From the NCBI GenBank assembly GCA_021815805.1, contig JAKAZQ010000007.1, positions 47,604 to 90,011 of the forward strand: 42,408 nt of DNA, given 5' to 3'. The notes below the pieces were generated by a model. It did not search any database, was not told the DNA's origin, and saw nothing but the letters and a program-made list of their open reading frames with translations. Made by a program: the position numbers and the translations under genes. Source of the DNA: Pseudomonadota bacterium. GTDB taxonomy: Bacteria > Pseudomonadota > Gammaproteobacteria > Burkholderiales > Burkholderiaceae_C. Shown here piece by piece: positions 1-42,408 of this stretch (the stretch's first letter is position 1; the number at the start of each line of letters is the position of its first letter).

Positions 1-127
1 CCCCCCCTGGGGGGCGGGCTGGGCGCAGCCCGGCCCTGGGGGCTCTCCTCAACCCATCGCCGGGCCGCCCCAAGATGGCTTGCCCCCCCTGGGGGGCGGG
101 CTGGGCGCAGCCCGGCCCTGGGGGCTC
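1..127. repeat. 45-bp perfect direct repeat, two copies (1-45 and 83-127), hairpin-forming
   Basis: The same 45 bases occur at 1-45 and 83-127, a period of 82 bp. Each copy starts with a self-complementary C7-T-G6 run followed by a second short inverted repeat (GGGCTGGGCGCAGCCC). The second copy runs into the stop codon of the TonB receptor gene (126-128), so the repeats lie immediately downstream of that gene and could act as terminators. The array is cut by the window edge, so more copies may exist to the left. Confidence 0.85.
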
Positions 128-2264
128 AGAAGCTGCGGTCGAGCTGCACGCCGACGCTGGCGTTGCGGCCCGGCGCCGCTTCGTAATAGCGCCCCTGGCT
201 GTCGCCGACGACCACCGCCGCGACGTAGGTGCGATCGGCGATGTTGTCCACCCGCACGAACTCGGAGAGCTTCCATGCCCCGTGGGTCTGGCGCACCCCG
301 GCGGCCCAGTCCAGCACCCCCCAGCCGGCCGCCGCGGCGCTGTTCGCCGCGTCGACGTAGACCCGCGAGCGCGCGAGCAGCGACACCCGGGTGTAGAAGC
401 CGCGCAGCGCCGCGGACGGCAGCGGCGGGCGCCAGGTCAGCGCCGCGTACAACTGGCGCTCGGGCACGCCGGGCATGCTGCTGCCGTTGTTCGGGCCGCC
501 GTCGAAACGGATGTGCATGGCGTTGAGCGACAGGCGCGTGCTCAGGTGCGCGGGCAACTGCGCATCGAGGCTGAGTTCGACGCCGTAGCGCCGCGTTCCG
601 CCGTCGTTGGAATAGGTGGTGCGCCCGAAGGACGTGTTGCCGATGATCTGGTTGTCGGTGGTCACGCGGTACAGCGCAGCCTGGGCGTGCAGCGTGCCGA
701 ACGCGCCGCGCCAGCCGATTTCACTGTTGTGCAGGTGCATCGGCTGCAGCGCGAAATTCAGCCCCGGCAGCTTGTCCGGGCGGTAGGCCAGCTGGTACAT
801 GGTCGGGGTGACGAAGCCCAGCCCGTAGTCGGCGTACACCCGGTTGGCGGCGTCGATTCTCCACAGCACGCCGACCACCGGATCCGTGCTGGCGTAATGC
901 ACTCCGCCGCCGGTCCCGGAGGCCGGCGGGGCGCCGACGCCCGGGGTCGATCCGAAGTTCACGGTGTCGTGACGCACGCCGCCGCTGAGCGCCACGGTCG
1001 GCGTGAGATCCCAGTGCGCCTGCACGAACTCGGCGATGTTGTCGACGGTGTTGAACTGGTCGTTGCGCACATCGCCCTGCACGCCGTCGTTGTTGACATA
1101 GCCCTTGCGGAACTCGTTTTCGCGCGCGTAGTCGAGCCCGGCGGCCAGGGTGTACGGACGGGCCGCGAGCTCGCCGCGGTGCGACCATGTGGCGCGCGTG
1201 CCGCCGAAGGTGTCGGCGAGCGACACCACGCCCCCGGCGGAGCTCGGGTAGGAACCGCTGAACGGCAGGTACTGGGTGATGCGGCGCGTGCCGCCGTACA
1301 CGCTCAGCTGCAGCGTGTCGGCGGCGTCGAAGCGATGCTGCCACGACAGCCCCGTCTGTCGGTTGCGCACGCTCTTGCGCGTGTCGTACTGCAGCATCAG
1401 ACCGTTCGCCTGGCGCGGGTTGCTCTGGTACTCCGACAGCGTGAGCCCGCCCGGATCCTGCGCATCCTGGTTGAGGGCGTTGAACACCAGGCTGTAGCGA
1501 TTGTCGTCGCCGGCGTTCCAGTGCAGCACGGTGTTGAACTGCCGTCGCGTCGCCGCGCTGTGCTGGCGCCAGCCGTCGGTGCGGAAATCGGTGATCCCGG
1601 CGATGCCGTCGACGCTGCCGCTGCTGCCGCCGCCGATGAGCGTGGTCTGGCGCGTGTTCCAGGCGCCCAGCCAGGTGCCCAGGCGCAGCGCCGCAGGCTG
1701 CGGCGCCGGCTCGGTGTAGGCCTGGATGACCCCGCCGGCGGCATTGCCGTACAACGCGGCGAACGGCCCCTTGATGATCTTCATCGCGCCGATCATCGGC
1801 AGGTCGATGGTCTGCGACTGGCTCTGGCCGTCGGGCATGGTCAGCGGGATGCCGTCGAGTGTCATCTGCACGCCCTGCACGCCGAACGGCGAGTCGGCGC
1901 CGAAGCCGCGGATGGACAACTGCATGTCCTGCGCGTAGTCCTGGCGGTTGTTGACGATCAGGCCCGGCACCTGGTTCAGGGTTTCCGAAAGATTCACCTG
2001 CTGCTCGCCCTCGGTCAGATCGCGGCGTCCCAGCACCGAGATGGTCGACGGCAGGCGCACCGCCTGCGCGCCGTAGGCCACGCCCTGGATCGTGACCGTC
2101 TGCAACTGCTGCACCGCGTTGCCGGTCACGGGTGACGCGGCGCGCGCCGCCGCGCACGACAGCGCGGTGCAGCCACCGCCGAGCAGCGCGACGACCAGCC
2201 TGCGCAGGCGCGGGGCCTGCAAGGCGTGCCGGGGCACGGGAGCGTGAAGCCTGCGATGCGACAT
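126..2264 (-). CDS. TonB-dependent outer-membrane receptor
   Basis: A 712-aa outer-membrane receptor that would import a siderophore, metal chelate or other nutrient using TonB-ExbBD energy. The N terminus is a signal peptide (Arg-rich, then LVVALLGGG and cleavage near AARA-AS). A TonB-box-like LQTVTIQG follows, then a plug domain (about residues 60-185) with LSETLNQVPG, IRGFG and the LYGNAAGGVI motif. The rest is a 22-strand-type barrel ending in Phe, as outer-membrane barrels do. The start at 2264 is chosen because GGAGG lies 6 nt upstream and the signal peptide begins there; a longer frame to 2411 lacks both. The plug resembles FecA-like and Fe-chelate receptors, but the substrate cannot be read from the sequence. 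It lies 143 bp downstream of, and co-directional with, the ABC export genes. Confidence 0.9.
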   Translation of the reverse strand: MSHRRLHAPVPRHALQAPRLRRLVVALLGGGCTALSCAAARAASPVTGNAVQQLQTVTIQGVAYGAQAVRLPSTISVLGRRDLTEGEQQVNLSETLNQVPGLIVNNRQDYAQDMQLSIRGFGADSPFGVQGVQMTLDGIPLTMPDGQSQSQTIDLPMIGAMKIIKGPFAALYGNAAGGVIQAYTEPAPQPAALRLGTWLGAWNTRQTTLIGGGSSGSVDGIAGITDFRTDGWRQHSAATRRQFNTVLHWNAGDDNRYSLVFNALNQDAQDPGGLTLSEYQSNPRQANGLMLQYDTRKSVRNRQTGLSWQHRFDAADTLQLSVYGGTRRITQYLPFSGSYPSSAGGVVSLADTFGGTRATWSHRGELAARPYTLAAGLDYARENEFRKGYVNNDGVQGDVRNDQFNTVDNIAEFVQAHWDLTPTVALSGGVRHDTVNFGSTPGVGAPPASGTGGGVHYASTDPVVGVLWRIDAANRVYADYGLGFVTPTMYQLAYRPDKLPGLNFALQPMHLHNSEIGWRGAFGTLHAQAALYRVTTDNQIIGNTSFGRTTYSNDGGTRRYGVELSLDAQLPAHLSTRLSLNAMHIRFDGGPNNGSSMPGVPERQLYAALTWRPPLPSAALRGFYTRVSLLARSRVYVDAANSAAAAGWGVLDWAAGVRQTHGAWKLSEFVRVDNIADRTYVAAVVVGDSQGRYYEAAPGRNASVGVQLDRSF

Positions 2265-2407
2265 GAGTCTCCTCCGTGGTTGCGACCCGTGCGCGCCGAT
2301 GCGACGACGCCGTGCCTCGCGGGACCGGTGCGCCGAGGGTCTGTGCCTGTCTTGTTGGCCTACATGATTGCACGAGCCGCTGGCCGCGCCGCGCGCGGCG
2401 CGGCCGC

Positions 2408-3119
<712 letters not shown>

Positions 3120-3127
<8 letters not shown>

Positions 3128-4322
3128 AGCGGATGGCCACCACGGGATCGAGTCGCGCCGCGCGCAGTGCCGGCAGCGCGGCGGCGGCGACGCCGGCCAG
3201 CGTGGCCAGGGCCACCGCCTCGACGACCAGCGCCGGCGGCACCGGCACGTAGAACAGCCCGGGCCCGTAGGTGTTGAAGGCCCACACCATGCCGCTGCCG
3301 GCGGCCGCGCCCAGCGTCGAGCCGGCGAAGCCCACGGCCGCTCCCTCGTACAGGAACACCGCCAGGATGCGCCCGCGCGTCGCACCCATGGCGCGCAGGA
3401 TGCCGATTTCGCGGGTGCGCTGCACGACGCTGACGGCGAGCACGCTGGCGATGCCGAAGGCCACCGACAGCCCGACGAAAAACCGGATCAGCGCGCTCGA
3501 CAGGGATTGCGAGCGCAGCGCGTTGAGCAACTGCGCGTTGGTGTCCATCCAGCTCTCGGCCTTCTGCCCGGTGAGCGCGGCGATGCGCTGCGCGATGGCC
3601 TGCGCCGCGAAGATCCGCCGCACCGTGAGGTCGATCTCGGTGGCTCCGCCGGGCAGCCCGAGCAGGGATTGCGCCGGCTTCAGGCCCATGTACACATAGC
3701 GCTCGTCGAGATCGCGCACGCCCAGGCTGAACACGCCGGCGACGTCGAACACCTGCGCGCCGCCGGCGGCGCCCTGCACGCGCAGCTTGTCGCCGACGCG
3801 CAGCCCGAGGTCCTGCGCCAGGCGCGTACCCACCAGGACCTGGCTGGCGCCGACCGCCATGCGGCCGCGCACGATGTCCTTGTCCAGCGGGATGACCCGG
3901 ACGTAGCGCCGCGGCACGATGCCCAGGATGGCGATGGCGCGCACCGCCGTGCCGCGCTGCGCGAACGCCGGGCCGCTGACCATCGGCGAGGCGGCGCGCA
4001 CGCCCGGCAGCGCCTGCAGCACGCGCAGCAGCCCCGGCCAGTTGTTGATGGAGCGCAGGCGCTGCGGGCGTGCGTCGGTGGCGCGCAGATCCACGGTGCC
4101 GCGCGGCGCCGGCGCCGCCAGTGCCACGAGGTCGGGCGCCGACACGACGATATGCGGCTGCGTGCCGAGGGTGCGCTGCACGATGTTGCCTTGCAAGCCG
4201 TCGACCAGCGCGGTGATGAACACGATCACCGCCGCGCCGACGGCCACGCCGCCGATGATCAGCAGGGTCTGCGCTTTGCCGTCCCGCAGGAAATTGAAGG
4301 CGATGCGCCAGGACAGTCCCAT
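3120..4322 (-). CDS. ABC transporter permease, FtsX/MacB family
   Basis: A 400-aa inner-membrane permease. The N terminus [42 protein letters not shown]-type segment forms the first membrane helix, followed by a large MacB-like periplasmic domain (about residues 40-270). Three C-terminal helices begin near [23 protein letters not shown] and carry the conserved [16 protein letters not shown] loop of FtsX domains. The architecture fits lipoprotein release or MacB-like mechanotransmission rather than channel-type export. The start at 4322 leaves 29 bp to the adaptor gene. The frame stays open far upstream, but that part is antisense-like low-complexity sequence. Substrate unknown. Confidence 0.9.
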
Positions 4323-4351
4323 GGTGCGCGTCGATGTGCGTGGCGGACGCC

Positions 4352-5563
4352 TCAATGCGACGCGGCCGGCGCGCCGGCGTCGGGCATGGCCGCCGCGCTG
4401 TCCGGCAGGCGCTGCAGCGTCGCGCGCACGCGCTGGCCGGCGCGCACCGCGCGATCGGCGATCACCACGTCGCCGGCGCGCAGGCCGCGCAGCACCTCGC
4501 TCGCCACCAGCCCGCGCAGGCCGAGGCGCACGCTGCGCGCCAGCGCCTTGCCCCGGTGCAGCACCAGGACCTGCGCCGCGTCGCCGCGCCGCGCGCGCAG
4601 CGCATCGTCCGGCACCACCAGGGCGTGCGCCCTGCGCGCGGTGATGACGTCGCAGGAGGTGGTCATGTCCTGGCGCAACCAGCTCGGCGGCTGCGCCACG
4701 CGCAGGCGCAGCTCGATGGTGCCGCTGCTCGTGTCGACCGCCGGGGCGATGAACACCAGGCGCGCGTCGAAGCCGCGCCCCGGATAGGCGTCGGTGATGC
4801 AGCGTGCCGGCTGTCCGGTGGCCAGGTGCTGCAGGTTCTGCTCGTCCACCGGCAGCGAGATCTCGGTGGCGCCGGCGCGCGCCAGCGTGAACAGCACCTG
4901 CCCCGGCGTGACCGTGTCGCCGACCTCGACGTTGCGCGTGAGCACTTCGCCGGCGACGCCGGCGCGGATCTCGGAGCGCGCGCGCACCGCGCGCGCGGCG
5001 CGCAGCTCGGCGTCGAGCTGGCGTTGCAGCGCGCCGCCGGGACGCGCCGCCTGCCACGCGGCGGCGGCCGCGTGGCGCTGCTGCAGCGCGGCCTGCTTGG
5101 CCTGCTCGGCCTGTTCCAGGGCCTGGCGCGACAGCGCGCCGCTGGCCGCCTGCGCGCGCGCGCGCCGCGCCTGCGCGTCGGCCAGCTGCAGCGCCGACTC
5201 CGCGCTGCGCAGCGCGGCGCGCGCCTGCGGCCGCGTCTGCTGCAGCAGTTGCGCCAGCGCGGCGCGCGCCTGCGTCAGCTGCGCATCCGCCTGGTCGCTG
5301 CGCAGGCGCAGCAGCAGTTGCCCCGGCGCGACACGCTCGCCGCGCTCGACCAGGCGCTGCACCACGACCCCGGTGATCTCGCTGGCCACGTTCACGCGCG
5401 ACGGCGTGATGACGCGGCCGGTGGCCAGCACGTCCTGCAGCAACGGGCGCTGCTGCACCCGGTAGGCCGGCACGCGCGGGCCGAGCCAGCGTTGCGTTGT
5501 CCACCACGCCAGCAACAGCAGCACGAGCAGGGCGGGCAGGAACCAGAGCAGGCGTCGGGGCAT
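4352..5563 (-). CDS. HlyD/MacA-type periplasmic adaptor (membrane fusion protein)
   Basis: A 403-aa membrane-fusion protein that would link the inner-membrane permease to an outer-membrane factor. A single N-terminal membrane anchor spans about residues 4-21. A biotinyl-lipoyl half-motif follows (ASEITGVVVQRLVERGERVAPGQLL type, about 60-90), then an Ala/Gln/Arg-rich coiled-coil hairpin (about 90-190). The second lipoyl half (SEIRAGVAGEVLTRNVEVGDTVTPGQ, about 205-230) and a beta-barrel domain complete it. First gene of the leftward operon, 151 bp from the divergent purine permease. Confidence 0.9.
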   Translation of the reverse strand: MPRRLLWFLPALLVLLLLAWWTTQRWLGPRVPAYRVQQRPLLQDVLATGRVITPSRVNVASEITGVVVQRLVERGERVAPGQLLLRLRSDQADAQLTQARAALAQLLQQTRPQARAALRSAESALQLADAQARRARAQAASGALSRQALEQAEQAKQAALQQRHAAAAAWQAARPGGALQRQLDAELRAARAVRARSEIRAGVAGEVLTRNVEVGDTVTPGQVLFTLARAGATEISLPVDEQNLQHLATGQPARCITDAYPGRGFDARLVFIAPAVDTSSGTIELRLRVAQPPSWLRQDMTTSCDVITARRAHALVVPDDALRARRGDAAQVLVLHRGKALARSVRLGLRGLVASEVLRGLRAGDVVIADRAVRAGQRVRATLQRLPDSAAAMPDAGAPAASH

Positions 5564-5714
5564 GGGAGCAGGGCGGGCACGGACTCACGGATTGTGCTTG
5601 ATGCGCGCCGCGCGCGATTCGACTCCGATCAACGTTGCGTCGACGCCGAATCGGCAGCGCATGCGCGGGGCGCCCGCGCATCGTGCATCATCACGCCCCA
5701 GGAGGAGACCACGC

Positions 5715-7013
5715 ATGAGCTTGCAATCCCTGTTCCGGCTCGACGAGCACGGCACCGACGCGCGCACGGAAATCATGGCCGGGATCACGACCTTCCTGAC
5801 CATGTCGTACATCATTTTCGTGAATCCGGCGATTCTGTCGTCGACCGGAATGAACCACGACGCGGTGTTCATCGCGACCTGCCTGGCCGCCGCGCTCGGC
5901 ACGCTGCTCATGGCCTTTCTCGCCAACTGGCCCATCGGGCTGGCGCCCGGCATGGGCCTGAACGCCTTTTTCGCCTTTACCGTCGTCAAGGGCATGGGCT
6001 TCACCTGGCAGCAGGCGCTGGGCGCGGTGTTCATCTCGGGCTGCGTGTTCGTGCTGCTCACCGTGAGCGGGGTGCGGCGCTGGCTGATCGCGGGCATTCC
6101 GCAGTCGCTGCGCAGCGCCATCGCCGCCGGCATCGGCATGTTCCTGGCCATCATCGCGCTGTCCGGCGCGGGCATCGTCGTGGCCAATCCGGCGACCAAG
6201 GTCGGCCTGGGCGACCTGCACACCCTGCCGGTGTTGCTGGCGTCGCTCGGCTTCCTGCTGATCGCGGTACTCGACCACTTTCGCCTGCGCGGGGCCATCC
6301 TGATCGGCATCCTCGCCGTCACCGTGGCCAGCATGGCGCTCGGCCTGAGCCGCTTCCACGGGCTGGTGTCGATGCCGCCGAGCATTGCGCCGACGCTGTT
6401 CAAGCTCGACATCCGCGGCGCGCTGCGCGGCGGCTTCTTCCACATCATCATGGTGTTCGTGCTGGTCGAGATCTTCGACGCCACCGGCACGCTGACCGGG
6501 CTCGCGCGCAAGGCCGGGCTGCTCGACGGCCGCCGCGAGGAGGGGCTCGGGCGCGCGTTGTTCGCCGACAGCCTGGCGATCTTCTGCGGCTCGCTGCTCG
6601 GCACCAGCAGCACCACCGCGTACATCGAGAGTGCTTCCGGAGTGCAGGCCGGCGGGCGCACCGGGCTGACCGCGGTGACCATCGGCGTGCTGTTCCTGGC
6701 GGCCCTGTTCTTCGCCCCGCTGGCCGCCGTGGTGCCGCCCTACGCCACCGCGCCGGCGCTGCTGTACGTGGCCGGCCTGATGATGCGCGAGTTGCTGGAG
6801 ATCGACTGGGGCGACGTCACCGAGGCGGTGCCGGCCGGCATCGCCGCGCTGATCATGCCGTTCACCTACTCGATCGCCAACGGCCTGGCCTTCGGCTTCA
6901 TCGTGCACGCCGCGCTCAAGCTGCTGACCGGGCGGGCGCGCGAGGTGCACCCGGCGATGTGGGTCGTGGCGGGCCTGTTCCTGCTGCGCTACGCGCTGTT
7001 CCCGGCCGACTGA
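5715..7013 (+). CDS. AzgA-type purine (guanine/hypoxanthine) permease, NCS2 superfamily
   Basis: A 432-aa polytopic inner-membrane protein of the AzgA/PbuG/GhxP branch, which take up guanine, hypoxanthine or adenine by proton symport. Hallmarks are the N-terminal FRLDEHGTDARTEIMAGITTF block and the MSYIIFVNPAIL helix. Also present are GLAPGMGLNAFFAF (about 75-90), the EIFDATGTLTG motif (about 250) and GTSSTTAYIESASG (about 300). Length is typical. The start at 5715 has GGAGGAG 7 nt upstream, which rules out the longer open frame to 5562. The exact purine is not predictable. Confidence 0.9.
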   Translation: MSLQSLFRLDEHGTDARTEIMAGITTFLTMSYIIFVNPAILSSTGMNHDAVFIATCLAAALGTLLMAFLANWPIGLAPGMGLNAFFAFTVVKGMGFTWQQALGAVFISGCVFVLLTVSGVRRWLIAGIPQSLRSAIAAGIGMFLAIIALSGAGIVVANPATKVGLGDLHTLPVLLASLGFLLIAVLDHFRLRGAILIGILAVTVASMALGLSRFHGLVSMPPSIAPTLFKLDIRGALRGGFFHIIMVFVLVEIFDATGTLTGLARKAGLLDGRREEGLGRALFADSLAIFCGSLLGTSSTTAYIESASGVQAGGRTGLTAVTIGVLFLAALFFAPLAAVVPPYATAPALLYVAGLMMRELLEIDWGDVTEAVPAGIAALIMPFTYSIANGLAFGFIVHAALKLLTGRAREVHPAMWVVAGLFLLRYALFPAD

Positions 7014-7038
7014 GCCGGCGCCTGCGCGCGCGCCGCGC

Positions 7039-8256
7039 TCACTGCAGGCGGTCGCAGGCGGCCAGCGCGGGAAAGCGGCGGCGCCAGAGCCAGACCACGA
7101 CGAGGGTTCCGAGACCGCCCAGCACCACCGCCGGAACCGTGCCGAACCAGGCCGCGGTGAGCCCCGACTCGAACTCGCCGAGCTGGTTGGAGGCGCCGAT
7201 GAACAACGAGTTCACGGCGTTCACGCGCCCGCGCAGCGCGTCCGGAGTCTGCAATTGCACCAGGGTGCCGCGGATCACCACGCTGATCACATCGGAGCCG
7301 CCAAGCACCGCCAGCGCGAGCATCGAAAGCGCGACCGAGCGCGACAGGCCGAAGACCACGGTGGCGCACCCGAACACGGCCACGGAGCCGAACATCAGGC
7401 GCCCGGCGTGGCGCTCGATCGGGTGGCGGGCCAGCCAGGCCGCGACGAGCAGCGCACCCAGCGCCGGGGCCGCGCGCAGCAGCCCCAGGCCCCACGGGCC
7501 GATGTGCAGGATGTCGCGCGCGTAGATGGGCAGCAGGGCGGTGGCTCCGCCGAGCAGCACGGCGAACAGGTCGAGCGAGATGGCGCCCAGGATCACCGCA
7601 TGGGCGCGGATGTGGCGCACTCCGTCGAGCATCGAGTCGATGGTGATGCGCGTGCTGCGCGCCGCGCCGACGCGGCCCAGGCTGAGCAGCAGCGCCACGC
7701 CGAGCACGTCGACCAGCGCGGCGAGGCCGTAGCTGACGCCCGCGCCCAGCGCGTACAGCAGCCCGCCGACGGCCGGCGCGATGACGGTGGCCGCCTGGGT
7801 CGCCGACGCGGATACCGCGACCGCGCGCGCCAGCAGCGCGCCCGGCACCAGCTGCGGCAGCAGGGCCTGCATGCCCGGCATGTCGAAGGCGCGGCAGGCG
7901 CCGAGCAGCAGCGACGCGCCCAGGATCAGCCCGCGGCCGGCATGGATGCCCCAGCCGAAGGCCGCCGCCATCAGCCCGGCGGCGGCGAGCGCCTGCGCGC
8001 CCATGCTCAGCGCCACCACGCTGCGCCGCTCGAAGCGATCGACCACGCTTCCGGCCAGCAGCACCAGCGCGACCCGCGGCAGGAACTGCAGCAGCCCGAC
8101 CAGGCCGAGATCGAGCGCGCTGCCGGTGAGCGCGTACATCTGCCAGCCGATGGCCACGCCGAGCATCTGGTAGGCGCCGGTGAGCGCCACGCGGACCAGC
8201 CAGAAGCGGGCGAACCCGGGAACCTGCCAGGGCGAGCTGGGTATTGCGGAGGACAT
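7039..8256 (-). CDS. MFS transporter, EntS-like (MFS_3 type)
   Basis: A major-facilitator protein of 405 aa from the ATG at 8256 (415 aa from an in-frame ATG at 8286). About 11-12 hydrophobic helices are visible. The FARFWLVR start, the DRFERRSVVALSMGAQAL loop 2-3 motif and the LRGRVNAVNSLFIGASNQLGEFESG segment are typical of the EntS/enterobactin-exporter-like branch. That branch contains both siderophore and multidrug exporters, so the substrate stays open. It converges with the purine permease gene (25 bp) and diverges from the ModE-like regulator gene (139 bp). Neither start has a convincing ribosome-binding site. Confidence 0.85.
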   Translation of the reverse strand: MSSAIPSSPWQVPGFARFWLVRVALTGAYQMLGVAIGWQMYALTGSALDLGLVGLLQFLPRVALVLLAGSVVDRFERRSVVALSMGAQALAAAGLMAAAFGWGIHAGRGLILGASLLLGACRAFDMPGMQALLPQLVPGALLARAVAVSASATQAATVIAPAVGGLLYALGAGVSYGLAALVDVLGVALLLSLGRVGAARSTRITIDSMLDGVRHIRAHAVILGAISLDLFAVLLGGATALLPIYARDILHIGPWGLGLLRAAPALGALLVAAWLARHPIERHAGRLMFGSVAVFGCATVVFGLSRSVALSMLALAVLGGSDVISVVIRGTLVQLQTPDALRGRVNAVNSLFIGASNQLGEFESGLTAAWFGTVPAVVLGGLGTLVVVWLWRRRFPALAACDRLQ

Positions 8257-8395
8257 GACGCGGATGGCTGCGTGGGCGTGGCGCAAGGCTGCAGCACGGC
8301 ATTGTCGCGGGCTTCGCGCCCGCGCGCACGCCAGGCTGGGCGGCTGCGGGCCCAGGCCCTATGCTGTGGGGGCATACGCTGCAGCCGCCATCGCG

Positions 8396-8788
8396 ATGTC
8401 CGAACCATCCACAGCCTCGCCCGCCGTCGCCGCTGCCCCCGGGGCGCCGGCGGTGCGCCTGCGCCTGCGCATCACCCGCGACGGTCATGTCGCGGTCGGC
8501 CCGGGCAAGATCGATCTGCTGGAAGCGGTGCAGCGCACCGGCTCGATCACCGCGGCGGCGAAGCGCCTCGGCATGTCCTATCGTCGCGCCTGGCTGCTGC
8601 TCGACGAGCTGAATGCCGGCCTGCGCGAGCCGGCGGTGGAGTCGGCGCAGGGCGGCAGCCACGGCGGCGGCAGCCGCCTGACCGCCGCCGGGCATGAGCT
8701 CGTGCGTCTGTACCGCGAGGTCGAGCACACCGCGTTGCGCGCCTGTGCCGACGACATCGAACGCCTCAAGAACCTGCTGGTGCGCTGA
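8396..8788 (+). CDS. ModE-like winged-helix regulator (DNA-binding domain only)
   Basis: A 130-aa protein matching the N-terminal DNA-binding domain of ModE: GPGKIDLLEAVQRTGSITAAAKRLGMSYRRAWLLLDELN, then a Gly-rich wing (SAQGGSHGGGSRLT) and a helix ending LVRLYREVE. The C-terminal molybdate-binding Mop/TOBE domains of full ModE are absent, so it may not sense molybdate itself. The first 20 or so residues are Ala/Pro-rich. The start at 8396 is chosen because family similarity begins shortly after it. It diverges from the MFS gene, a possible target, and its last 23 bp overlap tail-to-tail with the next gene. Confidence 0.85.
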   Translation: MSEPSTASPAVAAAPGAPAVRLRLRITRDGHVAVGPGKIDLLEAVQRTGSITAAAKRLGMSYRRAWLLLDELNAGLREPAVESAQGGSHGGGSRLTAAGHELVRLYREVEHTALRACADDIERLKNLLVR

Positions 8789-10874
8789 CGCTGCCCGGCG
8801 GCGGCGTCGGCCGCGCCCGACGCTCGAGCATCCATTGCGTGGCCTGCGGCGCCTCCAGCGGCGGCGCGTACAGATAGCCCTGGGCGAAGTCGCAGGCGAT
8901 ATCGCGCACCTTCTGCAACTCCTCCTCGGTCTCGATGCCCTCGGCGATCACCTGGATGTCCAGGCGGTGGGACATCGCCACGATGGCCTCGCAGATCGCC
9001 AGCTTGCGGGCATCGCCGGGCAGCTTGCGGATCAGCGACTGGTCGATCTTCAGGTAATCGACGTCGATGCGGCTGAGGCCCGCGAGGTTCGACGCTCCGG
9101 TGCCGAAGTCGTCGACGGCGACCTGGAAGCCCTGGCGGCGCAGCGCACGCAGGCGTTGCGCCACACGCGGCGAGTCGTCGAGGATCACGGTCTCGGTGAC
9201 CTCGATGACCATCTGGCGCGGATCGACGCCGATGCGTTCGAGCTGCGCCGCCCAGTCCCGGGTGTGGTCGACGTCGGCGCTGAGTTGCAGGGGCGAGACA
9301 TTGAACGACACCTGCGGCATGCCCGCGGCGTGCTCGCGCCAGCGCGCGGCCTGATCGGCCGCGCTGCGGAACACCCAGTCGCCGAGCTCGAGAATGAAGC
9401 CGGTTTCCTCCGCGAGGGAGATGAAGCGTGCCGGATGCACCGTGCCGAAGGCGGGGTGGCGCCAGCGCATCAGGGCCTCGAACTTGACCGGCGCGCCGTC
9501 GGCGATGCGCACCACAGGCTGGTACACCAGGTACAGCTCGCCGTGCTGCGCGGCGCGTCGAAGGTCGCCCGCCAGCAGCAGTCGGCCGCGCGCGCGCTGG
9601 TCGAGGATCGGGTCGTACAGCACCGTGCGATTGCGCCCGGCATGCTTGGCCTCGTACATCGCCAGGTCGGCATGCCGCAGCAGTTCGTCGGGATCGCGAC
9701 CGTCGCGCGGATAGACCGCCACGCCGACGCTGATCGAGACGTGGATCGGGTGCTCGCTGCGCGCGAACGGCTGCGCCAGCACCTCGTGCAGCTTGGTGCT
9801 GACGGCGCTCACGTCGGGCGGGTTGCCGGTGGCGGGAAGCAGCGCGGTGAATTCGTCGCCGCCCATGCGCGCCAGCACGTCGGAGCCGCGCAGGGCGCCG
9901 CGCATGCGCCGTGCCACGGCCACGAGCAGCGCATCGCCGGCGTCATGGCCGAGCGAGTCGTTCACCGTCTTGAAATGATCGATGTCGATGTACAGCACCA
10001 CGAAATTCCCGGACTCGCGCTCGGCGCGCGCGATCTCCAGCGCCAGTTGCTGCCGGAAGGCGTGGCGGTTGGGCAACTCGGTCAGCGCGTCCTGGTTGGC
10101 CTGGCGCCAGATGGTCTGCGCGGCGCGGATGCGTTCGCCGATGTCGCGCGCGATCTTGGAGGCCCCGACCACGCGGCCGGCGGCATCGCGCAGCGGCGAG
10201 ATGGTCACCGAAACATGCAGGCGATGACCGTCCTTGTGCAGGCGCTCGGTCTCGAAGTGATCGACGCGCTCGCCCGCCGCGATGCGCTGCAGGATCAGTT
10301 CCTCCTCCTGCGCGCGCTCCGGCGGAAACAGCTTGGTCACCGACTCGCCGATCATCTCCGCCGCGCTGTAGCCGAACAGGCGCTGCGCGCCGGGGTTCCA
10401 GCTGGTCACGATCCCGCTCAGGGTCTTGGTCACGATGGCGTCGTCGGACGACTCCACCAGCGACTCGTAGACATTCACCTGGCGCGCCCGCGGCGGCGCG
10501 GCACCGGCCGGCAGCGTGTGGTGCAGCGCATGCGCGGTGAGCAGCGTGGCTGCGTGGCCGAGCCGCGGGTCGTCGATCGGCGAGCGTGTCAGCAGCACCG
10601 ACAGCAGCGCGCCGTGGCGATTGCGCAACAGGCGCTGTGCGCTCAGCGTCTGGCTCTCGGCCTCGCCGGCGGGGAAGGTCTCGCCGCCCAGCGGGCGCAG
10701 CAACTGGTCCAGCGGCAGCCCCAGCGCCTCGGATGCCGGATAGCCGAACAGGCGTTCGGCCGCCGGATTCCAGCTGCTCACCATGCCCTGCGGCGTGATG
10801 GTGAGAATGGCGTCCTCGTGTCCGTTGACGATGGCTTCGAACAGGCACGAAGAGCTGGGTTGCGACGCGGCCAT
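8766..10874 (-). CDS. PAS-PAS-GGDEF-EAL c-di-GMP signalling protein
   Basis: A 702-aa cytoplasmic protein without membrane helices. Two PAS domains (about 10-125 and 133-250) precede a GGDEF domain (about 262-420) and an EAL domain (about 430-680). The cyclase motif is intact (GGDEF, 338-342) with an RGSD inhibitory site (329-332) at the right spacing. The EAL motif is intact (466-468) and the DDFGTG, DYLKID and E-G-I-E-T phosphodiesterase motifs are present, so both activities are possible. The start at 10874 (MAASQPSS) is the first ATG before the PAS homology; an alternative at 11000 would run into the dmeR operator. Its 3' end overlaps the ModE-like gene by 23 bp. Confidence 0.93.
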   Translation of the reverse strand: MAASQPSSSCLFEAIVNGHEDAILTITPQGMVSSWNPAAERLFGYPASEALGLPLDQLLRPLGGETFPAGEAESQTLSAQRLLRNRHGALLSVLLTRSPIDDPRLGHAATLLTAHALHHTLPAGAAPPRARQVNVYESLVESSDDAIVTKTLSGIVTSWNPGAQRLFGYSAAEMIGESVTKLFPPERAQEEELILQRIAAGERVDHFETERLHKDGHRLHVSVTISPLRDAAGRVVGASKIARDIGERIRAAQTIWRQANQDALTELPNRHAFRQQLALEIARAERESGNFVVLYIDIDHFKTVNDSLGHDAGDALLVAVARRMRGALRGSDVLARMGGDEFTALLPATGNPPDVSAVSTKLHEVLAQPFARSEHPIHVSISVGVAVYPRDGRDPDELLRHADLAMYEAKHAGRNRTVLYDPILDQRARGRLLLAGDLRRAAQHGELYLVYQPVVRIADGAPVKFEALMRWRHPAFGTVHPARFISLAEETGFILELGDWVFRSAADQAARWREHAAGMPQVSFNVSPLQLSADVDHTRDWAAQLERIGVDPRQMVIEVTETVILDDSPRVAQRLRALRRQGFQVAVDDFGTGASNLAGLSRIDVDYLKIDQSLIRKLPGDARKLAICEAIVAMSHRLDIQVIAEGIETEEELQKVRDIACDFAQGYLYAPPLEAPQATQWMLERRARPTPPPGSVSAPAGS

Positions 10875-10997
10875 GGCGCGGTTCTCGAAAAGGGGCGCGG
10901 ACGCCTTGGGCTTTGTTCCAGCATAGTCGCATACGGCAGATTCGGGATACAAAATCTTGCAAGCCGCGCCCGGTCGTCGAGCAAGGACTTCCGTATC

Positions 10998-11016
10998 CAT
11001 AGGGGGGTAGGCTATG
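10998..11016 (+). promoter_or_regulatory. Probable DmeR operator (G-tract, CsoR/RcnR family type)
   Basis: CATAGGGGGGTAGGCTATG: a run of six G inside a perfect 5-bp inverted repeat (CATAG/CTATG), ending 8 bp before the dmeR ATG. RcnR/FrmR/InrS-type repressors recognise G- or C-tracts flanked by AT-rich inverted repeats, so this fits an autorepression site. That the site is bound is inferred. GGAGG at 11020-11024 abuts the start codon. Confidence 0.7.
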
Positions 11017-11024
11017 ATCGGAGG

Positions 11025-11299
11025 ATGAGCCACACCATCCGCCAGAAGGCCAAGCTGCTGAACCGGGTGCACCGCATTCGCGGCCAGGTCGAGGCCATCG
11101 AGCGCGCCCTCGCCTCGGAAGCCGGCTGCGAGCAGGTGCTGCATGTCATCGCGGCCTGCCGCGGTGCGCTCAACGGCCTGCTCGGCGAAGTCGTCGAGCA
11201 GCATATCCAGAGCCACCTGGTGGAGCCTTTGCGCACGCAGCAGCCCGAGGCCGCCGACGCGGCCGAGCAACTCGTCGACGTGTTCCGGGGGTATTTCAA

Positions 11300-11303
<4 letters not shown>
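11025..11303 (+). CDS. dmeR: Ni/Co-responsive repressor, CsoR/RcnR family (DmeR-like)
   Basis: A 92-aa all-helical repressor of the CsoR/RcnR family (MSHTIRQKAKLLNRVHRIRG start, then VEAIERAL). The residues at His3, Cys35, His60 and His64 match position for position the Ni(II)/Co(II) ligand set known for E. coli RcnR, which argues for nickel/cobalt rather than copper or formaldehyde sensing. The dmeF start codon overlaps its stop (ATGA at 11300-11303), so the two are translationally coupled, as in known dmeRF operons. A G-tract operator sits just upstream. Apo-repressor is expected to bind it and release on metal binding. Confidence 0.88.
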
Positions 11304-12436
<1,133 letters not shown>

Positions 12437-12546
12437 GCCGGCGCGCGCGCGGGCGCCGGCAGCGCCGCGCGACACCGCGCTGTCATGGGCGCGGCCTAGC
12501 ATCGGCGACGTCTTTCGCCTGAGGTCCCTCGTCCTTCGCGCGCCCC

Positions 12547-13473
12547 ATGCCCCTGCGCCGCCCACCCCGTTTCGTGCGCCACGCCGCCGCGCTGCTGGCA
12601 GCGGCAGCCCTGGTGCTGCTGGCGGCCACGACCTTCGACGGGCGCTGGGCGGCCGTGCGCCAGGCCTGCCTGCGCATCGGCCCCGGCGGCCTGTTGCTGC
12701 CCGTGGTGCTGACCCTGCTCAATCTGCAGCTGCGCTTCGCGCGCTGGCAGCTCTATCTGCGGGCGCAGGGCCACGCGCTGCCGCGCTGGCTGCATTGGCG
12801 TCTGTTCGTTGCCGGCTTCGCCTTCGCGCTGACGCCGGCGGGCGCCGGTGACGCATCGCGCGCCTGGCTGCTGCGCGGCCGCGGCGTCGACCCGGCGCAC
12901 AGCCTGGCCGCACTGCTCAGCGAGCGCGCCTCCGACCTGCTGGTGCTGTTGCTGCTCGGCGCCTTGCTGCACGTCTGGCTGCTGGCGCTCGCGCTGGCCC
13001 TGGGCGCGGCGCTGCTGCTGCCGCGCGCCTTGCGCGTGGCGCGCCGGCGCCTGTTGCAGCGCCTGCTGCCGCGCCTGCTTCGGCGCCTGCTGCGCCAGGC
13101 GCGACGCTGCCACGCGCCCGCGCTGCTGTGGCGCGCGAATCTGCTCGGTCTCGCTGCCTGGTGCGCCGAGGCACTCGCCTTCCATGCCATCGGCAGCCGT
13201 ATCGGGCTGGCGCTTTCGCTGCCGCTGTCGGCCGGGATCTACGCGCTGTCGCTGCTTGCCGGCGGGCTCAGCGCGGCGCCCGGCGGGCTCGGCGGAACCG
13301 AAATGGTGATGGTCGCGCTGCTGGTCGGCTGCGGCGCGAATCTGCCCGACGCGCTGGCGACCACGCTGCTCACACGCCTCGCCACGTTGTGGTTCACGGT
13401 CGTGCTCGGCGGCTCGGTGCTCGCCTCGCTCCGGCTGGCCGGCCGCGGCGGCGCCGCGACCTCGCGCGCCTGA
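12547..13473 (+). CDS. UPF0104 / YbhN-like flippase-type integral membrane protein
   Basis: A 308-aa membrane protein of the lysylphosphatidylglycerol-synthase TM-region (UPF0104/YbhN) family. It has about seven to eight hydrophobic helices and the family's signature blocks: FAFALTPAGAGDASRAWLL in the middle and LAGGLSAAPGGLGGTEMVMVALL near the C terminus. Members are associated with lipid or glycolipid handling in the inner membrane, but no reaction is established for the stand-alone form. The central part (about 155-195) is an extraordinary run of Leu/Arg (RRRLLQRLLPRLLRRLLRQ), presumably an amphipathic cytoplasmic loop. It converges with recD (21 bp). Confidence 0.8.
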   Translation: MPLRRPPRFVRHAAALLAAAALVLLAATTFDGRWAAVRQACLRIGPGGLLLPVVLTLLNLQLRFARWQLYLRAQGHALPRWLHWRLFVAGFAFALTPAGAGDASRAWLLRGRGVDPAHSLAALLSERASDLLVLLLLGALLHVWLLALALALGAALLLPRALRVARRRLLQRLLPRLLRRLLRQARRCHAPALLWRANLLGLAAWCAEALAFHAIGSRIGLALSLPLSAGIYALSLLAGGLSAAPGGLGGTEMVMVALLVGCGANLPDALATTLLTRLATLWFTVVLGGSVLASLRLAGRGGAATSRA

Positions 13474-13494
13474 CGCCGGCGCGGCGCGCCGCGC

Positions 13495-15453
13495 TCAGGC
13501 CGCGCCGTGGCCGTCCGGCGCGGCCTCGGTGATCGCCCGCTGCAGCATCGCCGCGAGCCCGCTGCGCCGCCGCGCGCGCTGCGCGAGGGCCTGCTCGAAG
13601 CCGCCGTCCTCGGCGGCGAACAGCGTGACCCGGGCGCGCGCCCGCGTCACCGCCGTGTAGAGCATCTCGCGCCCCATGCCGCGGCCCTGCGCGGGGAGCA
13701 CCAGCGCGACATGCTCGAATTCCGAACCCTGGGACTTGTGGATGGTCATGGCGAAACAGGTCTCCACGGCGCCCAGGCGCGCCACCGAGATGAATCGAAC
13801 GCCACCGTCGGCGCAGAAGCATGCGCGCGGCACCTCGCCTTCCCGCCGCGGCGGCAGCACGACGCCGACATCGCCGTTGAACAGGCGCAGCTCCCGATCA
13901 TTGCGCGTGACCAGCAACGGGCGCCCCGCGTACCAGATCCGCTCCTGCGCGATGCTGCCCTGCGCGGCGAGCGCCGCCTCGATGGCCTGGTTGATGCGCA
14001 GCACCCCCAGTTCGCCGTCGCGCAGCGGGCTGAGCACGCGAAATCGGTCGAAGGCACGCAGCACGCGTGCCGCCCAGGCGACTTCCTCCTCGCCGGCAAC
14101 GGGCCCTGCGTGCACGAGCCGCAGGTAGGCGTCGTGGCTGCAGTCGTCGGCGCCGTCGCCGCCCGCGCGCAGCGCGAAGGCGGCGATCTGCGGTGCGCCC
14201 GCGGCATGCCGTAGATGAATCGCGGCGTCCGCGGCGCCGGCCTGCTGCAGCAGGCTGCGACAGCGTGCGGCATCGCCGTCGTGGATGGCCAGCGCGAGCT
14301 GGCCGATGCTGCCGCCGAAGCGCCGGCTGCGACGCAACATGATCGTGGCTTGCGCGAGCGCCGGTCCGCGCGGGTCGCACAGCGTCTGCGGCAGTTCCTG
14401 GCCGGCCAGTTCGCGCACCCAGGCCGCGGTGTCGGGGCGGTAGGCACCGCGCTGCGCGTCTTCGCACAACGCGCCGAGCACGGCCCCGGCCTCGACGCTG
14501 GACAACTGATCCTTGTCGCCGAGCAGCACGATGCGCGCCTGCTCCGGCAGGGCGTCGAACAGGCGCGACATCATTTCCAGGTGCACCATCGAGGCCTCGT
14601 CGACGATCAGCACGTCGAGCGCGAGCGGACGGCTGCCATCGTGGCGCATGCGCCGTGTGTCGGGGCGCGCGCCGAGCAGCGCGTGCAGGGTCTGCGCCGC
14701 CGGCAGATCGCGCAGACGCGCCAGCAGTCGCGCGTCCAGGGTGTGCGGCAGGGTCGCCAGCGCGGCGTCGATCGAGGCCTTCAGGCGTGCCGCGGCCTTG
14801 CCCGTGGGCGCCGCGAGCGCGACGCGCGGGGCCGGCCCGTCGCCGCCCAGCAGCAGCGCCAGGATGCGCGCCGCGGTGTAGGTCTTGCCGGTTCCCGGTC
14901 CGCCGGTGACGATGCTCAGCGGCCGCCGCAGCGCCAGCGCGCAGGCGATCCGCTGCCAGTCGGGGCCGACCGGCGCATCGCCGCCGAACAGCGCCGCGAG
15001 CAGCGCGCGTGCGCGATCGAGTTCCAGCGGCGGCGGCGCGGCCTGCAGGCGCGCGGCGATGCTGCGCGCCAGGGCATGCTCGAAATTCCAGTAGCGGCGC
15101 AGGTACAGCAACGAGCCGTCCAGCACCAGCGGCTGGCCGGCCGGCGGCGTGCGCCCGGCGGTTTCGACGCAGCGCAGGCGCGGCAGCGCCTGCCGCGCCT
15201 GTTCCAGCAGATCCGGCGGCAGCTGCCGCAACGCCAGCGCGAGTTCGTCGGGCAGTGCGTCGGCGCATGCCGCCGGTTCCTGCTCGAGATCCAGGCACAC
15301 ATGGCCGCGCGCCTCCAGTTCGGCGAGCAGCGCGATGGCCAGCCACGCCTCGCGCGGCAGCGCCGCTTCATGCGCGGCGATGAAGTCGACCAGCGCGCGC
15401 GCGGTGGCCCCGAACAGGCCGCGCAGCGCGGGCAGTGCATCGGCGGCGCTCAT
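13495..15453 (-). CDS. recD: Exodeoxyribonuclease V alpha subunit RecD
   Basis: A 652-aa SF1 5'-3' helicase subunit of RecBCD. Walker A is TGGPGTGKT with Lys190, followed by AAPTGKAAARL (motif Ia), DEASMVHLEMMSRL (motif II) and LLGDKDQLSSVEAG (motif III). The C-terminal MTIHKSQGSEFEHV and YTAVTRAR blocks are motifs V-VI. Length suits the proteobacterial RecD rather than the longer RecD2. Its ATG overlaps the recB stop (ATGA, 15450-15453), so it is the last gene of a translationally coupled recC-recB-recD operon. Confidence 0.96.
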   Translation of the reverse strand: MSAADALPALRGLFGATARALVDFIAAHEAALPREAWLAIALLAELEARGHVCLDLEQEPAACADALPDELALALRQLPPDLLEQARQALPRLRCVETAGRTPPAGQPLVLDGSLLYLRRYWNFEHALARSIAARLQAAPPPLELDRARALLAALFGGDAPVGPDWQRIACALALRRPLSIVTGGPGTGKTYTAARILALLLGGDGPAPRVALAAPTGKAAARLKASIDAALATLPHTLDARLLARLRDLPAAQTLHALLGARPDTRRMRHDGSRPLALDVLIVDEASMVHLEMMSRLFDALPEQARIVLLGDKDQLSSVEAGAVLGALCEDAQRGAYRPDTAAWVRELAGQELPQTLCDPRGPALAQATIMLRRSRRFGGSIGQLALAIHDGDAARCRSLLQQAGAADAAIHLRHAAGAPQIAAFALRAGGDGADDCSHDAYLRLVHAGPVAGEEEVAWAARVLRAFDRFRVLSPLRDGELGVLRINQAIEAALAAQGSIAQERIWYAGRPLLVTRNDRELRLFNGDVGVVLPPRREGEVPRACFCADGGVRFISVARLGAVETCFAMTIHKSQGSEFEHVALVLPAQGRGMGREMLYTAVTRARARVTLFAAEDGGFEQALAQRARRRSGLAAMLQRAITEAAPDGHGAA

Positions 15454-18400
15454 GTCGCGTGCTCCGCCGCGCCGAGCATGGCGTCGAGTTCGCCGAGCAG
15501 TTCCAGGTCGGCGTGCATGGCGAACACGCCGCCGGCCGGGCCATGCAGGCCGCGCAGGTAGAGGTCGACGGCGCCACCGAGGTGGCGCTCGGCAGCGTAG
15601 GCGCTACCCAGGCGCTGGCGCAGCAGGCGGTGCAGCGCGGCCTGGTAGAGCAGCAACTGGACGTCGTAGCGGTGCTCGGCCACGTTGCCGAGAATCGCCT
15701 CGGCCGTGTAATCGGCATCGTGCGCGCCCAGGCTGTTGGTCTTGTAGTCGATCACCCACCAGCGTCCGTCGTGCTCGCACACCAGGTCGATCAGACCCAT
15801 CAGCATGCCGTGCAGCTGGCGCGGTTGCAGTTCCAGGCAGGGCGCTGCGCGCAGATACCGCGCGGCGCAGCGACGGCCCACGGAAGCAGCCTGCAGCTGG
15901 CGCGCGGGCAGCCAGAACTCGAGCTCCGCGCTGCTCTGGCGCAGGCCGCGCAGGCTGCTGCCGAGGCCTGCGATCGGCTGCTCGACGAGGTCGTCGAACC
16001 AGGCCAGCAGGTCGTCGGCGCCGCTCGCCCACGGCGAGCGCCGGCAGCGCTCGCGCAGCGCCTCGCGCACCGCTGGCGCGGCCAGGTTGCCGAAGCCCTG
16101 TGCCTGCAGCCAGCGCAGTTGCTCATGCACGAAGTTGCCGGGCCCGGCGCCGCGCGCGAAGCGGTGCCACGGTGCCTCCGGGCGCGAGCGCGCCGGCGTG
16201 GCGGCGCCGGCCTCGTCCAGGTTGCGCAGCCCGGGCAGTCCGTCGCCGGCTTCCATGCCGCGCACCAGCAGCGAGTAGCTTGCGATCGACCAGTCGCGCT
16301 CGAAGCGCCCGGTGTACGCGCGCTGCGCGCCGAGCCGGGGCGCCGGGGCGTGGTCGCGCCAGCGCGTCAGCGCGACCGCTTCGTCGGTCGCCGCGTCGAT
16401 GCGCACCTGCGGCAGGTCGTCGAACAGCTGGCGCAGCGCACCGGACAGCGCAGCGGCATCGCTGTCCGGCACGGCGCCGAGCAGATGCCCGAGCGCGCTG
16501 CGATGCAGCACGCAGGCCTTGGCGTTGCCGATGCGCAGCGGCGCGGCGCCCAGCCAGATGCCGTGGCGGGCGCGGGTCAGCGCGACGTAGAGCAGGCGCA
16601 CGTCCTCGCGCAGGCGCTCGCGCTCGGCCTGCGCATCCGCGGCAGCCTGGCGATCCGCCCGGAAATGGGTCGCGAAAGGCAGCACCACGTACGGGTACTC
16701 GAGCCCCTTGGAAAGATGGATGCTGACCACCCGGAGCAACCCGCCTTCACTCTCCAGGCGCATCTGCTGCGCGTCGGCGCGCTCGTGCAGGCCACGTACG
16801 CCGTCCTCCAGCCAGCGCAGCAGCGCCTGCTCGCCGTGCAGCCCGGCGCTCGCCTCCTGCAGCAGCTCGGCCAGGTGCAGCAGGTTGGTGAGCACGCGCT
16901 CGCCGCCGTCGCTGCCCAGCCAGCGCGCCGCCAGCCCGGACTCCAGCACGAGCTGGCGCAGCATCGGCAGCACGCCCTGGCGTTGCCATGCCTGGCGCAG
17001 GCGCTGCAGCAGCGCGACACCCTGCTCGAACACGCTGTCGTCGTCGGTGTAGGCGGCGATCTGCGACAGCTCCAGCTTCATGCTCGCGGTGGCCATCGCC
17101 GCGCGCAGCAGGCCGGCGTCGCGCGGCGATGCCACGGCGCGCAGCCAGTGCACCATGTCGGCCGCCTCGCGCGATGCCAGCACCGACGATTTCTCCGACA
17201 GGTAGACCGAGCGCAGGCCGCGGCGCCGCAACGCGCGCGCCATGGCCTCGGCCTCGGCGGCGCGTCGCACCAGCACGGCGATGTCGCTCGCGCGCAGGCG
17301 TTCGAAGCCGCCGTCGGGCATGGCGAAGCCGCATTGCGCATCGCCGAGCAGTTCCACGATGTGCTCGGCAGCGCGCTCGGCGAAGTCGACCAGCGCGTCG
17401 CCCATGCTCAGCATCCGGGTGCCGTGCACGACGTGCAGCGCCGGCAGCACGCCGGCTTCCCGCCGCAGCGTCTCGTCGCGCCCCCTGGCCTGCACCGGCT
17501 CGAACGGGATCGGGTTGCGCGCGCCGTCGCGGTACAGGAAGGCGGCCTGCGGGTCGTGCTGCTCGGCATGCAGGAACAGCCGATTCAGCACCTGCACCAT
17601 GCCGGTGCTGGAGCGGTGGTTTCGCAGCAGGTGTTCGTGGCGTCCTTCGGTGGCGTCGCGGGCGCGGATGTAGCTGGCGATGTCGGCTCCGCGAAAGCCG
17701 TAGATGGCCTGCTTGGGGTCGCCGATCAGCAGGATGGCGCTGTCGCCGGCGTCCGCGGCGAAGCGGTAGACACGGTCGAAGATCTCGAACTGCAGCGCCG
17801 ACGTATCCTGGAATTCGTCGATCAGCGCCACCGGGAACTGTCGCCGGATGGTCTGCGCCAGCGCCTCGCCGTGGGCGCCCTGCAGCGCCTGCGCCAGGCC
17901 CCGCAGCAGATCGTCGAAATCCATCAGGCCGCGCCGCGCCTTGAGTTCCTGCAGGCGCGCGCGCGTGCGCGCCGCGGCGGCGGCGCGCAGCAGCGCGCCG
18001 GCATCGGGCAGCGCGGCGAGCCGCTCGCGCAGTTCTGCGAACGCGTCGAACGCCTGCGGGATCTCGATGCCGGCCTGCGCCCGCAGCCGTTCGCGCAGGG
18101 CCGCGGCGTCGAGCCGGCCGATGCGCTCGAGCTCGATGTCGGGAAGCTCGGCGTCGCCGTCGAGCCATTGCTGCAGTTTGTCGAATACCTTGCGGACGTC
18201 GTCCTCGCGCAGCCGGTTGCCCTGGAACCTTCCGGCCTGCAACTGCGCCAGCAGCCACTCGCGCAGGGGGTGCAGGCGCTCCTGCCACTGCGCCTTGAGT
18301 TCGTGCGTCAGCGCCGCGCGCTCGGCGTCGATGCGCGCCGCATGCTCGCGCAACGGCACGCCGGGGATCGGGTCGACGGCGGCCGGCATCGTGCGCTCGC

Positions 18401-18977
18401 CGAGGCTGCCGGCCAGTTCCGCCGGATCGGCGCAGGCGCGCCGGAGCAGCGCGAGCTGCCGCTCGTCGGCCGGGTAGATCTCCTGGCGCCAGACGTCCTG
18501 CGCCGCCTCCAGCCGCAGGCGCGCCGGGTCGGCGGCGATCTCGAACTCGAAGGGTCCGCCGCTGCCCAGCGCGTGCTCCCGCAGCATGCGCTGGCACCAG
18601 GCGTCGATGGTCAGGATCGCCGCGCGATCCATGTTGCGCGCCGCCACGTCGAGCAGCCAGGCCGCGGCGCGCTGTCCGCCGTGGCGCTGCCGCAGGCCGG
18701 CGAGAAACGGGTCGTCGGCGCCCGCCGGGTTCTCGCCGCGAAATGCCGCGGCGGCCTCGCGCAGGCGGCTGCGGATGCGCTCGCGCAGCTCCCGCGTCGC
18801 GGCGCGCGTGAAGGTCATCACCAGGATCTGTTCGGGCATCAGCGCCTGGCCATGCTCGCCGAGAATCAGCCGCAGGTACAGCGCGGCGATGGTCCAGGTC
18901 TTGCCGGTGCCGGCGCTGGCCTCGATCAGCCGGCTGCCGCGCAGGGGCATGTTCAGCGGATCGAGGGCTTCAGTCAC
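15450..18977 (-). CDS. recB: Exodeoxyribonuclease V beta subunit RecB
   Basis: A 1175-aa UvrD-type 3'-5' helicase fused to the RecBCD nuclease domain. Walker A is ASAGTGKT (Lys26), with MTFTRAATRELRERI following, DEFQDTSALQFEIF as motif II and GDPKQAIYGFRGADI as motif III. The nuclease motif near the C terminus is intact (GLIDLV, then DYKTN with Asp1077 and Lys1079). The GTG at 18977 is chosen because the reading VTEALDPLN leads straight into the family start; it overlaps the end of recC by 8 bp. The next in-frame ATG (residue 10) is the alternative. A 1223-codon frame on the opposite strand is a GC-bias shadow. Confidence 0.95.
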   Translation of the reverse strand: MTEALDPLNMPLRGSRLIEASAGTGKTWTIAALYLRLILGEHGQALMPEQILVMTFTRAATRELRERIRSRLREAAAAFRGENPAGADDPFLAGLRQRHGGQRAAAWLLDVAARNMDRAAILTIDAWCQRMLREHALGSGGPFEFEIAADPARLRLEAAQDVWRQEIYPADERQLALLRRACADPAELAGSLGERTMPAAVDPIPGVPLREHAARIDAERAALTHELKAQWQERLHPLREWLLAQLQAGRFQGNRLREDDVRKVFDKLQQWLDGDAELPDIELERIGRLDAAALRERLRAQAGIEIPQAFDAFAELRERLAALPDAGALLRAAAAARTRARLQELKARRGLMDFDDLLRGLAQALQGAHGEALAQTIRRQFPVALIDEFQDTSALQFEIFDRVYRFAADAGDSAILLIGDPKQAIYGFRGADIASYIRARDATEGRHEHLLRNHRSSTGMVQVLNRLFLHAEQHDPQAAFLYRDGARNPIPFEPVQARGRDETLRREAGVLPALHVVHGTRMLSMGDALVDFAERAAEHIVELLGDAQCGFAMPDGGFERLRASDIAVLVRRAAEAEAMARALRRRGLRSVYLSEKSSVLASREAADMVHWLRAVASPRDAGLLRAAMATASMKLELSQIAAYTDDDSVFEQGVALLQRLRQAWQRQGVLPMLRQLVLESGLAARWLGSDGGERVLTNLLHLAELLQEASAGLHGEQALLRWLEDGVRGLHERADAQQMRLESEGGLLRVVSIHLSKGLEYPYVVLPFATHFRADRQAAADAQAERERLREDVRLLYVALTRARHGIWLGAAPLRIGNAKACVLHRSALGHLLGAVPDSDAAALSGALRQLFDDLPQVRIDAATDEAVALTRWRDHAPAPRLGAQRAYTGRFERDWSIASYSLLVRGMEAGDGLPGLRNLDEAGAATPARSRPEAPWHRFARGAGPGNFVHEQLRWLQAQGFGNLAAPAVREALRERCRRSPWASGADDLLAWFDDLVEQPIAGLGSSLRGLRQSSAELEFWLPARQLQAASVGRRCAARYLRAAPCLELQPRQLHGMLMGLIDLVCEHDGRWWVIDYKTNSLGAHDADYTAEAILGNVAEHRYDVQLLLYQAALHRLLRQRLGSAYAAERHLGGAVDLYLRGLHGPAGGVFAMHADLELLGELDAMLGAAEHAT

Positions 18978-21900
18978 GCACCTGCTCCAGGGCCGCAGCG
19001 TCGTCATGCTCGAACACCCGCACCTGCTCGTCCGCCCAGGCAGCCAGGGGAGCGAACAGGCGCCGCGCATGGTCCGCGAAGCGGCCGTCGGCGGCCAGGC
19101 AGCTGAAGTCGGGGTAGACACGCGACAGGTACGGGTCGGCGGCTTCTGCGCGAGCCGGGTCGTGCGGACTCTCGTAGGCCACGCGCGCCGCGGCCGCGCC
19201 GCCGCTGAGCTGGGCCAGCGCGCTGCGGGGAGCCCACGGCAGGGGCTCGCACAGGGCCTGCGGCCACAGCTGCATCCACTCGCGCAGGCATGCGTCGGCC
19301 AGCGCCGCGTCCGGCGCCGGCAGGTACAGCAGGTGGTCGCTGCCGATCAGCCAACCGGCGCCGGCCTGCCCGCAGGCCGCACCGACGACCTGGCGCACCC
19401 AGTGCGCGAGCAGCTTGTGCACGTAGGGGCGGACGCGGCCACGCTCGGTCTGGCACAGGCGGGAGGGCGTCATGTCGAGCCAGCGCAGTTCGCCGTCGGC
19501 GTGCAGCAGTCCGCGCCATTCATTCTCGAGGCGCAGCCCGGCGTGGGTGAAGCCCGCGAACGCCGGCTGCACCGGCGCGCCGAGCCCGCGGCGCAGCCGG
19601 CTCCAGGTCCCGAGCATCGTGCGCGCCGTCGCCAGCAGCTCCTGCGCGGCCTGCCGTCCGGGGGCGGCGAACGGCAGTGCGGACGCTGCCGCCAGCCCGG
19701 CGACGCGGCGCCGCAGCAGCGACTGCGCGGCGTCGTCCGCCAGCTGCGCGGGGTCGCGCACCAGCTCGCGCAGCGCCGTGTGCTGCGCCAGCCGGTCCAT
19801 GACGAAGGGCTCGTCGTCTTCCAGCTCCTGTCCGGCATGCTCGAAGTCGACGCCGAGCCGGGCGCGCAGCATCAGCCTGACGGGATTGCGCAGCAGGTCG
19901 GACAGGTCGCGCAGGCCGAGCAGCGTGCGCGCCGCGGCCAGCGGCTCGAGCGCGGTGGTGCGCGCCTGCGGCGGCGTCGCATGCGCGGCATGCCACTCCA
20001 CCGCATGGCTGTGCAGCGGGCCGTCGCCGAAATAGCTGCGGCTGAAGGGCTGCAGCGCATGCACGGTCGTGCGCTGGCCCAGCAGATCGGGGCCCTCCTG
20101 CGCGTCGGGCTGCGCCGCCCGCCAGCCGGCGGCGAGGTAATCGCGCAATTGCGACACCAGCAGCGACGGCGGGGATTCGCTGTTGTCGCGCGCGCTGCGG
20201 CCACTCCAGCTGACGCTGAACACCTGGCGCGCCGACAGCAGCGCCTCGAGCATCAGATAGCGGTCGTCGTCGGCGCGCGAGCGGTCGCCCGGGCGCGCCA
20301 TGCCGGCAAGGCGCAGCAGGTCGAAGTCGCTGGCGCGCGGGTCGCGCGGATAGTCGCCGTCGTTCATGCCGATCAGGCAGACCACGCGAAAGGGAACCGA
20401 GCGCAACGGCATGAGGCTGCACAGCGTGACGCCGCCGGAGAAGAAGCGCCCGCCCGCGGCGACGCCGTCGAGGGCTTCCAGCCAGGCCTGGCGGAATACG
20501 CCGAGCCCGACATCGGCATCGAGCCGGGCCAGCGCGCATTCGCCCTCCCAGGTATCGAGAGCCTGCGACATGGCGGCCAGGGTCATGCGCTCGGTCTCGT
20601 CGACGGGCTCGAACCACTCGTCGAGCCAGCCGCGCGCGCGCTGTGCCCACACCGACGGCGGCGCCGGCACGCGGCATTGCGCGCGCAGCGCACGCAGCCG
20701 GCCGAGCAGTTCGGCGACGACGCCGACGAGCCGTGCCTCGAGCCCGCCGACCTCGGCGTAGGGAGGAATCTGCTCGAAGGCTTCGTCGTCGCCGCTGGCG
20801 TAGCCGAGCACCAGTCGGTCCAGGCCGCTCGACCAGCTTCCCTGTTCTCCAGCGGTCTGCAGTCCGAGGTCGCCGCGCTGCTCGGCGTCCAGCCCCCAGC
20901 GCACGCCCGCGCCATGCAGCCAGCGCGCCAGCACGGGCAGTTCGTCGGCGGCGAGCGAAAAGCGGGCGGCGATGCTCGGCTGATCCAGCAGATCGAGCAT
21001 CTCGCTGGTGGTGATGCGCGCGCCGTCCAGGCGCAGCAGCCATTGCAGCGCGCCGACCAGAGGGTGGAATTCGCGCCCGCTGCGGTCGGCCAGACTCCAT
21101 GGGATGAAGCGCGGATCGTCGCGGCGGTACTGCGCGAACACCGCGCGCACGTGGGGCGCGAATGCCGCGATGTCGGGCGCCATCACCACGATGTCGCGCG
21201 GCGCCAGGCCCGGCACGTCGCGCAGCAGGTCGAGCAACTGGTCATGCAGGATCTCGACCTCGCGCTGACGCCCGTGCGCCACCTGGAACACGATGGAACG
21301 ATCCGACGCGGGCACGCTGCGCCGGCCCAGTTCGGCGGTGGGCACCATGTCACGCACCGCGGCCTGCACCTGCTGCAGCAGGGTCTCGCCGGGCGCGTCG
21401 TCGAAGATCCCGGTCGGCTGCGCGCCCAGCAGCGCCACCAGGCTGTCGTCGCGATCCAGCGCGTCGAGTTGGCGCATGAAGTCGCGCCCCTGGCGCCCCC
21501 AGGCCGCGAGCAGCGGGTTGGCATGCTCGTGCAGGTGCTCCACCGGCAGCGTCGAGAGATCGAGTCCGCCGCGCAGCGGGCTGCGCCGCCGGATCGCGCG
21601 CAGCGTCTCGCCACCGTCGACCAGATCCGACCAGTGGTAGCGACAGGGGTTGAAGACCGCGACGATCACCTGGGCGTGCTGCGACAGCGCGTCCAGCGCC
21701 TGCAGCGTCGCCTGCGGCACGCTGGAGGCGCCGAACAGGATGACGCGACGCGGCAGCGCGGCGGCGCCGCGGCCGTGCTGGCGCAGGCGCGCCAGCACGC
21801 GCTCGTGGGTGAGCGCACGCTGCGCGTGCTGCTCCGCGGACCCGAGATCGGCCAGCAGGGCACGCCATAGCGCCGGCTGCCACGCCTGCTCGCGCGCCAG

Positions 21901-22419
21901 CCCGACACGGCGTGCGTGCGCGTCGTCGACGGCGTCCACTCCCTGCGCCCACAACCGCAGCCACCCCGGACGGTAGACCTGGTATTGATCGAACAGGTCG
22001 GCCAGCTCGCGCGCGAGGCCGTCCAGGCGTGCCTCGTCGCGCGGTCCGCAGTAGCGCGCCATGGCTTCGAAGCCCGCGCCGTCGAGCAGTCCGGGCAGCA
22101 GGCGCAGCAGGCGCCAGCGCAGCGGGCGCTTGTCCAGCGCCGACTGCGGCGGCAGCGCGGCGCCCAGCACGCGCCGGTACAGCCCCCACAGGAAACGACC
22201 CGGAAGTTCGACCCGCAGCGCCGCGCAGACGCCGCGCTCGGCGGCCTGGCGCATGCGGAACCATTCGCCGGCGGCGTGGCTCTGCACCAGCAGGGTCTCG
22301 TCCTCGATCGGGCCCAGCGGCCAGCGTTCCAGGCAATGCGCGACGGCCGCGTAGAGCTGCTCCAGGCGGTTGCCGTGCAGGACGATCAATCCGGGACGTG
22401 GCGGCTCAGGTGCATGCAT
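18970..22419 (-). CDS. recC: Exodeoxyribonuclease V gamma subunit RecC
   Basis: A 1149-aa RecC, the inactive-helicase scaffold that recognises Chi in RecBCD. The start PGLIVLHGNRLEQL, the VQSHAAGEWFRM block (about 55-70), RVILFGASSVPQATL and FRVVCLIGMNDGDYPRDPRASDFDLL (about 680-705) are typical. Family similarity begins at the ATG at 22419; the open frame upstream is low-complexity. First gene of recCBD. The ptr (pitrilysin) gene that separates recC and recB in E. coli is absent. It is divergent from the photolyase operon across a 418-bp spacer. Confidence 0.95.
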   Translation of the reverse strand: MHAPEPPRPGLIVLHGNRLEQLYAAVAHCLERWPLGPIEDETLLVQSHAAGEWFRMRQAAERGVCAALRVELPGRFLWGLYRRVLGAALPPQSALDKRPLRWRLLRLLPGLLDGAGFEAMARYCGPRDEARLDGLARELADLFDQYQVYRPGWLRLWAQGVDAVDDAHARRVGLAREQAWQPALWRALLADLGSAEQHAQRALTHERVLARLRQHGRGAAALPRRVILFGASSVPQATLQALDALSQHAQVIVAVFNPCRYHWSDLVDGGETLRAIRRRSPLRGGLDLSTLPVEHLHEHANPLLAAWGRQGRDFMRQLDALDRDDSLVALLGAQPTGIFDDAPGETLLQQVQAAVRDMVPTAELGRRSVPASDRSIVFQVAHGRQREVEILHDQLLDLLRDVPGLAPRDIVVMAPDIAAFAPHVRAVFAQYRRDDPRFIPWSLADRSGREFHPLVGALQWLLRLDGARITTSEMLDLLDQPSIAARFSLAADELPVLARWLHGAGVRWGLDAEQRGDLGLQTAGEQGSWSSGLDRLVLGYASGDDEAFEQIPPYAEVGGLEARLVGVVAELLGRLRALRAQCRVPAPPSVWAQRARGWLDEWFEPVDETERMTLAAMSQALDTWEGECALARLDADVGLGVFRQAWLEALDGVAAGGRFFSGGVTLCSLMPLRSVPFRVVCLIGMNDGDYPRDPRASDFDLLRLAGMARPGDRSRADDDRYLMLEALLSARQVFSVSWSGRSARDNSESPPSLLVSQLRDYLAAGWRAAQPDAQEGPDLLGQRTTVHALQPFSRSYFGDGPLHSHAVEWHAAHATPPQARTTALEPLAAARTLLGLRDLSDLLRNPVRLMLRARLGVDFEHAGQELEDDEPFVMDRLAQHTALRELVRDPAQLADDAAQSLLRRRVAGLAAASALPFAAPGRQAAQELLATARTMLGTWSRLRRGLGAPVQPAFAGFTHAGLRLENEWRGLLHADGELRWLDMTPSRLCQTERGRVRPYVHKLLAHWVRQVVGAACGQAGAGWLIGSDHLLYLPAPDAALADACLREWMQLWPQALCEPLPWAPRSALAQLSGGAAAARVAYESPHDPARAEAADPYLSRVYPDFSCLAADGRFADHARRLFAPLAAWADEQVRVFEHDDAAALEQVRD

Positions 22420-22569
22420 CGGGTGGGGCGGAGCAGGACGGCAGGGCGACGCGCTGGATGCGCGCTCGCCGCAGCCACGCGCACAGAATATTGCAAGCGG
22501 CCGCGCGCCCGCTGGCCGCCTCCGCCGCGGGCTGCGTCCGGGCTCGGCGGCGGTCGTGCCCGCGAGGCG

Positions 22570-22584
22570 TTTGTCCTGGACAAA
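22570..22584 (+). promoter_or_regulatory. Perfect inverted repeat TTTGTCC-T-GGACAAA (candidate operator)
   Basis: A perfect 7-bp inverted repeat with a 1-bp centre, in the spacer upstream of the photolyase operon. A near-copy occurs 178 bp further on. Dimeric regulators, for instance the MerR/LitR-type light regulators often linked to bacterial photolyase genes, bind such sites. No regulator gene is adjacent here, so the binding protein is unknown. Confidence 0.5.
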
Positions 22585-22747
22585 AATTCCGTGTTGCATG
22601 CATCCGAGCCCCGCGCGGTGCAGCAGCTGAGCGCGCCTCCAACGCCCGACCTGATCATTCGCTAAAATAGCGCTCTGAGAAAGAGCCCCGCGCGCGACGC
22701 TTCCGTCGATGCGTCTTCCAAAGCCCGAACGCCGTGTCATTGGGTAA

Positions 22748-22760
22748 TTGTCCAGAACAA
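22748..22760 (+). promoter_or_regulatory. Second TTGTCC-A-GAACAA motif upstream of the photolyase operon
   Basis: The same inverted repeat as at 22570-22584 with one mismatch, 77 bp before the photolyase-family start codon. Two related sites in one spacer support a shared regulator. The function is inferred. Confidence 0.4.
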
Positions 22761-22837
22761 AAACCGCGCGCGCCCGGGCTGCGCCGGGTTCCCGCGCGCT
22801 GCCTGCGCGGCGCGCGCGCAGGCTGAGTGCGCAGGCC

Positions 22838-24400
22838 ATGGCAGGCACCCGGCGCGAGCTCTCGGTGGTCTGGTTCAAGCGCGACCTGCGCCTGCACGAC
22901 CATGCGCCGCTGGCGCACGGCGTCGCCCGCGGCGGCGTGATCTGCCTGTACGTGATCGAGCCGAGCCTGTGGGCGCAGCCGGATCAGGCGGCGCGCCATT
23001 ACGCCTTCCTGCGCGAGTGCCTGCTGGAACTCGACGACCGACTGCGCCGGCTCGGCGGCGCGTTGCGCGTGGAACTCGGCGAGGCGACCCAGGTGCTGGC
23101 GCGCCTGCACGCGCAGACCGGTTTCGACCAGCTGCTGTCGCACGAGGAAACCGGCAATGCGCACACCTACGCGCGCGACCGCGCCGTCGCCCGCTGGTGC
23201 CGCGCGGCTGGCGTGCAGTGGCGCGAGTGGCCCCAGCACGGCGTGGTGCGCGCGCTGCGCGGCCGCGATGGCTGGAGCGAGCGCTGGCGCGCGCGCATGC
23301 AGGCGCCGCAACTCGCGGCTCCTGCCGCGCTGCACGCGCCGGCCGCGCTCGCGCCGACGCCGGCGCAGCGTCTGCCTCGGCCCGCCGAGCTCGGCCTGCA
23401 GCCGCAGGATTGCGTGCACGGGCAGCGCGGCGGGCGCGCCGCGGGCCTGCGCACGCTGGAGTCCTTCCTGGAGCAGCGCAGCGCCGGCTACCGCGGCGGC
23501 ATCTCGTCGCCGCTGCGCGCGCCCGGCGCCTGCTCGCGCCTGTCGCCCTACCTGGCCTGGGGCTGCCTGAGCCTGCGCGAGGTGGTGCAGGCCACCGAGC
23601 GGCGCATGGACGAACTCGGCGGCGTGGAGCACGCTGCCCGACAGCGTCAGGGCCTGGGCGAATTCGTGCGGCGCCTGCACTGGCATTGCCATTTCATGCA
23701 GAAACTCGAGTCGGAACCGGCGATCGAATTCCGCAACATGCACCGCGGCTACGACGGCTTGCGCGAGGGCGACTGGAACGACGCGCATTTCGCGGCGCTG
23801 GTCGACGGGCGCACCGGTTGGCCGATGGTCGACGCCTGCGTCGCCATGCTGCGCGAGACGGGCTGGCTCAACTTTCGCATGCGCGCCATGCTGGTATCGG
23901 TGGCCGCCTACCCGCTGTGGCTGCACTGGCGCGAGGTCGGCCTCTGGCTGGCGCGCCAGTTCCTGGACTACGAGCCGGGGATCCACTGGAGCCAGATGCA
24001 GATGCAGTCGGGCACCACCGGCATCAACACCACGCGCGTGTACAACCCGGTCAAGCAGGCGCGCGACCACGACCCGCAGGGCCGTTTCGTGCGTCGCTGG
24101 ATCCCGGCCATGCGGCAAGTCCCCGACGCCTGGCTGTTCGAGCCCTGGCGCATGCCGGCGCAGGTGCAGCAGCGCTGCGGGGTGCGCATCGGCGACGAAC
24201 TGCCGGCACCGGCGGTCGACCTGGAGGCCGCGACGCGTGCGGCACGGGCGCGCGTCCATGCGCTGCGCGCCCAGGCCCCGGTGCGCGCGGCGCGCGCCGA
24301 AATCCTGGAGCGCCACGGCTCGCGCCTGCGCCCCGGCGACGCGCGCGCGAAGCGTGGCGCGGCCGGCGCGTCGGCGCGCCAGCTGAGCCTGGAATTCTGA
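22838..24400 (+). CDS. Cryptochrome/deoxyribodipyrimidine photolyase family protein (DUF2256-associated type)
   Basis: A 520-aa FAD flavoprotein of the photolyase/cryptochrome superfamily. The N-terminal antenna-type alpha/beta domain starts [18 protein letters not shown]. The C-terminal FAD domain carries [33 protein letters not shown], and the [33 protein letters not shown] block (about 390-420). The FAD-proximal segment reads [11 protein letters not shown], unlike the NGGWQW of E. coli PhrB, so it belongs to a separate branch that is often followed by a DUF2256 gene, as here. Repair versus signalling activity is not decidable from sequence. Start: the ATG at 22838; a TTG at 22748 in the same frame lies in the operator. 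Confidence 0.88.
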
Positions 24401-24402
24401 AC

Positions 24403-24543
24403 ATGCGCAAGCCGAACCTGCCGCAAAAGACCTGCGCCCGCTGCGGGCGCCCGTTCAGCTGGCGCAAGAAGTGGGAGCGTTGCTGGGACGAGGTGAGGTT
24501 CTGCTCGCAGCGCTGCCGGCGCGGTGGCGCGGCCGCATCATGA
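24403..24543 (+). CDS. DUF2256 small zinc-ribbon-like protein
   Basis: A 46-aa protein, [18 protein letters not shown] then [19 protein letters not shown]. It has two CxxC-like pairs (C11/C14 and C34/C38) plus Cys27, matching the DUF2256 family that commonly accompanies this photolyase branch. It begins 2 bp after the photolyase stop, and its TGA overlaps the ATG of the CRY-DASH gene, so it is embedded in a translationally coupled chain. A metal-binding role is inferred; no function is known. Confidence 0.85.
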
Positions 24544-25865
24544 GCACCGCGCTGTACTGGTTCCGCAATGACCTGCGGCTGCACGACCAGCCCGGGCTGC
24601 GGGCCGCCTGCGCGGCGCCCACGTCGCGCCTGCTTCCGGTGTACTTTGTCGGGCCGCCGGCGCAGACCACGCGCTGGGGTTTCGCGCGCATGGGCCGCCA
24701 CCGCCGCGCCTGGCGCGCCGCGACGCTGCGCGAGCTCGGCGCGCAACTCGCCGCGCTGCACTGCCCGCTGCTGCTGTGCCGCGGCCCGGCCGTCACGCAG
24801 CTGCCGGCGCTGGCGCGCGCCGTCGGCGCCGCGACGGTGTTCTGCGAGGATATCGCGGCGCCGGAGGAGCGCGCCGAGGTCGACGCGCTGCGCGCGGCAG
24901 GCCTCGACGTGCGCAGCGTCTGGCACGGCAGCCTGCTGGATCCGGCGCGCCTGCCGTTCGCGGTGCACGACCTGCCGCAGGTCTTCACGTCGTTTCGCCG
25001 CGCCGTCGAGCAGCATGCCGTCGAGCCCGCGCCACCGCTGCCGACGCCGCAGCGCCTGCCGCCGTGGCCGGCGCTCGCGTCGCGCCTGCCGGGCACGCGC
25101 CGTGCCGATGGGCTGGCGGCGCTGGCCGGGGTCGACAGCGCCGCCTGCGACGCGCGTTCCTGCTTCGCCTATTCCACGCCGCGCTGCCGCGCCGGCGAGT
25201 CGGCGGCCCTGCGCCATCTCGCGCGCTATCTCGAACGCGGGCTGCCCCACAGCTACAAGCGCACGCGCGACGCGCTGGCCGACTTCGACGCGTCGAGCAA
25301 ATTCTCGCCCTGGCTGGCGACGGGCGCGCTGTCGCCGCGCACCGTGCTGCACCAGTTGCGCGACTTCGAGTCGCGCCAGGGCGCCAGCGACGGCAGCTAC
25401 TGGCTCTGGTTCGAACTGCTCTGGCGCGACTATTTCCGCTTTCTGCACCTGCAGCACGGGCGTCGCCTGTATGCGGCCGGCGGCCTCGGCGGCCGCGGCG
25501 GCCGCGGCGCGCCGGCGCACGACGCGCAGGCCTTCGCGCGCTGGTGCGAAGGGCGCAGCGGCGAGCCGCTGGTCGACGCCGGCATGCGCGAACTGCGCTG
25601 CACCGGCTACATCAGCAATCGCATGCGCCAGATCGTGGCCAGTCATCTCGTGCACGAGCTGGGTTGCGACTGGCGGGCCGGAGCGGCGTGGTTCGAAGCG
25701 CAGTTGATCGACTACGACGTGTACAGCAACCAGGGCAACTGGCTGTACATCGCCGGGCGCGGCACCGATCCGCGCGGCGGCCGCCGCTTCGACGTCGCCG
25801 CGCAGGCGGCGCGCCATGACGCGCAAGGCGACTACAGGCGCCGCTGGAGCACCGCCCATGGCTGA
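24540..25865 (+). CDS. DASH-family cryptochrome/photolyase
   Basis: A 441-aa CRY-DASH, a group known to repair cyclobutane dimers in single-stranded DNA. It starts [17 protein letters not shown]. Diagnostic blocks are [51 protein letters not shown] (about 240-270) and [14 protein letters not shown]. The C-terminal [31 protein letters not shown] leads to [21 protein letters not shown]. The FAD-proximal Trp of GNW is kept, but the usual SNWGNW reads SNQGNW. The ATG at 24540 overlaps the DUF2256 stop. No long C-terminal extension is present. Confidence 0.92.
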
Positions 25866-27423
25866 CTTCGACCCTGGCGCGGGCTCCGCGGGCGCGCGCA
25901 CGCTGCGCCTGATCCTGGGCGACCAGCTCGATCCGCAGCATTCCTGGTTCCGCGCCGTCGACCCGGAGGTCGTCTACGTGCTGATGGAGGTGCGCCAGGA
26001 GACCGACTACGTGCTGCACCACGCGCAGAAGATCCTGGCCATTTTCGCGGCCATGCGCGACTTCTCCCGGCAACTGCGCGCGGCCGGGCACCGGGTATGC
26101 CACGTGGCGCTCGACGATCCCGACAACCGCCAGTCGCTGACCGCCAACCTGGAGCAGCTGGCGCTGCGCTACCGCGTGGCCAGCGTGCAATGGCAGTGTG
26201 CCGATGAATGGCGCGTGCAGCAGCAACTGCGCGCCTGGGCGACACACCAGGCGTTCGCCACCGAGGAGGTCGACTCGGAGCATTTCCTGACTTCGCGCAG
26301 CGCGGTCGCCGCGCATTTCGGCGCACGCGGACGCTGGCTCATGGAGAGCTTCTACCGCGACATGCGCCGCCGCCACCGCGTGCTGCTGGATGACCGCGGC
26401 ATGCCGCAGGGCGGACGCTGGAACTACGACCTCGACAATCGCCAGCCCTGGCGCGGCACCCCGGCGGCGCCGGCCGACTGGCGTCCGCGCCACGATCACG
26501 CGCAGCTGTGGGCCATGCTGCAGCGCTGCGGCGTGGCAAGTTTCGGAGATCCCGCCGAGACGGCATTGCGCTGGCCGCTGAACCGGCGCGAGGCGCTGGA
26601 CTGCCTGGAGGCCTTCGTCAGCCGCGCGCTGCCCGATTTCGGCCGCTACGAGGACGCCATGAGCAGTCGCAGCGAGCGCCTGTTCCACTCGCTGCTGTCG
26701 TTCGCGCTGAACCTCAAGATGCTGCGCCCGCTGGAAGTCGTGCGGCGCGCCGAGGCCGCGTACCTGCAAGGCCATGCGCCGCTGGCCGCGGTGGAGGGCT
26801 TCGTGCGCCAGATCCTCGGCTGGCGCGAGTACATCCGCGGCGTCTACTGGGCGCGCATGCCGCACTACGCCGGGTACAACGCGCTCGGCCACGCGCTGCC
26901 GCTGCCGCGCTGGTTCTGGACTGGCGAGGTCGGCATGCGATGCCTGCAGCTGGCCATCACGCAGTCGCTGCGCACCGCCCACGCGCACCACATCCAGCGC
27001 CTGATGGTGATCGGCAATTTCGCGCTGCTCGCCGGCGTCGACCCGCAGGCGCTGCATCGCTGGTACCTCGGCATCTACATCGACGCCTTCGAGTGGGTCG
27101 AATTGCCCAACACCCTGGGCATGAGCCAGTGGGCGGACGGCGGACTGGTGGCGACCAAGCCCTACGTCAGCAGCGCCGCCTATCTGCAGCGCATGAGCGA
27201 TTCGTGCAGCGGCTGTCGCTACGACCCGAAGCGCAAGGTCGGCGACGACGCCTGCCCGTTCAATTCGCTGTACTGGGACTTTTTCGCCCGGCACGCCGGA
27301 CACTTCGAGCAACAGCCCCGCCTGCGCATGGTGTACCGGCAGCTCGAGCGCCTGCGCGGGCCCGTGCTCGACGGCCTGCGGCAGCAGGCGCGCACCATCC
27401 GGCTGCGCCTCGAGACCCTCTGA
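25858..27423 (+). CDS. Iron-sulfur bacterial cryptochrome/(6-4) photolyase (PhrB/CryB type)
   Basis: A 521-aa member of the FeS-BCP family. The N terminus is LRLILGDQLDPQHSWF and the VEQDSEHF-like motif appears as EEVDSEHFLT. The FAD domain contains YEDAMSSRSERLFHSLLSFALNLKML, LGWREYIRGVYW and AHHIQRLMVIGNFALLAGVDP. Four cysteines at 362, 450, 453 and 466 reproduce exactly, with a constant offset of 12, the [4Fe-4S] ligands of Agrobacterium PhrB (350, 438, 441, 454), so the cluster should form. The ATG at 25858 overlaps the CRY-DASH stop by 8 bp. Likely role: light-driven repair of (6-4) photoproducts with a ribolumazine-type antenna, by analogy. Confidence 0.93.
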   Translation: MADFDPGAGSAGARTLRLILGDQLDPQHSWFRAVDPEVVYVLMEVRQETDYVLHHAQKILAIFAAMRDFSRQLRAAGHRVCHVALDDPDNRQSLTANLEQLALRYRVASVQWQCADEWRVQQQLRAWATHQAFATEEVDSEHFLTSRSAVAAHFGARGRWLMESFYRDMRRRHRVLLDDRGMPQGGRWNYDLDNRQPWRGTPAAPADWRPRHDHAQLWAMLQRCGVASFGDPAETALRWPLNRREALDCLEAFVSRALPDFGRYEDAMSSRSERLFHSLLSFALNLKMLRPLEVVRRAEAAYLQGHAPLAAVEGFVRQILGWREYIRGVYWARMPHYAGYNALGHALPLPRWFWTGEVGMRCLQLAITQSLRTAHAHHIQRLMVIGNFALLAGVDPQALHRWYLGIYIDAFEWVELPNTLGMSQWADGGLVATKPYVSSAAYLQRMSDSCSGCRYDPKRKVGDDACPFNSLYWDFFARHAGHFEQQPRLRMVYRQLERLRGPVLDGLRQQARTIRLRLETL

Positions 27424-27446
27424 ACCCCACGCTTGCGCGGCCTGCC

Positions 27447-28145
27447 ATGAACTCCCTGCCCGACGGATATCGCGCGCTGGTCATCGGATCCAGCGGAGGC
27501 ATCGGCGCGGCGCTGCGCGAGCAGCTGGCCGGCGACCCGCGCTGCGCCGAGGTGCTGGAACTCGGCAGGCATACGCGGCCGCACATCGACTACCACGACG
27601 AGCACAGCATCGCGGCCGCCGCCGCCGCGCTGCGCGAGCGCGGGCCGCTGCATCTGCTGCTGCTGGCCACCGGGGTGCTGAGCGCGCCGGGCCGGCCTCC
27701 GGAAAAGCGCCTGGGCCAGATCGGCTACGCGCAGATGCTGGACAACTTCATCGTGAACACCGTGGGGCCGGCCTGCGTGCTGCGGCACTTCTGCCCGCTG
27801 CTGGCGCCGCGCGAGCGCAGCCTTGTCGCTGCGCTTTCCGCCAAGGTCGGCAGCATCGGCGACAATCGGCTCGGCGGCTGGTACAGCTACCGGGCGTCGA
27901 AGGCGGCACTGAACATGGTGCTCCGCACCGCCGCCATCGAACTCGGGCGCAGCCATCCGCAGGCCGTCGTGGCGGCCTTGCATCCGGGAACCGTGGACAC
28001 GCGCCTGTCCGCCCCGTTCCGCGCGCCGGGAGCCCGGCGCGCGCCGTCGCTGGCCGCCGCCGAGCTGCTGCAGGTGCTCGATCGCCTGGGCCCGGAGCAC
28101 AGCGGGGGCTTCTGGTCCTACAGCGGCGAGCGCCTGCCCTGGTAG
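27447..28145 (+). CDS. Short-chain dehydrogenase/reductase (C-factor-like)
   Basis: A 232-aa SDR that would use NAD(P)H on an unknown substrate. The nucleotide motif is GSSGGIG near residue 14, LLLLATGVL is the NNAG-equivalent strand, and the catalytic Tyr-Lys pair lies in YSYRASKAALNMVLRT (YxxxK). ALHPGTVDTRLSAPF follows. It resembles CsgA/C-factor-like SDRs, which recur next to bacterial photolyase genes. It begins 23 bp after the FeS photolyase gene and closes the operon. The next gene is convergent, 108 bp away. Confidence 0.88.
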   Translation: MNSLPDGYRALVIGSSGGIGAALREQLAGDPRCAEVLELGRHTRPHIDYHDEHSIAAAAAALRERGPLHLLLLATGVLSAPGRPPEKRLGQIGYAQMLDNFIVNTVGPACVLRHFCPLLAPRERSLVAALSAKVGSIGDNRLGGWYSYRASKAALNMVLRTAAIELGRSHPQAVVAALHPGTVDTRLSAPFRAPGARRAPSLAAAELLQVLDRLGPEHSGGFWSYSGERLPW

Positions 28146-28253
28146 ACGCCGGCGTGCCGCGCAGGCCATGCCTGGCCCGGCGCCGCGCCGCCGCCGTGTG
28201 GCGGACTGCGCGCCGCCGCGCCCCGTCGCCGGAAGCAGCGCGAAGGTCGCGCA

Positions 28254-31200
28254 TCAGCCGCGCGGCACGGCGGGCTCGAGCGCCTCGCGTTGCGCCAGGC
28301 GATCGAAGTCCGCGATGGCCATCGGCGCCTGGAAGCGAAAGCCCTGGAAGGCATCGCAGCCATGCTGCATCAGGAAGGTCCATTGCGCGTCGGTCTCGAC
28401 GCCTTCGGCCAGCACGTGCAGGCCCAGCCCGCGTCCCATGGCGATGATGGTCTGCGCGACCATGGCATCCTGGCGGTCGTGCGGCAACTCGTCGACGAAG
28501 GACTTGTCGATCTTGAGCTCGTCCAGCGGCAGGCGCGTCAGGTACGACAGCGAGGAACTGCCGGTGCCGAAGTCGTCGAGCGAAAACGAGATGCCGTGCT
28601 GCTTCAGCGAGCGCATCTTGTCGAGCGCGTCCTCGACGTTGTCGAGCACGATGCTTTCGGTGAGTTCGAGTTTCAGGCGCTGCGGCGCGGCGCCCGCGCC
28701 ATCCAGCGACGCCAGCACCCGCGCGACGAAATCCGCCTGCGCGAACTGCCGCGCGCTGACGTTCACGGCGAGCATGAGCGTGTCCGCGCCCGGGGTCCCG
28801 TTCCACGCGGTGATCTGCCGGCACGCCGCGTCCAGCACCCACTGCCCGAGCGGCACGATGATGCCGGTTTCCTCGGCCAGTCCGATGAACTCGGCCGGTG
28901 ACAGCAGGCCGCGCGCCGGGTGGTTCCAGCGCACCAGGGCCTCGGCTCCGATCAGACGGCCGTCGCGGCTGTATTGCGGCTGATAGCGCAGTGCGAACTG
29001 CTCGCGCGCGACCGCCTCGCGCAGCTGCGCCTCCAGCGCGATGCGACTCGCCAGTTCGATCTGCATGCTCGGATCGAAAAAGCGCAACGCGTTGCGGCCG
29101 TCCTGCTTGGCGCGGTACATCGCCATGTCGGCCTGCATGAGCACGGCCTCGGGCGATTCGGCGCGGCCGTCGAACAGGGTCGCGCCGAGGCTCGCGGAGC
29201 AATAGAAGGTGGCTTCACCGAGCTTGTAGGGATCCGCCATCACGCCGCGCAGTTTCTCCGCGATCCTTGCCGCATGCGGAGCGGCGACGCGCGCATCCAC
29301 GCCGAGGTCTTCGAGCACGACGATGAACTCGTCGCCGCCGAAGCGGGCCACGGTGTCGCCGTCGCGCACGGCGCGCTTCAGCCGATCCGCGGCCTCGACC
29401 AGCAGGAGATCGCCGACATGATGGCCAGCCGTGTCGTTCACCCGCTTGAAGTTGTCGAGGTCGACGAACAGCAGCGCGCTGGCGTGGTCGGCGCGGGCAC
29501 TCGCGGCCAGCGCATGCTGCAGCCGGTCGTGCAGCAGCATGCGGTTGGGGAGGTTGGTCAGCGAGTCGAAATACGCCAGGCGTTCGGCCTTCAGTTCGGC
29601 CGCGCGCTGCAGGCTCACGTCCGCGAACGAGCCGACGTAGTGGCTCACCGCGCCGTCCGATCCCTTGACCGCGGAGATGGTCAGGCGCTGCGGGAACTCA
29701 TGCCCATCCTTGTGGCGATTGACCAGTTCTCCCTGCCAGTAGCCATGCTCGGCGATGGTCGCCCACATGCGGGCATAGAAGGCCGCATCCTGGCGGCCCG
29801 AATGCAGCATGCCCGGCGTCCGCCCGACGGCCTCGGACTCCGCGTAGCCGGTGATGCGGGTGAACGATCGATTCACGCGCTGGATCACGCCGCGTGCATC
29901 CGTGACCATGATTCCATCCTGGGATTCAAAGGCCACCGCCGCGATGCGCAGATCCTGCTCCGCCTTGCGCCGCTGCGTGATGTCGAAGACACAGGCCACG
30001 CGCATCGCCGCGTCGCCCCGCGGGTCGCTGGTGACCGTCAGGTCCACCCACACGGGGAAGGTCGAGCCGTCCTTGCACACATGCTCGGACTCGAACACGA
30101 CCTGGCTCTTGCGCTCGATGCCGATGTGCGGGTCGTCGTGGGCCGGTGGATGACCCGCGGCGAACAGCCGCTCCACCGGCATGTCCCGCATCTCCTGCAC
30201 GCTGTATCCGCGCCGCGCGGCGAAGGCGGGATTGACGTCGACCAGGCGGTTGGTGCGCGCGTCGCTGATGGCGAAGGACAGTCCGCTGCGCTGGAAGGCC
30301 TCGACCCAGAGCTGGGCCTTGGCCTGCGCCGCCTTGCGTTCGCTGATGTCGACGAAGGTCACCGCGCATTGCCGCGGCGCGGGCCGGAACGCGGAGATCG
30401 AATAATCGACCCCCAGCAGGTCGGATCGCTGTTCGAAGCTTCGGGACTGCCCGGTCAATGCGACCTCGGAGTAGGTGCCGATCCAGTCGGCCGGGTCGTT
30501 CTCGATACCCGGAATCGCCTGCGTGAGCCGCCTGCCGACGACCTCGGCGCGCGGCAGGCCGGTGGTGGTTTCGAACCCCCGGTTGGCGGCGACGATCAGC
30601 AGGTCGGTGACGACGCCGCGCTCGTCCTGAACGACTTCGAACAGCACGAATCCCGCGTTCACGTTCTCGAACAGCGACCGATAGCGGGCTTCCGACTCGG
30701 CCAGTCGGCGCTGCGCCTGCGTGTGCTCGGTGATGTCCTCGGCCGAAATCACGATGCCGCCGATCGCGCCCTCCGCGTCGAACCACGGCAGCACGGCCCA
30801 GCGCAGCCAGTGCATGCTGCCGTCGGCCTGCGTCCAGCAGTCGTTGTCCTTGCGAATGGTCTGCCCGGCCAGCGCGCGGCGGTGCGCCTCGCGCCATTCC
30901 GCGGGGACATCCGGGTGGAGTTCGTAATGCGTGCGCCCGCGCAGATCGGCATGTCCGCGGCCGTACGTGACACGCCAGCCCTCGCTGTAGGCGAGATATC
31001 GCATGTCACGGTCGAGCATGGCGATGCTGATCGGCGCGGTGCGGATGAAAATGCGCAATTGCTCCTGCGTGCGCCGCAGCAACTCCTGGTCGCGCTTTTG
31101 CCGGCTCAGGTCCACGAAGGCCACCAGGGTCTCGTCGTGCAGCCGGTGCGCGCAAACCAGCACCGGGCGCACGTTGCCGTCGCTGCATGTCACCAGGGCC

Positions 31201-31856
31201 TCGCTGGCGGCGCCGTTCCTCTCCGGGCTCGTCCACTGCGCCTGCATGCTCGCGCGATACGCCGGGTCGGGATAGGCCTGCGCCCACCATTGATCCAGGT
31301 GCTCGAGCTGCGCGGCGCCGTAGCCGAACAGGCTGGTGAACACGTGGTTGCGGGTCGTGATGCGCCCGGCGTCGTCCACCGTGGCCAGCGCCACCGGCGC
31401 GTCGTCGAAGCGCCTTTGCCAGCTTGCGTCGCGCTCGCCGGGGGGCCTCGCATCGGGCGGGCGCGGCGGCCCGCGCCGCACGGCCCGACGCACCACAGCG
31501 GCCAGCAGCGCGGGGCGATCCGCGGGGACCACGTCGCCTGCGCCGTGCTCGATCCAGTGGGCGGCGCGCGTGTCGTCGAACTCCGCGGTGACGACGATGA
31601 CCGCCGCGCAAACCCGCCGCTCGCGCAACAGCGCCAGCGCCTGTTCGCAGGACATGGCGCGCACGGGGCCGTCGATCAGCACCACATCCCAGCTGCGCTG
31701 CGCAAGGGCCTCGGCCAGCGCAGCCGGTGACGCCACCGGTCTGGCGTCGATGCGTTCGCCCGCGTCTGCCAGGCGCGCGAGCGCCGCGGCCGCGCTTCCG
31801 GCGCCGTCGACCAGGTGCAGCACATGCGCGATGCCGGCGTCGCGTTCCTGACGCAT
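28254..31856 (-). CDS. Large REC-like/multi-PAS/GGDEF/EAL c-di-GMP signalling protein
   Basis: A 1200-aa cytoplasmic protein. A receiver-like domain (about 1-115, putative phospho-Asp in DVVLIDG) is followed by about five PAS/PAC modules (about 140-260, 275-395, 400-520, 525-650, 655-775), then GGDEF (about 790-945) and EAL (about 950-1190). GGDEF is intact (840-844) with an RDGD inhibitory site five residues upstream. EAL is intact (972-974) with DDFGTGSSSLSYL and DELKIDKSFV, so it may both make and degrade c-di-GMP. The start at 31856 is where the receiver-like fold begins; the frame stays open to 32168 through poorly coding sequence. No membrane segment. Confidence 0.9.
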   Translation of the reverse strand: MRQERDAGIAHVLHLVDGAGSAAAALARLADAGERIDARPVASPAALAEALAQRSWDVVLIDGPVRAMSCEQALALLRERRVCAAVIVVTAEFDDTRAAHWIEHGAGDVVPADRPALLAAVVRRAVRRGPPRPPDARPPGERDASWQRRFDDAPVALATVDDAGRITTRNHVFTSLFGYGAAQLEHLDQWWAQAYPDPAYRASMQAQWTSPERNGAASEALVTCSDGNVRPVLVCAHRLHDETLVAFVDLSRQKRDQELLRRTQEQLRIFIRTAPISIAMLDRDMRYLAYSEGWRVTYGRGHADLRGRTHYELHPDVPAEWREAHRRALAGQTIRKDNDCWTQADGSMHWLRWAVLPWFDAEGAIGGIVISAEDITEHTQAQRRLAESEARYRSLFENVNAGFVLFEVVQDERGVVTDLLIVAANRGFETTTGLPRAEVVGRRLTQAIPGIENDPADWIGTYSEVALTGQSRSFEQRSDLLGVDYSISAFRPAPRQCAVTFVDISERKAAQAKAQLWVEAFQRSGLSFAISDARTNRLVDVNPAFAARRGYSVQEMRDMPVERLFAAGHPPAHDDPHIGIERKSQVVFESEHVCKDGSTFPVWVDLTVTSDPRGDAAMRVACVFDITQRRKAEQDLRIAAVAFESQDGIMVTDARGVIQRVNRSFTRITGYAESEAVGRTPGMLHSGRQDAAFYARMWATIAEHGYWQGELVNRHKDGHEFPQRLTISAVKGSDGAVSHYVGSFADVSLQRAAELKAERLAYFDSLTNLPNRMLLHDRLQHALAASARADHASALLFVDLDNFKRVNDTAGHHVGDLLLVEAADRLKRAVRDGDTVARFGGDEFIVVLEDLGVDARVAAPHAARIAEKLRGVMADPYKLGEATFYCSASLGATLFDGRAESPEAVLMQADMAMYRAKQDGRNALRFFDPSMQIELASRIALEAQLREAVAREQFALRYQPQYSRDGRLIGAEALVRWNHPARGLLSPAEFIGLAEETGIIVPLGQWVLDAACRQITAWNGTPGADTLMLAVNVSARQFAQADFVARVLASLDGAGAAPQRLKLELTESIVLDNVEDALDKMRSLKQHGISFSLDDFGTGSSSLSYLTRLPLDELKIDKSFVDELPHDRQDAMVAQTIIAMGRGLGLHVLAEGVETDAQWTFLMQHGCDAFQGFRFQAPMAIADFDRLAQREALEPAVPRG

Positions 31857-32189
31857 ACAACCCCTGTGTGTTGTGGAGACCTCCGCGCGGACTCCGGATG
31901 TTCCGGCATCGGCCTGCCGGGGGTGCCCATGCCGCGCCTGTTGCCCGCCACGCCCCGCGACCAAGGCTGCACCGCGTGCGGCGCGCGTGGCGGGAAAGTC
32001 TGCGTTGCATTGTCCGGCGTGTCGTCGGTCGGAAGGTGTGACAAAACGCAATACGCGGCCATGATCGTCCAAGGAAGCTGTCAAAAACGACAAAAATGGT
32101 ATTTGTCCGTGCAGTGGCGGCTGCTGCCGCGTGGTCGCACTGGCGCCCGGGGCTCCACGCGCCTGCACGCCTGCACGCCTGCACGCCTG
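31857..32189. other. Intergenic spacer upstream of the multi-PAS gene
   Basis: 333 bp between the start of the multi-PAS gene and the end of the small secreted-protein gene. No gene was supported. It contains an AT-rich stretch (about 32040-32110) with TTGACA on the minus strand, but no well-placed -10 was found. The right end is the 8-bp tandem repeat listed separately. Confidence 0.5.
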
Positions 32190-32190
32190 C
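32161..32190 (+). repeat. Tandem repeat of GCCTGCAC, 3.75 copies
   Basis: Three perfect copies plus six bases of an 8-mer, ending at the stop codon of the small secreted-protein gene. The unit is not a multiple of three and lies just after the coding end, so it is tolerated. Probably a slippage product. Confidence 0.9.
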
Positions 32191-32696
32191 TACTGTTGAA
32201 AGGTCACGCGCGCATGCACGGCGAAGAACAAGCCCTGGTTCGACGATTCGATGGACGTGGTGATCCGAGGGTTGTTGGTGCCGATGCCAAAGAAGCTGAG
32301 GCATATCCACATATTCGCTCGACAAAACAGCGCCTTGCTCAAAAAGCCGTGAACCGGCGCCGGCGCCGTGGAGATGTTCTGCTGCACCGAGTGCCAGTGT
32401 CGGTATTGCCAGACCTCGATATGCGAGCCGCCGAATGCCCCGAAGGGCACGTCGACTCCACAGATTCCCGGCTTGGAGCCGACGTCCTCGGTATGCAACT
32501 CGAGCGAGCCCCGCGCCGGCACGACGTGATCATCCCGGAACTCATCCGGGTGCCAGCCATGCTCGCCGCCGAAGCGCAGCGGGATCGGCTCCGACGTCCG
32601 GTTCACGAAACGCACGTACCAGTCGGTGCCGGCCTGCGCGGTGCAGGCGGCGAACAGGCAAAGCGTCGCGACGAGCAGTTTCCCGATGGGTCTCAT
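32190..32696 (-). CDS. Unknown secreted protein, 168 aa
   Basis: The N terminus MRPIGKLLVATLCLFAACTAQA is a clear signal peptide with predicted cleavage after AQA. The mature part begins GTDWYVRFVNRTSEPIPLRFGGEHGWHP and is rich in aromatic residues and beta-prone segments, with two Cys in the middle (GICGV) and near FCRANMWICLSFF. I do not recognise a family. The WYVRFVNRTSEPI opening resembles small extracellular beta-sandwich proteins, only as an impression. Its gene diverges from the next secreted-protein gene with 445 bp between starts. Confidence 0.65.
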   Translation of the reverse strand: MRPIGKLLVATLCLFAACTAQAGTDWYVRFVNRTSEPIPLRFGGEHGWHPDEFRDDHVVPARGSLELHTEDVGSKPGICGVDVPFGAFGGSHIEVWQYRHWHSVQQNISTAPAPVHGFLSKALFCRANMWICLSFFGIGTNNPRITTSIESSNQGLFFAVHARVTFQQ

Positions 32697-33141
32697 GGTT
32701 GAACGCGTACCGGTTCTGGCGGCACGCCTGGCGCGCGCGGGCGGAGGATCCGCGCCAGCCAGTCGAGTGTCCGGTCCCGTGAATCCCTGTCGTTTTGCTG
32801 GGCCGGTTCGGGGCCTGCGGGGCCCTCGCCGACCGCCCGCACAGGGTCGAGACGTCCAGTCTTGAACCTGTGCGGCCAAGCGACGATCGCTCCCGCAGGC
32901 ACACGAAGCAAATGCCAGGTAGTTGCGGGACAGGCCTCTGGGAAACCGCCCAGCGGGCGCACGGGCGCGGTGTCGGTGCCGCGTGAAACCGGCGCGTCGG
33001 CCGCCTGAGCGGAGCGTTTGCACGGGCCGGCCGGACGATTCGGGTCGCGATGCGCAACGAATGCTCATATCGGGTGGGGTACGCGCGATAATCGACGTTC
33101 AGCATCGATCCTTCACAAACATTCTGCTCATCTTGCGCAAT
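32697..33141. other. Divergent intergenic spacer between two secreted-protein genes
   Basis: 445 bp. Open frames cross it on both strands but have no family similarity and only GC-bias character. A GATAAT hexamer near 33087 could be a -10 for the rightward gene, but no matching -35 was seen. Nothing else was recognised. Confidence 0.5.
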
Positions 33142-34560
33142 ATGTCGATTTCCGCATCCATGCGTCGCCGTGTGTTCTCGACCCTGCTGTTCGGCCTGCT
33201 GGGCGGCTCTGCCGCCATCGCGGCGCAGACCCCGACCTGTGTCCCGCCGTCCCAGTGGACGCCGAAGGAGCAGCAATTCGTCCAGCAGTCCCGGCAGGTG
33301 TTCACCAGCCAGGGATACGCCTTCGACGATCAGCAGGCCTGCGAGGCGGTGGGCGCGCTGAGGGCGCGCATGGCGGCACTGATGGGCAGCATCGGCACCC
33401 TGCAGATGCTCGCCAATCCGGCCAACGCGCGCGCCATGCAGCAGGCCGCGCCCGCGGTGTCTGCGACTCCTGCCGGAGCCGCCGCCGCGCCGTCGCCCCA
33501 GGTCATCACCGAGGCGGCGCTGGCCGCCAGGTTCGCGGCATGGCCCCGCGCCTCGCGCGGCGTGGTGTTCCAGCGCATGCGCGACGGCTTCACGGCGAAC
33601 GGTCAGCATGTGGTGGATCCGGAGGGGCGCATCGTCTCCTACGCCTTCGACGCGCCGAGCGCCGACTACACCGATGTCGTCGCCACGTCGCCGCTGAGCA
33701 TCACGGTCAAGCGCGGGCGTGCGATCGCCGGGGTCACGCCGATCCCGATCGCCAGCGCGACGCGCGACGGCAACGGCTGGCAGGTGACCACGGTCACCGG
33801 ATCCCGGCTTTCCGGGCAATCGCTGATCCCGACATCCGACGGATTCGTCGTGGTGCGCGGGGACGTCGGCTTTCTCTACGTCGCCGGGAAGGGGATTTCC
33901 AACATCACCCCGCCGCCCGGTTTCAGCATCGCGAACTTCCAGAATGGCGACATCGGCTCGACCGGGTACATCCTGCTCGAGCGAATTCCCCAGCAGAACC
34001 CGGCGGCGGCGGGTTTGGGCGGATTGCTCTCGTCCATCAAGTCGCTCGGCGCGACGCTGGGCATGAACCAGAAGGCGGATTACGCCCTCATGCGCATCCG
34101 CGACGGGCATCTCGTCCCCATCGACGTACCGGAGGATGACAAGCAGGTGCTGCTGATGAGCGATTGCCGGCGCCAGAACGCGGTGGTCAACGTCTGCGCG
34201 CACGCGCAGTCCTACGACAGCCTGTACCAGCCCGACGGCAGCAAGAACATCGGCCACTACTTCTGGCGCATCCACTGGTTCCGCTCGGACGGCCACGTGA
34301 TCGCCATCAGCGAGGAAAACGGCGTCGCGACCCTGGCGATGACGGATCTGGACAGCGGGCGCCGGGTGATCCTGTTCCATCGTGCGATGGGCATCAGCGA
34401 CTACTCGGTGGGCGAGGACGCCGATGGCAAGGTCGACGTGGACGCGCAATGGATGTTCACCCATCATGCCTTGCACGACGTCGCGGCCTTGCTCGACCGC
34501 CCGCCGGTGACGTCGTCGTCGGCGTCCGCAGCGGCGGCCTCGGCGCCGGCGAGTCGTTGA
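33142..34560 (+). CDS. Unknown secreted/periplasmic protein, 472 aa
   Basis: The start MSISASMRRRVFSTLLFGLLGGSAAIAAQ is a signal peptide; the ATG at 33160 (MRRR) is an equally good start. The mature protein has an Ala/Pro-rich stretch (about 95-120) and then a long region of alternating short strands (IAGVTPIPIASATRDGNGWQVTTVTG, GFVVVRGDVGFLYVAGKG, HYFWRIHWFRSDGHVIAISEENGVATLAMTDLDSGRR). This reads like a beta-propeller or sandwich of about 300 residues. A Cys pair lies around SDCRRQNAVVNVCAH. The C terminus is a Ser/Ala/Pro tail. I do not recognise the family, and no neighbour suggests a role. Confidence 0.7.
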   Translation: MSISASMRRRVFSTLLFGLLGGSAAIAAQTPTCVPPSQWTPKEQQFVQQSRQVFTSQGYAFDDQQACEAVGALRARMAALMGSIGTLQMLANPANARAMQQAAPAVSATPAGAAAAPSPQVITEAALAARFAAWPRASRGVVFQRMRDGFTANGQHVVDPEGRIVSYAFDAPSADYTDVVATSPLSITVKRGRAIAGVTPIPIASATRDGNGWQVTTVTGSRLSGQSLIPTSDGFVVVRGDVGFLYVAGKGISNITPPPGFSIANFQNGDIGSTGYILLERIPQQNPAAAGLGGLLSSIKSLGATLGMNQKADYALMRIRDGHLVPIDVPEDDKQVLLMSDCRRQNAVVNVCAHAQSYDSLYQPDGSKNIGHYFWRIHWFRSDGHVIAISEENGVATLAMTDLDSGRRVILFHRAMGISDYSVGEDADGKVDVDAQWMFTHHALHDVAALLDRPPVTSSSASAAAASAPASR

Positions 34561-34680
34561 GCCCGCTGCGCGTCCGCGCTCGCCCGGGTCGCCGCGCGGC
34601 CTGCGCCAGCCCGCTCGCGGCGCCTGGCGCTCGCGCCCGCGTCTGCTCCGCAGGGCACGTGATCGCGCCCGCGTCAGGCC

Positions 34681-35712
34681 ATGCCTGAGCTCCGGCACGC
34701 CACGCCTGCGCCGGGCGTGCTGCCGCGGGTCGCGGTGGTCGGAGCCGGCATCGCGGGCTTGCGTTGCGCGCGCAGCCTGCGCGAGGCAGGCTGCCAGGTA
34801 CGCTTGTTCGACAAGAGCCGCGGCGCGTCGGGCCGCCTTGCGACGCGCCGGGGAGACGGCTGGGCCTGCGACCACGGCGCGCAATATTTCACCGCCGAGG
34901 ATCCCGGCTTCGCCGCCGAGGTGCAGCGCTGGTGCGAGGCCGGCGTGGCCGTCGAGTGGACGCCGCGCCTGCGGGTGTTCGGCGATCCGGGGGCGATCGC
35001 GCGGCGCGGCGGCCCGACACGCCGCTTTGTCGGCGTGCCCGCGATGACCGCGCCGGCGCGCTGGCTGGCCGACGCGCAGGCGCTGTCGACGGGGCACACC
35101 ATCGAGCGCCTGCAGCGCGTCGACGGACGATGGCGCCTGCGCAGTGTCGAGCATGGGTGGCTGGCCGAGGCCTTCGACGCCGTCGCGCTGGCGCTGCCGG
35201 CACCGCAGGCCGCCTCCCTGGTCGAGGGCCTGCAGCCGCGACTCGCCGCGCTCGCCGCGGGTGCCGCGATGCAGCCCTGCTGGTGCGTCATGGCGGTGTA
35301 CGACGACGACCCCTTGCCCGGCTTCGATGCCGCCTTCGTCAACCAGCCGGCGCTGGCGTGGGTCTGCGCCAACCATCGCAAGCCCGGGCGCAGCGGGCCG
35401 CCCTGCTGGGTGCTGCACGCGCAGCCGGCGTGGAGCCAGCGAAACCTGGAGGCGGCCCCGGGCGAGATCGTCGAGGCGCTGCTCGGCGCCTTTCACGAAC
35501 TCGGCGCTCGGGGTGCGCCGCGGCACGCGGTGGCGCACCGCTGGCGCTACGCGCGCGGCGCACTGGCGCAGCCGCAGGGTGCTGCCTGGGACGCCGGATC
35601 CGGCCTCGGGCTGTGCGGCGACTGGTTGTGCGGCGGCCGCGTCGAGGGCGCCTGGCGCAGCGGCCAGGCCTTGGCCGAGGCGCTGGCGGGATGGTTCGCG
35701 CGCTCGCGCTGA
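34681..35712 (+). CDS. Renalase-like FAD-dependent oxidoreductase (COG3380 type)
   Basis: A 343-aa flavoprotein with an N-terminal Rossmann motif VAVVGAGIAGLRCARSL and then FDKSRGASGRLATRR. The DHGAQYFTAEDPGF block and the C-terminal GLCGDWLCGGRVEGAWRSGQALAEAL FAD-closing motif also place it in the bacterial renalase/amine-oxidase-like group. Known bacterial renalases oxidise isomeric dihydronicotinamides (2- or 6-DH-NADPH); whether this one does is inference. Such genes are often found near photolyase clusters; here it lies 6.5 kb away. The start at 34681 leaves 120 bp after the secreted-protein gene. It converges with the chemotaxis gene (36 bp). Confidence 0.85.
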   Translation: MPELRHATPAPGVLPRVAVVGAGIAGLRCARSLREAGCQVRLFDKSRGASGRLATRRGDGWACDHGAQYFTAEDPGFAAEVQRWCEAGVAVEWTPRLRVFGDPGAIARRGGPTRRFVGVPAMTAPARWLADAQALSTGHTIERLQRVDGRWRLRSVEHGWLAEAFDAVALALPAPQAASLVEGLQPRLAALAAGAAMQPCWCVMAVYDDDPLPGFDAAFVNQPALAWVCANHRKPGRSGPPCWVLHAQPAWSQRNLEAAPGEIVEALLGAFHELGARGAPRHAVAHRWRYARGALAQPQGAAWDAGSGLGLCGDWLCGGRVEGAWRSGQALAEALAGWFARSR

Positions 35713-35748
35713 GCGCGGCGTCGCGTCGCCCCGGCGCGGGCGGCGGGC

Positions 35749-37626
35749 TCAGGAATGAAAGCCCACGCGCACGTTGCCCCAGTGGCGTGATCCGAAGCTC
35801 ACGGGCATGTCGATCTCCATCAGGATCTCTCCGGTATCGCGGGGATAGATCATGAGATGCCGGGGCCGCGTGTTTCGCGCGGCCTGGAGCCCGAAGGGAT
35901 CGTCGAACATGCGCATCGACCTGCTGCGCAGCAGGTCGATCTTCCGGTCTCCCGAAGGCGGCTGGTCGTACAGAAGATTGTGCGTCGGCGCATAGCCGTT
36001 GCGGTCGACCAGGAAGCAGAAGCGCAGGCGCGCATCGCCCGCGAGGTACTTCTCGCCGATCGGCTGGACGACCCGCTTGAACAAGTCCGTGAAGGACGTC
36101 GTGTACTTTTGCGGATCCGTGCCGTGGATCGGCCGGTAGTGCTCGTCGAACAACTGCTCGAGGCGGAGTTCGCCACCTTGCAGCGCCTGCTCGATGGCGC
36201 GCGTCGCTTCCTGGGCCAGGCCCTGGCAGGCACGCATGCCAGCACTCAGCGCCATGCCGTTGTCGAAGTCCAGGCTTGACTCGAGCAGTGCCCGGTTTTC
36301 CTCCAGGGTCTCACGCAACTGGTTGGAGATCTCCTCCGCCGATTCGAGTGCCGACGCGGTCGACTGCGCGATGCCCTCGCGCACACCGTGGAAGGTCGTG
36401 CGCAGGCCCTGGATGTTCGCGGCCGACGCGCCCACCGTGCCCAGCACGCGGGAGAACACCTCTTCCGTGTCCTGCACTCCCTGGCGAATCTCGCCGAACG
36501 CGCCCAGCACATCGGCCATGTGGCCCGCACCAGACGCCACGCGGCGCGCCAGTTCACCCATGCCCGACTGCGCCACGTCCAGCGACTTCTGGATCGCGGC
36601 GATCGAATCCGATGCCGTCACGACGGTTTCCGCGGCCTGCACCGCGAGCCGTCGGACCTCGTCGGCGACCACCGCGAAGCCGCGCCCGGCCTCGCCGGCC
36701 CGCGCCGCCTCGATGGCCGCATTCAATGCCAGGAGATTGGTCTGGCTGGCGATGTTGGTGATCTCACGCAGGACACGCGTGATGTCCTTCGCGCTGTCAT
36801 CGATCTTGCGCAGGTTCTCGGTGTTGCGCTCGGTGGAACTGACGATGTCGCCGATTTCGGCGTGGGCGCCCTTGACCGCCTCGTGGCGCTCCTCGCTGAT
36901 GCGTGCGATATGTCCGACATGCGACGAAGCCTGTTCGATCTGGCGCTTCACCTCGGCTTCGCTGGCCTCGACGCCGTCGATGCCTTCGCGCACGGAATCC
37001 AGCAGGGCTTCCTGGTGCCGCGTGCGCGCCTCGATGCCATGCTTGGTGTTCTTCGGAGAGAAATACCCCTTGGCAGCGGCCACGCCGACGCGTGCCGACG
37101 TGCTCTCCACCAGCCTGGCCATGTCGGAGACCAGGCGCAGGATGCCGCGGTGCGGTTCGTGAAAGCGCGCCAGCGAGGTGTCGCGGACATCCACCGGCTT
37201 CGTGGACAGCAGATCGACCAGATCGCCGGACTGTTTTTCCGAGGTCACCTCGCGCCAGGAGGCATGGAAGGCCACGACCCTTCCTTCATGGCGCAAGGCC
37301 GAGAACGACAGGTGGAAGTACACCTCGCCGATGCCGAGATCCGTCGCGTGCACATGCGTGTCGCCGCGCGCCAGGCTGCGCAGGATCTCCCGGATGGGTT
37401 CGGGATCCCGATGAAAGCGGTGGATCGAGTGGCCCAGGGCATCGCGCACGTCGCGTCCCGCCAGCGCCTGGTTCAACTCGGCGTGGCAGCGCGCCATCAC
37501 GCTGCGCGCCGCCTCGTTCATGTAGAAAATCCGGTTCTCCATGGCGTCGTCCGCCTCGGCGAGCATTTCCATGCTCTCCAGCGGATCCAGGAGCTGTCGG
37601 ATGAGGTCCAGAAGCTTTGCATCCAT
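35749..37626 (-). CDS. Soluble methyl-accepting chemotaxis protein with N-terminal PAS
   Basis: A 625-aa transducer with no membrane helix. The N terminus (about 15-130) is a PAS-like sensor ([30 protein letters not shown]). The signalling hairpin is intact at about 288-330, with [19 protein letters not shown] and then [15 protein letters not shown]. Flanking coiled coils carry methylation-type E/Q residues. The C-terminal about 130 residues ([45 protein letters not shown]) form an extra domain of the type found at the end of some soluble MCPs and may be a second, Cache-like sensor. The ATG at 37626 begins [13 protein letters not shown]. No che genes are adjacent. Confidence 0.92.
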
Positions 37627-38060
37627 CGTGGCGATCCTGCGGCAGCAGCGGTGTCCGGGAAGGCGGCCATCCGGCCGCGGCGCGAGGGCGCCGGTCCGCA
37701 CGACCAGGACGCACGCCGCGCGGTCTCAGCTACAACGACACAGGCGACGCGCGCTTGAGCGCGGCGCCTGCACGGACCCGGCAAGTGCCGCCATCCATGC
37801 GCTCGCGCAGCGCAGGCCGGCCGCCGCCGGCGCGCCAAGCCGTGGATATGGCGCATCGCCTTCGCGCATTATGCAGAGAGAACTCGCTGCGGGTGCAGGA
37901 CCTGAGCCGAGCAGTAGCGAATGCATCGCGGGTGTTCGCCGATCTGCGCGCGCGGGACGGCTGAGCGGCACCAAGGGCCCGGTGCATCGACCCGCGCCTG
38001 CCGATCGCGCGGTGGCCCGCGTCATCGAGTCGCTGCGGCGTCCGGACATCGTGCGGGGCG
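37627..38060. other. Non-coding stretch, nothing recognised
   Basis: 434 bp upstream of the chemotaxis gene. Several open frames exist on both strands, but none has a credible start, ribosome-binding site or family similarity. It probably includes the chemotaxis-gene promoter, which could not be placed. Confidence 0.5.
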
Positions 38061-38138
38061 TCACCGGCCGCCAGCGTTTTCGCACTTCGTGCCGAAGAAC
38101 GCCTGCTCGCTTCCCATGGTGATGGTGAGTTTGGTCAT
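38061..38138 (-). pseudogene. Truncated antitoxin N terminus (TumA-like, probable)
   Basis: ATG at 38138 overlaps the TGA of the upstream toxin remnant (ATGA). The reading is MTKLTITMGSEQAFF and then a stop after 25 codons. The first 15 residues resemble the start of TumA/HVO_A0114-type antitoxins. The toxin-first order with an ATGA overlap is the arrangement known for TumE-TumA pairs. Beyond about residue 17 there is no similarity in any frame, so the gene appears decayed. Confidence 0.4.
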
Positions 38139-38332
38139 CGGGTGCTGCTCGACGCGATCCAATCTTGCTCGAAGCGCGCTTCGATATCTTCGAAACAGGT
38201 GAACCGGACGGCTTCAACCTGTCCGAACGCGTGGCGGTGGTGATAGCCGTGCGCATTGTCGTAGCCGATGACGCGCCCCCCTGCATCCAGAGTCCCTTCG
38301 CCACTCGAGGGCGCTGTCAGGGAACATTGGAC
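38135..38332 (-). pseudogene. Toxin C-terminal remnant (TumE/DUF6516-like, probable)
   Basis: An open reading of 65 codons before TGA at 38135-38137 with no start codon; a TAA stop lies just upstream at 38333-38335. The recognisable part reads DAGGRVIGYDNAHGYHHRH and then FGQVEAVRFTCFEDIEARF. The GYDNxHG..HHRH pattern followed by a short acidic helix is typical of small TumE/DUF6516-type toxins. The N-terminal half is missing, so it should be inactive. It directly abuts the vapBC promoter, which suggests one toxin-antitoxin locus replaced or truncated another. Confidence 0.45.
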
Positions 38333-38356
38333 TTACCATGTAAGACGATCTATGAT
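38327..38356 (+). promoter_or_regulatory. vapBC promoter with internal palindromic operator
   Basis: TTGGAC (38327-38332), 18 bp, TATGAT (38351-38356): a good sigma-70 pair placing the start about 25 nt before vapB. Between the boxes lies the perfect inverted repeat CTTAC-CAT-GTAAG (38332-38344), which suits autoregulation by the VapB/VapC complex. GGAG at 38378-38381 is 6 nt from the vapB ATG. Confidence 0.6.
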
Positions 38357-38387
38357 CCCGATCGTTCCAACGAGGCTGGAGACCCAC

Positions 38388-38651
38388 ATGTCGACGCTGC
38401 TCGTTTCTTCCAAGGGCCAGATCGTGTTGCCCGCTGCCCTGCGGCGTCGGCTCGGCATGGGCGCAGGTTCCCGCCTCGAAGTGATCGAGGAGGCTGACGG
38501 GCTGAAGCTGCGGGTCGTACGGTCTGTGCCAACGGCCGATCTGAGTGGTCTGGCGGGCATGGTCAAGGCTGAGGCGCGTGGTGTTCCACGTCACCTCGAG
38601 GACTTCGACCCCGCCTCGCCCTTGACCCGTTCGCGGCGGGGCAAGTCGTGA
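38388..38651 (+). CDS. vapB: VapB-type antitoxin, AbrB/MazE (SpoVT-AbrB) fold
   Basis: An 87-aa antitoxin. Residues 1-45 are a swapped-hairpin AbrB DNA-binding domain (VSSKGQIVLPAALRRRLGM, then GSRLEVIEEADGLKLR). The C-terminal tail (about 60-87, KAEARGVPRHLEDFDPAS) is the toxin-wrapping segment. It is preceded by a good ribosome-binding site and promoter. Its TGA overlaps the GTG start of the toxin gene. It should repress its own operon and neutralise the PIN RNase. Confidence 0.9.
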   Translation: MSTLLVSSKGQIVLPAALRRRLGMGAGSRLEVIEEADGLKLRVVRSVPTADLSGLAGMVKAEARGVPRHLEDFDPASPLTRSRRGKS

Positions 38652-39070
38652 AGGCCCTGGACACGAATGTCCTGGCGCGATTCTTCATCGACGACGAAGA
38701 CGACCCGCAGGCGGCAACGCAGCGGCCTGCTGCCGTCGCCGCCCTCGCGGAACGTTGCTTTGTCTCGGTCACCGTATTGCTGGAGCTGGAGTGGGTCATG
38801 CGGGGGTTCTACGAGCTGCCCAACGCGGACATTGCTCGTGTGTTGCGAGCGCTGGCTGGAATCGCGCATGTCACGCTCGAGGACCGAGATGCCGTGCTGG
38901 CAGCGGTCGAGGCTGTCGACCATGGCCTCGACTTCGCGGACGCGCTGCATCTGGCGCGCAGTTGTCGCGCCTCCGGATTTGCGACCTTCGATCGTCGACT
39001 GGCGAAGCGGGCCAAGGGGAAGCGGGCCAAGGGTCTCGCGCTGCTTCCCCCCGTGGAGTTGCTGGCCTGA
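38648..39070 (+). CDS. vapC: VapC-type PIN-domain ribonuclease toxin
   Basis: A 140-aa PIN-domain endoribonuclease. Acidic catalytic residues are in place: Asp5 (ALDTNVLARF), Glu46/Glu48 (LLELEWVMRG), Asp95/Asp98 (DFADALH) and Asp115 (TFDRRLA). It starts with GTG overlapping the vapB stop (GTGA, 38648-38651). Near the C terminus a perfect 14-bp tandem duplication (39005-39018 and 39020-39033) gives KRAKGKRAKG, an extra basic stretch that could touch RNA. The RNA target is not predictable. Confidence 0.9.
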   Translation: MKALDTNVLARFFIDDEDDPQAATQRPAAVAALAERCFVSVTVLLELEWVMRGFYELPNADIARVLRALAGIAHVTLEDRDAVLAAVEAVDHGLDFADALHLARSCRASGFATFDRRLAKRAKGKRAKGLALLPPVELLA

Positions 39071-39120
39071 GTGATTTCGGCCGGGCTCTCGAAGCGCAGG
39101 ACGCGCTCTGGTGAAACGCG

Positions 39121-39204
39121 CTCGCCGCGCGCGCAGTACAGGCGTTCGTGGAGCTCGGTGCAATCGCCCGGCACGCCCGAAATCCACCACGCCCTCGGTA
39201 CCCT
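39121..39204 (-). pseudogene. Fragment resembling an IS1380-family transposase
   Basis: A 28-codon stretch reads RVPRAWWISGVPGDCTELHE and then RLYCARGE, which matches the YCARGE(M)ENR region of IS1380-family transposases. Similarity stops abruptly after the Glu. No start or rest of the transposase is present. The nearby palindrome has termini of the same family type, which supports the identification. Confidence 0.45.
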
Positions 39205-39311
39205 TTGGTATCGGCCGCTTTCTCCTCTGTTCGTCACGTTTCGAGTCTCGCTACCTCTGAAACGCAAGACCGGGTCAAGCGCCCGACCTTTTGGCTCGTG
39301 AGATATCCAGG

Positions 39312-39479
39312 CTAGGAGCCTGGGCGGCAGAGGCAGCCGTCGCGAAATTCGTCAGGGGCGAGGACAGTTCGGGGGCGGTGAGGAGCCCATAGTGGCCGCT
39401 ATGGGCGACGAATCGGCGCCGGAATGGACCGCCCCTGGCGAATTGCAGCAGGCTCGCCCTCTGCCGCCCAGGTTCCTAG
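39312..39479. mobile_element. 168-bp near-perfect palindrome, MITE-like (IS1380-type ends)
   Basis: A single long imperfect palindrome centred at 39395.5. The outer arms pair 39313-39333 with 39458-39478 (20 of 21 bases), the middle arms pair 39346-39360 with 39430-39444 (14 of 15), and the inner arms pair GCCCATAG (39385-39392) with CTATGGGC (39399-39406). The right end reads CCTAGGAACCTGGGCGG inward; IS1380-family termini, such as those of ISEcp1, also begin CCTAG. There is no coding capacity. Its right end supplies the TAG stop codon of the methyltransferase gene. It could also act as a bidirectional terminator. Confidence 0.75.
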
Positions 39480-40327
39480 GGCTCTGGGGGGCTCCGAGAC
39501 AACCACCATCCGCGGCCGTGGCACCACGCGCTCGCGTCGGGGTTGTCACCGCGCACCAAAGAGCGAATCTCCCGCCAGGTCTCCACCCCCAGCGCATGGG
39601 CCAGAGAGCGCGAAGCGCACGTATCGCGAGTGCCGACGCAGGGCGTAAACCCGGCTCGGCCGAGTCCCCATGCCGAGAATCGGCCTGTGCCCGTGCGGGT
39701 GATCTGGAGCAGCAGCCCGTATCCGTCGTCGGGAGTCAGCGGGAGCACCAGGCGCCCTCCCGGCTTCAAGGCGTCCAGCCAGGGCGCCGGCAACTCCGCC
39801 ACGCCGGCGTTCACATAGATGACATCGGCCGGAGGCAGCGCCGTATCGTCGGATCCTTGCGTGACTGCGCATTGCGCCCGAAGCTCCACGTTCGGCCAGC
39901 GCTTCAGCGTGGCAGCGGCTTTTTTGGCGAGGGCCAACTCTCGTTCGAACGCCAACACGTTGCCCGTGGGTCCGACAAGGTGTGCCAGGATCGCACTGTA
40001 GTACCCGGCCCCTGCTCCGACGTGTATCACACTGTCTGCCTCACGCGGAGCAGCGGCGGCCAGGCATTGCGCGTGCAGCGACGGCTGCCCATTGTTGATG
40101 TGGTTCTGCGGGTCAAGCCCTACCAGAACGTCCTGGTACAGCCAGCGAGGGTCTGCGTCAGGAGTCGGCAGATATCCTTCTCCCGCACAGACCCACCATG
40201 GCCCGGCCTCCAGGAAGTCCTCTCGTGCAATTTGTGAAAAGGCCGCTACCAAGCGCGAGTCGCTCGATCCCGCACCACGCACGACCAATTGTGCGAAAAA
40301 GCGCCGATGTTCCTCAAGCAGCGCCAT
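39476..40327 (-). CDS. PCMT-type (protein-L-isoaspartate O-methyltransferase family) methyltransferase, likely RiPP tailoring
   Basis: A 283-aa SAM-dependent methyltransferase. The PCMT fold is marked by INNGQPSLHAQCL (78-90, equivalent to the isoaspartyl-binding GQT/SQP loop) and SAM motif I VIHVGAGAGYYSAILAHLVG (100-119). VLAFERE and ALKPGGRLVLPL follow. About 70 residues beyond the catalytic core form a C-terminal extension, as in the PCMT homologues of imiditide/lasso pathways. Its ATG overlaps the ATP-grasp gene by 14 bp, so the two are coupled. Expected role: methylate an Asp side chain of the modified precursor, leading to aspartimide. The stop codon lies in the palindromic element, so the native C terminus may have been altered. 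Confidence 0.82.
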   Translation of the reverse strand: MALLEEHRRFFAQLVVRGAGSSDSRLVAAFSQIAREDFLEAGPWWVCAGEGYLPTPDADPRWLYQDVLVGLDPQNHINNGQPSLHAQCLAAAAPREADSVIHVGAGAGYYSAILAHLVGPTGNVLAFERELALAKKAAATLKRWPNVELRAQCAVTQGSDDTALPPADVIYVNAGVAELPAPWLDALKPGGRLVLPLTPDDGYGLLLQITRTGTGRFSAWGLGRAGFTPCVGTRDTCASRSLAHALGVETWREIRSLVRGDNPDASAWCHGRGWWLSRSPPEP

Positions 40328-41441
40328 GGGTGGAATCTCCTGGAGACGCGCCCGGGCTCGAGCTCATCAGCCCGTATGTGTCAAGATAAGTGGTCGGCAC
40401 AGGAGGATCGGCTCTGAGTGTTTCGCAGAATTCTGATGAGTCGAGCACTTCCTCGAGATGAATGTCCGGAGGATTTTCCAGCCCAAGCAGTAGGGCGCAG
40501 AAGCTGCCGAGATAGGCATGCTCGGGGATGTGTCGCTCAAGCCATAGAAATTGCCCGGCCTGTTTGATTTCAAGAAAGATCATCTGTTCATCATCGGTCA
40601 GAAGGAAATCGATACAGCCGAAGATGAGGCCAAGACTTTTCATGAGTTGCGAGCATGCTGCCTGGATCGAATGAGGGAGCGCAAAATTTGTTACTGATTG
40701 AATTCTGCGGCGGTGAGCATCCACGACGTCGTTTTCTGCGAAATCAATCCGTGCGGCAAAAACGGTGTTTCCTAGGATCGTCACGCGAATTTCAGAGGCG
40801 GCTCTGATGAATTCCTGATAAATATATGGAATCCGAGATATGGCGCCTTCAATGCAAGGGATGGTAGACTCGAAACGTCCTGCATGGATGCTCCGAACGG
40901 ATCCATCATTTTCCCGGAGAAATTCCCCGATAAGTGGTTTGGCAACTACTTTCCACGATTGTTTCTGTGCGAATTCAAGTATCTTTTCCGGATCATTCGA
41001 AATCAGGGTCTCCGGGATTCCGAGGCTCACCCTCGACGCCATTTCGAGCTGTTTGGGCTTGAATTCGGCCCGTGCCGCGCATTCCTTGCGATTGACCCAA
41101 AGCGCTTTCTGCCCGAACAAATCGAATACGCGGTCCGCGAAAAACGTGCAATGTCGTCGAGCGAGCGTGCTTTGCGCGGGCTCCTGCATCGGCCGCAGAC
41201 GGTTCCAATCAATGCGCCGGAGCCAGATTGCCTCGAATTCATCCAGGGACTCCAGCCCTGGCGTATTGACGGCCAACCTCATGTTCGATTGCGAAATTTC
41301 TAAGGAAATGCGCTGTCGGGTGGGGAAGTTGCGCGGATTCCAACTCATCACGTCTGCGCCTGCGGCCCTACAGGCGGCTCGCACCGCCAAGGCGTGAACA
41401 TCTCCGCTATGGGTGCAGATGAGTATGCGGCGAGGCGTCAT
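40314..41441 (-). CDS. MvdC/MvdD-like ATP-grasp peptide ligase (graspetide maturase)
   Basis: A 375-aa ATP-grasp enzyme of the graspetide type, which joins Ser/Thr/Lys side chains of a precursor to Asp/Glu carboxylates using ATP. The pre-ATP-grasp domain is about 1-110 (ILICTHSGDVHA, AIWLRRIDW). ATP-binding residues follow in WKVVAKPLIG (about 163-172) and YIYQEFI (206-212, hinge), then EIRVTILG. The metal site has Asp278 (CIDFLLTDDEQ) and Glu291, but the usual LE-x-N reads LEIKQAGQFLWLE with Lys293 in place of Asn. DNA here is less GC-rich (30 of 60 bases at 40741-40800), which suggests transfer. 61 bp downstream of the candidate precursor; no clear ribosome-binding site. Confidence 0.85.
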   Translation of the reverse strand: MTPRRILICTHSGDVHALAVRAACRAAGADVMSWNPRNFPTRQRISLEISQSNMRLAVNTPGLESLDEFEAIWLRRIDWNRLRPMQEPAQSTLARRHCTFFADRVFDLFGQKALWVNRKECAARAEFKPKQLEMASRVSLGIPETLISNDPEKILEFAQKQSWKVVAKPLIGEFLRENDGSVRSIHAGRFESTIPCIEGAISRIPYIYQEFIRAASEIRVTILGNTVFAARIDFAENDVVDAHRRRIQSVTNFALPHSIQAACSQLMKSLGLIFGCIDFLLTDDEQMIFLEIKQAGQFLWLERHIPEHAYLGSFCALLLGLENPPDIHLEEVLDSSEFCETLRADPPVPTTYLDTYGLMSSSPGASPGDSTHGAA

Positions 41442-41502
41442 CGGTTTGGATTATCTGTTGAAGCGTGCTGCCTTCCGCCTTGCGGCATTTTGACGGATTT
41501 AT

Positions 41503-41802
41503 TCAATAGTCCGGCGGGAATGGGTGCAGCGAGCCTAGCTGACTCAAAACCCATTCATTGTCGTTTTCTCCGAGCAGCTCCAGAGTACCCGCGGCGATGT
41601 GTTGCATGAAATGGTCGGCTATCGTGAAACTCGCTCCTGGAGTCGTGGAAGGGCGCTGAAATGGGCAATCTTCGATCATTGGGGTGGAAATCCCTGTGGG
41701 TGACTTGGCGAATTGCTCCGGGCTTTGGTATAACCATGGATCTGGAAGGGATGTCAGGTTTCCAAACGAAATACCATCATATGCCATGGATGGCGGATGC
41801 AT
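41503..41802 (-). CDS. Candidate RiPP precursor peptide, 99 aa
   Basis: A small gene directly upstream of and co-directional with the ATP-grasp gene. The N-terminal half (about 1-50, from MHPPSMAYDGISFGN) would be the leader; an alternative ATG gives a start at residue 6. The C-terminal half carries Thr/Ser donors (STTPGASFTIADH, 52-64) and acidic acceptors (AGTLELLGENDNEWV, 71-85), ending SLHPFPPDY. Ester or amide links between Thr/Ser/Lys and Glu/Asp, or aspartimide at an Asp such as D63 or D81, are chemically possible. No known core motif, such as the microviridin TxKxPSD, is present and I know no homologue. No good ribosome-binding site is visible. The gene call rests on position, length, base composition and residue content. 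Confidence 0.55.
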   Translation of the reverse strand: MHPPSMAYDGISFGNLTSLPDPWLYQSPEQFAKSPTGISTPMIEDCPFQRPSTTPGASFTIADHFMQHIAAGTLELLGENDNEWVLSQLGSLHPFPPDY

Positions 41803-41908
41803 TTATGGCACGAGACGAGTGTGGTATTCGAATGCCGCCATCGCCAAGTTGCAGGCGGCCGCTCGGCGGCTCGGCCTCTCGGCAGCGAGCAACGGGCCTT
41901 TCATGGGC

Positions 41909-41962
41909 AAGGCGTCGGCGCCCGGAGTGCCGAGAAACCTGGAGGATTTGGATGCGGCGCCG
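41909..41962 (+). pseudogene. VapB-like C-terminal tail fragment
   Basis: 18 codons read KASAPGVPRNLEDLDAAP, 12 of 18 identical to the tail of the intact VapB at 38388-38651 (KAEARGVPRHLEDFDPAS). The frame runs directly into transposase sequence. No AbrB domain precedes it. This looks like the debris of a second, related antitoxin gene cut by the insertion sequence. Confidence 0.5.
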
Positions 41963-42210
41963 GACATGTTCCGGCCCAGGCTCGATGAGCAGATCAACAT
42001 GAAGCACCCGCTGGCGCGTCTGGCCGGGTTGCTAGATTGGGACGAGATCCACCGCAGCTTCGCCGTGCACTTCAGCTCGGGGGTGGTGGCCCGGCGCTCT
42101 CCCCCCGCCTGGTTGCCGGTTTGCCGTACCTGCAGCACGCCTTCGATGCTTCGTACGAGGCCGTTGTGGGCACCTGGGTGGAGAACCCGTACTGGCAGTT
42201 CTTCACTGGA
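41963..42210 (+). pseudogene. IS5-family transposase remnant, frameshifted and truncated
   Basis: The reading DMFRPRLDEQINMKHPLARL and then AGLLDWDEIHRSFAVHFSSG is the N terminus of an IS5-family transposase. A frameshift at about 42083-42096 moves similarity to the next frame (PALSPRLVAGLPYLQHAFDA, then VVGTWVENPYWQFFTG). Similarity ends at about 42210, before the DDE catalytic region. No terminal inverted repeat was identified at either side. It is an inactive fragment. Confidence 0.75.
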
Positions 42211-42408
42211 CCCACCACGCGCTACCGCTCCGAAGGTCAACAAAGCATTGCTTCGCTGGACACGCCTCGCGGCCTGTGGGCACTAGATGGGCGCAGAATG
42301 GGCACCGTGCCCAAGCAGCACAGAGGACAATAAAGCCAAGGGATCCCGTCCGATGCGTGGCGCGTGCCGATTTGGGCGTGCTGTTGTTCGCCCGAAGGTC
42401 GGGTTCGT
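42211..42408. other. Unassigned sequence after the IS5 remnant
   Basis: 198 bp to the window edge. Short open frames continue on both strands but none shows family similarity. It may be further rearranged mobile-element DNA. Confidence 0.4.

Follow-up and report, generated by a model that had tools for sequence, protein, structure and literature searches.

The closest described systems are the group 13 graspetides, or graspimiditides (tgmA-tgmB-tgmC; fuscimiditide and amycolimiditide), for which the available part of PMC13001092 gives 1326 clusters, 99% of them in Actinomycetota and the few others in Chloroflexi and Acidobacteria. They are almost always accompanied by a PIMT, according to the available text of PMC13097080. 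Imiditides and type I pamtides also have a PIMT-type enzyme encoded beside a small frame (PMC13001092, PMC10787088, both in the parts available), and are recognized by a precursor and a PIMT with no enzyme of another class; the same portion of PMC13001092 describes imiditides as a class without an ATP-grasp. A C-terminal extension of >100 aa is reported for 80% of RiPP-clade PIMTs in the accessible part of PMC10787088, in which the PAMT set retains only proteins of 300 aa or more, taken from a clade with the C-terminal domain. A literature search returned no account of graspetides in Betaproteobacteria, and none joining ATP-grasp, O-methyltransferase, Burkholderia, RiPP and isoaspartate, a result that does not establish absence from print.

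The window analysed here, the whole stretch of 42,408 nucleotides, contains near its end a locus with the same tight gene order as the group 13 clusters (compare L061 and L062). An earlier note had described it as three tightly packed minus-strand genes for a precursor, an ATP-grasp ligase and a methyltransferase, and its coordinates and lengths, the 61-bp gap between the first two and the 14-bp overlap between the last two are all correct. The features are:

39476..40327, minus strand, PCMT/PIMT-fold methyltransferase of 283 aa (PF01135)
39483..41939, minus strand, block common to the window and the same-genus MAG G027 (locus L006), 85.6% over 2458 columns
40314..41441, minus strand, ATP-grasp ligase of the graspetide-synthetase type, 375 aa (PF21068, profile and solved-chain homology)
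40563..40565, minus strand, codon for Lys293 in the motif F-L-E-I-K, at the metal-site position (occupied by Asn in all 38 other rows)
41503..41802, minus strand, 99-aa open frame, proposed as the precursor (status unsupported; no family match)
41902..41958, plus strand, remnant that looks like the C-terminal end of an antitoxin of the AbrB/VapB kind (named by eye)
41990..42333, plus strand, remnant of an IS5-like transposase, frameshifted and lying at the end of the contig (named by eye)

A 200-aa frame running through part of the IS5-like remnant has no Pfam match. The G+C content is 0.53-0.54 in the 99-aa frame and the ATP-grasp gene, 0.66 in the methyltransferase gene and 0.707 in the whole window. 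The methyltransferase gene is preceded by a Shine-Dalgarno sequence (AGGAG, 9-nt spacer to the ATG) and the ATP-grasp gene of the window by none. Rfam models gave nothing in 39000-42408 at E values up to 1. The scan for sigma-70-like sites came out empty (0.9 expected), and there are two terminator-like sites where 2.9 would be expected.

The ATP-grasp, which had been called MvdC/MvdD-like, is a true relative of the graspetide synthetases. It matches the MvdD pre-ATP-grasp domain (PF21068) with 35.1 bits (cut-off 27) and scores 171.6, 139.1 and 135.4 bits with TIGR04187, MvdC and MvdD, respectively, each below its own curated cut-off; that of TIGR04187, the tgmB type, is 350, and by this measure the protein falls outside the actinobacterial tgmB branch. 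Six sequences of solved graspetide synthetases match it at E 1.5e-27 to 6e-6, the best being of the MdnC type. With its pre-ATP-grasp domain and its relationship to MdnC, MvdD and tgmB it belongs to the graspetide class; the C-terminal tail beyond approximately residue 342 is unconserved.

Relatives of this enzyme are sparsely distributed. Two of the 27 other genomes of the genus encode one, G027 with 80% and G017 (locus L003) with 43% identity. At E ≤1e-10 graspetide-type ATP-grasps occur in 15 of 299 family genomes, the nearest, the window genome (G000) aside, at 34%, and among 399 genomes of the order only the window genome passes 1e-35. In the ATP-grasp tree the window, L006 and L003 proteins stand together (100/100) within a proteobacterial clade of 12 rows (99/99), apart from three actinobacterial tgmB rows of the group 13 type; long-branch warnings attach to some rows, including L021 and L024 of the 12-row clade, and the three tgmB and two tgmC rows sampled in our trees are all plasmid records. 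Group 13 differs further in that the precursor is recognizable and the host is not, as here, a proteobacterium; the remark in the earlier note that the pairing is mainly actinobacterial agrees with the 99% share of Actinomycetota in the part of PMC13001092 available.

The 283-aa methyltransferase had been assigned to the PCMT family, and it is a true homologue of the PCMT/PIMT fold: residues 79-231 match PF01135 with 79.6 bits (cut-off 20.3), and its solved-chain matches are isoaspartyl methyltransferases, from E 1.2e-12. It has no C-terminal extension of >100 aa of the kind typical of RiPP PIMTs, and scores 55.5 bits with TIGR04188 against a cut-off of 380. The two tgmC rows, 372 and 400 aa long, align with it weakly (E 2e-8 and 4e-6). 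The sole PADLOC match was of this protein to mad2 (41 bits over 80-198), which we read as similarity of fold. A structure predicted from two sequences had a mean pLDDT of 44.

Matches at E <1e-90 are present in five of the 28 genus genomes (G000, G027, G018, G017 and G016) and any match at 1e-10 in 17; one of 369 class genomes, the window's own, and 21 of 398 phylum genomes pass 1e-25. Plasmid records matching at E 1e-5 number 324, mostly from Rhizobium (194) and Sinorhizobium (69), and the best 20 of these 324 have 41-45% identity over 95-100% of the methyltransferase. A stretch NNG[QES]PxLHA is common to five aligned relatives. The tree, in which long branches are flagged, places the window protein in a family of ten rows (100/100) with four proteins of the same genus and those of Agrobacterium, Caballeronia, Rhizobium, Microvirga and Comamonas, apart from the two tgmC proteins and from five PCMT-like proteins of the genus. 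An actinobacterial donor of the cassette is rejected on both trees. Outside the genus no ATP-grasp is encoded beside the relatives at any of 29 loci (24 from the phylum search and five from plasmids, mostly covered over approximately 1.5 kb or 5 kb on each side), and the family, which extends over Rhizobiaceae, Caballeronia and Comamonas, would appear to be mostly stand-alone and proteobacterial; the window differs in having an ATP-grasp neighbour.

It is unlikely, in our judgement, that the methyltransferase is an isoAsp protein-repair enzyme that merely adjoins the ATP-grasp gene. Its fold, the stand-alone position of its relatives in Rhizobiaceae and elsewhere and the missing RiPP-type extension would all suit such an enzyme. 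The score of 63.8 bits with TIGR00080, the canonical repair Pcm, lies however far under the cut-off of 159.05, the gene overlaps that of the ATP-grasp by 14 bp and has been transferred together with it, and the pair is kept at the G017 locus, where the two proteins have 43% and 55% identity to those of the window.

A PIMT-like methyltransferase is thus encoded beside an ATP-grasp in three genomes of the genus (G000, G027 and G017), and the two enzymes form an authentic, co-inherited pair that does not belong to group 13. Since the ATP-grasp is co-transferred, the locus does not conform to the imiditide or type I pamtide pattern, and the imiditide framing of the earlier note is not retained, imiditides having no ATP-grasp in the available part of PMC13001092. 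When the window is compared with the 19.2-kb contig of G027, only scattered short matches of 27-69 bases are found beyond 39483-41939, and because the similarity is confined to this block the cassette must occupy a different position in each genome. To judge from these alignments it is apparently mobile, moving as one block. The statement that the locus lacks a protease or transporter holds for the 2.5-kb shared block, which has no space left for an exporter or protease gene, and its scope is that block. Viral contigs searched with P0003, P0001 and P0002 yielded no relative.

Not all carriers of the methyltransferase have the pair. An ATP-grasp match is absent from G018 and G016 (two of the five same-genus carriers), though both have the methyltransferase, which can accordingly exist without the ATP-grasp. 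G018 is placed in the methyltransferase tree between the window pair and G017/G016, a position compatible either with an ancestral pair from which the ATP-grasp was lost twice or with its having been gained repeatedly. In G018 the methyltransferase gene adjoins an ABC exporter, and the equivalent locus in G027 has decayed.

We consider it rather probable that the locus is a horizontally moving two-enzyme RiPP cassette, in which a proteobacterial graspetide synthetase is combined with a separately recruited PIMT. The pairing looks independently assembled because the ATP-grasp belongs to a proteobacterial clade and the methyltransferase to a mostly stand-alone family; the two genes would have been united in the host genus independently of actinobacterial group 13. 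This direction of recruitment, like the chemistry, its order of steps and its substrate, is our inference; what the data show are the families, the clades, the co-transfer, the purifying selection on both enzymes and the lack of detectable selection on the 99-aa frame. The ATP-grasp, to judge from its family, would use ATP to activate carboxylates in the side chains of a ribosomal peptide and close ester or amide rings in it, after which the PCMT-fold enzyme, to judge from its fold and pairing, would transfer a methyl group from SAM to an Asp or isoAsp of this ringed product, leading to an aspartimide or isoaspartate. The substrate would be encoded in cis, in the approximately 0.5 kb upstream, or elsewhere, or would have been lost. 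The evidence against this explanation comprises the missing sister leader, the Lys at the metal site, the two carriers devoid of the ATP-grasp, the chance that the methyltransferase performs ordinary isoAsp repair, the long-branch warnings and the sparse tgmB and tgmC rows.

Small ORFs upstream of the homologues were searched for, as the earlier note had proposed, and the sister clade proved to have a recognizable leader peptide, unlike the 99-aa frame. The other members of the 12-row clade (99/99) come from Legionella adelaidensis, Bradyrhizobium sp. CB82 and genomes of the same family or order, and seven of the nine other rows share FLEVN[QE]xGQFL where L006 has FLEINQAGQFL. At seven of the nine other loci (L010, L011, L012, L023, L004, L065 and L066) a small frame lies upstream whose leader follows the pattern R-x-[LM]-A-x-x-L-A-x-x-L...E...[VI]AGG; individual positions depart from it in L012 and in two Legionella frames, L065 has three such frames, and L021 and L024 have none. 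From the end of the closest precursor frame to the start of the ATP-grasp homology there are 57-100 bp, two further Legionella frames lying at 320 and 509. None of the nine loci contains a relative of the window methyltransferase within approximately 1.5-3 kb on each side; the window, with the methyltransferase and no such leader, is the reverse. Their clear leaders offer an immediate handle on proteobacterial graspetides. A profile of the leader gives 41-47 bits on its own members and ≤0.8 bits on the frames of the window, G027 and G017. Run against the whole genomes G000, G027 and G017 it found nothing above chance (best E 0.14, 0.50 and 0.62, respectively), and it recovered the known leaders in four control genomes, training members included. 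The precursor of the window lineage has therefore changed beyond recognition, is encoded elsewhere or is gone. Among the genus genomes that do not carry the cassette, the leader profile matched only in G019 (E 8e-4), and this match is sub-threshold-looking; it is a double-glycine-type frame with no ATP-grasp within 1.9 kb, and was not counted as a graspetide precursor.

A substrate gene in cis and of the same strand could only be located in the approximately 0.5 kb of upstream sequence that the two copies have in common, and the sole long minus-strand frame open there in both is the 99-aa frame. Neither Pfam nor NCBIfam gave a match to the product of this frame at E ≤1. The sole close homologue, in G027, is open with 58 of 99 residues identical (approximately 60%) and no indel in 300 aligned bases; the first ATG is missing there, and the shared part begins at the second (41787, MAYDG..., 94 aa). 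The 69 substitutions are spread evenly over the codon positions (23/26/20, p 0.68 for uniformity), as against 40/31/71 in the ATP-grasp gene (p 9e-5) and 16/20/40 in the methyltransferase gene (p 0.0015). Third positions thus account for 50% of changes in the ATP-grasp, 53% in the methyltransferase and 29% in the 99-aa frame (below the ATP-grasp, p 0.0003). When substitutions were placed at random the BLOSUM score was 276.9, the observed one being 277, and the frame stayed open in 25% of permutations. Among six enzyme blocks of equal size used as controls five were constrained and one (ATP-grasp block 0, P 0.23) was not, so that genuine genes can escape the permutation test. At the G017 locus, and in 26 of the 28 genus genomes, the search for a relative of the frame found none. 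A graspetide cluster would be expected to include a linked precursor that combines a conserved leader with a core of Ser/Thr/Lys plus Asp/Glu.

On this evidence the claim that the 99-aa frame is the precursor is unproven, and the frame is probably either the wrong candidate or extremely fast-evolving; between the two copies known it shows neither detectable selection nor a sister leader, its protein is conserved no better than chance, and the sister loci have a different upstream peptide. The earlier note named, as one outcome that would refute its proposal, an unconserved frame between conserved flanking genes, and half of this applies: protein conservation equals chance, yet the frame stays open. 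It is conceivable, if somewhat doubtful, that the frame or its 94-aa MAYDG version is a true precursor that evolves rapidly and is recognized through a novel sequence, perhaps [SN]QLGSL[HR]PFPPDY at its C-terminus. Its distance from the ATP-grasp gene is within the range of the sister loci, it is open and free of indels in both copies, its dN/dS of 0.71 is below 1, and the best conserved 16 codons are at its C-terminus. These codons have however a P of 0.055 taken alone and a best-window P of 0.71, and to the even codon-position changes and the absent [VI]AGG leader must be added the lack of a Shine-Dalgarno sequence in either copy, all nine sister precursor frames having one of at least 4 nt at the chosen start.

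Other frames fared no better. A 60-aa frame (41737-41555) was rejected with two stops in L006, and a plus-strand frame from 41684, open in both copies, is conserved at chance level (P 0.45). A 12-codon frame (41841-41803, P 0.02) and the one of 15 sliding minus-strand windows that reached P 0.015 (41860-41741 in frame 2, which has one stop in the window copy and is free of stops in L006) did not survive correction for the number of tests, nor did the overlapping and next window (P 0.06). For a 56-aa frame upstream of the ATP-grasp of G017, the remaining 27 genomes of the genus contain no relative.

Should the pairing be functional, then ATP-grasp ring closure has been joined to PIMT-type modification of Asp on two or more occasions, each time with enzymes of different stock, which would argue for a usefulness of the combination as such. 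There would then also be a second methyltransferase scaffold, a shorter one, without the C-terminal domain proposed to be important for RiPP PIMTs. The fuller proposal, a separate origin of aspartimide-type graspetides outside the actinobacteria in which a stand-alone PCMT-like enzyme joined the synthetase, the [VI]AGG leader was dropped and a fast-changing peptide acquired a new recognition sequence, we regard as improbable.

The window copy of the ATP-grasp departs from its relatives at one position. Where 38 of 38 other rows, L006 among them, and also five aligned solved chains have the Asn of a Glu-x-Asn motif, which we take to be the metal-binding residue, the window reads Glu-Ile-Lys (Lys293). 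With Lys at a position so conserved the enzyme may be catalytically impaired; the Lys may also be an error in the metagenome-derived assembly. A tentative alternative to the working cassette is that the locus is a decaying relic, the precursor having been lost after transfer and the window copy undergoing inactivation. Besides Lys293, the lack of a recognizable precursor, whether in cis or, for the sister type, anywhere in the genome, the mobile-element and antitoxin remnants upstream and the fragments of a second methyltransferase copy in each of G027 and G016 all point this way. Both enzymes are nevertheless under purifying selection since the split from G027, with dN/dS values of approximately 0.31 for the ATP-grasp and 0.33 for the methyltransferase, from which it follows that any loss is recent or specific to this genome, and the ATP-grasp of G027 retains the Asn.

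At seven of the nine other loci of the proteobacterial clade to which the window's ATP-grasp belongs (L010, L011, L012, L023, L004, L065 and L066), small frames lie upstream of the ATP-grasp gene; their leader has the form R-x-[LM]-A...[VI]AGG, their cores are short and variable, and they are likely to be graspetide precursors. They come from genomes of the same family or the same order, from Bradyrhizobium and from Legionella adelaidensis, the last of which possesses three consecutive frames of this type, followed downstream by HlyD and an ABC transporter with a peptidase domain.

A leader-like frame also occurs in the same-genus genome G019, with no ATP-grasp within the 1.9 kb examined around it; judged by eye, it resembles a peptide of the bacteriocin type that is unrelated to these precursors.
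L073:1237-1569 (G019), minus strand: leader of the double-glycine type (ELTQQELTEVAGG), the rest of the frame Ala/Gly-rich

The cassette itself is flanked by toxin-antitoxin-like frames, the likeness of the pair being judged by eye.
Window 38268-39070, plus strand: neighbouring VapB antitoxin-like and VapC toxin-like frames
Window 41902-41958: VapB-like fragment, on the side of the cassette opposite the pair

Relatives of the methyltransferase occur in other settings. The same-genus genome G016, which gave no ATP-grasp match, carries an intact copy and a second, fragmentary one 2.4 kb away (L049:7524-8354 and 10787-11105). A relative adjoins an ABC exporter in G018 (L048:1356-3995), again with no ATP-grasp match; in G027 the exporter frame at the same locus (L050:2565-3598) is shortened, and the methyltransferase there carries an internal deletion. 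Lastly, on an Agrobacterium tumefaciens plasmid (L031:1052-5852) a relative lies close to a gene for VgrG, from which three hypothetical genes separate it.
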